NCBI GenBank assembly: GCA_020248405.1
Contig: JADCHQ010000007.1
Location: forward strand, 1-64,000
Direction: 5' to 3'
Length of the DNA stretch: 64,000 nucleotides
Source: Rhodocyclaceae bacterium
Lineage (GTDB): Bacteria > Pseudomonadota > Gammaproteobacteria > Burkholderiales > Ga0077523
Both the position numbers and the translations under genes were made by a program. The notes beneath the pieces are model-generated. The model had not been told where the DNA came from, did no database searches, and saw nothing but the letters and a program-made list of their open reading frames with translations. The stretch's first letter is position 1; the number at the start of each line of letters is the position of its first letter. Below are positions 1 through 64,000 of this stretch, piece after piece.

Positions 1-2
1 CC

Positions 3-735
3 CTCCAGCCGCCGGCACCGCAGCCCGCCTCGGCGGGCGCACGCTTCGCCTACGAGCGGCACCGGCCCGAGGAACCGACGCTCCATCGGGTCGTGCAGGA
101 AGAGCTCGAGACCTTCCTCGCCCAGGTCGAGGCGCAAACAGGCGCGGGCCGGCCGCAGATCGTCAAGGACGAGTTCGAGGCATACCTGGAATGCGGCATC
201 CTGGCCCACGGCTTCCTGCGTGTGCGTTGTGCCGAGTGCGCACAGGAGAAGCTGGTGGCGTTCTCGTGCAAGCGACGGGGGTTCTGCCCCTCGTGCGGGG
301 CACGTCGCATGGCCGAGACGGCGGCGGTGCTGGTGGATCGGGTCATGCCGCGGGTGCCGGTCAGACAATGGGTGCTGTCGTTTCCGATCCCGCTACGGAT
401 TCGGCTCGCCGCCCATCCCGATTTGCTCACACCGGTGCTGGGGATCGTGCACCGGGTCATCAAGGGGTTTGTTCTCAGGCAGTCGGGAAAGCGCGGTACG
501 CCGATGCGTACGGCTTAAGCCTGCACGCCGCGGTGAGGTTGGCGAGCCACCAGCGCAAGGAACTCGAACGGCTATGCCGTTACATCACCCGCCCCGCGCT
601 GGCCAACGAACGCCTGAGCCGCAACGCCAAGAGGCAGGTGGTGCTGAAGGGCGAAAGCCCGTATCGCGACGGCACCACCCACATCGTCCTGCAGCCGCAG
701 GCGTTCACGCGACGCCTGGCCGCGCGGGTGCCATG
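3..735 (+). pseudogene. IS91-family transposase relic, copy 1 (5' end outside window)
   Basis: The first part, read in the frame of base 3, gives an IS91-type N-terminus: RFAYERHRPEE, then a zinc-binding stretch with Cys pairs (RCAEC, FCPSCGARRMAETAA) and VRQWVLSFPIPLR. This frame stops at 516-518. From about 490 the homology continues in another frame (YADAYGLSLHAAVR, LCRYITRPALANER, YRDGTTHIV) and fades near 735. The central region expected in a full-length IS91 transposase, including the replicative core, is missing, and the two ends are out of frame, so the gene is dead. No intact oriIS or terIS end is visible. The homology ends against an oppositely oriented ISNCY relic. Confidence 0.8.
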
Positions 736-736
736 C

Positions 737-976
737 CCGCCGATCCACCCACAGTTGCTCGCCAATCATCCACTGGCACAGGGTTTCCGCCCACCGGGTG
801 AAGCCGTGGAAGAACTTCAGGTACTCCGCCGCCAGGGTTGGGCCGAAGTCTCGGTAGCGCTCCCGCATGCAGGCGAGCACCGCCTCGCGCTCGGCATCTG
901 CCATACGCCGGTAGCTCGGCTGGCCGAGGCGGCTGGAAGCGAGCCCCGCCGCGCCGGTGTGCCGGTGCGCCCGCAC
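737..976 (-). pseudogene. ISNCY-type transposase fragment
   Basis: Read on the minus strand, this stretch gives SSRLGQPSYRRMADAEREAV followed by RERYRDFGPTLAAEYL, then CQWMIGEQLWVDRRAW. This resembles the region after the helix-turn-helix in ISNCY (IS1202-like) transposases, where the pattern is a DFGPTLAAEKL block followed by a QWMI...LWVDRR block. Only about 75 residues remain. The catalytic domain is absent, and the homology stops at about 737, exactly where the IS91 relic ends. The upstream part is lost before the isochorismatase gene. It is inactive debris. The family call is from remembered motifs and should be confirmed by a database search. Confidence 0.6.
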
Positions 977-1003
977 CCTCGCGGCCGCTCGTCGAGCCGT
1001 CCA

Positions 1004-1618
1004 TCATGCGGCGATGGCGTTGCGCTGGTGCATCAGTTCGATGATGCGTGCCGTGGTCTGTCGGGCGCCGGTCTGCAGATACTCCATCGCGTTCAGTGCC
1101 GCCACGTGTGCCGCCTCGGATGAGCCGCCCACGGCATCCTCGATCACGCGGCAGTAGTAGTCGCCCTGGTGCCCGTCTACAAACGTGTAGTGCACGCAGA
1201 CATCGGTCAACCCGCCGATCATGATCAGCGTCTGGGCCTTGAGGCCCTTGAGCAGAATCTCCAGCTCCGTTCCGTAGAAGGCCGAGTAGCGGCGCTTGCG
1301 GATGAAGTAGTCGTCCTCGCGCACGCCCATTTCCTCGGCGGCCAGCGGTGTGCCCGGCTCGCCGCACAGGCAGTGCACCGTTTCCGTCCCGTCGAGTTCG
1401 CGTCCGAAGTCCACCATGTTGCGGCGATGCTCTTCCTGGATGAACACCATCGGCATCCCGGAGGCGCGTGCGGCCTGCACCAACTTGAGCGCGTTCAGCA
1501 TGTTGGCTCGGTACCCGGGCATGACCGGAATACCGGCCTTGACGTCCATGAAGGCGGACTTCTGGATGTCGATGACGAGGAGGACAGCGTTTCCGACAAT
1601 CGTGGGTTGGGTGGGCAT
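1004..1618 (-). CDS. Isochorismatase-family cysteine hydrolase
   Basis: This 204-residue protein is a soluble hydrolase of the isochorismatase/nicotinamidase superfamily. The expected catalytic triad is visible: Asp17 in LLVIDIQ, Lys108 in RKRRYSAFYGT, and the nucleophile Cys141 in GLTDVCVHYT. Length is normal for single-domain members. A good ribosome-binding site (AAAGGAGCC) precedes the ATG. Substrates in this superfamily are small amides, carbamates, biurets or isochorismate, and the sequence does not tell which applies. It is the only intact gene between two IS91-type relics, so it may be imported cargo. There is no neighbouring nicotinate, pyrimidine or siderophore gene to suggest a pathway. 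Confidence 0.85.
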   Translation of the reverse strand: MPTQPTIVGNAVLLVIDIQKSAFMDVKAGIPVMPGYRANMLNALKLVQAARASGMPMVFIQEEHRRNMVDFGRELDGTETVHCLCGEPGTPLAAEEMGVREDDYFIRKRRYSAFYGTELEILLKGLKAQTLIMIGGLTDVCVHYTFVDGHQGDYYCRVIEDAVGGSSEAAHVAALNAMEYLQTGARQTTARIIELMHQRNAIAA

Positions 1619-1770
1619 GGCGCGGCTCCTTTCATTTCGAGAGGGAGCTTACCGGATTGCTCAACACCGATGTCGAAGGAGTCTGCCAGCACGAGGCTAC
1701 AACCCGGACGCTCGCCCCACACCGCACCTGGCGCGCGTGGACGTCCTCTCCCGCTCCGATGGGGGGAGTG

Positions 1771-1980
1771 TCAAGCCAGCTCGAAGCGGCCCACCGCGCT
1801 GGACATCTCCGCCGAGAGCAATTCGAGGTCGGCTGCGGCGCTGGCCGCAGTGGCAATGGATGCGTGGTTCTCTTCGACGGCCCGGGCGATGGACGCCACA
1901 TTGCGTGCGATGGACTCCATGGCGGACCTCTGCTTCCGGATCGCGTCCGTCATCGACTCGACCACCGCGGCGGCGTTCGC
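1771..1980 (-). pseudogene. C-terminal remnant of a methyl-accepting chemotaxis protein
   Basis: The minus strand encodes about 69 residues, with VVESMTDAIRKQ, IARNVASIARAVEENHASI and LLSAEMSSAVGRFELA before a stop. This matches the end of the cytoplasmic signalling helix of methyl-accepting chemotaxis proteins, where an IARNVE-IA-MAEEN pattern is followed by a final LA-L--AVGRF motif. There is no start, sensor domain or hairpin tip. The 5' side is cut off at the left edge of the second IS91-type relic at about 1981. It looks like a receptor gene destroyed by insertion or deletion and cannot make a functional receptor. Confidence 0.7.
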
Positions 1981-2242
1981 CGGGGGTTTTGCCCCTCATG
2001 AGGGGCACGGCGCATGGCCGAGACGGCGGCGGTGCTGGTGGATCGTCTCCTCCCGCCCGCGCCCGTCAGACAATGGGTGCTGTCGTTTCCGATCCCGCTA
2101 CGGATCCTGCTCGCTGCCCATCCCGAGTTGCTCACACCGGTGCTGGGGATCGTGCACCGGGGCATCAAAGGGTTTCTTCGCAGGCAGTCGGGAAAGCGTT
2201 GTGCGCCGATGCGCACGGCTTCAGCCTGCACGAGGCGGGTGA
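1981..2242 (+). pseudogene. IS91-family transposase relic, copy 2
   Basis: This stretch aligns with bases 276-537 (copy 1) without any insertion or deletion at a constant offset of 1705. It includes exact runs of 41 bases (360-400 against 2065-2105) and 34 bases (423-456 against 2128-2161). The Cys codon in CPSCGARRMAE has become TGA (CPS-stop-GARRMAE), so it is untranslatable. It carries the same frame-breaking junction as copy 1 (QSGK joined to ALCADAHGFSLHEA), which means the internal deletion is shared. The copies are in direct orientation. Confidence 0.8.
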
Positions 2243-2432
2243 ACGCTGATCTGGGCCGAAGTCGCGCTTGAATCGCCACTGCGAATGGGGATGTGCGGCT
2301 TGCGGCGCTCAGTGCTGCGCACGGCGGGCGCGTGCGGAGGTCGCGGCCGTTGCGCCGCGCGGCTACACTGGCGCCGCTGCATCCCCAACACCAATCCTCA
2401 ACACCACCCACGCCCCGGGAGCCTCGCCACCA

Positions 2433-4287
<1,855 letters not shown>

Positions 4288-4327
4288 GCACGGTGGCGCG
4301 GCCCGTGCGCCGCGGGAGCGCGCGGCC

Positions 4328-5506
4328 ATGAACGGCATCGCCGTGCCGGTGGCGGTGACGCTGGCCATCCAGGCAATGGTGTCGGGCGCGGTGTTCACCC
4401 CGCCGGTGCTCGCGCCGGTGGCGGCGGCGCAACTGGGCGTGGCTGCCAGCAGCGTCGGCCTGTCCACGGTGCTGATCTACCTGAGCGCGGCCTTCGCCGC
4501 CCCCGCGAGCGGCGGGGTGATCGCGCGGCTGGGGCCCATGCGCACCAGCCAGGCGTGCCTGTTGCTGGTGGCAGCGGGCCTGTGCGCCATGGCCCTGGGG
4601 CATCCGCTCGCCGCGGCCGCAGGCGCCGCGCTCATCGGGCTGGGCTACGGCCCCATCACGCCGTCCTCGTCGGCCATCCTCAACGAGCGCACGCCGCCCA
4701 ACTGGCGCGCGCTGGTGTTCTCCATCAAGCAGACCGGCGTGCCGGTGGGCGGTGCGCTGGCCGGCGTGCTGGTGCCGCTGCCGCTGGCGGCGGCGGGCTG
4801 GCGTGCGGCGGCGCTGGCGGTGGCCGCCTGCGCCTGCCTGCTGGCGGCGCTGGTGCAGCCGCTGCGCACGGCGGCGGATGCGGCGCGGGATCGATCGGCG
4901 CCCATGGGCCGGCACGGCCTGCTCGGGCCGCTGCGAATGGTGTGGGGCCACGCGCAATTGCGGCGCATGGGACTCGCCTCCTTCGCCTATTCGGGCATGC
5001 AGATGTGCCTGGGCTCCTACCTGGTGGTGCTGCTGCACGACGTGGCCGGCTTCTCGGTGCCCGCGGCGGGGGGCGCGCTGGCGGTGGCCATGGCGGGCGG
5101 CATCCTCGGGCGCATCGGCTGGGGGGTGGTGGCCGACCACGCCGTGCCGCCCCGGCGCCTGCTGGGCGCCCTGGGCGTGGCCATGTCGCTCATGGCCTTC
5201 ACGGTGCCCTTCGTGGGCCCTCACTGGCCGTGGGGCGCGGTGCTTTGCATGGCCTTCGCCTTCGGCGCCACCGCGGTGGGCTGGAACGGCGTGCACCTCT
5301 CCGAGATCGCCCGGCTCGCCCCGCCGGGCGAGGCCGCCAGCGCCACGGGAGGTTCGCTGGCGCTCACCTTCAGTGGCGTGGTGTTCTCGCCGCTGCTGGT
5401 CTGGGGTGCGGTGAACGCCGGCCTGGGCTACGGCGCAGGGTTTGCGCTGGTGGGCCTGCTGACGCTGTGGCGCGGCCTGATTTTGGTGCGCGACCCGGGG
5501 CGGTGA
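4328..5506 (+). CDS. MFS transporter
   Basis: This 392-residue protein is very hydrophobic and has the spacing expected of a 12-helix major facilitator permease. The loop between helices 2 and 3 carries GGVIARLGPMR, a weak version of the MFS A-motif. A second related loop, GRIGWGVVADH, falls at the start of the second half, as is usual for the duplicated fold. IKQTGVPVGGALAGV near residue 138 resembles the helix 5 region of other MFS members. The start is 40 bases after metY, so cotranscription is possible. The substrate is unknown. Upstream MetY and downstream epoxide-hydrolase-like gene do not define it. Confidence 0.85.
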   Translation: MNGIAVPVAVTLAIQAMVSGAVFTPPVLAPVAAAQLGVAASSVGLSTVLIYLSAAFAAPASGGVIARLGPMRTSQACLLLVAAGLCAMALGHPLAAAAGAALIGLGYGPITPSSSAILNERTPPNWRALVFSIKQTGVPVGGALAGVLVPLPLAAAGWRAAALAVAACACLLAALVQPLRTAADAARDRSAPMGRHGLLGPLRMVWGHAQLRRMGLASFAYSGMQMCLGSYLVVLLHDVAGFSVPAAGGALAVAMAGGILGRIGWGVVADHAVPPRRLLGALGVAMSLMAFTVPFVGPHWPWGAVLCMAFAFGATAVGWNGVHLSEIARLAPPGEAASATGGSLALTFSGVVFSPLLVWGAVNAGLGYGAGFALVGLLTLWRGLILVRDPGR

Positions 5507-5560
5507 GCCGGCGGCTTCTGCTAACGTGCGGGCACCATCCTCGCCCGGGACACCCCCGCC

Positions 5561-6721
5561 ATGACCGACCCCGCCGCCTTGTCCCAGCCCCTCGACGCCG
5601 CGCTGCTGCCCGCGGGCGTGCGCGCCCGCATCCTCCCGGGGGTGAACGGGCTGGCCATGCACCTGCTGGAGGGCGGACACGAGCGGCCGGCGGCGCCGCT
5701 GGTGCTGCTGCTGCACGGGTTCCCGGAGCTGGCATGGAGCTGGCGCAAGGTGATCCCGGCGCTCGCCGCGGCGGGCTACCACGTGGTGGCGCCCGATTTG
5801 CGCGGCTATGGGCGCACCACCGGCTGCGACACGTCGTTCCACGGCGACGTGCGCCAGTTCCGCATGTTCAACTTGGTGATCGACGTGCTCTGCCTGGTGC
5901 GCGCCCTGGGCCGCGAGCGTGTTCATGCGGTGGTGGGTCACGACTTCGGCTCGCCGCTAGCGGCGTGGTGCGCCCTGTCCCGCCCGGATGTGTTTGCGGC
6001 CGTGGCGCTCATGAGCGCGCCCTTTGCCGGCGCGCCGGCGCTGGATGCCTTTGATTCCATGAAGGGGGCCATGGACATCCACCTCGCCCTGGCCGCGCTG
6101 GACAGGCCGCGCAAGCACTACCAGTGGTACTACTCCACGCCCGAGGCCGACGCGCACATGCGCCACTGCCCGCAGGGCCTGCACGCCTTCCTGCGCGCCT
6201 ATTACCACCACAAGAGCGCCGACTGGCCCGGCAACCGGCCCGAGCCCCTGGGCGGCTGGATGGCCGCCGAGCTTGCGCGGCTGCCCACCTACTACATCAT
6301 GGACCTGCACCAGGACATGGCTGCCACCGTGGCGCCGCACATGCCGGGGCCCGCGCAGGTGGCGGCCTGCGGCTGGCTCACCGAGGCGGAACTGGCCGTG
6401 TACGCGGGCGAGTTCGCGCGCACCGGCTTCCAGGGTGGCTTGCAGTGGTACCGCTGCATGACGGCGCCCGCCATCGCCACCGAGCTGCGGCTGTTGGCGG
6501 GGCGGCGCATCGAGGTGCCGGCGCTGTTCGTGGCCGGCCGGCAGGACTGGGGCGTATACCAGCGGCCCGGCGACTTCGAGCGCATGCAGGCATACGCCCT
6601 GTGCAACCTGCGCAGCTGCCACCTGGTGGAGGGCGCCGGCCACTGGGTGCAGCAGGAGCAGGCCGGATGGGTGAACGAACTGCTGCTGGAATTCCTCGCA
6701 AGCGGGGCGCGAGACGCTTGA
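5561..6721 (+). CDS. Alpha/beta hydrolase, epoxide-hydrolase-like
   Basis: The 386-residue protein has the epoxide hydrolase arrangement of the alpha/beta fold. The oxyanion motif is HGFPE (residues 52-56), the nucleophile is Asp128 in VGHDFGS, a candidate acid is Asp329 in AGRQDWGVYQ, and the base is His361 in EGAGHWVQQE. In the cap, Tyr190/Tyr191 (QWYYSTPEAD) and Tyr297 (GGLQWYR) sit where epoxide hydrolases place the two ring-opening tyrosines. This supports hydrolysis of an epoxide to a diol; a dehalogenase is less likely. It follows the MFS gene by 54 bases and converges on the next gene with a 3-base gap. The natural substrate is unknown. Confidence 0.8.
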   Translation: MTDPAALSQPLDAALLPAGVRARILPGVNGLAMHLLEGGHERPAAPLVLLLHGFPELAWSWRKVIPALAAAGYHVVAPDLRGYGRTTGCDTSFHGDVRQFRMFNLVIDVLCLVRALGRERVHAVVGHDFGSPLAAWCALSRPDVFAAVALMSAPFAGAPALDAFDSMKGAMDIHLALAALDRPRKHYQWYYSTPEADAHMRHCPQGLHAFLRAYYHHKSADWPGNRPEPLGGWMAAELARLPTYYIMDLHQDMAATVAPHMPGPAQVAACGWLTEAELAVYAGEFARTGFQGGLQWYRCMTAPAIATELRLLAGRRIEVPALFVAGRQDWGVYQRPGDFERMQAYALCNLRSCHLVEGAGHWVQQEQAGWVNELLLEFLASGARDA

Positions 6722-6724
6722 AGA

Positions 6725-7117
6725 TCAGCCCGCCTTGGGTGCCTTGCGCCACTGCTCCAGGGTGAGCAGCTTGCCGTCCTCGCCTTCCACGAACACGCGG
6801 CCGTCGTTCTCCCGTACCAGGAAGGTGTTCCACTTCTTGGGCTGGGTCTGGGGATCCTCGTAGAAGGTCACGGCCCAGTGCTCGCGGCCCTTGAGCTTGC
6901 GCCGGCCGGTGAGCACGCCGCCCGTGGGCGAGGGGCCCTTGGTCTCATCGGCGATTTTCTGGCGTGCGGCCTGCCATTGCTTGACTTCGGGAATCTCCAG
7001 CACGAGGCCGCGTGCCATGTCCATGGTGACCTTGCCCTGAGGGCGTGGCGCCTGCTGTGCGAAGACAGGCAGGGTGAGGGCGGCGGCGGCGAGCAACAGC
7101 AGTCGGCGGGTGGGCAT
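6725..7117 (-). CDS. Small exported protein of unknown function
   Basis: This predicted 130-residue protein starts with a clear signal peptide: MPTRR, then LLLLAAAALTLPVFA with likely cleavage before QQ. The mature part is hydrophilic and basic-acidic mixed, with GRREHWAVTFYEDP-like content (KGREHWAVTFYEDP), KKWNTFLVRENDGRVFVEG and a C-terminal LLTLEQWRK. I do not recognise the family. The start was set at 7117 because the signal peptide begins there; longer in-frame extensions overlap the neighbouring hydrolase gene. It lies 35 bases downstream of that hydrolase on the same strand and may be cotranscribed with it. Confidence 0.65.
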   Translation of the reverse strand: MPTRRLLLLAAAALTLPVFAQQAPRPQGKVTMDMARGLVLEIPEVKQWQAARQKIADETKGPSPTGGVLTGRRKLKGREHWAVTFYEDPQTQPKKWNTFLVRENDGRVFVEGEDGKLLTLEQWRKAPKAG

Positions 7118-7152
7118 GATCGAGGCGGGGAAAGGGTGGGGGGAAAGGCTGT

Positions 7153-8037
7153 TCAGGGCGGCGACCCGGCGGCGGCGATGAAGGACTCCACCGCAGCCGC
7201 GAAGGCCTCCGGCTGGTCCTGGTGCATCATGTGGCCAGCTTCGCGGATTGTAACTTCCGACAGGCGGGCATAGGCGGCGCGCCGGCGCGCCAGATCGGCC
7301 GGGTCTTCGCCCATCCACCGCCTGACCCATTCACCCTCGCCGCCCCAAACCCACAGCACCGGCGCCCGGATGCGCTGCCAGCATGCCTGCGCTTCCTCGA
7401 AACGGTACAGCACGGGGTTGATGCGCTTGTGGGCAGGGTCGGCAGCCACTTCCACGCCGCCGCCGTCGGCCTCGCGCGCCCAGTGGCGGGACAGGAATTG
7501 CGCCCGTTCGCGGGTGAGCCGGGGGTTGTTGGACATGAGGCGGTCGGCCACCGCGCAGAAGTCGGCATAGGGCTTGAGGCGGCTGCCCTCGCGCAGCTCG
7601 TCGAGCCAGCGGCCATAGCGCTCGGGGGCCTGGCCAGCCGTGGTGGCGCGCAGTCCGAAGCCCTCGGCCAGCACCAGGGCACTTACGCGCTCCGGCCGCA
7701 CGCCCGCATAGAGGTTTGCCACGTTGCCGCCCATGCTGTGGCCCACCACCGGCACGGCAGCGCCGGGGCAAACGAGGTCGAGAATGGCGTCCAGGTCGGC
7801 CAGGTAGTCGGCAAACCAGTACCCGCCGGGCGCCCATTGGGACAGCCCGAACCCGCGCCAGTCCGGGGCGAGCACGTGCCAGCGCCCGTCGAGTGCGTCC
7901 ACCATGAACTGGAAGGAAGCCGAGACATCCATCCAGCCATGCAGCAGCACCAGGGGCGGATCGGCGGGATCGCCCCAGCAGCGCACGTGCAGGCGCAATC
8001 CACGCACCTGATGAAAGAGGGATCGGCTGGGAGTCAA
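7153..8037 (-). CDS. Alpha/beta hydrolase (serine type)
   Basis: This 294-residue cytoplasmic hydrolase has HGW (residues 33-35) as the oxyanion region, nucleophile Ser101 in VVGHSMGGNVA, and catalytic His269 in REAGHMMHQDQPEAF. The nucleophile elbow with Ser, rather than Asp, points to an esterase, lipase-like or C-C bond hydrolase and not to an epoxide hydrolase or dehalogenase. The cap region has no diagnostic features I can assign. The gene sits between a DUF4124 protein and a small exported protein, all on the minus strand with gaps of 66 and 35 bases, so the three may form one transcript. Confidence 0.85.
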   Translation of the reverse strand: MTPSRSLFHQVRGLRLHVRCWGDPADPPLVLLHGWMDVSASFQFMVDALDGRWHVLAPDWRGFGLSQWAPGGYWFADYLADLDAILDLVCPGAAVPVVGHSMGGNVANLYAGVRPERVSALVLAEGFGLRATTAGQAPERYGRWLDELREGSRLKPYADFCAVADRLMSNNPRLTRERAQFLSRHWAREADGGGVEVAADPAHKRINPVLYRFEEAQACWQRIRAPVLWVWGGEGEWVRRWMGEDPADLARRRAAYARLSEVTIREAGHMMHQDQPEAFAAAVESFIAAAGSPP

Positions 8038-8103
8038 GGACGCACTGTGCCGCGCCGTGCCGGAAGAGCGCGCGCGGCCTGGTGAGGGATGGTGGTGGGC
8101 GGT

Positions 8104-8607
8104 CTAGCGTGCCTCGGCGCGGGCCCGCTGGGCTTCTTCCAGCGCCTTGCGGGCTTCCGCCACGGCACGCTCGTTCTCGGCCTGCCGTTCGAAGTAGCGA
8201 TCATTCAGGCGGGCGCCGCCACCTGCCGTGCCGGTGCGATCGCCCGGCTGGGATTCGCGCCCGCGCTCGAGATTTGCCTCGGCATCGGCCAGCGCCTTGC
8301 GAGCCGCCTCCAGGCTGCGATCGGCTGCCTCGAGCTGGTCGCGCTTTGCCTTCAGGCGTTGCTCCAGTTCCTGGCGCTTCTGCTTGTTGTCATCGGCGCG
8401 CTGCTGCGCCTTTTCCTTGTCGTTTTGCGAGGGCGACGCGGGCAATTCGACGGCCTTGGATTTGGCGGCGCCGGGCTCCTGCGGCTGGTCCGAATAGATG
8501 ATCCGGCCGTCCGGCAGCACGTGCTTGTAGATCTGCTGGGCGGCCGCCCCCATGGACGTGCCAAGGAGCGCGGCAGCGAGGCAGGCAAAGTGGCGGGCAA
8601 GAGGCAT
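8104..8607 (-). CDS. DUF4124-domain exported coiled-coil protein
   Basis: The 167-residue product has an N-terminal signal peptide (FACLAAALLGTSMGAAA), then the DUF4124 signature IYKHVLPDGRIIYSDQP. From about residue 60 a long charged helix rich in Lys, Glu, Gln and Ala is predicted to form a coiled coil, interrupted by a Gly-rich linker near residues 120-135. DUF4124 proteins are common periplasmic proteins of beta- and gammaproteobacteria without a settled function. The gene is divergent from dnaE, with 131 bases between the two starts that could hold promoters for both. Confidence 0.8.
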   Translation of the reverse strand: MPLARHFACLAAALLGTSMGAAAQQIYKHVLPDGRIIYSDQPQEPGAAKSKAVELPASPSQNDKEKAQQRADDNKQKRQELEQRLKAKRDQLEAADRSLEAARKALADAEANLERGRESQPGDRTGTAGGGARLNDRYFERQAENERAVAEARKALEEAQRARAEAR

Positions 8608-8738
8608 GGCTGGAATCGAAATGTTGATGTGTTGGCCGCCAGCGCGAACCTGCGCCGCAGCTTATCACCATAGACCGAGGGCGGTCATGGGGCGTTCCCG
8701 GCGGTCGCGTTGGCGCCGGCGGGTAGAATTCGCGTGCC

Positions 8739-12208
<3,470 letters not shown>

Positions 12209-12212
<4 letters not shown>

Positions 12213-12694
12213 GCAGCGGCCCGGGCGCGCCGGTGTTCATGGACGCCGCGCTGCTGGATGCCGTGAGCGCCGCGGCAGGCGCCAGCCCGCGGCGCCGGAA
12301 GAACCACAACTTCCATCCCCGTGACAACGCCGTCTGCCACCGGCTGCTCAATGCCCTGGAACCGGACAGCTACGTGCCGCCGCACCGGCATCTGGATGCG
12401 GAAAAGGACGAAACCTTCGTGGTGCTGCGGGGCCGCATCGGCGTGGTGTGCTTCGACCACACTGGCCGCGTGAGCGCGGCGCGAGTGCTGGAGCCCGCCG
12501 CCGCCGTCGGCGTCACGCTGCCGGCGGGCACCTGGCATACGCTCGTGGCGCTGGAGGCTGGCACGGTGGTGCTGGAAGCGAAGGCGGGCCCCTTCGTTCC
12601 CTTGACCCCCGACGAGCGGGCCCGTTGGGCGCCCGCGGAGGGCGAGGCCGGTGCCGGTGCCTTTCTAGAGGGGCTGCGCGCGCTGTTTCGCTGA
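12209..12694 (+). CDS. WbuC-family cupin metalloprotein
   Basis: This 161-residue protein has a cupin core with the metal-ligand motif HRHLDAEKDETFVVLRGRIGVV (split here as HRHLDAEKDETF and VVLRGRIGVV) and a second motif GTWHTLVALEAGTVVLEAK. The pattern, with the closing EAKAGPFVP element, matches the WbuC family, members of which occur in O-antigen loci but also alone. No sugar biosynthesis genes are nearby. The ATG overlaps the dnaE stop (ATGA), suggesting coupled translation. The precise activity is unknown; the His and Glu ligands suggest it binds a metal. Confidence 0.8.
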
Positions 12695-12740
12695 GGCAGC
12701 AACGCGCCAGCTCCGCCTCGCCCGTGGCCAGTGGCCACAG

Positions 12741-12837
12741 CCCGCGGGTATTCCAATTCGGCATTTCGTTTTCGGAAAAAAGTCGTTAGGGGTTGGAGAG
12801 GCAGCGGCTAGAGTGCGTGGCCGTTTCACTCCAACCC
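12741..12837 (+). promoter_or_regulatory. Putative control region of the ABC/OsmC/FMO operon
   Basis: The 167-base gap before the binding-protein gene is clearly A/T-richer than its surroundings around 12750-12790. It contains TTCC and GGAA half-sites flanking ATTCGGCATTTCGTTTTC, then AAAAAAGTCGTTAGG. This resembles a LysR-type or CysB-type activator site upstream of a weak promoter, but no clear -35/-10 pair can be named. The candidate regulator in the window is the LysR gene at 17450-18394. This is an inference from composition and partial symmetry. Confidence 0.35.
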
Positions 12838-12861
12838 ATGGCGTATCGCCGAAAGACGATC

Positions 12862-13911
12862 ATGAAGCTGCCCGAGCTGTTCGAGTTCTCCCCCGCCGCC
12901 GCGCCGTCGCAACACACCTCCTCCCGTCGTCGTTTCCTATGCGGGTGCGGCGCGTGCGGGCTGGCCATCTCCGCCGCGGGGCTTGCACAGCTGGCGGCGG
13001 CCACCCGTGCCGAGGCCGCTGCCGGCGGCACCGTGCTCACGGTGGGGCACCTCCCGGCGGGATGCGTACAGCACTTGCTCCTTGCCAAGGCGCGCGGCCT
13101 GTTCCAGAAAGCTGGCCTGAACGTGGTTCTCAACCAGTTCAACGGCCCCTCCGAGTCTCTGCAGGCGCTGGTGGCGGACAAGCTCGACCTGATCCACGGG
13201 CCCTGGACCACAACCGTCGCCGCGTACGCCGAGGGCACGCGCAACCTGCGCATCGTCGGCGGCTCGGGTAAGGCCGGCATCGAACTGGTGGCCCGCAAGG
13301 GTTCGGTGAAGAACGTGCAGGAGTTCCTCGCGGCGGCTGGCAAGGGCCTGCGGGTGGGCACCCTGCGCCTGGACACGCTGGAGCTGGTGGGCTACGGCAC
13401 CATGTCCAAGGGCGGCAAGTCCTACGCCGACTACAAAATGACCTTCTTCCCGAGCATGGTAGGGATGGGCGAGGCGCTGTCCAGCGGCGCCGTGGACGTG
13501 TGCACGCTCGCCCAGCCCTACGCCGAGACCGTGGTGCGCGCCTCCGGCGGCACCTATATTGCCGACTCCAACAGCGTCTGGGGCCCGGAGGCGGCGGATT
13601 GCGTGGTCACCACCAGGGAGGCCACCGCCAAGGCGAAGGCCGATGCCATCCGCACCTACCTGCGCGTGCTGTCGGAATCGGCGCAGGCCCTTGCGGCGAA
13701 TTACGAGGCCGCCTGGGATGACCTGCAGCCCATCTACGGCGCGCCGCGCCCCATCCTGGCGGCGGCGCTGCGCCGGCAGGTACCCAACCCCGTCATCAGC
13801 CCGGTGGGGGTGCAGGGCCTGCGCACGGGGGTCAAGTTCCTGATCGAGCTGGGCTACTTCAAGGACGTGTCCATCGACAGCGTTCTCGACCTGAAGCTCC
13901 AGCCGGCCTGA
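12862..13911 (+). CDS. Tat-exported ABC transporter substrate-binding protein (NitT/TauT type)
   Basis: The 349-residue protein begins with a twin-arginine signal, SRRRFL at residues 21-26, directly followed by an unusual Cys cluster (C27, C29, C32 in LCGCGACGLA) in the hydrophobic region. Likely cleavage is near RAEA-AAGG. The mature part has the NMT1/SsuA-like fold: TVGHLPAGCVQHLLLAKARG, FQKAGLNVV and DLIHGPW. An in-frame ATG at 12838 is an alternative start. The permease and ATPase follow at once, so it should deliver substrate to them. Family members bind sulfonates, nitrate, cyanate or pyrimidine precursors; the ligand here cannot be read. Confidence 0.85.
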   Translation: MKLPELFEFSPAAAPSQHTSSRRRFLCGCGACGLAISAAGLAQLAAATRAEAAAGGTVLTVGHLPAGCVQHLLLAKARGLFQKAGLNVVLNQFNGPSESLQALVADKLDLIHGPWTTTVAAYAEGTRNLRIVGGSGKAGIELVARKGSVKNVQEFLAAAGKGLRVGTLRLDTLELVGYGTMSKGGKSYADYKMTFFPSMVGMGEALSSGAVDVCTLAQPYAETVVRASGGTYIADSNSVWGPEAADCVVTTREATAKAKADAIRTYLRVLSESAQALAANYEAAWDDLQPIYGAPRPILAAALRRQVPNPVISPVGVQGLRTGVKFLIELGYFKDVSIDSVLDLKLQPA

Positions 13912-13924
13912 GGAAGCGCGGTCC

Positions 13925-14872
13925 GTGGAACTCGCCCTGCCAGGTGCGGCTGCCGTGCGGAGCCCGGCGACGCCGAGCCTCGAGCCTGGCGCCGCCGCAG
14001 CGGGCCCGCTCAACGCCGTTCCGGGGCATGTCGAGCCCGGGCTGCTGGCGCAGTGGCGGGGCCGGGTGCGCCGGGCCGTGGCGGCAGCCGCTTGGTTCGT
14101 GCTGGCGTGGGGCGTGCTGCTGGGCGCCTGGGAAGGCGCCACCCACGCGGGTCTGCTTAATGCGCAGATCCTGCCACCACCCAGCGAGACGCTGCCCTAC
14201 GCGCTGTCCGGCCAGGTGCGCATCGGGTTTGGCCAGCAGCGCATGGGGCTCTCCGACGCCGTGGTGGTGACGCTCTCGCGGGTGGCTGCCGGCATGACGC
14301 TTGGGCTCGCGGCGGCCCTGCTAGCGGCGGTTCTGATCACCGAGATCCGGCTGATGCGCCGCCTGGCGCTGCCCATTGTGCAGTCGATCGCGCCCATCGC
14401 GCCGGTGGCGTGGATTCCCTTCACCATCGTCCTGGTGGGCATCGGCGGGCAGGCGGCCGTGTTCATCGTTTTCATGGCCGTGTTCGGAACGCTCACGCTG
14501 TCCTTGGTCGCGGCGCTGGAGAACATCCCGCCCGAGTACCTCGCCATCGCGCGCAACCTGCGCACGCCCCGGGCAAGGCTGTGGTGGAACGTGCGGCTGC
14601 CGGCCATCCTGCCCTCGGCGCTGACGGCGCTGCGGATGGCCTTCTTCGGGGCCTGGATGGCGGCCCTGGCGGGGGAGATGGCGGGCATCAACTCCGGCCT
14701 CGGCTACATGATCGTGATGGCGCAGCAGATGTACAACATGAAAGTGGTCATGATCGGCATCCTGGCCATAGGCCTCATCGGCTTCACCATAGACCGTCTG
14801 CTGCTCGGCCTGCAGAAAGGCCTCTCGGGCGCCCTCGTCGGAAACGCACGCGATGCCCGGCGCGAGGCTTGA
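13925..14872 (+). CDS. ABC transporter permease (SsuC/TauC family)
   Basis: This 315-residue inner-membrane protein starts at a GTG 13 bases after the binding protein. A long non-membrane N-terminus of about 55 Ala/Pro-rich residues precedes the first helix (AAAWFVLAWGVLLGAW). Around six hydrophobic segments follow. The cytoplasmic coupling loop is seen in IPPEYLAIARNLRTPRARLW followed by NVRLPAILPSALTALR, the EAA-type motif of binding-protein-dependent permeases. The family is the NitT/TauT permease group. The 3' end overlaps the ATPase gene by 20 bases, indicating one operon. Confidence 0.88.
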   Translation: MELALPGAAAVRSPATPSLEPGAAAAGPLNAVPGHVEPGLLAQWRGRVRRAVAAAAWFVLAWGVLLGAWEGATHAGLLNAQILPPPSETLPYALSGQVRIGFGQQRMGLSDAVVVTLSRVAAGMTLGLAAALLAAVLITEIRLMRRLALPIVQSIAPIAPVAWIPFTIVLVGIGGQAAVFIVFMAVFGTLTLSLVAALENIPPEYLAIARNLRTPRARLWWNVRLPAILPSALTALRMAFFGAWMAALAGEMAGINSGLGYMIVMAQQMYNMKVVMIGILAIGLIGFTIDRLLLGLQKGLSGALVGNARDARREA

Positions 14873-15620
14873 GTTTCGCCGCGTAGCACGCCGCTACGAC
14901 GGCGTGCAGCGCCTGCGGGTGGACGCGCTGGATCTGGCGCCCGGCAGCTTCAATGTCCTGCTTGGGCGCAGCGGCTGCGGCAAGACCTCGCTGCTCGAGA
15001 TCGCCGCCGGCTTGGCCGCGCCGGACGAGGGCATGGTCACCGTCGACGGCAGGCCCGTGGACGGGCCGGTGCCGGACAGCGCGCTGGTGTTCCAGCACCA
15101 CAACCTGTTCCCCTGGATGAGCGCGGCGGGCAATGTGGCCTTCGCGCTGCGCAACGCAGGCGTGGGCGCGAAAGCGGCGCTGGAGCGAGCCGTGGCGCTG
15201 TTGGCCAACGTGGGCCTTGCGGAATTCGCCCACGAGCGCCCGTCGCGGTTGTCGGGAGGCATGCGTCAGCGGGTGGCGCTTGCCCGGACCCTGGCCCTCG
15301 AACCGCGCCTGCTGCTGCTGGACGAGCCCTTCTCCGCGCTCGACGCGCAGACCCGGCGGCTCATGCAGCGCACCCTCCTGGACGTGTGGCGGCACACCGG
15401 TGCAACGGTGCTCATGGTCACCCACGACCTGGACGAGGCGGTGCTCCTGGCCGACCGGATTGTGCTCATGGCCAGCGTGCCGCACGGCCGCGTGGCCAGG
15501 GTGCTGGACCTGCCCTTCCACCGCCCGCGCCTGCGCGATGACCCCGCCGTGCGCTCGGTGGCCGCCACGCTGGATGCCTTCCTCGAGAACGAGGCCCTGG
15601 TGGCCGAGCACGCCGCCTGA
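14853..15620 (+). CDS. ABC transporter ATP-binding protein (SsuB/TauB family)
   Basis: The 255-residue nucleotide-binding subunit has all ABC motifs: Walker A GRSGCGKTS, Q-loop VFQHHNLFPWM, signature RLSGGMRQRVALAR, Walker B LLLLDEPFSALD and the switch His in VTHDLDEA. It resembles ATPases of nitrate/sulfonate/taurine importers and is therefore expected to energise the preceding permease. It overlaps that gene by 20 bases. The gap to the OsmC-like gene is 32 bases, so the operon probably continues. All residues needed for ATP hydrolysis appear present. Confidence 0.92.
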   Translation: MPGARLEFRRVARRYDGVQRLRVDALDLAPGSFNVLLGRSGCGKTSLLEIAAGLAAPDEGMVTVDGRPVDGPVPDSALVFQHHNLFPWMSAAGNVAFALRNAGVGAKAALERAVALLANVGLAEFAHERPSRLSGGMRQRVALARTLALEPRLLLLDEPFSALDAQTRRLMQRTLLDVWRHTGATVLMVTHDLDEAVLLADRIVLMASVPHGRVARVLDLPFHRPRLRDDPAVRSVAATLDAFLENEALVAEHAA

Positions 15621-15652
15621 CAGTTTCCCCCGCCCTCCCCGAGACCCATGCC

Positions 15653-16204
15653 ATGACCCAGGACACCATCACCGAATTCACCCTCAACGGACTGTCTCCG
15701 GAGCGCTCGCACGACGTCCAGCAGCGCATCCGCGACGACGGCGACGGCGACTTTGCCCGGCCGCTGTATCGCGCCGAGGTTGCCTGGACCACGGGGTACC
15801 GCACGGTGGCCCGCCTCGCGGGCGGCCGCACGCTCGAAGGCGATGAGCCGGTGGCCTACGGCGGCGCGGCACAGGGCGCCTCACCGCAGGATCTGCTGCT
15901 CACGGCCGTAGGCAACTGCGTGGCGGCCACCTGCATCGGCGGGCTGTCGGCGCAGCGGATCGAGGTGCGCTCCCTCAACATCCATGTGTCGGGCCGCGTC
16001 AATTTCAAGGCCGCCTACGGAGTGGCGCCCGGCGCACCCGGATTCGAGAGCGTCGACGTGAAGCTGTTCATCGAGACCGACGCGCCCCGGGAACGGGTGG
16101 ACGCCCTGTTGCGCAAGCTGCTGCCCACCGCGCCGATTCCCGACACCATCCTGCGGCCCGTGCCGCTGAACGTATCCATCGCCCACGAGGCCACCGCATC
16201 ATGA
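15653..16204 (+). CDS. OsmC-like protein with a missing second cysteine
   Basis: The 183-residue protein has an OsmC/Ohr-type fold: a strand region YRAEVAWTTGYRTVARLAGG, the central helix start GASPQDLLLTAVGNCVAATC, and a C-terminal LRKLLPTAPIPDTIL. Cys89 occupies the usual first cysteine position, and Cys94 is an extra one in the same helix. The second redox cysteine normally found in a CP motif before the last strand is replaced by Ala160 (TAPIP). Classical peroxidase activity is therefore doubtful. It is inside the ABC/FMO operon and overlaps the next ATG by 4 bases, so it may bind or transfer a pathway intermediate. Confidence 0.8.
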   Translation: MTQDTITEFTLNGLSPERSHDVQQRIRDDGDGDFARPLYRAEVAWTTGYRTVARLAGGRTLEGDEPVAYGGAAQGASPQDLLLTAVGNCVAATCIGGLSAQRIEVRSLNIHVSGRVNFKAAYGVAPGAPGFESVDVKLFIETDAPRERVDALLRKLLPTAPIPDTILRPVPLNVSIAHEATAS

Positions 16205-17412
16205 ACGCCGGCGGTGAGGACGTGCTGGTGGTGGGCGGCGGACCGGCGGGCCTCTCCGCCGCCCGCGCGCTGGTGCAGGCGGGCCGCAAGCCCCTTGTGC
16301 TGGAGCGGGCCGATGCCGTGTGCGCCGCGTGGCGCAACCACTACGAAGGTCTGCGGCTCAACACGGGCCGCGTGCTGTCGAGCCTTGCGGGTGAAGCCAT
16401 TCCGCGCAGCGCCGGCGGCTGGCCGACCCGGGAGTCATTCGTACGCTACCTGGAGTCCTTCCCGGAGAAGGGCGGATTCCCGGTGATCACCGGCGTGCAG
16501 GTGGAACGCGTGGGCCGCGATGGCGCGCAGCACGGCTGGCGGGTGGATGCGGCCGACGGGCGGCGATTTGCCGCGCCCGCCGTGGTGGTAGCCACCGGCG
16601 GCTCCCGCGTGCCCGTGGTCCCCCAGTGGCAGGGCGCCTCCAGCTTCGCGGGCCGGCTGCTCCATGCCAGCGCGTTCCGCAGCCCAGAGCCATTCCGCGG
16701 GCTGCGCGTGCTGGTGGTGGGATGCGGCAACTCCGGCGCGGAGATTGCCAGCCGGCTGGTACCCCATGCCGCCGAGGTGACCTGCTCGGTGCGAACGCCG
16801 CCGCACCTGTTGCCCCGCAGTGTCCTGGGCGTGCCCATGGCGGGATGGGGGCTCGTGCTGCGGCACCTGCCGGCAGTGTGGGCGGATTCGCTTATGCTCG
16901 GCCTGCAGCGCACCGTTTTCGGCAACCTGGCTCACCGGGGACTGCCCTTGCCGCGCACCCGCCTGTCGGTGAAGTTCGGCGAGACCAACGTGGTGCCCAC
17001 GCTCTACGAGGATTTCGCCCGGCATGTGCGCGCGGGCGGCATTCGCATCGTGGGCGAGGTGGTTCGCTTCGAGGGCGAGGAGGTGGAGGTGGAGGCGTCT
17101 GTCCGCGGCGCCGGGGCTGGCGCGGGAACCGTGCACCTGCGTCCCGACGTGGTGGTGGCTGCAACCGGTTACCGCAGCGGCCTGCGGGAGCTGATCGACG
17201 TGCCTGGTCTCGTGGATGACAGGGATCGTCCCGGCGTGACCGGCGGCGCGGAACATCCCCAGGCGCCCGGCCTTTTCTTCATCGGACAGTCGAATCCGCT
17301 CACCGGGCAACTGCGGGAGATTCGTCTCGAGTCCCGTGCCATCGCCCGGGCGCTCGGGCGCCCGGGTGCGGCGAAGGCGGCGTCCATCTCTTACGCGGGG
17401 GCCGGCGCCTGA
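16201..17412 (+). CDS. Flavin-containing monooxygenase-like NAD(P)H-dependent oxidoreductase
   Basis: The 403-residue enzyme has an FAD-binding GGGPAG (residues 12-17), a second dinucleotide site GCGNSGAE (174-181) and the class B monooxygenase fingerprint FAGRLLHASAF (149-159), close to the FxGxxxHxxx(W/Y/F) motif. ATGYRSGL lies near residue 321. It should use NADPH and oxygen to oxygenate a soft nucleophile (S or N) or to oxidise a carbonyl compound. The start overlaps the OsmC-like stop (ATGA), making it the last gene of the five-gene operon. With an ABC importer it may process the imported compound. Substrate unknown. Confidence 0.85.
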   Translation: MNAGGEDVLVVGGGPAGLSAARALVQAGRKPLVLERADAVCAAWRNHYEGLRLNTGRVLSSLAGEAIPRSAGGWPTRESFVRYLESFPEKGGFPVITGVQVERVGRDGAQHGWRVDAADGRRFAAPAVVVATGGSRVPVVPQWQGASSFAGRLLHASAFRSPEPFRGLRVLVVGCGNSGAEIASRLVPHAAEVTCSVRTPPHLLPRSVLGVPMAGWGLVLRHLPAVWADSLMLGLQRTVFGNLAHRGLPLPRTRLSVKFGETNVVPTLYEDFARHVRAGGIRIVGEVVRFEGEEVEVEASVRGAGAGAGTVHLRPDVVVAATGYRSGLRELIDVPGLVDDRDRPGVTGGAEHPQAPGLFFIGQSNPLTGQLREIRLESRAIARALGRPGAAKAASISYAGAGA

Positions 17413-17449
17413 CCGGCATCTTGCGGCGCGCGCGAGCCGGTGCGGCGGC

Positions 17450-18394
17450 TCACGCAGCGCAGGCCGGGCCGGCTTGGGTCATGGCGAGGCGGCCCGCACC
17501 GGCTTCCTCGAACAGCCAGGCGCGAAACAGCGCGATCTTCCGGCTGACCGGGCGGTCCGTCGGACGCACCAGTTGGTAGCTGAAGCACGTCGGTAGCGAT
17601 TCTCCGAAGGGTCGCACCAGCCGCCCGTCGGCGAGTTCGGCCTCCACCCACGAGCGTTTCACCAGCGCCACGCCTTGCGCGTCGATGGCGGCGTGGATCA
17701 CCAGGTGCCCCGGCGTGAAGGCGGGGCCCTTGCGCGCATCGATGCCCTCCACGCCCAGGCGGTCGAGCCAGCGTTGCCAGTCGGGCGCCGTTTCGTCTTC
17801 GGCGCTGGCGCCGTCCTGGAGCAGCACGTGCAGGCGCAGGTCCTCGGGACGGCGCAACCGCGCGCCGCGTTCCACCAGCGATGGCGCGCACACCGGGAAG
17901 AGTTCGTCATCCAGGAAGCGCTCCGCCTCCAGCCCGGGATAGGGTCCGCGGCCGTAACGGATGGCGGCGTCGAAGTCCTCGCGGGCGAAGTCGGTCAGGC
18001 CCTTGGAGGCGGCCAGCCGCACCTCGATGTCGGGGTGGCGCTGGCTGAAGCGCGCCAGGCGCGGCCGCAGCCACTGGGTGGCAAAGGTGGGCGGCGCGCT
18101 CAGGTGCAGCAGCGTCTCGAAGGCGCGCGCCTGGAGCTGCTCGGTGGCGCGGGTGAGGCTGCGGAACGCCTCATGCACGCCGGGCAGGAATGCCCGGCCC
18201 GCCTCGGTGAGCGTGAGCGTGTTGCGCTGGCGCAGGAACAGCTGGATCCCCAGGAACTGCTCGAGCCCGCGCACCTGCTGGCTCACGGCCGCAGGCGTGA
18301 CGGAGAGCTCCTCGGCGGCACGCACGAAGCTCGTGCGGCGCGCAGCCGCCTCGAAGGCGCGCAGGGCGTTGAGCGGCGGCAGGCGTTGTCCCAT
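17450..18394 (-). CDS. LysR-family transcriptional regulator (GcvA-like)
   Basis: This 314-residue regulator has the LysR winged helix-turn-helix at residues 5-64 (LNALRAFEAAARRTSFVRAA, EELSVTPAAVSQQVRGLEQF). An effector-binding domain follows, with the GcvA-like features LSAPPTFATQWLRPRLARF and DAAIRYGRGPYPGL. The gene is downstream of the dehalogenase-like gene on the same strand (41-base gap) and converges on the monooxygenase gene. It is not divergent from a target as many LysR genes are, so it may control its own operon, the opposite operon, or both. The effector is unknown. Confidence 0.88.
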   Translation of the reverse strand: MGQRLPPLNALRAFEAAARRTSFVRAAEELSVTPAAVSQQVRGLEQFLGIQLFLRQRNTLTLTEAGRAFLPGVHEAFRSLTRATEQLQARAFETLLHLSAPPTFATQWLRPRLARFSQRHPDIEVRLAASKGLTDFAREDFDAAIRYGRGPYPGLEAERFLDDELFPVCAPSLVERGARLRRPEDLRLHVLLQDGASAEDETAPDWQRWLDRLGVEGIDARKGPAFTPGHLVIHAAIDAQGVALVKRSWVEAELADGRLVRPFGESLPTCFSYQLVRPTDRPVSRKIALFRAWLFEEAGAGRLAMTQAGPACAA

Positions 18395-18435
18395 GGCTTC
18401 TCCCGGTGGTCGAGACGGCGGCGGCGCTCACGGCC

Positions 18436-19350
18436 TCAGGGGCGCCGCTCGTGCAGGAAGGGTACCAGCGTCTCGAGCAGCGCATCGGGCGCCTCCTCGG
18501 GCAGATAGTGCCCGCAGTCGAGCGACCCGCCGCGCACGTCGGTGGCGACCGCGCGCCAGGCACCCAGCGCGTCGAACTGGCGCTCGATCACGCCATGGCG
18601 GCCCCACAGGGCCAGCAGCGGGCAGCGCACCCGCTTTCCGGCGGCTTGGTCGGCTTCGTCATGCCGCAGGTCGATGTCGGCGCTGGCGCGGTAGTCTTCG
18701 CAGCTCGCGTGGATGGCGGCGGGATCGCTGAAGTCGCGCACGTAGTGCGGCCAGGCGTCGGGCAGAAAGGGCGCGAGTCCCGCGTGGCGGCCGCCCATGT
18801 GGTGGCGCAGGAAGGCCTCGGGCGCGGCGGCGATGAGCGCTTCGGGAAACGGCGCGGGCTGGATGAGGAAGAACCAGTGGTAGTAGGCGCGGGCGAAGGC
18901 CATGGTGGTGCCCTCGTACATGGCGAGCGTGGGCGCCACGTCGAGCACCGCCAGCCGATCCACGGCCAGGGGCGCGTCGAGCGCCATGCGGTGCGCAACG
19001 CGCGCGCCGCGGTCGTGGCCGCACACCGCGAAGCGCTCGAAGCCCAGCGCCGTCATCACCGCCAGCTGGTCGGCAGCCATCCGGCGCTTGCTGTAGTTCA
19101 CGTGCCCGGGATCGCCCGGCGGCTTCGACGAGGCGCCGTAGCCGCGCAGGTCGGTGGCCACCACCGTGAACCGCTGTGCCAGGGCGGGCGCCACCTTGCG
19201 CCAGATGAGGTGGCTCTGGGGAAAGCCGTGCAGCAGCAGCAGCGGCGGGCCCTCGCCCCTCACCGCGGCCGCGATTTCCACCTCCCCTGCCGCCACGCGC
19301 CTGAGGGTGAAGCCGGGGATGACCGGGTGCGGGCCGGCACTGGCGTTCAA
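18436..19350 (-). CDS. Fluoroacetate dehalogenase-like alpha/beta hydrolase
   Basis: The 304-residue protein carries the full residue set described for fluoroacetate dehalogenase RPA1163 (Asp110, Arg111, Arg114, Asp134, His155, Trp156, Tyr219, His280). The matching residues are Asp113, Arg114 and Arg117 in CGHDRGARVAHR, Asp137 in VLDVAP, the halide pocket His158/Trp159 in YYHWFF, Tyr220 in CEDYR, and His281 in DCGHYLPEE. The register shift is only 1-3 residues. This supports hydrolytic removal of halide from a small 2-halo acid. It follows the DASS transporter gene by 7 bases, hinting at uptake followed by conversion of an organic anion. Members with these residues sometimes act on other esters, so substrate needs testing. 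Confidence 0.8.
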   Translation of the reverse strand: MNASAGPHPVIPGFTLRRVAAGEVEIAAAVRGEGPPLLLLHGFPQSHLIWRKVAPALAQRFTVVATDLRGYGASSKPPGDPGHVNYSKRRMAADQLAVMTALGFERFAVCGHDRGARVAHRMALDAPLAVDRLAVLDVAPTLAMYEGTTMAFARAYYHWFFLIQPAPFPEALIAAAPEAFLRHHMGGRHAGLAPFLPDAWPHYVRDFSDPAAIHASCEDYRASADIDLRHDEADQAAGKRVRCPLLALWGRHGVIERQFDALGAWRAVATDVRGGSLDCGHYLPEEAPDALLETLVPFLHERRP

Positions 19351-19357
19351 GGCAGCC

Positions 19358-20881
19358 TCACGCCAGGCCCGCCAGCCGGCAGCCCAGCAGCACCCCGGGC
19401 GGGATGATGGCCGCGGCCGCGAGGTCGAGCACCGCCCCGTGGCGCGCCATCTGGGTGATGCGCACGCTGCCGGAACCGTACACGATGGCGTTCGGGGGCG
19501 TGGACACGGGCAGCATGAAAGCCATGCTGGCTCCCAGGGCGATGGCCATGGCCACGGGCGTCGCGCTCACGCCCGCAGCCGTGGCGGCCGCGATGCCAAG
19601 CGGCGCGAGCATGGTGGCCGTGGCGGTGTTGGAGGTGGTCTCGGTGAGAACGATGGCGATCCAGCAGAACAGGCAGGTCAGCGCCGCCACCGAGGTGCTG
19701 CCGGTGAGCGTGACCAGGCCATTGCCCAGCGATGCGGCGAGTCCGGTGCGGAACATGGCGCCGCCGAGGGCTAGCCCTCCGCCGAACAGCAGCAGCGTGC
19801 CCCAGTCGATGCGCGCGGCAGACTCCCAGGCGAGCGCGCGGCGCCCGGTGACGGGGTCGGCGGGCAGCAGGAACAGCAGCGATGCACCCAGCAGCGCCAC
19901 CACGGGCTCTGGCAGCAGGCGCTGCACCTGCGCCACGCGCGCATCCGCGGGGCCGAGGGCAATGGCGAGCAGCCCGGGCAGCACCCAGAACGACACGGTG
20001 AGCCCGAAGGCGATGACCACGTTGCGCTCCCGCGCCGACAGCGGCCCGCGCGGCGCGCCCACGCCTCCCGCGGGCCGCGCCTGCAGGCCCGGCTCCGGAG
20101 GCAGCACGAAGCGGAAGTAGATCAGCATAAATACGCTCAGGGCGAGCGCGATGGGTGTGGCAATGGCCATCCAGTGCAGGAAGGGGATCCGTTCGGCCGT
20201 GAGCTTGTGGAGCTGGCCGATGCTGATCAGGTTCGGCGCGCTTCCCACGGGCGTGATCACGCCGCCGATGGACGCTGACCATGCCAGCACCAGCATCAGC
20301 GCCGTGCCGAAGCGCAGGCGGCGGGCGTCCCGTCCGGCGTCGGCGGCGATGGCCGCCAGCACCGAGACAGCGATGGGGTAGAGCATGGCTGCCGTGGACG
20401 TGTTGTTCATCCACGCGGACACGCCCGTGGTGAGCGCGCAGAACGCCAGCAGCACGCGCCCCGGCGAGCGGGCCAGCGCCGGCCGCGCCAGCACCCACCC
20501 CGCCACTCGCCGGTCGAGCCCGGTCTCGGCCATGGCTTCGGCCAGCAGGAACCCGCCGAGGAACAGCATGACGATGGGGTCGCCGAAGGGCGCGAACATC
20601 TCGGAGGCGCTGCCCACGCCCAGCAGCACCGCGAGTGCCGGTCCCAGCAGGGCGGTCACGGGCAGGGGCACCGCCTCCGTGATCCACCACACCAGCACCA
20701 GCGCGAGCACGCCCGCCAGCCGCGCCGCCTCTGCGGATGGCAGCGGCAGGGGCAGGGCGAGCACGAGGGCCATGAGCAGCGGCCCGAGCCACAGGCCAAG
20801 CCGCCGCCGGGCCTGGTCGAAGCGCTCCTCCACGGCACCCAGCGGGTCGACCGCGGGCGACGGCTGCGGCGATTCGGTCAC
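19358..20881 (-). CDS. DASS-family (SLC13-like) anion transporter
   Basis: The 507-residue inner-membrane protein has a hydrophilic N-terminus of about 30 residues, then some 11-12 hydrophobic segments. DASS hallmarks are visible in both repeats: WMNNTSTAAML at residues 157-167 (a variant of the SNT motif) and TTSNTATATML with Ser417-Asn418-Thr419. GGVITPVGSAPNLI also fits the substrate-site loop. Such carriers import di- or tricarboxylates or sulfate, usually with sodium. It is placed between the SDR gene (25 bases) and the dehalogenase-like gene (7 bases), so the cargo may be the substrate of those enzymes. Confidence 0.88.
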   Translation of the reverse strand: MTESPQPSPAVDPLGAVEERFDQARRRLGLWLGPLLMALVLALPLPLPSAEAARLAGVLALVLVWWITEAVPLPVTALLGPALAVLLGVGSASEMFAPFGDPIVMLFLGGFLLAEAMAETGLDRRVAGWVLARPALARSPGRVLLAFCALTTGVSAWMNNTSTAAMLYPIAVSVLAAIAADAGRDARRLRFGTALMLVLAWSASIGGVITPVGSAPNLISIGQLHKLTAERIPFLHWMAIATPIALALSVFMLIYFRFVLPPEPGLQARPAGGVGAPRGPLSARERNVVIAFGLTVSFWVLPGLLAIALGPADARVAQVQRLLPEPVVALLGASLLFLLPADPVTGRRALAWESAARIDWGTLLLFGGGLALGGAMFRTGLAASLGNGLVTLTGSTSVAALTCLFCWIAIVLTETTSNTATATMLAPLGIAAATAAGVSATPVAMAIALGASMAFMLPVSTPPNAIVYGSGSVRITQMARHGAVLDLAAAAIIPPGVLLGCRLAGLA

Positions 20882-20906
20882 GGCGCTGCCTGGCGCGAAG
20901 CGGCGG

Positions 20907-21686
20907 TCAGAAGGTGCCCGGGTAGGCGCCGCCGTCGATGAGGAAATTCATCCCCGTCACGAAGCCCGCCTGGGCGCTGCACAGATAGGCGCAGGCGTCG
21001 CCGAACTCGGCCGGGTCGCCGAAGCGACCGGCGGGGATCGGCTGCATGCGGTGGCGGTGCACTTCCTCCACGGGCTTGCCCGAAGCCTGGGCCATGGAGA
21101 CCGAGCGCGAATACAGCGTTTCGGTGTCGAACAGGCCGGGCAGCAGGTTGTTGATGGTGACGTTGCGGCCCACGGTCTTGCGAGACAGGCCGGCTACGAA
21201 GCCCGTGAGGCCGGTGCGGGCGCCATTGGAGAGCGCCAGGATGTCGATGGGAGACTTCACGGCCGCCGAGGTGATGTTGACGATGCGCCCGAAGCCGCGA
21301 TCGAGCATGCCGTCCACGGTGGCCTTGATGAGCTCGATGGGCGTGAGCATGTTGGCCCGCAGGGCGGCCAGCCAGACGGCCTCGTCGAACTGGCGAAAAT
21401 CACCCGACGGCGGGCCGCCGGCGTTGTTGACCAGGATGTCGGGCGAGGGACAGGCCGCGAGCGCCGCGGCGCGGCCCTCGGGAGTGGTGATGTCGGCCGC
21501 CACGGCGCGGACGGTACCGCGGTCCAGGGCGCTGATGTCCCGCGCGGCGGCGGCGAGCGCCTCCTGGCCGCGCGCCACGATGACCACGTTCACGCCTTCC
21601 CGGGCCAGCGACAGGGCGCATGCCCGCCCCAGGCCCTTGCTGCCCGCGCACACCAGCGCGCTTTTTCCCGCGATGCCCAGATCCAT
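20907..21686 (-). CDS. SDR-family oxidoreductase lacking the YxxxK pair
   Basis: The 259-residue protein has the short-chain dehydrogenase fold, with a glycine motif GSKGLG (residues 15-20), VNNAGG (86-91) and the catalytic-type Ser140 in NITSAA. The expected YxxxK is replaced by Ser153-Asn-Gly-Ala-Arg157 (LSNGARTG), so the usual Tyr and Lys of the proton relay are absent. The C-terminal DGGAYPGTF is typical. The ATG at 21686 is preferred because AGAGG lies 9 bases before it; an ATG at 21695 touches that site. It is the first gene of the transporter/dehalogenase operon. It may bind NAD(P) without normal carbonyl reduction. Confidence 0.82.
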   Translation of the reverse strand: MDLGIAGKSALVCAGSKGLGRACALSLAREGVNVVIVARGQEALAAAARDISALDRGTVRAVAADITTPEGRAAALAACPSPDILVNNAGGPPSGDFRQFDEAVWLAALRANMLTPIELIKATVDGMLDRGFGRIVNITSAAVKSPIDILALSNGARTGLTGFVAGLSRKTVGRNVTINNLLPGLFDTETLYSRSVSMAQASGKPVEEVHRHRMQPIPAGRFGDPAEFGDACAYLCSAQAGFVTGMNFLIDGGAYPGTF

Positions 21687-21770
21687 GGCTTGCATCCTCT
21701 CGAGGACGTTGACGGTGCAGCAGGCTAGGGGCCGGGCCGGGCGCAGGCAAGCAACTTATTCTGAGGTGCA

Positions 21771-21789
21771 GGGCAAGAATTCCTTGCCC
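21771..21789. promoter_or_regulatory. Palindrome between acyP and the SDR operon
   Basis: A perfect inverted repeat GGGCAAG-AATTC-CTTGCCC sits in the 110-base gap between the acylphosphatase stop and the SDR start. It has no T run after it in the minus direction, so it is a poor intrinsic terminator. Its symmetry and place about 85 bases before the SDR gene suit an operator, for instance for the LysR regulator encoded at the end of that operon. Which role applies cannot be decided from sequence. Confidence 0.45.
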
Positions 21790-21796
21790 CTGGGGA

Positions 21797-22078
21797 TCAG
21801 GCGGTGGGGAAGCGCGAGAAGCTCGGAAACTCGCCTTCTTCCTCGGCCACCTCCACGCGCAGCACGCGCGCCGCTGGCGGACCCTGTTGCGACCACGCGA
21901 TGATGGCCGCGAGCTGTGCCTCGGTGCCGCTGACCGCAGCTTCCACTGAGCCGTCGCGGCGGTTGCGCACCCAGCCGGTGATGCCCAGGTGGCGGGCCTG
22001 CGCCACCATGGCGTCGCGGAACCCCACCCCCTGCACGCGGCCGCGGATGGACAGGCGGCGCGCGGGCACCGGGCTCAC
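21797..22078 (-). CDS. acyP: Acylphosphatase
   Basis: The 93-residue enzyme hydrolyses acyl phosphates in the cytoplasm. The active-site loop [10 protein letters not shown] includes the catalytic Arg, and the catalytic Asn is in [12 protein letters not shown]. Length is typical for the family. Translation starts at a GTG that overlaps the metG stop codon (GTGA), so it is probably translated by re-initiation from the metG message. No signal peptide or extra domain is seen. Confidence 0.93.
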
Positions 22079-24198
22079 TTCACGCGCATGCCCGGTTGGG
22101 CGCCGCTGTCCGCGTCCAGCAGGAACACGCCGCTGCCCTCGGCGCTGGCGGCCAGCACCATGCCCTGAGACTCGCCGAAGCGCATCTTGCGCGGCGCCAG
22201 GTTGGCCACCATGACCACCAGCCGTCCCTTGAGCGCTTCCGGGTCGTAGTGGGCCTTGATGCCGGCGAACACCTGGCGTTGCTCGCCGCCCAGGTCGAGG
22301 GTCAGCTTCACCAGCTTTTCCGCCCCTTCCACGTGCTGCGCGTCGGCTACCCGCGCCACGCGCAGGTCCACCTTCATGAAATCGTCGATGGAGATGGTGG
22401 GGGTCGTGGGGGCGGCCTCGGCGGCTGGCGCGGCAGCGGGCGGGTTGGTGCTTTGGTTCACGGCGTTCTCCTGGTGCTGCGCGTGGCGCTGCGGGGAATG
22501 AGATTCAGGCGCGGGCTTGAGGCTCTCGCGGTTGGCCTCCACCAGCGCCTCCACCTGCTTTGGGTCGATGCGGGCCATGAGGTGCTGATAGGCCTGGATG
22601 CGGTGTCCCTCGGGAAGGTCGGTGGCGGCGTCAGCCCAGGCGAGGGGCGGGACGCCGAGGAAGGCTTCCACACGGGCGGCCACCGCCGGCAGCACCGGCT
22701 TGAGGTACACCGTGAGCAGGCGGAACAGCGCGATGGCCTCGGTGCACACGGCGTGCAGGCGTGCCTCGGCGCCGGGCTGCTTCGCCAGTTCCCAGGGCTT
22801 TTCCAAGTCGACGAACTGGTTGGCGCGGTCCGCCAGCAACATCACCTCGCGCAGCGCCTTGGAGTACTCGCGGCCCTCAAACAGCATGGCGATGGCAGGA
22901 GCTGCCTCGCGCAGGGCGCGCAGCGTGTCGCTTTCAGGCGTGGCTGCAAGCCGGCCCCCAAAGCGCTTGGCGATGAAGCCCGCAGCTCGGCTGGCGATGT
23001 TCACGTACTTTCCCACCAGATCGCTGTTCACACGGCTGGTGAAGTCATCCAGGTTGAGGTCGATGTCCTCCATGCCGGCGCCGAGCTTGGCGGCGTAGTA
23101 GTAGCGCAGCCATTCGGGGTTGAGCCCGAGCTTCAGGTAGCTCTCCGCCGTGATGAATGTTCCGCGGCTCTTGGACATCTTCTCGCCGTTCACGGTCAGG
23201 AATCCGTGGGCGTACACCTTGCTGGGCGTGCGGTAGCCGGCGAACTGCAGCATGGCGGGCCAGAACAGCGCATGGAAGTAGAGGATGTCCTTGCCGATGA
23301 AGTGGACCATCTCCGTGCCTTCCGCCTGCGCCTTGCCGGCATCGGCAAAGGCGGCGAAATCCAAGCCCCGGGCTTGGGCGAGGTTGCGGAAGCTGCCCAA
23401 ATAGCCGACGGGGGCGTCCAGCCAGACGTAGAAGTACTTGCCCGGCGCCCCGGGGATCTCGAAACCGAAGTAGGGCGCGTCACGGGAGATATCCCAGTCG
23501 TTCAGGCCCTGGTCGAACCACTCGCGGATCTTGTTGCGTGCCTCGGGTTGCAGGCGATCGCCGTGCTGGGTCCACTGCTGGAGAAAGGCGCGGCAGCGCG
23601 GGTCTGACAAGGCGAAGAAGTAGTGCTCCGAGGCCTTGCGAACAGGCGCGGCCCCGGAAACGGTGGAGTAGGGGTTCTTCAGGTCGGTGGGCGCATACGT
23701 GGCGCCGCACACCTCGCAGGAATCGCCGTACTGGTCCTTGGCGCCGCACTTGGGGCATTCACCCTTGATGAAGCGGTCGGGAAGGAACAGCTGCTTCACC
23801 GGGTCGTAAAACTGCTCCACAGAGCGCGTGGTGATCAGCTTCGCGGCATCGCGGAGCGTCTCGTAGATGTGGTAGGCGATGGTGCGAGTGGCGTCGTCGT
23901 CGGTGGAGCCGTAGTGATCGAAGTCCACCAGGAAGCCGTCGAAGTCGCGCTTGTGCTCTCGCCACACACGCTCGATCAGCGCCTGGGGCGCGATGCCCTC
24001 CTTCTCGGCGCGCAGCATGATGGCGGTGCCGTGGGTGTCATCGGCGCACACGTAGTGCACCTCGTGGCTGCGCAGCTTCTGAAAGCGCACCCAGATGTCG
24101 GTCTGGATGTACTCCACCAGATGGCCGAAGTGGATCGAGCCGTTGGCGTAGGGCAGCGCCGAGGTGACCAGGATACGGCGGCGAACGGGGTCGGTCAT
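22075..24198 (-). CDS. metG: Methionyl-tRNA synthetase
   Basis: The 707-residue class I synthetase attaches methionine to its tRNA. The HIGH-type motif is [12 protein letters not shown] (residues 16-27) and the KMSKS motif is KMSKSRGT near residue 339. The Zn knuckle is seen in [19 protein letters not shown] variable linker rich in Ala, Pro and Thr leads to a C-terminal EMAP/ARC1-like tRNA-binding domain ([20 protein letters not shown] onward, about residues 600-707), as in E. coli-type dimeric enzymes. The ATG at 24198 was chosen since [15 protein letters not shown] follows immediately. It is divergent from apbC. Confidence 0.97.
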
Positions 24199-24302
24199 GG
24201 GCGGACGAAGCAGTGGCGGTGGGGTGCTCGAGAGTCGCGAATTGTAGCGGCGGGGCGTGTACAATGCGCGCCCTTTTCCCGACCCATCGCGGAGTCACTG
24301 GC

Positions 24303-25391
24303 ATGGCGGTCTTGCGCGCGCAGGTTGAAGATCGGCTGCGCGAAATCATCGATCCCTGGACCGGACAGGACTACCTGTCGGGCGGCGGGTTGCGCGAGCT
24401 CCGCGTCGATTGCGAAGGCGTGGCGGTGGACGTGGTGCTCGGGTATCCGGCGGCGAGCATCCTGGAAACCGTGCGCCGGCAGATCGGCGAGGCCGTCCGC
24501 GCCGTAGCCGGTGGCCTGGCCGTCTCGGTGAACGTGTCCGTGAACATCGCGGCCCCGGCCTCGGCAAAGGGCAACCGCATCCCCGGCGTGAAGAACATTG
24601 TTGCCGTGGCGTCGGGGAAAGGCGGCGTGGGCAAGTCCACGGTGGCCGTGAACCTGGCCCTGGCGCTGGCCGCCGAGGGCGCCCGGGTGGGGATTCTTGA
24701 CGCCGACATCTACGGCCCTTCCCAGCCCACTATGCTGGGTCTGCAGGGCAGCAAGCCCGTCAGCCCCGACGGCAAGTCCATCGAGCCCATGGAGGCCCAT
24801 GGCGTACAGGCCATGTCCATCGGTTTCCTCGTGGATGTGGAGCAGCCCATGGTCTGGCGAGGGCCCATGGCCACCGGGGCGTTGGAGCAACTGCTGCGCG
24901 ACACCCGCTGGCGCGACCTGGACTACCTGGTGGTGGACATGCCCCCGGGCACTGGCGACATCCAGCTGACGCTCGCCCAGAAGGTGCCGGTGACCGGTGC
25001 GGTGATCGTCACCACGCCCCAGGACATCGCCCTCATCGACGCGCGCAAGGGGCTCAGGATGTTCGAGAAGGTCTCCGTGCCCATCCTGGGCGTCGTGGAA
25101 AACATGGGCCTTCACGTGTGCTCGAACTGCGGTCATGAGGAGCACATCTTCGGATCCGGCGGGGGCGAGGCCATGGCGCAGGATTACGGCGTACCGCTGC
25201 TGGGCACGCTGCCGCTGGATTTGAAGATCCGGCTGCAGGCCGATTCGGGAAAGCCCACGGTGGCGGCAGAGCCCGACGGTTCCGTGGCGCACATCTACCG
25301 CGTCATTGCCCGGCGTGCCGCGGCGGGCATGGCGCGGCTCGCAGCCGCCGGTACCGGCGCCATGCCGCGCATCGCCATCCAGAACACCTGA
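24303..25391 (+). CDS. apbC: Mrp/ApbC-type iron-sulfur cluster carrier ATPase
   Basis: The 362-residue protein has an N-terminal MIP18-like (DUF59) domain (residues 1-80) and a C-terminal P-loop ATPase with the deviant Walker [10 protein letters not shown] (105-113), [10 protein letters not shown] and DMPPGTGD. The cluster-bridging motif is [12 protein letters not shown], giving a CxxC. Such proteins hold and transfer Fe-S clusters to apoproteins. The ATG at 24303 is favoured because the [13 protein letters not shown] helix starts the domain. A -10-like TACAAT lies at 24260-24265. It is followed by dcd after 13 bases. Confidence 0.93.
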
Positions 25392-25404
25392 GGGCCGAGG
25401 CGCC

Positions 25405-25977
25405 ATGAGCATCAAGAGCGACCGCTGGATCCGGCGCATGGCCGAGCAGCACCGCATGATCGAGCCCTTCGAGCCGCGCCAGGTGAAGGAGGCCGGCGGC
25501 AGCCGCATCGTGTCCTACGGCACCTCAAGCTATGGCTACGATGTGCGCTGCTCCGACGAATTCAAGCTGTTCACCGACATCAACACCACCATCGTGGACC
25601 CCAAGGCCTTCGACCCGAAGTCCTTCGTGGACTTCAAGGGCCCTTACTGCATCATTCCGCCCAACTCGTTCGCCCTGGCGCGCACCGTGGAATACTTCCG
25701 CATCCCGCGCAACGTGCTGGTGGTGTGCCTGGGCAAGAGCACCTATGCGCGTTGCGGAATCATCGTCAACGTCACGCCGCTGGAGCCCGAATGGGAAGGC
25801 CACGTGACGCTGGAGTTCTCCAACACCACGCCGCTGCCCGCCCGCATCTACGCCAACGAGGGCGTGGCCCAGGTGCTGTTCCTGGAATCCGACCCCGACG
25901 ACGTCTGCGAGACCTCCTACCGCGACCGGGGCGGGAAGTACCAGGGCCAGAGCGGCGTCACCCTTCCGAAAATCTAG
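25405..25977 (+). CDS. dcd: dCTP deaminase
   Basis: The 190-residue enzyme deaminates dCTP to dUTP, feeding thymidylate synthesis by ThyA further along the window. Family signatures include [17 protein letters not shown] near residue 38, [13 protein letters not shown] and the active-site block [20 protein letters not shown] followed by [13 protein letters not shown]. Its length is close to the E. coli enzyme (193). The ATG is 13 bases after apbC with GAGG upstream, so the two genes are likely cotranscribed. Confidence 0.95.
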
Positions 25978-26020
25978 CTGCCGCCGCCGGCACAGCCGAC
26001 GCGACTGGGAGAACGACGCC

Positions 26021-28261
26021 ATGAGATTCCGCTTTCCCGTCGTCATCATCGACGAGGACTTCCGTTCCGAGAACGCCTCCGGGCTGGGTGTGCGCGCGCT
26101 GGCCAAGGCCATCGAGGAAGAGGGTATCGAGGTGCTGGGCGTCACCAGCTACGGCGACCTGTCCTCCTTCGCGCAGCAGCAGTCGCGTGCCTCGGCCTTC
26201 ATCCTGTCCATCGACGACGAGCAGTTCTCCTCGCCGGAAGACACCGACAAGGCCATCTCCGAGTTGCGCGCCTTCGTGGCGGAGATTCGCTTCCGCAACG
26301 TGGACATCCCGATATTCCTGTACGGCGAGACGCGCACCTCGCGGCATATCCCCAACGACGTGTTGCGCGAGCTGCACGGCTTCATCCACATGTTCGAGGA
26401 CACGCCGGAATTCATCGCGCGCTACGTGGCGCGGGAAGCGCGCGCCTACCTCGAGTCGCTGCCGCCGCCGTTTTTCCGCGCCCTGACCCACTATGCGGCG
26501 GACGGTTCCTACTCCTGGCACTGCCCCGGGCACTCTGGCGGGGTGGCCTTCCTGAAAAGCCCGGTGGGGCAGATGTTCCACCAGTTCTTCGGCGAAAACC
26601 TGTTGCGGGCCGACGTGTGCAACTCGGTGGACGAGCTGGGCGCGCTGCTGGACCACACCGGGCCGGTGGCGGCTTCAGAGCGCAACGCCGCGCGCATCTG
26701 CCACGCCGACCACCTGTTCTTCGTCACCAACGGCACCTCCACGTCCAACAAGATCGTGTGGCACTCCTGCGTGGCGCCGGGCGACGTGGTGCTGGTGGAC
26801 CGCAACTGCCACAAGTCTATCCTGCACGCCATCACCATGACCGGCGCCATCCCGGTATTTCTGATGCCCACGCGCAATCACTACGGCATCATCGGGCCCA
26901 TCCCGCTGGAGGAATTTTCCGAGGAATCCGTTCGCCGCAAGATCGAAGCCAACCCCTTTGTGCGCGGCGAGAACAAGAAGCCGCGCATCCTCACCCTTAC
27001 CCAGAGCACCTACGACGGGGTGGTCTACAACGTGGAAACCCTCAAGCAGCGGCTCGATGGCCGGGTGGACACGTTGCTGTTCGACGAGGCCTGGCTGCCG
27101 CACGCGGCTTTCCACGATTTCTACGGCGACTACCATGCCATTGGCGCCGACCGGCCGCGCTGCCGCGAGTCGATGATCTTCTCCACCCAGTCCACCCACA
27201 AGTTGCTGGCCGGCCTGTCGCAGGCCTCGCAGATCCTGGTGCAGGATTCAGACATGCGGGCGCTGGACCGCGACATGTTCAACGAAGCCTATCTCATGCA
27301 CACCTCCACCTCGCCTCAGTACGCCATCATCGCTTCCTGCGATGTGGCGGCGGCCATGATGGAGCCGCCCGGGGGCACGGCGCTGGTGGAGGAGTCGATC
27401 CTGGAGGCGCTCGATTTCCGCCGTGCCATGCGCAAGGTGGACGAGGAATACGGCGAGGCGTGGTGGTTCAAGGTGTGGGGCCCGGACTACCTTGCCAGCG
27501 AGGGCATCGGCGAGCGAGAGGACTGGGTGCTGCGCTCGGGCGATCGCTGGCATGGCTTCGGCGATCTCGCCGAGGGCTTCAACATGCTCGATCCCATCAA
27601 GGCAACGGTCATCACGCCGGGCCTGGCCGTGGATGGCGCCTTCACCGAGCCCGGCATTCCCGCCGCCATCGTCACCAAGTACCTCTCAGAGCACGGCATC
27701 ATCGTGGAGAAGACGGGCCTGTACTCGTTCTTCATCATGTTCACCATCGGCATCACCAAGGGTCGCTGGAACTCCCTGCTGACCGAGTTGCAGCAGTTCA
27801 AGGACGACTTCGATCGCAACCAGCCCCTGTGGCGCGTGCTGCCGGAATTCGTCCAGCGCCATCCGCGCTACGAGCGCGTTGGCCTTCGAGACCTGTGCAC
27901 CAGCATCCACGACGTGTACCGCCGCAACGACGTGGCCCGCCTCACCACCGAGATGTACCTCTCCAGCATGGAGCCGGCCATGAAGCCGGCCGATGCTTTT
28001 GCCCGGATGGCCCACCGCGAGATCGAGCGTGTGGCCGTGGACCAGCTGGAGGGACGGGCGACGGCGGTGTTGCTCACGCCCTATCCGCCCGGCATCCCGC
28101 TGCTCATCCCCGGCGAGCGTTTCAACACCACCATCGTGCGCTACCTGCAGTTTGCCCGCGAGTTCAACAGCACCTTCCCTGGCTTCGAGACCGAAATCCA
28201 TGGCCTCGTGGATGAAGTGGTGGATGGGGAGTTGCGCTACTTCGTGGACTGCGTGCGATAG
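26021..28261 (+). CDS. Arginine/lysine/ornithine decarboxylase (fold III, PLP)
   Basis: The 746-residue protein is a full-length basic amino acid decarboxylase of the AdiA/LdcC/SpeC type. It has a receiver-like wing domain (residues 1-130), then a PLP domain with WHCPGHSGG (167-174), NGTSTSNK and the PLP lysine Lys394 in STHKLLAGLSQ, and a C-terminal domain with PPGIPLLIPGE. The reaction is decarboxylation of Arg, Orn or Lys to agmatine, putrescine or cadaverine; the sequence does not let me choose. Only 43 bases follow dcd. A biosynthetic polyamine role is plausible because no antiporter gene is adjacent. Confidence 0.9.
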   Translation: MRFRFPVVIIDEDFRSENASGLGVRALAKAIEEEGIEVLGVTSYGDLSSFAQQQSRASAFILSIDDEQFSSPEDTDKAISELRAFVAEIRFRNVDIPIFLYGETRTSRHIPNDVLRELHGFIHMFEDTPEFIARYVAREARAYLESLPPPFFRALTHYAADGSYSWHCPGHSGGVAFLKSPVGQMFHQFFGENLLRADVCNSVDELGALLDHTGPVAASERNAARICHADHLFFVTNGTSTSNKIVWHSCVAPGDVVLVDRNCHKSILHAITMTGAIPVFLMPTRNHYGIIGPIPLEEFSEESVRRKIEANPFVRGENKKPRILTLTQSTYDGVVYNVETLKQRLDGRVDTLLFDEAWLPHAAFHDFYGDYHAIGADRPRCRESMIFSTQSTHKLLAGLSQASQILVQDSDMRALDRDMFNEAYLMHTSTSPQYAIIASCDVAAAMMEPPGGTALVEESILEALDFRRAMRKVDEEYGEAWWFKVWGPDYLASEGIGEREDWVLRSGDRWHGFGDLAEGFNMLDPIKATVITPGLAVDGAFTEPGIPAAIVTKYLSEHGIIVEKTGLYSFFIMFTIGITKGRWNSLLTELQQFKDDFDRNQPLWRVLPEFVQRHPRYERVGLRDLCTSIHDVYRRNDVARLTTEMYLSSMEPAMKPADAFARMAHREIERVAVDQLEGRATAVLLTPYPPGIPLLIPGERFNTTIVRYLQFAREFNSTFPGFETEIHGLVDEVVDGELRYFVDCVR

Positions 28262-28292
28262 CCCGCCTGCGCGATGCCCCGGCCGCGCGGAT

Positions 28293-28790
28293 TCAGCCGC
28301 AGCGCTCGTACACCACGAAGTCGTAGCGCAGTCCGCCGGGTGCGGTATGCGATTCGCGTTGGGTCTGGGTCCAGTGCGCAGGATCGAAGGGCGGAAAGTG
28401 GGCGTCGCCCTCCACCGACTGGTGCAGCTCCGTGAGGTGCAGGCGGTGGGCGAGCGGTAGGGCGGCCGCGTACAGCTCGCCGCCGCCGATCACAAACACC
28501 TCCGGCGCGCCAGCCACCGCCGCAAGGGCGCCGTTCAGGTCGGCGAACACTTCGGCGCCAGCGGCCTGGTAGCCGGCCTGCCGCGTGATGACCACGTTGC
28601 GCCGTCCTGGCAGCGGCCGGCCGATGGATTCCCAGGTTCGCCGTCCCATGATCACGGGGTGGCCCATGGTGATAGCCTTGAAGCGACGTAGGTCATCTGG
28701 CAGGTGCCAGGGCAGCGTGCCCTGGCGCCCGATGACCCGGTTGCTGGCCAGGGCGGCGATCAGGCTGATGCGCGCGGGGCCGCTGCTCAC
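28293..28790 (-). CDS. folA: Dihydrofolate reductase
   Basis: The 165-residue enzyme reduces dihydrofolate with NADPH, regenerating the cofactor used by ThyA. Signatures are [20 protein letters not shown] at residues 9-28, [10 protein letters not shown] with the catalytic acid, [15 protein letters not shown] and [10 protein letters not shown]. The start is set at a GTG overlapping the thyA stop (GTGA), since no ATG lies near the homology start; translational coupling to thyA is likely. It converges on the decarboxylase gene. Confidence 0.93.
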
Positions 28791-29581
28791 ACCGCCACCG
28801 GTGCCTTGATGTGCGGATGGGGGTCGTAGCCCACCAGCGTGAAGTCTTCGTAGCGAAAGCCGAACAGGTCCGTCACCGCGGGATTGATGTGCATCCGTGG
28901 CAGCGGCCGCGGGGTGCGGGCGAGCTGCTCGCGGGCCTGGTCGAGGTGATTCAGGTACAGGTGCGCATCGCCGAAAGTGTGCACGAACTCGCCGGGACGC
29001 AGATCGCACACCTGCGCCACCATCAACGTGAGCAGCGCATAGGAGGCGATGTTGAAAGGCACGCCCAGGAACACGTCGGCGCTGCGCTGGTATAGCTGGC
29101 ACGACAACCGGCCATCGGCCACGTAGAACTGGAACAGTGCGTGGCAGGGCGCCAGGGCCATGCGAGGAATGTCGACGGGGTTCCACGCGCTGACCAGCAG
29201 CCGGCGCGAGTCGGGGTTGCGGCGTAGCTCCTGCACCAGTTGGGCCATCTGATCCACATGACCGCCCTGCGGGGTGGGCCATGAGCGCCACTGGTGGCCA
29301 TACACGGGGCCCAGATCGCCGTTGGCGTCGGCCCACTCGTCCCAGATGCTGACGCCGTGCTCGCGTAGGTAGGCCACGTTGGTGTCGCCCCTCAGAAACC
29401 ACAACAGCTCGTGGACGATGGACTTCAGGTGCAGTTTCTTGGTGGTGACCAGGGGAAACCCCTGGGCCAGATCGAAGCGCAACTGGGCGCCGAAGATGCT
29501 GAGGGTGCCCGTGCCGGTGCGGTCGGTCTTGCGCGCGCCGCTGTCGAGGATGCGGCGCATCAGGTCGTGGTATTGCTCCAT
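28787..29581 (-). CDS. thyA: Thymidylate synthase
   Basis: The 264-residue enzyme methylates dUMP to dTMP using methylenetetrahydrofolate. It is the same length as the E. coli protein, and the nucleophile falls at the identical position, Cys146 in [24 protein letters not shown] near residue 21 and [17 protein letters not shown] are typical. The ATG at 29581 is chosen to match family length. It overlaps folA by 4 bases and is divergent from aroC. A TAGAAT that could serve as its -10 lies at 29618-29613 on the minus strand. Confidence 0.97.
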
Positions 29582-29703
29582 GGCGGGCGTGCTCGGGACG
29601 GGGATTACCCGGATTCTATGCGCTGTGACGGGCCCCGCCGGGCGCCCTCCCGGCCGCGGCGAGCGTGCTAGCATCAATGACCGTCGTTCAAGGATTCCAA
29701 CCG

Positions 29704-30867
29704 ATGTCCGGCAACACCTTCGGGCGTTTGTTCTGCGTCACCTCCTTCGGTGAAAGCCACGGCCTCGCGATCGGCTGCGTGGTGGATGGCTGCCCGCCCG
29801 GCATGGAACTGTCGGAAGACGACATTCAGCCCGAGCTGGACCGGCGCAAGCCCGGCACGTCGCGCTTTGTCACCCAGCGCAAGGAAAGCGACACCGTGGA
29901 GATTCTGTCCGGGGTGTTCGAAGGCCGCACCACCGGAACTCCGATTGCCATGCTGATCCGCAACACCGACCAGCGCAGCCAGGATTACGGCAACATCGTG
30001 GAGTCTTTCCGGCCCGGGCACGCCGACTACACCTACTGGCAGAAGTACGGCATCCGCGACCATCGCGGCGGGGGCCGCCAGTCGGCCCGGGAAACCGCCG
30101 TGCGCGTGGCGGCGGGCGCGGTAGCGAAGAAGTGGCTGCGTAGCCGTCATGGCGTGGAGGTGAAGGGTTGCCTGTCGCAACTCGGGCCGATTCCCCTTGC
30201 AGTGCGCGATTGGTCGGCGGTGCATGCCAATCCGTTTTTCAGCGCCGATCCCGCGGCGGTTCCTGCGATCGAGGAGTTCATGGATGCGCTGCGCAAGTCC
30301 GGCGACTCGGCGGGGGCGCGCGTGACCGTGGTGGCCACGGGTGTGCCGCCGGGCTGGGGCGAGCCGGTGGACGACAAGCTCGATGCCGACATCGCCTACG
30401 CCATGATGGGCATCAACGCCGTCAAAGGCGTGGAGATTGGCGCGGGCTTTGCGGCCGTTGCGCAGAAGGGCACGGAGCACGGCGACGAAATGACGCCCGA
30501 GGGTTTCCTGTCCAACAATGCCGGCGGCATCCTCGGTGGCATCTCCACCGGTCAGGAAATCGTGGTGCACGTGGCCATCAAGCCCACCTCGAGCATCCGG
30601 TTGGCGCGCCGTTCCATCGACAAGGCCGGCAATCCCGTGACCGTGGAGACCTTCGGGCGCCACGATCCCTGCGTGGGCATTCGCGCCACGCCCATTGCCG
30701 AGGCCATGCTGGCCTGCGTGCTCATGGACCACGCGCTTCGCCACCGGGCCCAGAACGCCGACGTGACGGTGTCCACGCCGCGCATTGCCGCCCAGGCGCC
30801 CGATGGCGCCCGCGCACGCTTTCCGCTGCAGCCGAGCCGGGCTTCCACCGATCCCCACGAGAGCTGA
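29704..30867 (+). CDS. aroC: Chorismate synthase
   Basis: The 387-residue FMN enzyme converts 5-enolpyruvylshikimate-3-phosphate to chorismate, the precursor for the tryptophan genes in this window. Visible signatures are [40 protein letters not shown] and [11 protein letters not shown], and later [19 protein letters not shown]. The ATG at 29704 gives the family-typical N-terminus. A TAGCAT at 29669-29674 could act as a -10. It is divergent from thyA, and 55 bases separate it from the next gene. Confidence 0.96.
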
Positions 30868-30922
30868 CCGGTCCGTGGTGTCTTTCCCGCGGCGACGCTG
30901 CTCCCGCATGCCTCGCTGACCC

Positions 30923-31468
30923 ATGGCGTGGATTGAGCGGCTGCGCGAGATCGCCGCGGCGGAGTGGCAGGACATCTCCGGTGCCGGTGTGGTGGCGGTG
31001 GCGGCTTTCGCCGTCTTCTGCATGTACTTCGGCCACACCGGTGAGCGCTGGGTACACGTGCTGGACGGTGCCAACCTGGCCTTCCACGAGGCCGGCCATC
31101 CCATCTTCGGCCTGCTGCTCGGCGAGAGCATCACCGTGTATGGCGGCACACTCGGGCAACTGGTGTTCCCGTTGGTGGCGGCGGCGGCCTTCTGGGGGCG
31201 GCGCGAGGCGTGCTCCTTTGCCACCGCGGTGGTGTGGCTGAACGAGAACCTGTGGAACATCGCGCGCTACATGGCCGACGCGCGCGCCCGCGAACTGCCG
31301 CTGGTGGGCGGTGGCGAGCATGACTGGACCGAAATCCTCACCCGCTGGGGCGTGCTGCATCTGGACACCGCCTTGGCCGGGTGGTTGCGGCTGGCGGGTT
31401 GGGCGGGCATGCTGGCGGTGGTGGGCTGGCTCACTTGGCGCTGGCGCTCCGACCAGCAGTGGTCATGA
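30923..31468 (+). CDS. Membrane protein with HEAGH motif, unknown function
   Basis: The 181-residue protein has about four hydrophobic segments (near residues 22-38, 60-72, 80-95 and 155-175). Directly after the first segment comes NLAFHEAGHPIFG, an HExxH zinc-peptidase-like motif at the start of a membrane helix, as in site-2-type (M50) proteases. A second metal ligand typical of M50, such as an NPxG...D motif, is not obvious, although NENLWNIARYMAD is nearby. It may be a degenerate or minimal membrane metalloprotein. The stop overlaps the next ATG (ATGA). Confidence 0.75.
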   Translation: MAWIERLREIAAAEWQDISGAGVVAVAAFAVFCMYFGHTGERWVHVLDGANLAFHEAGHPIFGLLLGESITVYGGTLGQLVFPLVAAAAFWGRREACSFATAVVWLNENLWNIARYMADARARELPLVGGGEHDWTEILTRWGVLHLDTALAGWLRLAGWAGMLAVVGWLTWRWRSDQQWS

Positions 31469-32706
31469 GCGGGTCTGGCCGCTTCAGGATTCTCCGGCCG
31501 CGGCGCGGCTCGAACACACCGATATCCGATGCAGCGCCGGTGCCCCACGGCGGCGGCGTGCCGGCGCTGCGGCTGTCGGCCTTTTACTTCTGCTATTTCG
31601 CTTTCCTCGGCGCGTTCGCGCCCTTCTGGGCACTGTACCTGCAGTCCAAGGGGCTGACGGCGGCGCAGATCGCGGTGTTGCTGGCGCTGGTGCCCGTGAC
31701 GCGGGTTTTCGGGCCTACGTTCTGGGGCTGGATGGCGGACCGGCGCGGCCGGCGCGCCGGTGTGATCCGCCTTACCACCGCGGCTACGCTGGTGAGCTTC
31801 TGTGGTGTGTTTGCGGACAGTGGGTTTGCATGGCTGTTCGTGGTGATGCTGGTGATGAACCTGTTCTGGTCGGGCTCGCTGCCGCTGGTGGAGGCCACCA
31901 CCATGGGACACCTGGGCGATGGCGTGTCGCGCTATGGGCGTATCCGCGCCTGGGGGTCTGTGGGCTTCGTGGCGGTGGTGGTGGGCGCAGGCCAATTGCT
32001 GGATGTGCAGGGCATCGGCGCTCTGCCATGGTTGATTGCCGGACTGCTGGCGCTGCACCTGGCGAGCGCCTTCAAGGTGCCCGAGGCGCCCGGTCACCTC
32101 CACGGCGCGGAGCATGCCCCAGTCTGGGATATCCTGCGGCGGCCTGAAGTGCTGGCGCTGTTCGGGGGCTGCTTCCTGCTGACGGTTTCCAATGGGCCGT
32201 ACCACACCTTCTATTCCATCTGGCTGGTGGAGCACGGCTATCGCAAGGCAGACGTGGGCTTGCTTTGGGCGCTCGGGGTGGTGGCGGAGATCGTGGTGTT
32301 CATGGCCTGGACCCCGCTGGCGAGCCGCTGGTCCCTGCGGGCGCTGCTGCTGGGCGCCTACGGCGTGACGACGCTGCGCTTCCTGGCCATCGGCTGGCTG
32401 CCGTTTTCGCTGACGGCGGTCATCCTGGCGCAGGTGGCGCATGCGGCCACCTTTGGATTTTTCCACGGCGCGGCGGTGGCTCTCACGCACCGTTTCTTCC
32501 GCGGCCGGCACCAGTCCAAGGGCCAGGCGCTCTACTCGGGAGTGGGCTTCGGTGCGGGCGGCGCCGCCGGCGGGTTGCTGGCCGGCATCCTGTGGGAACC
32601 GGCCGGCGGCGCCTGGACCTTCACCGCCGGTGCGGTCATGGCAGCGGCGGCCTTCGCAGTGACCGCCCGCTGGCTGCGCCTGCCCTCCCAGGGGGCGGCC
32701 GGCTGA
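31465..32706 (+). CDS. MFS transporter (HcaT/PPP-like)
   Basis: The 413-residue permease has a hydrophilic N-terminus of about 30 residues, then the MFS_1-like pattern LSAFYFCYFAFLGAFAPFWA with YLQSKGLTAAQIAVLLAL. The helix 2-3 loop has WGWMADRRGRRAG, a recognisable A-motif. RYGRIRAWGSVGFVA is the characteristic block of the phenylpropionate-type (HcaT/YcaD-like) group. The ATG overlaps the upstream stop by 4 bases, so the pair is translationally coupled. The substrate is not known, and many members of this group are uncharacterised. Confidence 0.85.
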   Translation: MSGSGRFRILRPRRGSNTPISDAAPVPHGGGVPALRLSAFYFCYFAFLGAFAPFWALYLQSKGLTAAQIAVLLALVPVTRVFGPTFWGWMADRRGRRAGVIRLTTAATLVSFCGVFADSGFAWLFVVMLVMNLFWSGSLPLVEATTMGHLGDGVSRYGRIRAWGSVGFVAVVVGAGQLLDVQGIGALPWLIAGLLALHLASAFKVPEAPGHLHGAEHAPVWDILRRPEVLALFGGCFLLTVSNGPYHTFYSIWLVEHGYRKADVGLLWALGVVAEIVVFMAWTPLASRWSLRALLLGAYGVTTLRFLAIGWLPFSLTAVILAQVAHAATFGFFHGAAVALTHRFFRGRHQSKGQALYSGVGFGAGGAAGGLLAGILWEPAGGAWTFTAGAVMAAAAFAVTARWLRLPSQGAAG

Positions 32707-32747
32707 AGGCCTTGTGACATAATCCGCTGATCTCTGGAGGGATGCTT

Positions 32748-34169
32748 ATGCAGTCGCAGTCCACCACCGCCCGGACCCTCTACGACAAGCTCTGGGACTC
32801 TCATGTGGTGCGCCAGGAGCCCGATGGCACGGCGCTGGTTTACATCGACCGCCATCTGGTGCACGAGGTCACCAGCCCACAGGCTTTCGAGGGCCTTAAG
32901 CTGGCGGGCCGCAAGCCCTGGCGGCCGGGCTCCATCGTGGCCACCGCAGACCACAACACGCCCACGCGCGACTGGGACCAGGGCATTCGCGATCCCATAT
33001 CGCGATTGCAGGTGGAAACCCTCGACGCCAACATCCGCGAGTTCGGCGCCAAGGCGTATTTCCCCTTCCTCGACAGCCGGCAGGGCATCGTGCATGTGAT
33101 CGGTCCGGAGCAGGGTGCCACCCTGCCGGGCATGACGGTAGTGTGCGGCGACTCCCACACCAGCACCCACGGCGCCTTTGCCGCGCTGGCCTTCGGCATC
33201 GGCACCTCGGAAGTGGAGCATGTGCTGGCCACGCAGACCCTCAACCTGAAAAAGGCCAGGAGCATGCTGGTGAGGGTGGAGGGTCGCCTGGGCCGCGGCG
33301 TCACCGCCAAGGACATCGTGCTGGCGCTCATTGGCCGCATCGGCACGGCGGGCGGCACGGGCTGCGCCATCGAGTTTGCCGGGTCGGCCATCCGCGCCCT
33401 GTCCATGGAGGGCCGCATGACCCTGTGCAACATGGCCATCGAAGCAGGTGCCCGGGCCGGCATGGTGGCCGTGGACGACACCACCATCGACTATCTGCGC
33501 GGGCGGGCCTTCGCGCCCCAGGGACCGCTGTTCGAGCGCGCCAGTGCCGCCTGGCGTTTGCTTGCAAGCGATGCGGGCGCGCGCTTCGACGTGGTGGTGG
33601 ACATGGAGGCTGCCGCCATCGAGCCCCAGGTCACCTGGGGCACGTCGCCGGAAATGGTGGCCCCCGTGAGCGGGCGTGTGCCCAATCCTGCCGCGCTGGA
33701 TGAACCGGTGCGCCGTACCTCGCTCGAGCGGGCATTGCATTACATGGGGCTGCAACCGGACACGCCCATTACGAACATCGCCATCGACAAGGTGTTCATC
33801 GGTTCGTGCACCAACTCGCGTATCGAGGATTTGCGTGCCGCGGCCGAGGTGGTGAAAGGGCGCTCGGTGGCCGGGAGCGTCAAGCTTGCCCTGGTGGTGC
33901 CCGGCTCGGGGCTGGTGAAGCGGCAGGCCGAGGCGGAGGGGCTGGATCAGGTGTTTCGTGCCGCGGGGTTCCAGTGGCGCGAGCCGGGTTGCTCCATGTG
34001 CCTGGCCATGAACGATGATCGTCTCGAACCGGGCGAGCGTTGCGCCTCCACCTCGAACCGCAATTTCGAGGGGCGGCAGGGAACGGGCGGACGCACCCAC
34101 CTGGTGAGCCCTGCCATGGCTGCGGCCGCTGCCGTGGCGGGCCGTTTCGTCGACATCCGCACGCTCTAG
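32748..34169 (+). CDS. leuC: 3-isopropylmalate dehydratase large subunit
   Basis: The 473-residue subunit, with LeuD, isomerises 2-isopropylmalate to 3-isopropylmalate in leucine synthesis. The aconitase-type [4Fe-4S] ligands are Cys354 in IGSCTNSR and Cys415/Cys418 in [24 protein letters not shown]-like sequence ([20 protein letters not shown]) is present near residue 130. The ATG at 32748 is chosen over 32742 because GGAGGG at 32736-32741 gives a 6-base spacing to it, whereas the first ATG touches that site. leuD follows after 9 bases. Confidence 0.97.
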
Positions 34170-34178
34170 GAGGCCGCC

Positions 34179-34817
34179 ATGGAGAAATTCACGATTCTCG
34201 ATGGCGTGGTGGCGCCCCTCGATCGTCCCAACGTGGACACCGACGCCATCATCCCGAAGCAGTTCCTCAAGTCCATCAAGCGCACCGGCTTCGGACCGAA
34301 CCTGTTCGACGAGTGGCGCTACCTTGATCACGGCGAACCGGGGATGGACAACGCCCAGCGGCCACTGAACCCCGAATTCGTGCTCAATCAGCCCCGTTAC
34401 CGCGGCGCGCAGATTCTGCTGGCGCGCGACAACTTCGGCTGTGGCTCGTCCCGGGAGCATGCCCTCTGGGCGCTGATGGACTTCGGCTTCCGCGCGGTGA
34501 TTGCACCCAGTTACGCCGATATTTTTCACAACAACAGCTACAAGAACGGACTGCTGCCGGTGGTGCTTCCGGCGGCGGTGGTGGACGAGCTGTTCCGGCA
34601 CACGGTGGCAACGCCTGGTTACCGGCTCACCATCGACCTCGCGGCGCAAAAGGTGGTCACGCCCGAGGGCCGCGCCTTCGGCTTCGAGGTGGATGGGTTC
34701 CGCAAGCACTGCCTGCTGGAGGGGCTGGACGAAATCGGCCTGTCGCTGCGCCACGCCGAGGAGATCCGCGCCTTCGAGGCGCGCCACCGGGCTTCCCAAC
34801 CCTGGCTGTTCGACTGA
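34179..34817 (+). CDS. leuD: 3-isopropylmalate dehydratase small subunit
   Basis: This 212-residue swivel-domain subunit pairs with LeuC. Typical sequence is seen in [20 protein letters not shown] near residue 20 and in the substrate-binding turn [16 protein letters not shown]. An RBS-like AGGAGG precedes the ATG, which lies 9 bases after leuC. LeuB begins 11 bases later, so leuC, leuD and leuB form one operon. No small lipoprotein gene, sometimes seen between leuC and leuD in this class, is present here. Confidence 0.97.
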
Positions 34818-34828
34818 GACGACACACC

Positions 34829-35908
34829 ATGAAGATTGCAGTCCTGCCCGGCGATGGCATCGGGCCAGAGATCGTTGGCGAGGCCATCAAGGTCCTCGAT
34901 ACCCTTCGGCGAGACGGCTTGAGGGTTGAGATGGAGACTGCCCCCATTGGCGGCGCGGGGTTCGATGCTGCTGGCGATCCGTTGCCCGAGGCGACGCTCG
35001 CGCTCGCCCGGCAGGCCGATGCTGTGCTGCTCGGTGCCGTAGGCGGGCCTAAGTACGACGCATTGCCGCGCGACAAGCGCCCGGAGCAAGGACTGCTGCG
35101 CATCCGTCAGGCGCTGGGGGTGTTCGCGAATCTTCGCCCAGCCATCGTGTACCCGGAGCTCGCGGCCGCCTCATCGCTCAAGCCCGAACTGGTGGCCGGG
35201 CTCGACCTGATGATCCTGCGGGAACTCACCGGCGACATCTATTTCGGGCAGCCGCGCGGCCAGCGCCGCCTCGATGACGGGCAACGCGAGGGTTTCGACA
35301 CCATGAAGTACTCGGAGTCGGAGATTCGCCGCATCGGCCGTGCGGGGTTCGACATCGCCCGAGGGCGCGCCAAAAAGCTGTGCTCGGTGGACAAGGCCAA
35401 CGTGCTGGATACCAGCATCCTCTGGCGGCAGGTGATGGAGGAGTTGGCCCGCGACTTCCCGGATGTGGTGCTTACTCATATGTACGTGGACAATGCCGCC
35501 ATGCAACTGGTGCGCGCGCCCCGGCAGTTCGACGTGATGGTGACGGGCAACATGTTTGGCGACATCCTCTCGGACGAGGCGTCCATGCTGACGGGCTCCA
35601 TCGGCATGCTGCCCTCGGCGTCGCTCGATGAGCACGGCAAAGGGTTGTACGAGCCCATCCACGGCTCGGCGCCGGACATTGCCGGCAAGGGCGTGGCCAA
35701 TCCGCTGGCCACCATTCTCTCCGTGGCCATGCTGCTGCGGCACACCGGCCGGAACGAAACCTTCGCTGCCCGTATCGAAGCGGCGGTCAGGGACGTGCTT
35801 GCCGCAGGGCTTCGCACCCCCGACATCGCACAGCCGGGAGAACCGGTGATCGGCACAGTGCGGATGGGCGACGCCGTCGTTTCGGCGCTGGCGCGCCAGA
35901 AGCCCTGA
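34829..35908 (+). CDS. leuB: 3-isopropylmalate dehydrogenase
   Basis: The 359-residue NAD-dependent enzyme oxidatively decarboxylates 3-isopropylmalate. It begins [16 protein letters not shown] and has [16 protein letters not shown], the conserved DKANVLDTS block, the metal-binding [19 protein letters not shown] region and the NAD loop [15 protein letters not shown]. The SDEAS element carries the conserved Asp ligands. It completes the leucine gene set and is followed by asd after 29 bases. Confidence 0.97.
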
Positions 35909-35937
35909 CGCCGAACGGTTAAAGAGGAGGAATCAAC

Positions 35938-37059
35938 ATGGCCAACATGCAAGTGGGGTTTGTGGGCTGGAGGGGCATGGTGGGTTCCGTGCTTCTGCAG
36001 CGCATGGTGTGGGAGCGAGACTTCCTGGACGTGGAACCGGTGTTCTTCAGCACGTCCAACGCTGGTGGAGACGGACCGGTCATCGGCCGGGAAGTGGGGC
36101 CCCTGAGGGATGCGAACGATCTCAAGGCGTTGGGCGCGCTGCCCGTGATCGTTTCCTGCCAAGGGGGGAACTACACCTCGGAGGTTTATCCCAAACTGCG
36201 CAACGCGGGCTGGAGCGGTTACTGGATCGACGCGGCCTCCACCTTGCGCATGCAGGGCGATGCCGTGATCGTCCTCGATCCCGTGAACCGGGACGTCATC
36301 GACCGCGCGCTCACTGGCGGCGTCAAGAACTTCATCGGCGGCAATTGTACCGTCAGCCTGATGCTCATGGCGCTCGCGGGGCTTTTTCGCGCCGGTCTGG
36401 TGGAGTGGATCACCTCCATGACGTACCAGGCGGCCTCGGGTGCGGGGGCTCAGCACATGCGGGAACTGGTGCAGCAGATGGGCAGCGCCCATGGTGCAGC
36501 CGCAAGCCTTCTCGCGTTGCCCGGCGCCACCATCATGGACATCGACCGTGCAGTGGCCCAGGCGCTCAACAGTAACGATTTCCCCGTAGAGCAATTTGGC
36601 CACCCCCTGGCAGGCAGCCTGCTGCCCTGGATCGACAAGGATCTCGGTAATGGCCAAAGCCGCGAGGAATGGAAGGGCATGGCCGAGACGAACCGGATCC
36701 TAGGGCTCCCCGACGCAACCATTCCCGTGGACGGCGTTTGCGTGCGCATTGGCGCCATGCGATGCCATAGCCAGGCGCTCACGATCAAGCTCAAGAGCGA
36801 CGTGCCGCTTGCCGATATTGAGGACATGCTCGGTTCGGCCCACCCGTGGGCCAAGGTGGTTCCCAATCGGCGCGAGGACAGCCTGCGGGAACTCACCCCT
36901 GCAACGGTTTCAGGAAGGCTTGAGGTCCCCGTGGGCAGGCTGCGCAAACTGCCCATGGGGCCCCAGTATCTTTCCGCCTTCACGGTGGGCGACCAATTGC
37001 TTTGGGGCGCTGCTGAGCCCCTGCGTCGTATGCTTCAAATCCTGGTGGAGCGCTTGTGA
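35938..37059 (+). CDS. asd: Aspartate-semialdehyde dehydrogenase
   Basis: The 373-residue enzyme makes aspartate semialdehyde, the branch point to lysine, threonine, methionine and peptidoglycan precursors. The NADP-binding start is [14 protein letters not shown], the catalytic nucleophile is Cys137 in GGNCTVSLM, and [10 protein letters not shown] gives the catalytic His region. The length matches the Gram-negative class of about 370 residues. A strong AGGAGG lies 5-8 bases before the ATG. It feeds the MetY and MetZ substrates through homoserine. Confidence 0.97.
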
Positions 37060-37092
37060 GGTTGCACTCCCCGGCCTGATCACGCGTGAGTT

Positions 37093-37126
37093 CACCCCGG
37101 GCGGAATACCTCTTTCGCCTGGGGTG
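37093..37126 (+). terminator. Hairpin between asd and fimV
   Basis: CACCCCGGGCG (37093-37103) pairs with CGCCTGGGGTG (37116-37126) over 11 bp with one G-T pair and a 12-base loop. There is no T run after it (TTAGTAAG follows), so it may be a Rho-assisted end or an RNA processing or stabilising element and not a classic intrinsic terminator. Confidence 0.4.
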
Positions 37127-37200
37127 TTAGTAAGAGGAAAGATTAGCTTGCGCCGGTAACCCCATGATGTTACTTTCGTTATAAATCCCGAAATCTATGG

Positions 37201-39975
37201 GTGGGTGGCTTGGTGGGTAAAACCTTTTTTTCCCGGTGCGCTGCGGCACTGTGTTTATTGTTGAGCGCATCCATCGCTTCGGCGGCGGGCTTGGGCAAGC
37301 TCACGGTCATCTCCGCGCTCGGGCAGCCTTTTCGCGGCGAAATTGACCTGGTTTCGGTCACCAAGGAAGAACAGGGACTTCTCAATGTCCGGTTGGCCTC
37401 ACCGGAGGCTTTCAGGCAGGCGGATGTACCCTTCACCACCTTTGTTTCCAACCTGAAGGTTTCCATCGACACCCGGCCCGGTGGAGAACAGTTCGTAAGG
37501 GTCAGTTCAGCCCAGCCCTTGAATGAGCCCTTTGTTGATTTCCTGATAGAGCTTTATTGGACGTCTGGGCGGCTGGTTCGCGCATACACGGCACTGCTCG
37601 ACCCGCCTTTGAACACGGCCGAGTCGTTCGGCGGGCAGGCGGAGGTCAAGATGTTACCGCCTGCGCAGGTCCTGGACGGGGCCCCCGCTCCTGCAGCACC
37701 TCCTGCGTTCATCGAACCCCAACCTGCAGGGTCTAGCATCACGCAGCAGGGTGGCGGTCAGTCGCAGGGTGTGGACGTGGAACCGGGTCTGGCGCAAGGA
37801 GTGCCCAGGGCAGCCACGGTGGTGGTACCGGAACCTGCCGCGCAGCAACCCGGAGCGGGGTCGGGTGCCTCTGTTGGTACAGCGATCGAGCACACCGTAA
37901 AGCGAGGAGACACCCTCGCAAAGGTCGCGGCCGCCAACAAACCGGCCGAGGTCTCGCTAGACCAAATGTTGGTCAGCATGTTCCGGGCGAACCCCGGGTC
38001 GTTCGCCGGCAAGAACATGAATCGCCTCAAGGTCGGGACAGTGTTGCGCGTCCCGGAGCGAGGTTCGATCGATGACGTATCGGCTGCCGAGGCGCGCCGC
38101 GAAGTCCGGGCCCAGGCGGCTAACTGGAGCGCATACCGCGAAAAGCTTGCCGCCACCGCTGGGGCCAGCCCGGCCATGCCGACTGCGTCTTCACAACGCG
38201 CGGCGGGGAAGGTAGGCAGCACTACTGAAGACATGCGGCTCCCTGCGCCCGACGCGCCCAAGGAAGTTCTCAAGCTGTCCAAGGGGGAGGGAGAGAAGGC
38301 TGGCACGTCAGCTGCCGGCCAGGCTCCACCTGATCGCGTACGTTCGCTGGAAGAAGAGCTGGCCGCCAAAAACAAGGCGCTCGGCGAAGCTAGCCAGCGC
38401 GTGGCTGCACTCGAGAAGACCGTCAAGGACATGGAATTGCTCATGGAGATCAAGAGCAAGGGAATGTCCGATGTGCAAAAAGCCGCGGAAGCTTCCAAAA
38501 CTCCGCCCCCAGACGCCAATCCTGCAAAAAGCGCCGACAAACCCGCCCCAGCCCCTCAGGACGCTCCGACAACGGTTCCGAAGGGTGAGGCCGCAGCTGT
38601 TCCTGGTGTAGAGCCGCCCAAGGTAACTGCGACGCCGGCGGTCGATGTTCCTTCTGGATCCACTGCTACGCCTCAGGAAACACCTAAACCCAAACCCAAG
38701 CTTCCGCCTCCGCCCCCCCCCCCGCCGCCACCGAGCTTTCTCGATCAGTTAATGGGGGACCCATTGATGTTGGCGGGGGCTGCCGCAGCCATCCTCGGGA
38801 TAGGCGGGCTCGTGGTATATCGGCGCCGCAAGGCTGGCGTCGGAGGTCAAAAGCAGGCCAACACGAAAGGCAAAGGCGGAAAAAAAAATTCTTCAGTAGA
38901 GCCTGATCCCGACCTAGACGGCGAAAAACCCGGCGGAAGAGTTGAACAGGGGCCGGGGGGCGGAGCATCAACGGACGGCGACCTCCTTGATGAAGTGAAC
39001 ACTTTGTTGAATTTCGGCCGTTACGACCTTGCCGAGCAGAGGCTTCAAGATGCTATTGCTGCGAATCCCGTTCGGTACGAGCTACACACCAAACTGCTTG
39101 AAATCTTTGCTCACCGTAGAAACACCGCCGCCTTCGAGCAGTTGGCCCGCGAGCTTCAAAAGGCCACCGGCGGGCAAGGGGATGTTTGGGACAAGGTCGT
39201 CCGACTGGGTTACCAGATCGATCCGGATAATCCTCGCTACGCAGTGGGCCGCACCGCTGATCTGTCTCCGCTGTCCACTGTCGCCTTGGGCGGCGGTTCC
39301 CTGGCGGCCGCCGCAGGGGCGCTCGGGGGGTCTGATCTAGATTTCGACTTGGAACTCGGCAACAGCGCCCAGGCCGCTGGCACCGATATAGATCTCAGTG
39401 GCATGGATGCCGACGGTGAAGAGTCGATCACACCCACCGATATTGATCTTTCGGAGCTTGGGATTGCGGTCCCTGGGGCTGCGCGCTTGGATCCGAGCGC
39501 AACGCTTCCAGGCGCGATGGCTTTTCAAGATACCGTAAAGATCGAAACCCAGCAGCCTGACCAAGCTGCTATAGGCGCTGCCTCCGCCCTCGATTTCAAT
39601 ATCGACATTCCCGAACTGTCGGCGAGCACAACTGCTGCCAGCGGGTCAGCCGAGAAAAACGCCGGATCCGGCCAAGGCCTCCACTTTGAAATGGGCAGTA
39701 TCGATTTGGCAGGTGGGCGTGCTCCCGAGCAATCTGCACCTGATATCGACCTCTCGGGCATCGATCTCGACCTCGGCGGCGCTACCGCAACCTCAACCGC
39801 CGAGGGTACCCGCGACGAGCGTTGGTACGATGTCCAGACCAAGTTTGACCTGGCGAAGGCGTACCAGGAGATGGGCGACAAGGAAGGTGCCCGCGAAGTC
39901 CTTCAGGAAGTCATCGCAGAGGGTGACGCGCAGCAGAAGCAGGCTGCCGAGCAGGTACTTGCCTCCTTGGGCTGA
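37201..39975 (+). CDS. fimV: FimV-family pilus assembly / cell-pole protein
   Basis: The 924-residue protein has a signal peptide (CAAALCLLLSASIASAA), the FimV N-terminal domain (LGKLTVISALGQPFRGEIDL), a LysM domain at about residues 230-285 (HTVKRGDTLAKVA), a coiled coil near 380-430, a proline run (500-513) and one membrane helix (519-541). The cytoplasmic tail is acidic, with repeated DIDLS motifs, and ends in a TPR-like FimV C-terminal domain (DLAKAYQEMGDKEGAREVL). FimV binds peptidoglycan and organises type IV pili and polar proteins. The start is uncertain: GTG 37201, with GTG 37213 also possible. The gene is visibly less GC-rich than its neighbours. Confidence 0.9.
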   Translation: MGGLVGKTFFSRCAAALCLLLSASIASAAGLGKLTVISALGQPFRGEIDLVSVTKEEQGLLNVRLASPEAFRQADVPFTTFVSNLKVSIDTRPGGEQFVRVSSAQPLNEPFVDFLIELYWTSGRLVRAYTALLDPPLNTAESFGGQAEVKMLPPAQVLDGAPAPAAPPAFIEPQPAGSSITQQGGGQSQGVDVEPGLAQGVPRAATVVVPEPAAQQPGAGSGASVGTAIEHTVKRGDTLAKVAAANKPAEVSLDQMLVSMFRANPGSFAGKNMNRLKVGTVLRVPERGSIDDVSAAEARREVRAQAANWSAYREKLAATAGASPAMPTASSQRAAGKVGSTTEDMRLPAPDAPKEVLKLSKGEGEKAGTSAAGQAPPDRVRSLEEELAAKNKALGEASQRVAALEKTVKDMELLMEIKSKGMSDVQKAAEASKTPPPDANPAKSADKPAPAPQDAPTTVPKGEAAAVPGVEPPKVTATPAVDVPSGSTATPQETPKPKPKLPPPPPPPPPPSFLDQLMGDPLMLAGAAAAILGIGGLVVYRRRKAGVGGQKQANTKGKGGKKNSSVEPDPDLDGEKPGGRVEQGPGGGASTDGDLLDEVNTLLNFGRYDLAEQRLQDAIAANPVRYELHTKLLEIFAHRRNTAAFEQLARELQKATGGQGDVWDKVVRLGYQIDPDNPRYAVGRTADLSPLSTVALGGGSLAAAAGALGGSDLDFDLELGNSAQAAGTDIDLSGMDADGEESITPTDIDLSELGIAVPGAARLDPSATLPGAMAFQDTVKIETQQPDQAAIGAASALDFNIDIPELSASTTAASGSAEKNAGSGQGLHFEMGSIDLAGGRAPEQSAPDIDLSGIDLDLGGATATSTAEGTRDERWYDVQTKFDLAKAYQEMGDKEGAREVLQEVIAEGDAQQKQAAEQVLASLG

Positions 39976-40060
39976 TTGCAAAATCATCCCCTGACTAACC
40001 GCGTGTCGCTCGCGGGGGGGGCGCCGCGAGGCGGTTCTGCGTTTTGCTCAACGGTCTCCC

Positions 40061-40852
40061 ATGCGCATCGTTCTGGGTCTTGAATATGATGGCAGCCGGT
40101 TTCGGGGTTGGCAGACACAGCCCGATCGGAGCGGAGTGCAGGATGCCCTTGAGCACGCCCTTGCCATCGTGGCGGGCACCCCTGTGCGGTGCATCTGCGC
40201 TGGGCGCACCGATGCGGGTGTCCATGCCACCGCGCAGGTCGTGCACTTCGACGCTCCCTACCCCCGTCCACTATCGGCCTGGACCCGAGGCCTGAACGCC
40301 CTGTTACCTTCCACCGTGGGCGTGACCTGGGCCCGCGCCGTCAGTGACGGGTTTCATGCGCGCTTCGATGCATTGGAGCGAACCTATCGCTACATTCTGC
40401 TGCCCAGGCATGAACGTCCCGGGTTGTTGCATGGGCGGGTGGGCTGGTGGCACGGAAGCCTCGACGTGGACGCGATGCGAGCCGCGGCACAGGCGATCCT
40501 GGGCACTCATGACTTCAGTGCCTTTCGTGCCGCGCAATGTCAATCGCGCTCACCCGTGCGTGTTTTGCGCCGCCTTGATATCAATGAGGAGGGTCCCTTC
40601 GTAGTGTTCGAGTTTGCGGCCAATGCATTTCTGCACCACATGGTTCGTAATCTCGTCGGATCGCTGGTGTATGTCGGGGCCGCGCGCAAACCCACCCATT
40701 GGCTCAGTGAACTCCTGGCTGGGCGCGACCGGCGTTGGGCGGCGCCGACGTTCGCGCCGGATGGTTTGTATCTCACAGCGGTGGCCTATCCGGCCGAGCT
40801 TTCCTTGCCCCCTACGCCAGTGTGCGCTCCGTTGCCCCCCTCATGCGCGTAA
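40061..40852 (+). CDS. truA: tRNA pseudouridine(38-40) synthase
   Basis: The 263-residue enzyme converts uridines 38-40 of the tRNA anticodon stem to pseudouridine. The catalytic aspartate is Asp51 in [24 protein letters not shown] at the N-terminus and [16 protein letters not shown] are family features, and [11 protein letters not shown] is in the second half. The stop lies within trpF (10-base overlap), tying it to the trp genes. Confidence 0.96.
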
Positions 40853-41466
40853 GGGTGAAGATCTGCGGCGTCACCCGCCTAGAGGATGCGCTGGAAGCAG
40901 CGCGCCTTGGAGCGGATGCGTTGGGGTTTGTGTTTCACCCTGCAAGTCCGCGTTTTGTGAGTACCGATCGTGCCGCCGAAATCGTGGCGGCATTACCGCC
41001 CTTTGTTACCTCCGTCGGCTTGTTCGTGAACGCCGACGCGGCGCTGGTGGAATCCGTGCTTGATGAAATCCCGCTCGACCTGCTGCAGTTCCATGGCGCC
41101 GAAACGCCTGCTGAGTGCGCCCGATTTGGCAAACCCTGGATCAAGGCGCTTGCCGTGGCTCCCGGGGTCGATTTGCTACAATCTGCAACCGATTTTCGTG
41201 GTGGTCGTGGCCTGCTGCTGGATGCTTTTGTCCCCGGCAGCCATGGCGGCACCGGCCGCACTGCCGACTGGAGTTCCATCCCCGGCAGGATGCCTGTGCC
41301 GGTTATTCTCGCTGGTGGCCTTCATCCCGGCAACGTGGGTGCAGCCATCCGTACCGTGCGACCGTGGGGCGTGGATGTCTCCAGCGGCGTCGAGCGAGAC
41401 AAGGGCGTTAAAGATCACCAAGAGCTGGCGGCATTCATGGAAGGAGTCCGAGATGCAGATGTATGA
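40843..41466 (+). CDS. trpF: Phosphoribosylanthranilate isomerase
   Basis: The 207-residue TIM-barrel enzyme catalyses the Amadori rearrangement in tryptophan synthesis. The catalytic cysteine is Cys8 in VKICGVTR, the catalytic aspartate is in [10 protein letters not shown], and the phosphate-binding end is [10 protein letters not shown] and VDVSSGVE. The ATG is inside the truA 3' end (10-base overlap), and trpB starts 14 bases before its stop. The trpF-trpB-trpA order without trpC, trpD or trpE nearby is common in betaproteobacteria. Confidence 0.96.
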
Positions 41467-42652
41467 CCTGCCCGACCGCAAGGGGCACTTCGGTCCGTAC
41501 GGCGGCGTTTTCGTAGCGGAGACGCTCATTCATGCCCTCGACGAGTTGCGGGATGCATACGATTCCCTGCGCCACGATCGCGCCTTCGTCGCCGAATACG
41601 AATACGAACTCAAACACTACGTGGGCCGCCCGAGCCCCGTGTATTTCGCCAAACGGCTCACCGAGAAGTGCGCTGGCGCGCAGATCTGGCTGAAACGCGA
41701 GGATCTCAATCACACCGGGGCCCACAAGATCAACAACACCGTTGGGCAGGCTCTCGTCGCTCGCCACATGGGCAAGAAGCGCATCATCGCTGAAACCGGC
41801 GCCGGCCAGCACGGGGTAGCCTCTGCCACCGTGGCTGCGCGCTACGGGATGCAGTGTGTCGTGTACATGGGGTCCGAGGACGTGCAGCGTCAGGCGCCCA
41901 ATGTCTATCGCATGAAACTGCTTGGCGCCACGGTGGTTCCCGTGGAAAGCGGTTCCAAGACCCTCAAGGACGCGCTCAATGAAGCCATGCGGGACTGGGT
42001 CACCAACGTCGAAGACACCTTCTACATCATCGGGACTGTGGCAGGCCCCCATCCGTACCCGATGATGGTGCGGGACTTTAACTCTGTGGTTGGACGGGAG
42101 TTGCTGGTACAAATGCCGGAAGCGATCGGAAAGCAGCCGGACGCCGTACTTGCATGCGTCGGCGGTGGTTCCAACGCGATGGGCGCCTTCTATCCCTACA
42201 TCCCTCACAAGCAGGTGCGGCTGATTGGAGTCGAGGCCGGCGGGTTGGGTCTGCACACCGGGAAGCATGCGGCTACGCTCTGCGCTGGGAAGCCTGGCGT
42301 GCTACACGGCAACCGTACCTACCTCATGCAGGACGATAACGGCCAGATCATCGAGACCCACTCCATCTCCGCGGGGCTTGACTACCCTGGAGTAGGGCCC
42401 GAGCACGCTTGGCTCAAGGACACAGGCCGCGCCGAGTATGTGGCGGTGACCGACGATGAAGCCCTCGATGCCTTTCACGCGCTTTGCCGGCTTGAGGGGA
42501 TCATCCCTGCTCTGGAATCCAGCCATGCTGTCGCCCACGCCATGAAGATGGCAGCTTCCATGTCCACGGATCAGGTCTTGCTGGTGAACCTCTCGGGGCG
42601 TGGAGACAAAGACATGAACACGGTGGCACGGCACTCAGGACTTTCGCTCTGA
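41453..42652 (+). CDS. trpB: Tryptophan synthase subunit beta
   Basis: The 399-residue PLP subunit joins indole and serine. The PLP lysine is Lys92 in [10 protein letters not shown], and the glycine-rich phosphate loop is [21 protein letters not shown] carries the catalytic Glu. The sequence belongs to the usual TrpB1 type. The first ATG (41453) was taken; a second ATG two codons later is possible. Its 5' end overlaps trpF by 14 bases, implying coupled translation. It should form an alpha2-beta2 complex with the TrpA encoded next. Confidence 0.97.
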
Positions 42653-42697
42653 GCCCCCGCTGCCAGCGCACATCAAGCCCTACCTGTACTGTCCTTC

Positions 42698-43501
42698 ATG
42701 TCCCGAATTCCTGCTGTCTTCAAGCGCCTGCATGGCGCTGGCCGCAAGGCGCTCATCCCCTTCTTCACCGCAGGCGATCCTGACAAGGGGAGCACCGTTC
42801 CCATCCTGCACGCCTTGGTACGGGCCGGTGCCGACATCATCGAGCTCGGCGTTCCCTTCTCCGATCCCATGGCCGACGGGCCGGTGATCCAACGATCGAG
42901 CGAGCGCGCGCTTCGCAATGGCACCACTCTTCGTGATTGCCTCGGTTTCGTGGCAGAGTTCCGTGCGACTGACACGATCACTCCCGTGGTGTTGATGGGC
43001 TATGCCAACCCCATCGAGGCGATGGGCTACGACGCCTTCGCGGACAGTGCCGCGGCTTCTGGCGTCGATGGTGTCCTGGTGGTGGACTATCCGCCCGAGG
43101 AGAGCGCCGAGCTTCACGACAAACTGAAGTCTCGAGGCATGGATTCGATCTTCCTGCTCTCCCCCACGTCGGTGGACGAGCGAATGGACGATGTGGCGCG
43201 GCTGGCGAGCGGTTATGTCTATTACGTGTCACTCAAGGGCGTGACAGGGTCCGCCAGCCTTGACCTCGACGACGTGAAAAGCCGCATTCCCCGCATCCGC
43301 GCGCACGTGAATTTGCCCATCGGCGTGGGTTTTGGGATCCGGGATGCGCAGACGGCTCACGTGATCGCAGGAGTCTCCGATGCGGTGGTGATTGGTAGTC
43401 GCCTGGTGCAGGAGATCGAGTCGTCGCAGCCCGGCCAGGCAGCGGGTAATCTTGAGCGGCTTGTGTCCGAGATACGCCGAGCCATGGACTCGCCGGCTTG
43501 A
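42698..43501 (+). CDS. trpA: Tryptophan synthase subunit alpha
   Basis: The 267-residue TIM-barrel subunit cleaves indole-3-glycerol phosphate to indole, which is channelled to TrpB. The catalytic glutamate is in [20 protein letters not shown], and the catalytic aspartate is in [23 protein letters not shown] and VVIGSRLV form the phosphate site. A 45-base gap separates it from trpB and 28 bases from accD. Confidence 0.97.
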
Positions 43502-43529
43502 TCGAGCACTTGGTGGTGGAGGTGACGCG

Positions 43530-44393
43530 ATGAGCTGGCTCCAGAAGCTGCTGCCACCCAAGATCAACCGCGCCCCGGGCGCAGGCCGCAAGGCGGTTCC
43601 AGAGGGCCTGTGGAGCAAGTGCGAGTCTTGCGAGGAAGTCCTGTACAGGGCTGATCTCGAGAAGAACCTGGGCGTCTGTCCCAAGTGCAGTTTCCACACC
43701 CGCCTTTCGGCCCGCGAGCGCCTCGATGTTTTTCTCGATCCGGAAGGGAGATTCGAGATTGGTGCCGAGGTGGTGCCGTTGGATTTTCTGAAGTTCGTGG
43801 ACAGCAAACGCTACGCGGAGCGATTGGACAGTGCTCGGCGGGACACGGACGAGGACGACGCGCTTGTTGCCATGCAGGGGGCGCTCAAGAACCTGCCGCT
43901 AGTGGCGACCGCCTTTGAGTTCCGTTTTCTTGGCGGGTCGATGGGTTCCGTGGTGGGCGAGCGTTTCGTGCGCGCCGTGCAGACTGCCGTGGAGCAGGGC
44001 ATGCCATTCGTTTGTTTCTGCGCCAGCGGAGGCGCCCGAATGCAGGAGGGACTCATGTCCCTCATGCAGATGGCCAAGACAAATGCGGCGCTCACCCGCC
44101 TTGCCGCCGCGCGCTTGCCGTTCGTCTCCGTGCTCACCGACCCGACGATGGGGGGGGTTTCCGCAAGCTTTGCTTTCCTTGGGGACGTGGTGATCGCGGA
44201 ACCCGGCGCGCTGGTGGGTTTTGCGGGACCTCGAGTGATCGAGCAGACCGTCCGCCAGACATTGCCGGAAGGCTTCCAGCGGGCGGAATTCCTGCTCGAT
44301 CATGGTGCCATCGACCTCATCCTGGACCGCCGTCAGATGCGAGACAGAGTCGCTAACCTGCTCACAGCCCTGACGCGATCGCCGTCTGCGTGA
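43530..44393 (+). CDS. accD: Acetyl-CoA carboxylase carboxyltransferase subunit beta
   Basis: The 287-residue subunit, with AccA, moves the carboxyl group from carboxybiotin to acetyl-CoA to make malonyl-CoA. The N-terminal zinc ribbon has Cys31, Cys34, Cys50 and Cys53 (KCESCEEV and GVCPKCSF). The crotonase-type core carries [20 protein letters not shown] and [13 protein letters not shown]. The ATG at 43530 gives the expected [10 protein letters not shown] start. AccA is not in this window. Confidence 0.97.
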
Positions 44394-44501
44394 CTGGGCG
44401 CGCCCCACGGCACGGTAGCAGGTTCTTCGGGGCACGTCATTTTCGGCCCCCCTCCGCATGAAGACGCCTGTTCCACAGTGTCAGGTCCCGGGAGCGACCC
44501 G

Positions 44502-45785
44502 ATGAGGGAGTGTTTGTCGCTTTCCGCAGCTGACTCCCTTGAGCGCTGGCTATGCTTCGTGCAAAGCCAACATCCAGCCGCCATTGAGATGGGCTTGGAG
44601 CGGGTGGAACAGGTGCGGGCGCGAATGGGGCTGGAGCTGTCTTGCCCCGTAATCACCGTGGGCGGCACGAACGGAAAAGGCTCCACCTGCGCGCTTCTGG
44701 AAGCGATGCTCATGGAAGCAGGCTATCGCACGGGGTGTTACACCAGCCCCCATCTGCATGCTTATCCGGAACGCGTTCGAATCGCGGGCCGGATGGCAAC
44801 GGAGCAGTCGCTTGTGGCTGGTTTTGCTGCCGTCGAGGCCGTGCGTGGCGGCATACCCCTGACGTATTTCGAGTTTGGTACTTTGGCTGCGGCCTGGTTG
44901 CTTCGCGAGGCTCAGGTGGAGGCCGCGGTGCTGGAAGTAGGGCTGGGCGGCCGTCTGGATGCAGTGAACATTTTCGATGCCGACTGCGCGGTGATTACCT
45001 CGGTGGGCATAGACCATGTTCAGTGGCTGGGCCCCACGCGCGAGACGATCGGCCGGGAGAAGGCGGGCATTTTCCGCGCCGGGCGTCCGGCCGTGATCGC
45101 CGATCGGCGCGTTCCCGATTCCATGCTCGACCATGCCGGCCGCGTTGGTACCCGGATTCTTCGACTTGGCGTCGAATTCGAAGTCGAGGCCGATGCGGCG
45201 CAGTGGCGCTATCGCGGTCCGGGCGGGGTACGTGGCGGCTTGCCACATCCCGCCCTTCGCGGCGCGCATCAACTCGACAATGCGGCGGCAGCGATTACGG
45301 CCCTGGATACGCTGCGCGAGCAGATACCAGTGGACATGACATCCATACGGCGGGGTTTGGTGAGCGCAACTCTGCCCGGACGCTTCCAAGTGCTCCCCGG
45401 CCGGCCAGTGATCATCCTCGACGTTGCACACAACCCGAATGCTGCCCAGTGTCTGGCGCATTCGCTCGCTTCAATGGGGCCTTTTCACGAGACCTTTGCC
45501 GTCTTCGGCATGTTGGCCGACAAGGACATCGAGGGGGTGGTAGGTGCTCTGCAGCCGCACGTGGACCGCTGGTTCGTGGCGCCCCTTCCAGGCCCGCGCG
45601 GGGCCAGCGCGGATCGGATTGTGGCTGCGCTGGACGCACAGCATGTGCTCGATGCGGTGCACGTCTGTGCCGACGTCGCAGACGCACTCGCGCGAGCCAG
45701 AGCGGCCGCTCGCCCCGATGATAGAATCCTCGTAGTTGGTTCTTTCGTTACCGTCGACGCGGCGTGGGTTGCGCCCGCGGCGTGA
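44502..45785 (+). CDS. folC: Bifunctional folylpolyglutamate / dihydrofolate synthase
   Basis: The roughly 427-residue enzyme adds glutamate to dihydropteroate and to folates, supplying the cofactors of FolA and ThyA. It has the Mur-ligase-type P-loop VGGTNGKGSTCA near residue 46, the folate signature GGRLDAVNIFDAD and SVGIDHVQWLG, and ILDVAHNPNAA in the C-terminal domain. The start is unsettled: ATG 44502 or an in-frame GTG at 44478. The 108-base gap after accD has no obvious terminator. The SPOR-protein gene follows 21 bases later. Confidence 0.95.
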   Translation: MRECLSLSAADSLERWLCFVQSQHPAAIEMGLERVEQVRARMGLELSCPVITVGGTNGKGSTCALLEAMLMEAGYRTGCYTSPHLHAYPERVRIAGRMATEQSLVAGFAAVEAVRGGIPLTYFEFGTLAAAWLLREAQVEAAVLEVGLGGRLDAVNIFDADCAVITSVGIDHVQWLGPTRETIGREKAGIFRAGRPAVIADRRVPDSMLDHAGRVGTRILRLGVEFEVEADAAQWRYRGPGGVRGGLPHPALRGAHQLDNAAAAITALDTLREQIPVDMTSIRRGLVSATLPGRFQVLPGRPVIILDVAHNPNAAQCLAHSLASMGPFHETFAVFGMLADKDIEGVVGALQPHVDRWFVAPLPGPRGASADRIVAALDAQHVLDAVHVCADVADALARARAAARPDDRILVVGSFVTVDAAWVAPAA

Positions 45786-45806
45786 AACAGGGCAGATGCC
45801 CAGGCC

Positions 45807-46568
45807 ATGGCGAAACCTGTCAGCGACGATGAATTGCAACTCAGGAAGCGTGCCCGCCGTCGCTTGGTGGGCGCGGTCATTCTTGTGTTGCTCATGGTGG
45901 TGTTCCTGCCCATGGTGCTCGACGAGGAGCGCAAGCCGTTGCCCGGCACCGTGGTCATCCAGATTCCCCCCACGTTGCCAGCGGACAAGGCGTTTCCACC
46001 ACCGCCTGAGGCTTCGTCCCCGCCTCCTGGGACGCCGGCTGAGTCTCTTCCCGCAACGCCGGTGACGACTCCGGACCAGTCGGCATCGAAGCCGGCGTCA
46101 TTCCCTTCCCGGGGCGCTGTGGTTGCCTCGCAGCCAACAGAAAAGGCGCCGGTTCCGGCGCCGCCAACGGAAGCACCGGTTGGCGCAAATCCCGAGCCCC
46201 TGACGCAGCAGGCCTCTGGGACGAAACAGACGCCGGCGCCGGAGCCCTCGCCACCACCCAGGACCGAGGCGAAGGCCGATGTGGCGGCCGATGCGTTGGT
46301 TCATCGAAACGCGCCTAATGGCGGGGATGGTTTCGTGGTGCAACTGGGCGCGTTTTCCAACCCGGACAATGCCCGCGCGCTGCTCGGCCGTCTCAAGCAG
46401 GTGCGCATTCCCGGATACGTCGAGACGCTGCGCACGCCCGGCGGAACCAAGACGCGGGTCCGCGCCGGCCCTTATGCCAGTGAGGCTGCGGCACTGAAGG
46501 ACCGAGATCGCATCCTCGACCTCAAGCTCGCTTCAGGCGACCTCAGGGTCGGGCGAAAGGGCGACTGA
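45807..46568 (+). CDS. dedD: SPOR-domain membrane protein (DedD-like)
   Basis: The 253-residue protein is anchored by one N-terminal helix (residues 20-38, LVGAVILVLLMVVFLPMVL) after a short basic cytoplasmic segment. A Pro/Ala-rich periplasmic linker of about 120 residues follows, and the C-terminal SPOR domain (about 174-250) begins FVVQLGAFSNPDNA. SPOR domains bind denuded peptidoglycan at the septum. Location between folC and cvpA matches dedD in many proteobacteria. The low-complexity linker explains the long Pro/Ala stretch. Confidence 0.88.
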   Translation: MAKPVSDDELQLRKRARRRLVGAVILVLLMVVFLPMVLDEERKPLPGTVVIQIPPTLPADKAFPPPPEASSPPPGTPAESLPATPVTTPDQSASKPASFPSRGAVVASQPTEKAPVPAPPTEAPVGANPEPLTQQASGTKQTPAPEPSPPPRTEAKADVAADALVHRNAPNGGDGFVVQLGAFSNPDNARALLGRLKQVRIPGYVETLRTPGGTKTRVRAGPYASEAAALKDRDRILDLKLASGDLRVGRKGD

Positions 46569-46575
46569 ACCGCGA

Positions 46576-47085
46576 ATGGCCTGGTTCGACATTGCCGTAC
46601 TCGCGGTCCTCGGCGTGTCGGTGCTGCTCGGGGTGATGCGCGGCATTGTCAAGGAAACCATGGCAATCATTTCCTGGGTGGTGGCGTTTTTGATCGCCAG
46701 GCAGTTCGCCCGAACCGTCTCAAGCTGGTTGCCTGCAACGCTGCAGCCAGAGTCCCTTCGCTACGCCGCAGGATTCGCTGCCGTACTCCTCGGCGCCTTG
46801 CTGTTGCTGTGGATTGCGACGTTTTTCGCCTCTCAGCTGGTGAGCGCGGCGGGCTTTGGTGGAGCCGACCGTGGCTTGGGCGCCCTGTTCGGATTTGCTC
46901 GAGGTGTACTGATCGTGGTGGTGGCGGTGCTGCTGGCAGGGCTCACTGAGCTTCCGAAGCAACCGGGTTGGCGTAACGCGTGGCTCTCGGCACCCTTCGA
47001 GTCGCTGGCCGAGTCGTTGCGTTTGTACGTTCCAGCCGCGGTGCGTGGCGGCATGGGCAACAGGACTGGAGCGGCCGGGCGCTGA
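46576..47085 (+). CDS. cvpA: CvpA family inner-membrane protein
   Basis: The 169-residue protein has four predicted membrane helices and the CvpA start [20 protein letters not shown] followed by [13 protein letters not shown]. CvpA is required for colicin V production in E. coli and affects envelope stress tolerance; its biochemical role is not settled. It lies 7 bases after the SPOR gene and 19 bases before purF, as in E. coli where cvpA and purF share an operon. Confidence 0.92.
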
Positions 47086-47104
47086 GTCCGGCGGGAGAAC
47101 GAAC

Positions 47105-48637
47105 ATGTGCGGAATTCTCGGCGTAGTGGCGGGCGGCCCCGTGAACCAGTTGCTCTACGACGGTCTTCTAGTGTTGCAGCACAGAGGGCAGGATGCCGCA
47201 GGCATCGTTACTGCCGAGGGCAGCACTTTTCACATGCACAAGGGCGGAGGTTTCGTGCGCGATGTCTTCCGCACCCGGGACATGCGCAACCTGGCGGGCG
47301 CCACCGGCATTGCGCATTGCCGCTACCCGACCGCCGGATCGGCCATGAATGCAGCCGAGGCCCAACCCTTCTACGTCAACTCGCCCTTCGGCATCGTGCT
47401 TGGCCACAATGGCAACCTCACTAACTCCGAGCAGCTGAAGCGCGAACTGTTCCGTGACGACCTCCGGCACGTGAACACCAACTCCGATTCGGAGGTGCTG
47501 CTCAACGTACTCGCCCACGAACTGCAAGCGGCAGGTCGCGGCGTGCGACTAGATCCAGAGACCATCTTCGCCGCCGTGGCGGGTGTCCACCGCCGTTGCC
47601 GCGGTGCCTACGCCGTGGTTTGCAGCATCGCGGGCTACGGACTGCTCGCTTTCCGCGATCCCTTCGGCATCCGACCGCTCGTGTACGGCACGGCTCGTGG
47701 CGAGCGCGGTACCGAGTACCTTGTGGCGTCTGAAAGTGTGGCGCTGGACACCCTGGGATTCCGGCTAGAGCGCGATGTGCAGCCGGGAGAGGCCATATTC
47801 ATCGATACCCAAGGTTCCTTCCACAGCCGCCAGTGCGCCGACCAGCCGTCTCTGAATCCCTGCATCTTCGAGTTCGTTTATCTGGCGCGCCCCGACTCGG
47901 TGATCGATGGCATTTCGGTGTACGAGACCCGGCTTCGGATGGGGCAGAGCCTGGCGCGCAAGATTGCGCGTCAGCATGCCGACTTGCACATAGACGTGGT
48001 GATCCCGATCCCGGATTCGAGCCGACCCTCCGCAATGGAACTGGCGCGCGACCTGGGCGTGGACTATCGCGAGGGATTCATCAAGAACCGCTACATCGGC
48101 CGCACATTCATCATGCCGGGCCATGCGGTGCGCAAGAAATCCGTGCGACAGAAACTCAACGCCATCGCCATGGAGTTCAAGGACAAGAACGTCCTTCTGG
48201 TGGACGACTCGATAGTTCGAGGCACCACCAGCCGGGAGATCGTACAGATGGCCCGCGAATCCGGCGCCAAGCGTGTGTTTTTCGCCTCTGCCTCGCCCCC
48301 GGTGCGATTCCCGAACGTCTACGGGATCGACATGCCGTCCGCGCGCGAGCTCATCGCGAACGGTCGCGGTGACGGGGCCATCGCCCGCGAGATCGGCGCT
48401 GATTGCCTCATCTATCAGGACCTGGATGGTTTGGTGAGTGCAGTTCGGTCGGTCAATCCACGCGTCACCAACTTCGAGACGTCCTGCTTCAGCGGTTTGT
48501 ATGTGACCGGCGATGTGACCGCCGATTATCTCGCCGGTATCGAGGCGCAACGCAACGACGACGCCCTCGCCCGGCGCGCCTCCACCTCTGCCACCACGCA
48601 ACTCGACCTCAACCTGATGGAGACCGCCGCCGGTTGA
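47105..48637 (+). CDS. purF: Amidophosphoribosyltransferase
   Basis: The 510-residue enzyme makes phosphoribosylamine from PRPP and glutamine, the first step of purine synthesis. The N-terminal glutaminase nucleophile is Cys2 (MCGILGVV, exposed after Met removal), so the short type without a propeptide is present. The PRPP loop is [17 protein letters not shown] at about residues 363-379. YIGRTFIMP and [10 protein letters not shown]-like ([10 protein letters not shown]) sequence are typical. A 146-base gap with a candidate riboswitch follows. Confidence 0.97.
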
Positions 48638-48670
48638 CAGAGGCTTGGTACCGGATGCACATTCTTCGCG

Positions 48671-48724
48671 TTGCGCCGATTTGAAGCACAGCTTGCGGGC
48701 GCGTTATAAATCCGGCTAAAGCGT
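48671..48724 (+). promoter_or_regulatory. SAM-II riboswitch candidate upstream of metZ
   Basis: The gap between purF and metZ contains the conserved blocks of the SAM-II aptamer in order and spacing: GCGCC (48673-48677), GATTTGA (48678-48684), GCTTGC (48691-48696), GGCGC (48698-48702), TTATAAAT (48704-48711) and GCTAAAG (48715-48721). GCGCC and GGCGC form stem P1. An H-type pseudoknot can close by pairing of GCTT in the loop with AAGC at 48719-48722 (inferred). SAM-II is known to sense S-adenosylmethionine upstream of methionine genes, mainly in alphaproteobacteria. The gene downstream is metZ, a matching target. Confidence 0.8.
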
Positions 48725-48727
48725 TGC

Positions 48728-48768
48728 GACGGGAAACCCGTCCGAGCGTGAAGCCGGGCGGGTTTTTT
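48728..48768 (+). terminator. Overlapping antiterminator and terminator hairpins before metZ
   Basis: AAACCCGTCCG (48734-48744) pairs with CGGGCGGGTTT (48755-48765) over 11 bp with one G-T pair, followed by a T run to 48768, which is an intrinsic terminator form. A second hairpin GACGGG-AAA-CCCGTC (48728-48742) shares the 5' arm, so the two cannot form together. Lying between the SAM-II-like aptamer and the metZ ATG, this is a likely expression platform. Which hairpin is favoured by SAM is inferred, not shown. Confidence 0.7.
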
Positions 48769-48783
48769 CATTTTCCACACGCC

Positions 48784-49974
48784 ATGGACCCTCTTCTTCC
48801 TGCAGATCATCCCGGTTTCGATACTCTGGCCGTGCGCGCAGGCACGGCGCGAAGCCAGTTTCAGGAACACTCCGAGGCCATGTATCTCACCTCGAGTTAC
48901 GTGTTCGACAGTGCCGCTCAGGCGGCGGCGCGCTTCGCAGGCGAGCAGGCGGGTTTCGTGTATTCGCGCTACACCAATCCCACCGTGGCGGCCTTCGAAA
49001 CCCGGCTCGCCGCCCTTGAAGGCGCCGAGTGCTGTGTGGCCACCGCCTCCGGCATGGCCGCCATCCTCGCCGTTACCATGGGCCTGCTGAAGTCTGGCGA
49101 CCACATCGTCGCATCGCGCAGCCTGTTTGGCGCCACCATCCAGCTGTTCAACAACCTGCTGGCGCGCTTCGGCGTCACCACCACCTGGGTTCCCCTCACC
49201 GACCCTTCGGCCTGGGCCGCGGCGGTGCGCCCGAATACGCGGCTGCTGTTCCTCGAGACGCCCTCGAATCCGCTGACTGAGGTGGCGGACATTGCCGCGC
49301 TCTCAGAGGTGGCGCGCGCTGCAGGCGCGCTGCTGGCGGTGGACAATTGTTTCTGCACTCCGGCCCTGCAGCGCCCCTTGAAACTGGGCGCCGACATCGT
49401 CATTCACTCCGCCACCAAATACCTCGATGGCCAGGGGCGGGTGCTCGGCGGCGCGGTGCTTGGCCGGCGCGAGCAATTGCACGAACCGCTCACGGTGTTT
49501 CTGCGTAATGCCGGCTGCGCACTCAGCCCGTTCAACGCCTGGGTGATCCTCAAAGGGCTCGAGACGCTGCGGGTGCGCATGCAGGCCCAGTCGCTCGCAA
49601 CCCTGGCGCTGGCGGGCTGGCTCGAATCCCATCCCCGGGTGCGCCGCGTGCACTACCCTGGGCTTGTCTCCCATTCCCAGCATGCCCTCGCCATGCGCCA
49701 GCAATCTTCCGGGGGCGCGATCCTGTCCTTCGAAGTGGACGGTGGCCGCGAAGCCGCCTGGCGGGTGGTGGATGCATGCCGCGTGATTTCCATCACCGCC
49801 AATCTCGGCGATGTGAAGAGCACCATCACCCATCCCGCTAGCACTACCCATGGTCGTGTGGCGCCCGCTGTGCGCGAGGCAGCGGGTGTGAGCGAGGGCC
49901 TTCTTCGTCTGGCCGTGGGGTTGGAGTCGGTGGAAGACCTGCGCGCCGATCTCGGGCGCGGGCTCGACGGCTGA
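48784..49974 (+). CDS. metZ: O-succinylhomoserine sulfhydrylase
   Basis: The 396-residue PLP enzyme makes homocysteine from O-succinylhomoserine and sulfide. The PLP lysine is Lys212 in HSATKYLDGQGR, and YSRYTNPT and ATASGMAAI are typical. Length and the KYLDGQGRVLGG segment favour MetZ over MetB or MetY. The ATG lies only 15 bases after the T run of the upstream hairpin and has no clear RBS, so its expression probably depends on the leader. cysS follows on the other strand after 6 bases. Confidence 0.92.
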   Translation: MDPLLPADHPGFDTLAVRAGTARSQFQEHSEAMYLTSSYVFDSAAQAAARFAGEQAGFVYSRYTNPTVAAFETRLAALEGAECCVATASGMAAILAVTMGLLKSGDHIVASRSLFGATIQLFNNLLARFGVTTTWVPLTDPSAWAAAVRPNTRLLFLETPSNPLTEVADIAALSEVARAAGALLAVDNCFCTPALQRPLKLGADIVIHSATKYLDGQGRVLGGAVLGRREQLHEPLTVFLRNAGCALSPFNAWVILKGLETLRVRMQAQSLATLALAGWLESHPRVRRVHYPGLVSHSQHALAMRQQSSGGAILSFEVDGGREAAWRVVDACRVISITANLGDVKSTITHPASTTHGRVAPAVREAAGVSEGLLRLAVGLESVEDLRADLGRGLDG

Positions 49975-49980
49975 CGTTAC

Positions 49981-51363
49981 TTAGCCCTGGCGGCGCCGCC
50001 ACTTGGTGCCGGCGGGGCCATCTTCGAGAACAATGCCGGCGGCCTCCAGTTCGGCGCGGATGGCGTCAGCCCGGGGGAAGTCTCGCGTGCGCTTGGCGGT
50101 GGTGCGCTCGGCGATGCGCGCTTCGATGGTGCTTTCATCCAGGCCGCCAGGGGGCGCGCCGGCCTTCAGAAAGTCAGCCGGCTCCCGTTGCAGCAATCCC
50201 AGCAGCCCCCCCAGCGCCTTGAGCAGGCCGCTGCACTGCGCCGAGCCGGTGCGGTTGGCCTCGTTCGCCAACTCGAAGAGCACGGCGATGGCCTCGGGGG
50301 TGTTGAAATCGTCGTCCATTGCCGTGCGGAACCGCGCAGCGGCAGGGTTGGACCAGTCGATGGCGGCCGCCTCGGCGGCCGTGTTGTCCAGGGCAGTGTA
50401 CAGACGCGTCAGGGCGTTGCGCGCGTCGTCGAGGTGAAGATCGGAGTAGTTGAGCGGGCTGCGATAGTGCGTGCGGGCGATGAAGAAACGCAGCACTTCC
50501 GGGTCGTAGCGGGTCAGCACCTCGCGGATGGTGAAGAAGTTGCCAAGCGACTTTGACATCTTCTGCTCGTCCACGCGCACGAAGCCATTGTGCATCCACA
50601 CGTTGACGAAGCAACCATGGGCGCCCTCGCTTTGGGCGATCTCGTTTTCGTGATGCGGGAACTGCAAGTCTTGCCCGCCGCCGTGGATGTCGAAGTGCGT
50701 GCCCAGCAGGCTGTTGCTCATGGCCGAGCACTCGATGTGCCAGCCGGGCCGGCCTTCACCCCAGGGCGAGTTCCAGCGCGCCTCCGCGGGTTCACCCGAT
50801 TTCGCATGTTTCCACAAAACGAAATCGAGGGGGTCCTGCTTGCCTTCCGCCACGTCCACGCGCTCTCCGGCCCGCAATTCATCCAGGGACTTGCCAGACA
50901 GCCGGCCATACCTCGCGAAGCGCCTCACGGAAAAGCATACGTCCTGGTTGGCCGCCCGGTAGGCAAGGCCGTTGCGCTCCAGGGCGCCGATCATTTCGAG
51001 CATCTGCGGCACGTAGTCGGTGGCACGCGGCTCGTGGTCAGGGCGCAGCACTCCCAGCGCGTCGGCATCTTCGTGCATGCGGGCGATGAAGCGGTCCGTG
51101 AGGGCCCGGATACGCTCGCCGTTCTCGGCCGCCCGGCGGATGATCTTGTCGTCGATGTCGGTGATGTTGCGAACGTAGGTTACCGTATAGTCCGAGGCGC
51201 GCAGCCAGCGCACCACCAAGTCGAACACCACCATCACCCGGGCGTGTCCCACATGGCAATAGTCGTAGACGGTCATGCCGCACACGTACAGGCGAACCTT
51301 GCCTGGTTCGATGGGCACGAAGGGCTGCTTGGCGCGAGTCAGGCTGTTGTGGATCTGCAGCAT
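49981..51363 (-). CDS. cysS: Cysteinyl-tRNA synthetase
   Basis: The 460-residue class Ia synthetase charges tRNA-Cys. It has the zinc ligand Cys28 in [17 protein letters not shown], which also contains the HIGH-type motif CHVGH (36-40), and [10 protein letters not shown] at about residues 268-272. HIECSAMS and [12 protein letters not shown] supply further zinc ligands. The start at 51363 is chosen because MLQIHNSL begins the family homology. It converges on metZ and is divergent from the TPR gene. Confidence 0.96.
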
Positions 51364-51521
51364 GTTTCGGGATGGATACTGTTGAGGGCACCGCGCGAAG
51401 GCCGGGGACGCGCGAGTTCGAAAGATGTTGCCGAGCGATTGTGGGGGATCAGGTCTTGTTGTTAAAATCGCTTCGCAATACAGCAACATATCCGCGAAAT
51501 CTCAACAAAAAGTATAGCACG

Positions 51522-52586
51522 ATGACCTATCCGAGCCGTGCAGTCCCCGGGCTCATTCTGATCTGCTTCACGTTGCTCTTGCCCACCTCAGCCCGGGCAG
51601 ACGATTTCCAAGAGGCTCGCCGTCTTTTCCAGCAGGGTAGTTACCCACAGGCGCTGGAGCGCGTTGATGCGGTGTTGGTGAAGCAACCCAAGGATGCCCG
51701 CGCGCGATTCCTACGTGGTCTGATCTTCACCGAACAGAGTCGTTTTCCCGAAGCCATCCGGGTGTTCACGGCGCTCACAGAGGATTATCCCGAGTTACCC
51801 GAGCCCTATAACAACCTCGCCGTGATTTACGCCTCGCAGGGGCAGGACGAAAAAGCCCGGCAGGCCCTTGAGATGGCAATCCGCACCCATCCCACCTATG
51901 CCACCGCCCACGAGAACCTCGGCGACATCTATGCCAAGATGGCGCGGCAGGCTTACGACAAGGCATTGCAACTGGATGCCTCCAATGCCAGCGCCAAGGC
52001 CAAGCTGGCGTTGGTGAAGGAGTTGTTTTCCACACGCGCTTCGGTTGTTGCGCCCGTAAAGGGCACGATACCCGAACCCCCGGTTCCTTCGCCTGCCGTC
52101 GTGGCGGCGGGTCCCGTCTCGCCGGTGGTGTCGGCACCTGCCGGTGCGACTCCCCCGCCTGCCAAGCCCGAGGCTCCCGCAGCAGCGGCCGCCTCGCCAC
52201 CTCCCAAGGCGGGCGAAGCCAGCCGTTCAAAGGAGCCAGCGGACCCTCAGGCAGAGGTGCTGCGCGCTCTGGATCAATGGGTCAAGGCGTGGTCCAGCGG
52301 CGACGCCAACGCATACCTGGGCGCTTACGCACCTGGCTTCAAGCCGCCCGGTGGACAAAATCGAACCGAATGGGAACGTTCGCGCCGCGAAAGAGTGGTG
52401 AAAGGCAAGCGCATCGCGGTCCAGGCGCTGAGTCCCAAGGTCACCTTCGCGGGTCCCGAGGAGGCGGTGGTGACCTTTCGCCAGAGCTACCAATCCGATA
52501 CCCTCAAAACCATCGGCTCCAAGCGTTTGGTGATGGTGCGCTCCGCGGGGCGGTGGCTGATTCAGCGGGAAGAACTCGGACGATGA
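51522..52586 (+). CDS. Exported TPR protein with a Cds6-like C-terminal domain
   Basis: The 354-residue protein has a signal peptide (VPGLILICFTLLLPTSARA) followed by TPR repeats at about residues 30-175 (LFQQGSYPQALERVDAVLVK and further units). A Pro/Ala-rich linker spans about 185-245. The last 105 residues (LDQWVKAWSSGDANAYLGAY) form an NTF2/SnoaL-like domain that resembles the tail of the next protein. The stop overlaps the L,D-transpeptidase ATG (ATGA), so the two are coupled. It is probably a periplasmic adaptor for the cell-wall enzyme; the function is inferred. Confidence 0.82.
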   Translation: MTYPSRAVPGLILICFTLLLPTSARADDFQEARRLFQQGSYPQALERVDAVLVKQPKDARARFLRGLIFTEQSRFPEAIRVFTALTEDYPELPEPYNNLAVIYASQGQDEKARQALEMAIRTHPTYATAHENLGDIYAKMARQAYDKALQLDASNASAKAKLALVKELFSTRASVVAPVKGTIPEPPVPSPAVVAAGPVSPVVSAPAGATPPPAKPEAPAAAAASPPPKAGEASRSKEPADPQAEVLRALDQWVKAWSSGDANAYLGAYAPGFKPPGGQNRTEWERSRRERVVKGKRIAVQALSPKVTFAGPEEAVVTFRQSYQSDTLKTIGSKRLVMVRSAGRWLIQREELGR

Positions 52587-53830
52587 AGGCTTGCGGAGGA
52601 GTTTGGCGAGTGCGCGGTGTGTCGTTGTTGGCCGTGTTCGCAGTTGTGGGGGCGCTCAATCTCGACACGCTGGCCATGGGTCCCAAGCTCTCCCCAGGCT
52701 CACTCGCTGGAAAAGCCGGCGAGCGGCGTCCTGAGGGAGCGGAGGGAGCCATCGTGGGCGTTTTCCGCTTGATTGCGGAAGATCGCGTGGCCGCTGCACA
52801 CGCCGAGCTTGACCGTCTTCTGGCGGTCAATCCGAATTTTCGCCTCGCCCAACTTGTGAAGGGCGACCTGCTGCTGGCAAGGGCCCAGCCCATTCACGCC
52901 CTTGGCAACGCTGCCGGGGTTCCGGAGGAGCGCCTCAACGATCTGCGCGAGGAGGCCCGTGCCCGCCTGCTTCGCCAGCGCGGCGAAACGCCGAAGGATC
53001 GCCTGCCCCGCTACTTGCTCAAGATGGCGCCCCAGCAGCGTCACGCCATTGTGGTGGACACCAGCCGGTCGTCGCTATACGTGTTCGAGAATCGTGACGG
53101 CGTCCCGCACTATGTGACCGATTACTACGTCACCATCGGAAAAAACGGTACCGACAAGGCGCGCGAAGGCGACAAGAAAACGCCACTGGGCGTCTACAAC
53201 GTCACGGGTAGTTTGCCCGTGGCCAAGCTCGGCGACTTCTATGGTTCTGGCGCCTTTCCCATCAGTTATCCGAATGAGTGGGATCGCCGCGCGGGCCGTA
53301 ACGGTCACGGCATCTGGTTGCACGGTACCCCCCGGGATACCTACAGCCGGCCGCCGCGTGCCTCGGACGGGTGCGTGGTCCTCACCAACGAAGACCTGGA
53401 GGCTTTGTCTCGCAGGCTGCAACTGGGCGCCACGCCCGTGATCATCTCCGGCGGTGTGGATTGGGTAGCCGAATCGGACCTCTCCCGGGTCCGCAGTTCG
53501 CTCGAGGAGACGGTGGAAGCCTGGCGGCGCGACTGGGAAAGCCGCGATACCGGCAGGTACCTTCGCCACTATGCGGCGGGTTTCTCCTCCGGCACCATGA
53601 ATCTCGCGCAATGGGCGGAGCAAAAGCGTGCCGTGAACGCCGGCAAGACCTGGGTCAAGGTCAAGGTGGGCGAGGTGAGCATGTTCCTGTACCCGGGGGC
53701 CGAACCATTGGCGGTGGTCACCTTCCTCCAGGATTACCAGAGCAACAACCTGGGCAATGTAATGCGCAAACGCCAGTACTGGATGCGTGACGGGGACGCC
53801 TGGAAAATTGCCTATGAAGGTGCAGTCTGA
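52583..53830 (+). CDS. L,D-transpeptidase (YkuD) with Cds6-like C-terminal domain
   Basis: The 415-residue protein has an N-terminal hydrophobic export signal (residues 12-26), a helical region of about 100 residues, and a YkuD domain (about 154-290) that contains the catalytic His247 in HGIWLHGTP and Cys264 in RASDGCVVL. The enzyme forms or cleaves peptidoglycan L,D-crosslinks or attaches proteins to the wall. The C-terminal domain (about 308-415) begins VEAWRRDWESRDTGRYLRHY and is similar to the preceding TPR protein's tail. Combination of YkuD and this domain resembles Cds6-type proteins of gammaproteobacteria. Confidence 0.88.
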   Translation: MKACGGVWRVRGVSLLAVFAVVGALNLDTLAMGPKLSPGSLAGKAGERRPEGAEGAIVGVFRLIAEDRVAAAHAELDRLLAVNPNFRLAQLVKGDLLLARAQPIHALGNAAGVPEERLNDLREEARARLLRQRGETPKDRLPRYLLKMAPQQRHAIVVDTSRSSLYVFENRDGVPHYVTDYYVTIGKNGTDKAREGDKKTPLGVYNVTGSLPVAKLGDFYGSGAFPISYPNEWDRRAGRNGHGIWLHGTPRDTYSRPPRASDGCVVLTNEDLEALSRRLQLGATPVIISGGVDWVAESDLSRVRSSLEETVEAWRRDWESRDTGRYLRHYAAGFSSGTMNLAQWAEQKRAVNAGKTWVKVKVGEVSMFLYPGAEPLAVVTFLQDYQSNNLGNVMRKRQYWMRDGDAWKIAYEGAV

Positions 53831-54018
53831 GGCGATGGTTTGCCGGCCATTCGCGCCATGATCAAAGGAACCACGCGCTTATCGCTACAGGCGCGCCCTG
53901 CATCAGGTGCATCAATTCCACCGTATGCCCCGAACGGTCTGTGGTGCACAGCCTTGCACGCCGAGCCTGAACAACTCACCGCCTCTGACAGCGCGCAACT
54001 CTCTCTTCCGGAGCCGTC

Positions 54019-54594
54019 ATGACAACAGCCCGCCTCGCCCTGGCCGCCCTTGCGGCAGTGCTTTGGTCGTTCGGTGCCGCATTCGCGGCTGGTCCGCAGG
54101 TGGAAATGCGCACTTCCCTGGGCACTTTCACCATTGAGTTGTGGCCGGACAAGGCACCGAAAACTGTCGAAAACTTCCTTGCCTACGTCTCCGACGGCCA
54201 CTTTCGCGGCCTGATCTTCCACCGTGTCATTCCGGGATTCGTGATCCAGGGCGGCGGACTCACGCCCGACATGCGTGCGCGACCCACGAAGCCACCGATC
54301 CCGAACGAAGCCGACAACGGACTGACCAACCGCGCATACACCTTGTCCATGGCGCGTACCCGCGATCCCCATTCGGCCACTTCGCAGTTCTTCGTGAACC
54401 TGCGCGATAACGCCGCCCTCGACCACAGCGCCCGCAGCGCTGCGGGGTGGGGCTATGCAGTGTTCGGCAAGGTGGTACGCGGCACTGAGGTGGTGGATGC
54501 CATTGCCGCAGTGCCCACCGGTAATGTGGGCCCCTATTCCGACGTGCCCTCCAGGGCCGTTGTCATCGAGGACGCTCGCGTCCTCCCACCCTGA
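54019..54594 (+). CDS. ppiA: Periplasmic cyclophilin-type peptidyl-prolyl isomerase
   Basis: The 191-residue protein has a signal peptide (LALAALAAVLWSFGAAFA, cleaved near residue 23), so it is exported. The cyclophilin core has FHRVIPGFVIQGGG with the catalytic Arg region, and SMARTRDPHSATSQFFVN. It isomerises peptidyl-prolyl bonds in periplasmic proteins. It lies 10 bases before ppiB, a cytoplasmic paralogue. The 188 bases upstream contain no recognisable gene or clear promoter. Confidence 0.9.
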   Translation: MTTARLALAALAAVLWSFGAAFAAGPQVEMRTSLGTFTIELWPDKAPKTVENFLAYVSDGHFRGLIFHRVIPGFVIQGGGLTPDMRARPTKPPIPNEADNGLTNRAYTLSMARTRDPHSATSQFFVNLRDNAALDHSARSAAGWGYAVFGKVVRGTEVVDAIAAVPTGNVGPYSDVPSRAVVIEDARVLPP

Positions 54595-54603
54595 GGACAT
54601 TTC

Positions 54604-55095
54604 ATGGTCAGGCTAAACACTTCTTTGGGCACCATCACGCTCGAGCTCGACTCCGCCAAGGCGCCGCTGACGGTGGCAAATTTCCTTGAGTACGTGGCCG
54701 CCGAGCATTACCACAACACCGTGTTCCACCGAGTGATCGATGGCTTCATGATTCAGGGGGGCGGCTTCGAACCGGGCATGAAGCAAAAACCCACCCGCGC
54801 CCCGATTCGCAACGAAGCCGACAACGGTCTGAAGAACTCGGCCTACACCGTGGCCATGGCGCGCACGTCCGATCCACATTCGGCCAGCGCCCAGTTCTTC
54901 ATCAATGTGGCAGACAACGACTTTCTCGATTTCCGCGCCGCCACCCCCAATGAGTACGGTTACTGCGTTTTCGGTCGTGTGGTGCAGGGACAGGACGTAG
55001 TTGACAAGATTCGCAAGGTCACCACGGGTACGCGCGGCTTTCACCGCGACGTGCCCATGGAGGACGTGCTCATTACCAGCGCCGAGGCGGATTGA
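54604..55095 (+). CDS. ppiB: Cytoplasmic cyclophilin-type peptidyl-prolyl isomerase
   Basis: The 163-residue protein lacks a signal peptide and has the complete cyclophilin domain: [20 protein letters not shown] and [19 protein letters not shown]. It is a cytoplasmic proline isomerase paralogous to the upstream PpiA. Its stop overlaps the lpxH start (ATTGA), implying coupled translation. The ATG lies 9 bases after the ppiA stop. Confidence 0.93.
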
Positions 55096-55838
55096 CCGCA
55101 CTTCAGCCCCGCGCCCTGTTCGTCAGCGACCTGCATCTCGCTGACGAGCGCCCGGGCATCACCGGCCGCTTCCTGCGGTTCCTGCGCGAGGGCGCAACAG
55201 ATGCACACGCGCTCTACATCCTGGGGGACCTGTTCGACTTCTGGGTGGGAGATGATGCGGCAGACGTGGAGCTAGACCGCGAAGTGATGGCTGCACTGGC
55301 CCGTCTGTCGGCCTCAGGCACTCAGGTGCGCGTGATGCATGGCAACCGCGACTTCCTGCTGGCCGGCGGTTTCGAGCGCGCCACCGGCTCCACCCTGATC
55401 CACGACCCAACGCTCGCGCAGTTATTCGGAGTTCCCACCTTGCTCATGCATGGCGACACGCTGTGCACCGACGACCGCGACTATCAGGCCTTCCGCCGCC
55501 AGGTGCGTGACCCGGCCACCCAGCGTGCCTTTCTCTCCCTACCCGTGGAGCAGCGCCGCACCCGAGTGGGCCAAACCCGCGCCCATAGCGAACAGGCCAA
55601 GCGGGACAAGCCCGCTGCCATCATGGACGTGGCGCTCGCAGCAGTTGAGTCGGTGCTACGCCAGCATGGCCATCCGCCACGGCTTATCCATGGGCACACC
55701 CACCGGCCAGCGACCCATCATCACGTGGTGGACGGCAACGCAAGCGAGCGCTGGGTGCTCGCCGACTGGAACGACACCTACGGAGAGTACCTCGAAGCGA
55801 CGCCCGAGGGCCTGCGCAGAATGCCTCTGCCTCCCTGA
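55092..55838 (+). CDS. lpxH: UDP-2,3-diacylglucosamine diphosphatase
   Basis: The 248-residue calcineurin-type phosphoesterase makes 2,3-diacylglucosamine 1-phosphate in lipid A synthesis. Metal-binding motifs are [35 protein letters not shown] and [10 protein letters not shown]. It starts at a TTG overlapping the ppiB stop (ATTGA); no better ATG fits the LFVSDLHL start. Linkage of ppiB and lpxH is known from E. coli too. It converges with dnaJ. Confidence 0.92.
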
Positions 55839-55902
55839 GCGTCGAGGAGGGTGAAAGTGCCTCGCGCGGGGCCGGCACGCCATACGCGCATCGCCCCGGC
55901 AC

Positions 55903-57042
55903 TCAGTCGGAGAAGAACTCCTTCACCCGGTCCAAAAAGCTCTTGGCGCGCGGGTTGTGTCGCGAGCCTTCGCGTCGGTCGATCTGCTCCAGTTCCTCCA
56001 GCAATTCCCGCTGGCGCGCCGTGAGATTCACCGGCGTTTCCACCACCACGTGGCACAGCAGATCGCCGTGGCTGCTGGATCGGACCCCCTTGATGCCCTT
56101 GCCCCGCAACCGGAATACCTTGCCCGTTTGCGTCTCGGCCGGAATGCGAATCTTGGCCGCGCCATCCAGCGTGGGAATTTCCACCTCTCCCCCCAACGCA
56201 GCGGTGGTGAAGCTGATGGGCATTTCGCAGTGCAGGTCGTTCTGGTCGCGGGTGAACACCTCGTGCTGGCGCAGGTGGATTACCACGTACAAGTCGCCCG
56301 CGGGCCCGCCGTTGACGCCCGGCTCGCCCTCGCCCGAGAGGCGAATGCGGTCCCCTTCATCCACGCCCGCGGGAATCTTCACCGACAGCGTCTTTTGCTT
56401 CTTCACGCGGCCGGCCCCTGAGCAACTGCCGCAGGGCGTGTCCACCACTTTGCCGCTGCCGTGGCACTTGGGGCAGGTTTGCTGGATGGAGAAGAAGCCC
56501 TGCTGCATGCGCACCTGGCCGTGACCGTTGCAAGTGGTGCAGGTCTTGGGTTGAGTGCCTGGCCGGGCGCCGCTGCCATGGCACGTTTCGCACTCCTCCA
56601 TGGCGGGGATGCGCACCCGGGTTTCGGTGCCGCGTGCAGCCTCTTCAAGGGAAATTTCCAGGTTGTAGCGCAGATCGGCACCGCGGTAGACGTTGGAGCG
56701 CCCACCACCACGCCCGCCCTGAGCCTGGCCGAAGATCTCGCCGAAGATGTCGCCGAAGGCATCCGCGAAGCCGCCAAAGCCCGCACCGGCGCCGCCCGCG
56801 CCCGCGGCTGCAGAGGGGTCGACGCCGGCGTGGCCGTAGGCATCGTAGGCCGCGCGCTTCTGGGCATCGGACAGGATTTCGTAGGCCTCTTTGGCTTCCT
56901 TAAACTTCTCCTCCGCCTCCCGGTTGTCGGGGTTGCGGTCCGGATGCCACTTCATGGCCAGCTTGCGATAGGACTTCTTGATGTCCTCGTCAGAGGCATC
57001 ACGATTCACGCCCAGCACATCGTAGTAGTCGCGTTTTGCCAT
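55903..57042 (-). CDS. dnaJ: Chaperone DnaJ
   Basis: The 379-residue type I J-protein stimulates the DnaK ATPase and delivers clients. It has the J domain (residues 1-70) with the HPD triplet in KWHPDRN, a Gly-rich region with [12 protein letters not shown], four CxxCxGxG-type zinc motifs ([32 protein letters not shown]), and the C-terminal substrate-binding and dimer region. It lies 114 bases downstream of dnaK on the same strand. Confidence 0.97.
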
Positions 57043-57101
57043 GGTCCAGGGTCCTGGTCGCGGGAGCGATTGCCAAGGGCGTCACCGTGCCGCCGCGCGG
57101 A

Positions 57102-57156
57102 TAAACGGAAGCGGCCGCACGAGGCGGCCGTCCGTGGGCGGCGCGGGCGCGCCCGT

Positions 57157-57159
<3 letters not shown>
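57102..57159 (-). other. Multi-stem inverted repeat between dnaK and dnaJ
   Basis: In the 114-base gap, an outer repeat TAAACGG (57102-57108 on the plus strand) pairs with CCGTTTA (57153-57159), which includes the dnaK stop codon. Within it CGGCCGC (57112-57118) pairs with GCGGCCG (57124-57130) over a 5-base loop, and CGGGCGCGCCCG is self-complementary. No T run follows, so it is more likely an RNA processing or attenuation element than a terminator. Confidence 0.4.
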
Positions 57160-59094
<1,935 letters not shown>

Positions 59095-59133
59095 GGGTGA
59101 ATCCTTATTGGAAAGTGTCGGATTGGCGGAAAG

Positions 59134-59159
59134 ATGGGGCCCGGGGGCCGGGAATCAAG
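59134..59159 (-). promoter_or_regulatory. Sigma-32 promoter of dnaK
   Basis: On the minus strand CTTGAT (59159-59154) is followed after 14 bases by CCCCAT (59139-59134), close to the RpoH consensus CTTGAA/CCCCAT. The -35 box overlaps the grpE stop codon region (59155-59157). The -10 box is 39 bases before the dnaK ATG. It would let dnaK be raised above grpE on heat shock. Confidence 0.75.
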
Positions 59160-59715
59160 CGTCCGCGGGCTTGGCCACTGCCACCAGCGCCGGGCGCAGA
59201 ACCCGCTCGTGCAACTGGTAGCCCTTCTGGAAAACCTGCACCACGGTGTTGGCGGGCTGGTCGGAGGGCACCATGCTCATGGCCTGGTGGAAGTGCGGGT
59301 CAAACTTGCTGCCGTCCGGGTCGATTTCCCGGATGGAGAAGCGCTCGAACACCCCGGCAAGTTGGCGCAGGGTGATCTCCACGCCTTCGCGCAGCGTCTC
59401 CGCCGATTGGTTGGCGTTCGCAAGGGCGGCTTCCAGGCTGTCGCGCACGGCGAGCAGCTCCGAGGAGAAGCCCTCCACCGCGAACTTGTGGGCCTTGGCC
59501 ACGTCATCCTGGGCGCGGCGGCGGATGTTTTCCGCCTCGGCCTTGGCGCGCAGCCAGGCGTCGTGGTGCTCGGCAGCCAGTAACTCGGCCTGACGCAGCA
59601 GCTCCGCCGGGCTGGGCATGGACTCCACCCCCTCCTCTGGCGTTGCCGCGGCGGGGGCGGGTGTTTCCGGTTGTAGGTCCGGGGCGGCTGCGTTAGTTTC
59701 AAGTTCTTGATTCAT
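59155..59715 (-). CDS. grpE: Nucleotide exchange factor GrpE
   Basis: The 186-residue protein releases ADP from DnaK. The N-terminus is Ala/Pro/Glu-rich and disordered, followed by a long helix ([33 protein letters not shown]) and the beta domain with FDPHFHQAM and [20 protein letters not shown]. The ATG at 59715 was chosen; longer in-frame sequence upstream overlaps the sigma-32 promoter. The order grpE-dnaK-dnaJ is usual. Confidence 0.96.
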
Positions 59716-59765
59716 GGCGTTTGTTCGATGGGCTGTCCGGAGGGAAGACGAACTGAACCGCCCAC

Positions 59766-59791
59766 ATGGGGATGGACGCGCCAAATTCAAG
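59766..59791 (-). promoter_or_regulatory. Sigma-32 promoter of grpE
   Basis: On the minus strand CTTGAA (59791-59786) and CCCCAT (59771-59766) are separated by 14 bases, an exact match to the RpoH consensus boxes. The -10 lies 50 bases before the grpE ATG and just inside the hemH-grpE gap. No CIRCE element is visible in this gap. Confidence 0.85.
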
Positions 59792-59807
59792 GGTGCTCGA
59801 GCGGCGA

Positions 59808-60899
59808 CTAATCGGTGGCGCCGAGGGCCAAAGCTCTGACCCGCGAGGCTTGGGCGGCGGCCGTATCGCCGGGCTGATCGAGCCAGCCCGCGCCGTGTTC
59901 CATCACCAGGTCGGCCAGGGCCGCCATGAAGTCGTCACGCTCATTGAGGCAAGGAATGTAGGAAAACGCCTTGCCGCCGGCCGCCAGGAAGGCGTCGCGG
60001 TTTTCCACGGCGATCTCTTCCAGGGTTTCTAGGCAGTCGGACACGAACCCGGGACAGATCACATCTACCCGCGCCAGGCCTTCGCGGGCGAGGGATTCCA
60101 GCGTGTCCTGGGTGTAGGGTTTGAGCCACTCCGCCTTGCCGAAGCGCGACTGGAAGGTCACCAGCCAACTGCCCTGCGGCAACCCCAGAGCCTCGGCCAG
60201 AAGCCGGCCGCTCTTCAGGCACTCGCAGTGGTAGGGGTCGCCCTTGTCGAGGTGAAAGTGAGGCACGCCGTGAAAGCTCATCACCAGCTTGTCGCCGCGG
60301 CCGTGGGCGGCCCAGTGCGCCCGCACGCTGCCTGCCAGCGCGTTGATGTAGCCGGGATGGTCATGGAAGTTCTTCACCAGGCGCAGCGCCGGAATGTTGC
60401 GCGTCACGGCCAGCGCCCCGGCAATGGCGTCGAAGGCGCTGCCGGTGGTGCTGGAGGCCGCCTGGGGGTAGAGCGGCAGCACCACCAGCCGGTCGGCCCC
60501 GGCCGCCTTGAGCCGATCCAGCGCTGCCGCCACCGACGGTTGCCCATAGCGCATGGCCCACTGCACCGCGAAGCGGCCCTTCGCCCGCCCGCGCAGCGCG
60601 CCCTCCAGCAGCTTCGCTTGGCGCTCGGTGTGCACCTTGAGCGGAGAGCCCTCGGGCGTCCAGATGGTGGCGTACTTGGCCGCCGAGGCCTTGGGCCGGA
60701 CATTCAGGATGATGCCGTTGAGAATCAGCCACCACACCGGACGCGGGATCTCCACCACGCGCGCGTCCCACAGGAACTGCTTCAAATAGCGGCGCAGCGC
60801 CGCCGCCGTGGGTTCGTCGGGCGTGCCAAGGTTCACCAGCAGGACGCCGGTGGTGGCCGGCGTGCCGTGACGGTAGGGCGGTTCCGGGGCGAGGGGCAT
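59808..60899 (-). CDS. hemH: Ferrochelatase
   Basis: The 363-residue enzyme inserts Fe(II) into protoporphyrin IX to give haem. The N-terminus has [20 protein letters not shown], and the active-site His is in [27 protein letters not shown] and [16 protein letters not shown] are typical of the family. It lies 24 bases downstream of hrcA on the same strand and upstream of grpE, so the heat-shock genes and hemH may be partly cotranscribed. Confidence 0.96.
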
Positions 60900-60923
60900 G
60901 GGGCGTGGGGCCGGGCGGCCCGG

Positions 60924-61955
60924 TCAGCCCCGCACGGCGTCGTGGGACAGCGCAGCCGAAAGCAGCTTGGCAGTGACATCCACGATGGGAATGACACGCT
61001 CGTAGGCCATTCGGGTTGGGCCAATGACCCCCACCGTGCCCACCACCTGTCCGTCCACCTCGTAGGGCGCGGTCACCACGCTGCATTCGTCCAGCGGCAC
61101 CAGGCCCGAGTCACCGCCGATGAAGATCTGCACGCCGTGGCCGCGCACGGTGGATTCGAGCAGACGCAGGAAGCCGGTTTTCTGCTCGAACAGCGCAAAC
61201 AGCCGGCGCAGGCGGGCCATGTCCGAGGACAGCTCCTGCACGTCGAGAAGATTTTTCTCGCCGGTGATCACCACCGGATCGACGTGCTCCTGCAGTGCCG
61301 CCGAGCCGGCCTCGATGGCCTGGGTCATCAGCGCGCTCATGTCCTGGCGCAATTGCTGCAAATCGGCCTGCAGCCGGGCGCGGATATCCTCGATATCCAT
61401 GCCCGCGAAATGCTGGTTGAGGAAATTTGCCGCCGTCACCAGTTCGGCGGGCGTGTAAGGGCTATCGGTGATCAGGATGCGGTTCTGCACGTCGCCCTCG
61501 GGCGTCACCACGATCAGCAGCAGGCGTGTGCCCGACAGCCGCAGGAACTCGATGTGGCGGAAGGCGAAGGTGCGCCGGCGTGGTGTCATGACCACGCCGG
61601 CGAAGCGGGTCAGCTCGGCGAGCAGCTGCGATGCCGAGTTGACTAGGCGCTGGGTGCTGTCCGCCTGCAGCTGCCCCTCCAGTTGGCTGATTTCGGCGTG
61701 CTGGAGCGGCCGCACTGTGAGCAGTGTGTCCACGAACAGGCGGTAGCCGCGCGGCGTGGGCACCCGTCCAGCGGAGGTGTGCGGGCTGGCGATGTAGCCC
61801 ATCTCCTCGAGGTCGGCCATGATGTTGCGGATGCTGGCCGGCGACAGGTCCAGCCCCGAGAAGCGCGCAAGCGAGCGCGACCCCACCGGCTGGCCTTCGG
61901 CGATGTGACGCTCCACCAGGGTCTTGAGGAGGATGCGGGCGCGTTCATTGAGCAT
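60924..61955 (-). CDS. hrcA: Heat-inducible transcription repressor HrcA
   Basis: The 343-residue repressor has an N-terminal winged-helix domain ([40 protein letters not shown] and the DNA-contact region [21 protein letters not shown]) and GAF-like and C-terminal domains. HrcA binds CIRCE and depends on GroE. No CIRCE is visible around hrcA, grpE or dnaK, so the targets are probably elsewhere (for example groESL). A CTTGTC/CCCCGT pair with 13-base spacing (61994-61989 and 61975-61970) could be its own weak sigma-32 promoter. Confidence 0.95.
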
Positions 61956-62053
61956 GACGGGGATTCTAAACGGGGCTGGTGCGCCATGGACAAGCGCCGC
62001 TGGGGGTGGTTTCAGGTCCGGGGCGCGCGGGCAAGTGTGCTTTAATCACCCGA

Positions 62054-62932
62054 ATGTCCTCCCCATTCCGACACGTCGCGTTGATCGGCAAGCACCGCAG
62101 CCCGGAGGCGGCGGTGCCGTTGAGCGAACTCGCTGCCTGGCTCGAGGCGCGCGGCGTGGAGGTGAGCATCGACCCCATCACGGCCGAGCATGTGCAGGGC
62201 AATCGCCGCGCCGTGCTGGAGCTGGCCGAAATCGGCCGTCGCGCCGACCTCGCCATCGTCATCGGCGGCGACGGCACCATGCTCAACATCGCCCGGACGC
62301 TGGCGCCCTTCGACGTGCCGTTGGTGGGCGTGAATATGGGCCGCCTGGGATTTCTCACCGACGTCTCTGCTGAAACCCTGTTCGACACCCTTGGCGCCAT
62401 GCTCGACGGTGCCCATGTGGTGGAGCCGCGCATGCTGCTCGCCGCCAGCGTGCGCCGCGGCGATCTGCCGCTCATGGACATGGCAGCCTTCAACGAAGTA
62501 TCGGTGAACAAGGGCGCTCACGGCGGGCTGATCGAGTTGGAAGTGCGCATCGACGGGCAGTTCGTCTACAACCTGCGCGCCGACGGACTGATCGTGTCCT
62601 CGCCCACGGGTTCCACTGCTTACGCACTGTCGGCCGGCGGGCCCATCGTGCACCCCGCTCTGTCGGTGCTGTCGCTGGTGCCGGTGTGCCCCCACACCCT
62701 GTCCAACCGCCCCATCGTGGTGCCCGGCGGCGCCCGGGTGGAGATCTTCATGTTGCGCGCTTACGGCGCGCGGGTGCAGTTCGACAGCCATTCCCACGCG
62801 GAGCTGGAGGCTGGTGATTGCATCTGCGTGGCGAGCAGCACCCACGCCGTGCGCTTGTTGCATCCGCTGGGACACGACTATTACCACATGCTGCGCGAGA
62901 AGCTCCACTGGAGCGAGACGCCCGGCGGCTGA
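62054..62932 (+). CDS. nadK: NAD kinase
   Basis: The 292-residue enzyme phosphorylates NAD to NADP. The GGDGTMLNIAR motif at residues 71-81 includes the catalytic Asp73. NEVSVNKG and GLIVSSPTGSTAYALSAGGP supply the NAD-binding and substrate elements. The ATG at 62054 is used because the FRHVALIGKH start matches the family. It is divergent from hrcA (98-base gap) and sits 14 bases before recN, a gene order found in many proteobacteria. Confidence 0.96.
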   Translation: MSSPFRHVALIGKHRSPEAAVPLSELAAWLEARGVEVSIDPITAEHVQGNRRAVLELAEIGRRADLAIVIGGDGTMLNIARTLAPFDVPLVGVNMGRLGFLTDVSAETLFDTLGAMLDGAHVVEPRMLLAASVRRGDLPLMDMAAFNEVSVNKGAHGGLIELEVRIDGQFVYNLRADGLIVSSPTGSTAYALSAGGPIVHPALSVLSLVPVCPHTLSNRPIVVPGGARVEIFMLRAYGARVQFDSHSHAELEAGDCICVASSTHAVRLLHPLGHDYYHMLREKLHWSETPGG

Positions 62933-62946
62933 AGGCGGGTGAGGCC

Positions 62947-64000
62947 ATGCTGTGCGCCCTCGACATCATCGATTTCGTCATCGTCGATCGGGTGAGGATG
63001 GAGTTTGCGCCCGGCTTCGGCGTGCTCTCGGGAGAGACCGGTGCGGGCAAGTCGATTCTCGTGGATGCCCTCATGACCGTTCTGGGCGGTCGCGCCGACA
63101 GTAGCGCCGTTCGGCATAGGCGCACGCGCGCGGAGGTCAGTGCCGAGTTCGATACCTCCGGTGTGCCCGGCTTGGCAGCCTGGCTGGGGGATCAGGGCCT
63201 CGAAGGGGAGGCCGGCGAGTGCATTCTGCGCCGCGTGATCGAATCCGGCGGCCGGTCGCGGGCCTTCATCAATGGCCGCCCCGCCACGGTGGCGCAACTG
63301 CGCGAGGCCGGCGAGTGGCTGGTGGACATTCATGGCCAGCACGAGCATCAGCTTCTGATGCGCCCGGCCACTCAGCGCCGGCTGCTGGACGAATGGTCCG
63401 GTGCTGCCGAGCTGGCTGCCGAGGTGGCTGTTCTGCACGGCGTATGGCGCGAGGCGGCTGCAGCCCGCCAGATGGCGGCGGGCCGGGCCGAAGCGCTGGC
63501 CGAGGAGCAAGACCGTCTGGTCTGGCAACTGGAGGAAATCGATCGTCTCGGCCTCTCTGGAGGCGAGTGGGAAGATCTGCAGGCCGAACAAGGCCGGCTC
63601 GCCAATGCCCAGGCGCTCATTCACGCCGCCGAGGCGGGTCTGGAAGCCCTGTCGGAGGGCGACTCGGCGCTGCTGCCGGCGCTGGCCGCCGTGGTGGCGC
63701 GGCTGCGCTCGGTTTCGGAGCACGATGCGGAGCTGTTGCCGGCCGTGGAGGCCCTCGTGGCTGCCGATATCCATCTCAAGGAGTCGGCCCACGCGTTGCG
63801 CCAGTACCGCGGCCGTATCGACCTCGACCCGGAGCGGCTGCGGGAGGTGGACGCTCGCCTGGACGCGGTGCTGGCGCTGGCGCGCAAGCACCGCGTGGCC
63901 CCCTCGGCCCTCATGGAGCACGCGGGCCAGTTGCGGGCGCGGCTGGGGGAGATCGGCGAGCGGTTGGACGTGGATGCGCTCGCCCGTGCCGAGGCCCAGG
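62947..64000 (+). CDS. recN: DNA repair protein RecN (3' end outside window)
   Basis: The first 351 residues of an SMC-like repair ATPase are present. The Walker A motif is GETGAGKSILVDAL near residue 29, after LDIIDFVIVDRVRMEF. The linker FINGRPATVAQLRE and VDIHGQHEHQLLMRP are RecN signatures, and from about residue 150 the sequence is a long coiled coil rich in Ala, Glu and Arg. The signature motif, Walker B and C-terminal half are beyond the window. RecN helps double-strand break repair. It follows nadK after 14 bases. Confidence 0.95.
   Translation, partial: MLCALDIIDFVIVDRVRMEFAPGFGVLSGETGAGKSILVDALMTVLGGRADSSAVRHRRTRAEVSAEFDTSGVPGLAAWLGDQGLEGEAGECILRRVIESGGRSRAFINGRPATVAQLREAGEWLVDIHGQHEHQLLMRPATQRRLLDEWSGAAELAAEVAVLHGVWREAAAARQMAAGRAEALAEEQDRLVWQLEEIDRLGLSGGEWEDLQAEQGRLANAQALIHAAEAGLEALSEGDSALLPALAAVVARLRSVSEHDAELLPAVEALVAADIHLKESAHALRQYRGRIDLDPERLREVDARLDAVLALARKHRVAPSALMEHAGQLRARLGEIGERLDVDALARAEAQ

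Follow-up and report, generated by a model that had tools for sequence, protein, structure and literature searches.

A predicted SAM-II riboswitch with a transcription terminator upstream of metZ in a Rhodocyclaceae bacterium

The SAM-II element was described in 2005, together with its terminators and an example from Bordetella bronchiseptica (Corbino et al., PMC1273637). According to PMC2704228 it occurs most often in Alpha-, Beta- and Gammaproteobacteria, regulatory terminators are its usual platform in alpha- and beta-Proteobacteria (PMC2258182), and the combination of SAM-II and terminators has been on record for the beta-Proteobacteria since 2007. In the metZ system of Sinorhizobium meliloti, high SAM leads in vivo to an increase in terminated sRNA and a decrease in read-through mRNA (PMC9373788, 2022), and tandem SAM-II arrangements are also known (PMC9481103). 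Given these earlier reports (PMC1273637, PMC2704228, PMC9373788), both the lineage and the platform of the locus studied here were already known.

A further RNA element of beta-proteobacteria, metXZ, is presented as novel by Leyn et al. (2014, PMC4239095). As described there, six conserved blocks form a pseudoknot, followed by a terminator; the element precedes metX in most groups, including Comamonadaceae and Alcaligenaceae, and metZ in Methylophilales, Nitrosospira and Thiobacillus. The same authors report SAM_alpha only from Rhizobiales and Rhodobacterales.

The aptamer between purF and metZ

The window (the whole stretch of 64,000 nucleotides that was analysed) carries purF at 47045-48637 (+; TIGR01134, 511 bits, residues 22-486), where 47045 is the listed start of the open reading frame and the real start probably lies further downstream. 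Between the purF stop (48637) and the metZ ATG (48784), the sequence holds a SAM-II aptamer and then a terminator. The gene that follows, at 48784-49974 (+), had been named as metZ, the target of regulation, in a first-pass annotation. This assignment is well supported and established computationally: both NCBIfam equivalog models for O-succinylhomoserine sulfhydrylase score above their cut-offs (PRK08133, 689 bits against 522; TIGR01325, 598 bits against 510). No obvious Shine-Dalgarno sequence was found ahead of the ATG.

TTGACA at 48634-48639 (+), likely a -35 box, lies 39 nt ahead of P1 and overlaps the stop codon of purF; the -10 box at this site is weak. Among 71 non-redundant loci, 45 have TTGAC 25-50 nt ahead of P1 (1.6 expected from shuffles), and the distances peak sharply at 35-39 nt, in agreement with the promoter usually sitting right before P1 in this element (PMC1273637). 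A simple promoter and terminator scan of the site called nothing, owing to that weak -10 box and to a terminator loop (10 nt) longer than it allows.

We aligned the site to the Rfam model SAM_alpha (RF00521) and to R1, a covariance model trained on 45 loci that do not belong to the genus of the window (other genus names or metagenome bins), whose source scan may omit records from the genome of the window or from very close ones. The complete aptamer spans 48672-48728 (+). P1 pairs GCGCC (48673-48677; both alignments) with GGCGC (48698-48702; both alignments and covariation in relatives), and between its strands lie the conserved loop 1, GATTTGA (48678-48684; both models, GATTTG being invariant in alignment A1), and the conserved core CAGCTTGC (48689-48696; both models), which is the 5' strand of the P2 pseudoknot and contains GCTTGC (48691-48696), also invariant in A1. 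The A-rich conserved joining segment TTATAAAT follows at 48704-48711, and the P2 3' strand, GCTAAAG (48715-48721) plus the next bases, at 48715-48728 (RF00521 and A1 for both), all on the forward strand. Every block that the first-pass annotation had picked out is thus present in the sequence where it had placed it, and GATTTG, GCTTGC, the A-rich segment and GCTAAAG have the order and spacing of SAM-II.

In 58 distinct relatives, four of the five P1 pairs show double-sided changes and 99% of cells are paired. The conserved GC/GC pairs of P2 are invariant, and the window RNA can form GCA/TGC plus GC/GC; the outer P2 pairs are short and imperfect at this site. Outer P2 weakly favours its own partner over swapped ones (-3.21 vs -2.92 kcal/mol; 477 of 20000 permutations, ~2%, were as good), which lends the predicted pseudoknot modest statistical support. 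In the minimum free energy structure of the full leader, which comes from a program that models neither pseudoknot nor ligand, the aptamer region folds differently and P1 is absent.

Terminator, antiterminator and predicted switching

From sequence and folding, an intrinsic terminator lies at 48734-48768 (+), with an 11-bp stem (48734-48744/48755-48765; arms AAACCCGTCCG...CGGGCGGGTTT) and a T6 at 48763-48768 that ends 15 bases ahead of the metZ ATG, as first noted. A comparable hairpin and T run occur in 136 of 173 relative loci. The first-pass annotation had proposed this hairpin and another, GACGGG-AAA-CCCGTC at 48728-48742, as two mutually exclusive structures. Their overlap and exclusion were borne out, but not the role of the earlier hairpin as a stand-alone alternative: folding puts it within a longer stem, and it is probably the tip of an antiterminator predicted at 48712-48757 (+) by nascent-transcript folding and swap tests. 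This structure would consist of CCGGCT/AGCCGG (48712-48717 with 48752-48757), GCGTT/AGCGT and the GACGGG-AAA-CCCGTC cap. The 48728-48742 hairpin was rejected as an antiterminator on its own, since several same-genus metZ leaders (L008, L020) do not retain it, while pairing of the CCGGCT/AGCCGG type is kept. Across the eight same-genus metZ leaders (window included) this pairing persists with compensating changes, for instance TCCGGCT/AGCCGGG here and TTCGGCT/AGCCGAG in L034.

Stepwise folding gave the alternative pairings, which are in this sense computationally established, in a definite order. Nascent transcripts ending at 48758-48762 fold into P1 plus the long stem 48712-48757, and the terminator appears once 48765 has been made. 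The antiterminator uses 48712-48725, overlapping the P2 strand that SAM binding would tie up, and with those bases blocked the terminator folds by 48762. The terminator-type platform proposed at the outset is well supported by sequence and folding: the intrinsic terminator competes with an antiterminator that draws on aptamer bases, and the two exclude each other.

We then compared the pairing of each aptamer 3' strand with its own terminator and with those of other loci. In 80 non-redundant loci the own terminator was preferred (-12.5 vs -11.0 kcal/mol), a difference reached in 0 of 20000 permutations, and the preference remained at n=42 and n=25 (0 of 10000 permutations each). Significance was gone at n=17, under strict redundancy removal and with a shorter aptamer segment (1918 of 10000), and part of the preference may therefore be due to common descent. 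A control segment upstream of P1 gave zero effect, and the loop-1 strand showed no preference for its own over swapped terminators. The motif AAGCTG, complementary to CAGCTT of the invariant aptamer core, is strongly enriched in terminators (24 of 136, vs 1.2 in shuffles), occurring in loops in, e.g., L039, L044 and L065; this sequence pattern suggests a second alternative pairing.

The mechanism that we consider highly probable is a SAM-II riboswitch that turns metZ off by transcription termination, where SAM binding and SAM-dependent termination would follow by analogy with the class. RNA polymerase would start at the promoter just past purF and transcribe the aptamer first. At low SAM, the aptamer 3' strand CCGGCTAAAGCGTT (from 48712) would pair with AGCGTGAAGCCGG (48745-48757), made up of the emerging terminator loop and the beginning of its 3' arm, and the antiterminator so formed would allow read-through into metZ. 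Once SAM is abundant enough, the aptamer would close P1 and the P2 pseudoknot, occupying GCTAAAG and blocking the antiterminator; the 48734-48765 hairpin would then fold and transcription would end at the T run.

An aptamer acting mainly on translation of metZ, next to an independent or constitutive terminator, has a precedent in S. meliloti metA (PMC9373788), and in L050, L081, L123 and L130 the start codon lies a few bases past GCTAAAG with no terminator between. Here, however, the ATG is 62 nt past GCTAAAG, the loop and 3' arm of the intervening terminator pair with the aptamer strand, and the swap tests tie that strand to the terminator, all of which makes a mainly translational switch improbable and leaves control by termination as our preferred reading.

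Covariance scores and distribution among relatives

At gathering thresholds, Rfam gave zero matches over the whole window. In a local scan of 301 bases, RF00521 matched the site over its full length (1-79) with 29.7 bits (E 4.5e-5; 1.3e-4 over the whole genome). This is under the gathering score of 36 bits, a curation cut-off and not a biological feature, so standard Rfam would leave the site unannotated. The same scan reported no SAM-V match at the site, and weak matches to rnk_pseudo, Bp2_287 and P9 were discarded, as they arose from the terminator or on the reverse strand, with scores far under their cut-offs. R1, although biased toward the consensus because its loci were collected with a consensus pattern, scored the site at 73.2 bits (E 8e-21), with a runner-up in the window of 12.2 bits. 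Genome-wide (site E 4.7e-19), the sole comparable site reached 70.8 bits and lies ahead of metH, encoding methionine synthase, where RF00521 also places a second SAM-II copy (33.5 bits).

The covariance-model check suggested in the first-pass annotation thus formally failed (29.7 vs 36 bits). Close relatives, however, score above the cut-off, and a model from other genera gives 73.2 bits, from which we conclude that the Rfam threshold is overly stringent for this lineage. The SAM-II type itself is well supported by the full-length RF00521 match and the R1 score, and class membership is established at the computational level. One could still take this sub-threshold score (29.7 bits) as the mark of a decayed copy that has lost its function. 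We find this very unlikely: the core bases are all intact, R1 scores the site as high as relatives above the Rfam threshold, and the architecture is kept in same-genus metZ leaders with compensating changes. As for chance, a terminator after purF would be unremarkable, but an ordinary purF terminator beside random consensus matches can be set aside, being already refuted by the R1 scans (E 8e-21 with an independent model) and by a position before metX, metZ and metH that is conserved across many families. The site is a real SAM-II riboswitch of the terminator type and almost certainly a functional one; within a class common in this bacterial group it is an ordinary member, if one with an unusually low score.

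RF00521 matches were found in 27 of 41 genomes comprising the window's own and its nearest relatives, five of which hold a match over threshold (three of the five from the same genus). A survey of 300 genomes of the order gave matches at E<=0.001 in 137, with 51 above the Rfam cut-off, against 0 of 14 control genomes; this indicates that many SAM-II riboswitches of the order fall under the cut-off. With these 51 genomes and the published cases (PMC2258182, PMC1273637), the earlier view that such a platform would be notable in a betaproteobacterium finds no support. That the window is betaproteobacterial is suggested by its gene order and by the relatives that bear SAM-II. Eight of the 18 named loci scanned exceed the Rfam threshold. 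Targets in relatives are methionine and SAM genes (metX, metZ, metH, metK and metY-like): SAM-II lies ahead of metX in Variovorax, Herminiimonas and Thauera, and ahead of metZ in Nitrosospira, Novimethylophilus and one Methylophilales genome. For this genome, the metZ locus and the copy before metH amount to two predicted methionine-pathway switches that standard Rfam annotation overlooks.

Several other arrangements were observed along the way. Five loci have a first aptamer and terminator and, after these, another SAM-II-like aptamer that has diverged (L062:1654-1708, L010:1673-1746, L015:1370-1430 (-), L041:1367-1436 (-) and L028:1609-1665); in L010, L015, L041 and L062 a putative MATE-type transporter gene, named by eye, lies further downstream of the second aptamer. 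Another possible second SAM-II-like aptamer, at L029:1640-1730, has an additional hairpin between P1 and GCTAAA. At L048:1510-1565 the aptamer lies immediately upstream of a putative metK (SAM synthetase), and the terminator loop exactly complements GGCTAAA. In L089, L097, L108, L139 and L104 (Microvirga, Bosea, Rhodoplanes), SAM-II precedes ABC-transporter substrate-binding-like genes and not methionine biosynthesis. At L096:1883-1940 and in L111 it precedes a homocysteine methyltransferase-like gene on contigs labelled Acidimicrobiia (Actinomycetota), which could reflect horizontal transfer or mis-binning. A candidate third copy in the genome of the window (22.8 bits; C18:2854-2903, L183:555-604) was rejected, as GATTTG is missing and its surroundings held no methionine gene that could be recognised; it reads CGCTAAAGCG, then CTTTAGC and CAAGCTG, with the 5' half of the aptamer absent, and is possibly a remnant.

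Comparison with known SAM-II systems and the metXZ element

With the SAM-II family RF00521 (SAM_alpha, or metA element), the site shares P1, the loop and core blocks, the strands of the predicted pseudoknot, a promoter just upstream, a terminator and a methionine gene downstream; it differs in scoring below threshold and in its short, imperfect outer P2 pairs. The S. meliloti metZ SAM-II (PMC9373788) is of the same class, precedes the same gene and likewise has a predicted SAM-induced terminator, but is alphaproteobacterial. SAM-V (PMC2704228) has a pseudoknot and ligand-contacting bases similar to those of SAM-II, yet it controls translation and does not have the last pairing element at the 3' end.

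The metXZ element, compared here through its description in the text of PMC4239095, is associated with the same genes and groups as our SAM-II loci. The most economical reading of this match is that the orphan element is probably SAM-II. We think it likely, more broadly, that metXZ is SAM-II, missed through an Rfam cut-off too high for this lineage, and that across these bacteria the terminator loop has evolved to pair with the SAM-binding 3' strand of the aptamer, as a common antiterminator design. If metXZ is indeed SAM-II, an open item in beta-proteobacterial methionine regulation would be closed, with a known ligand.
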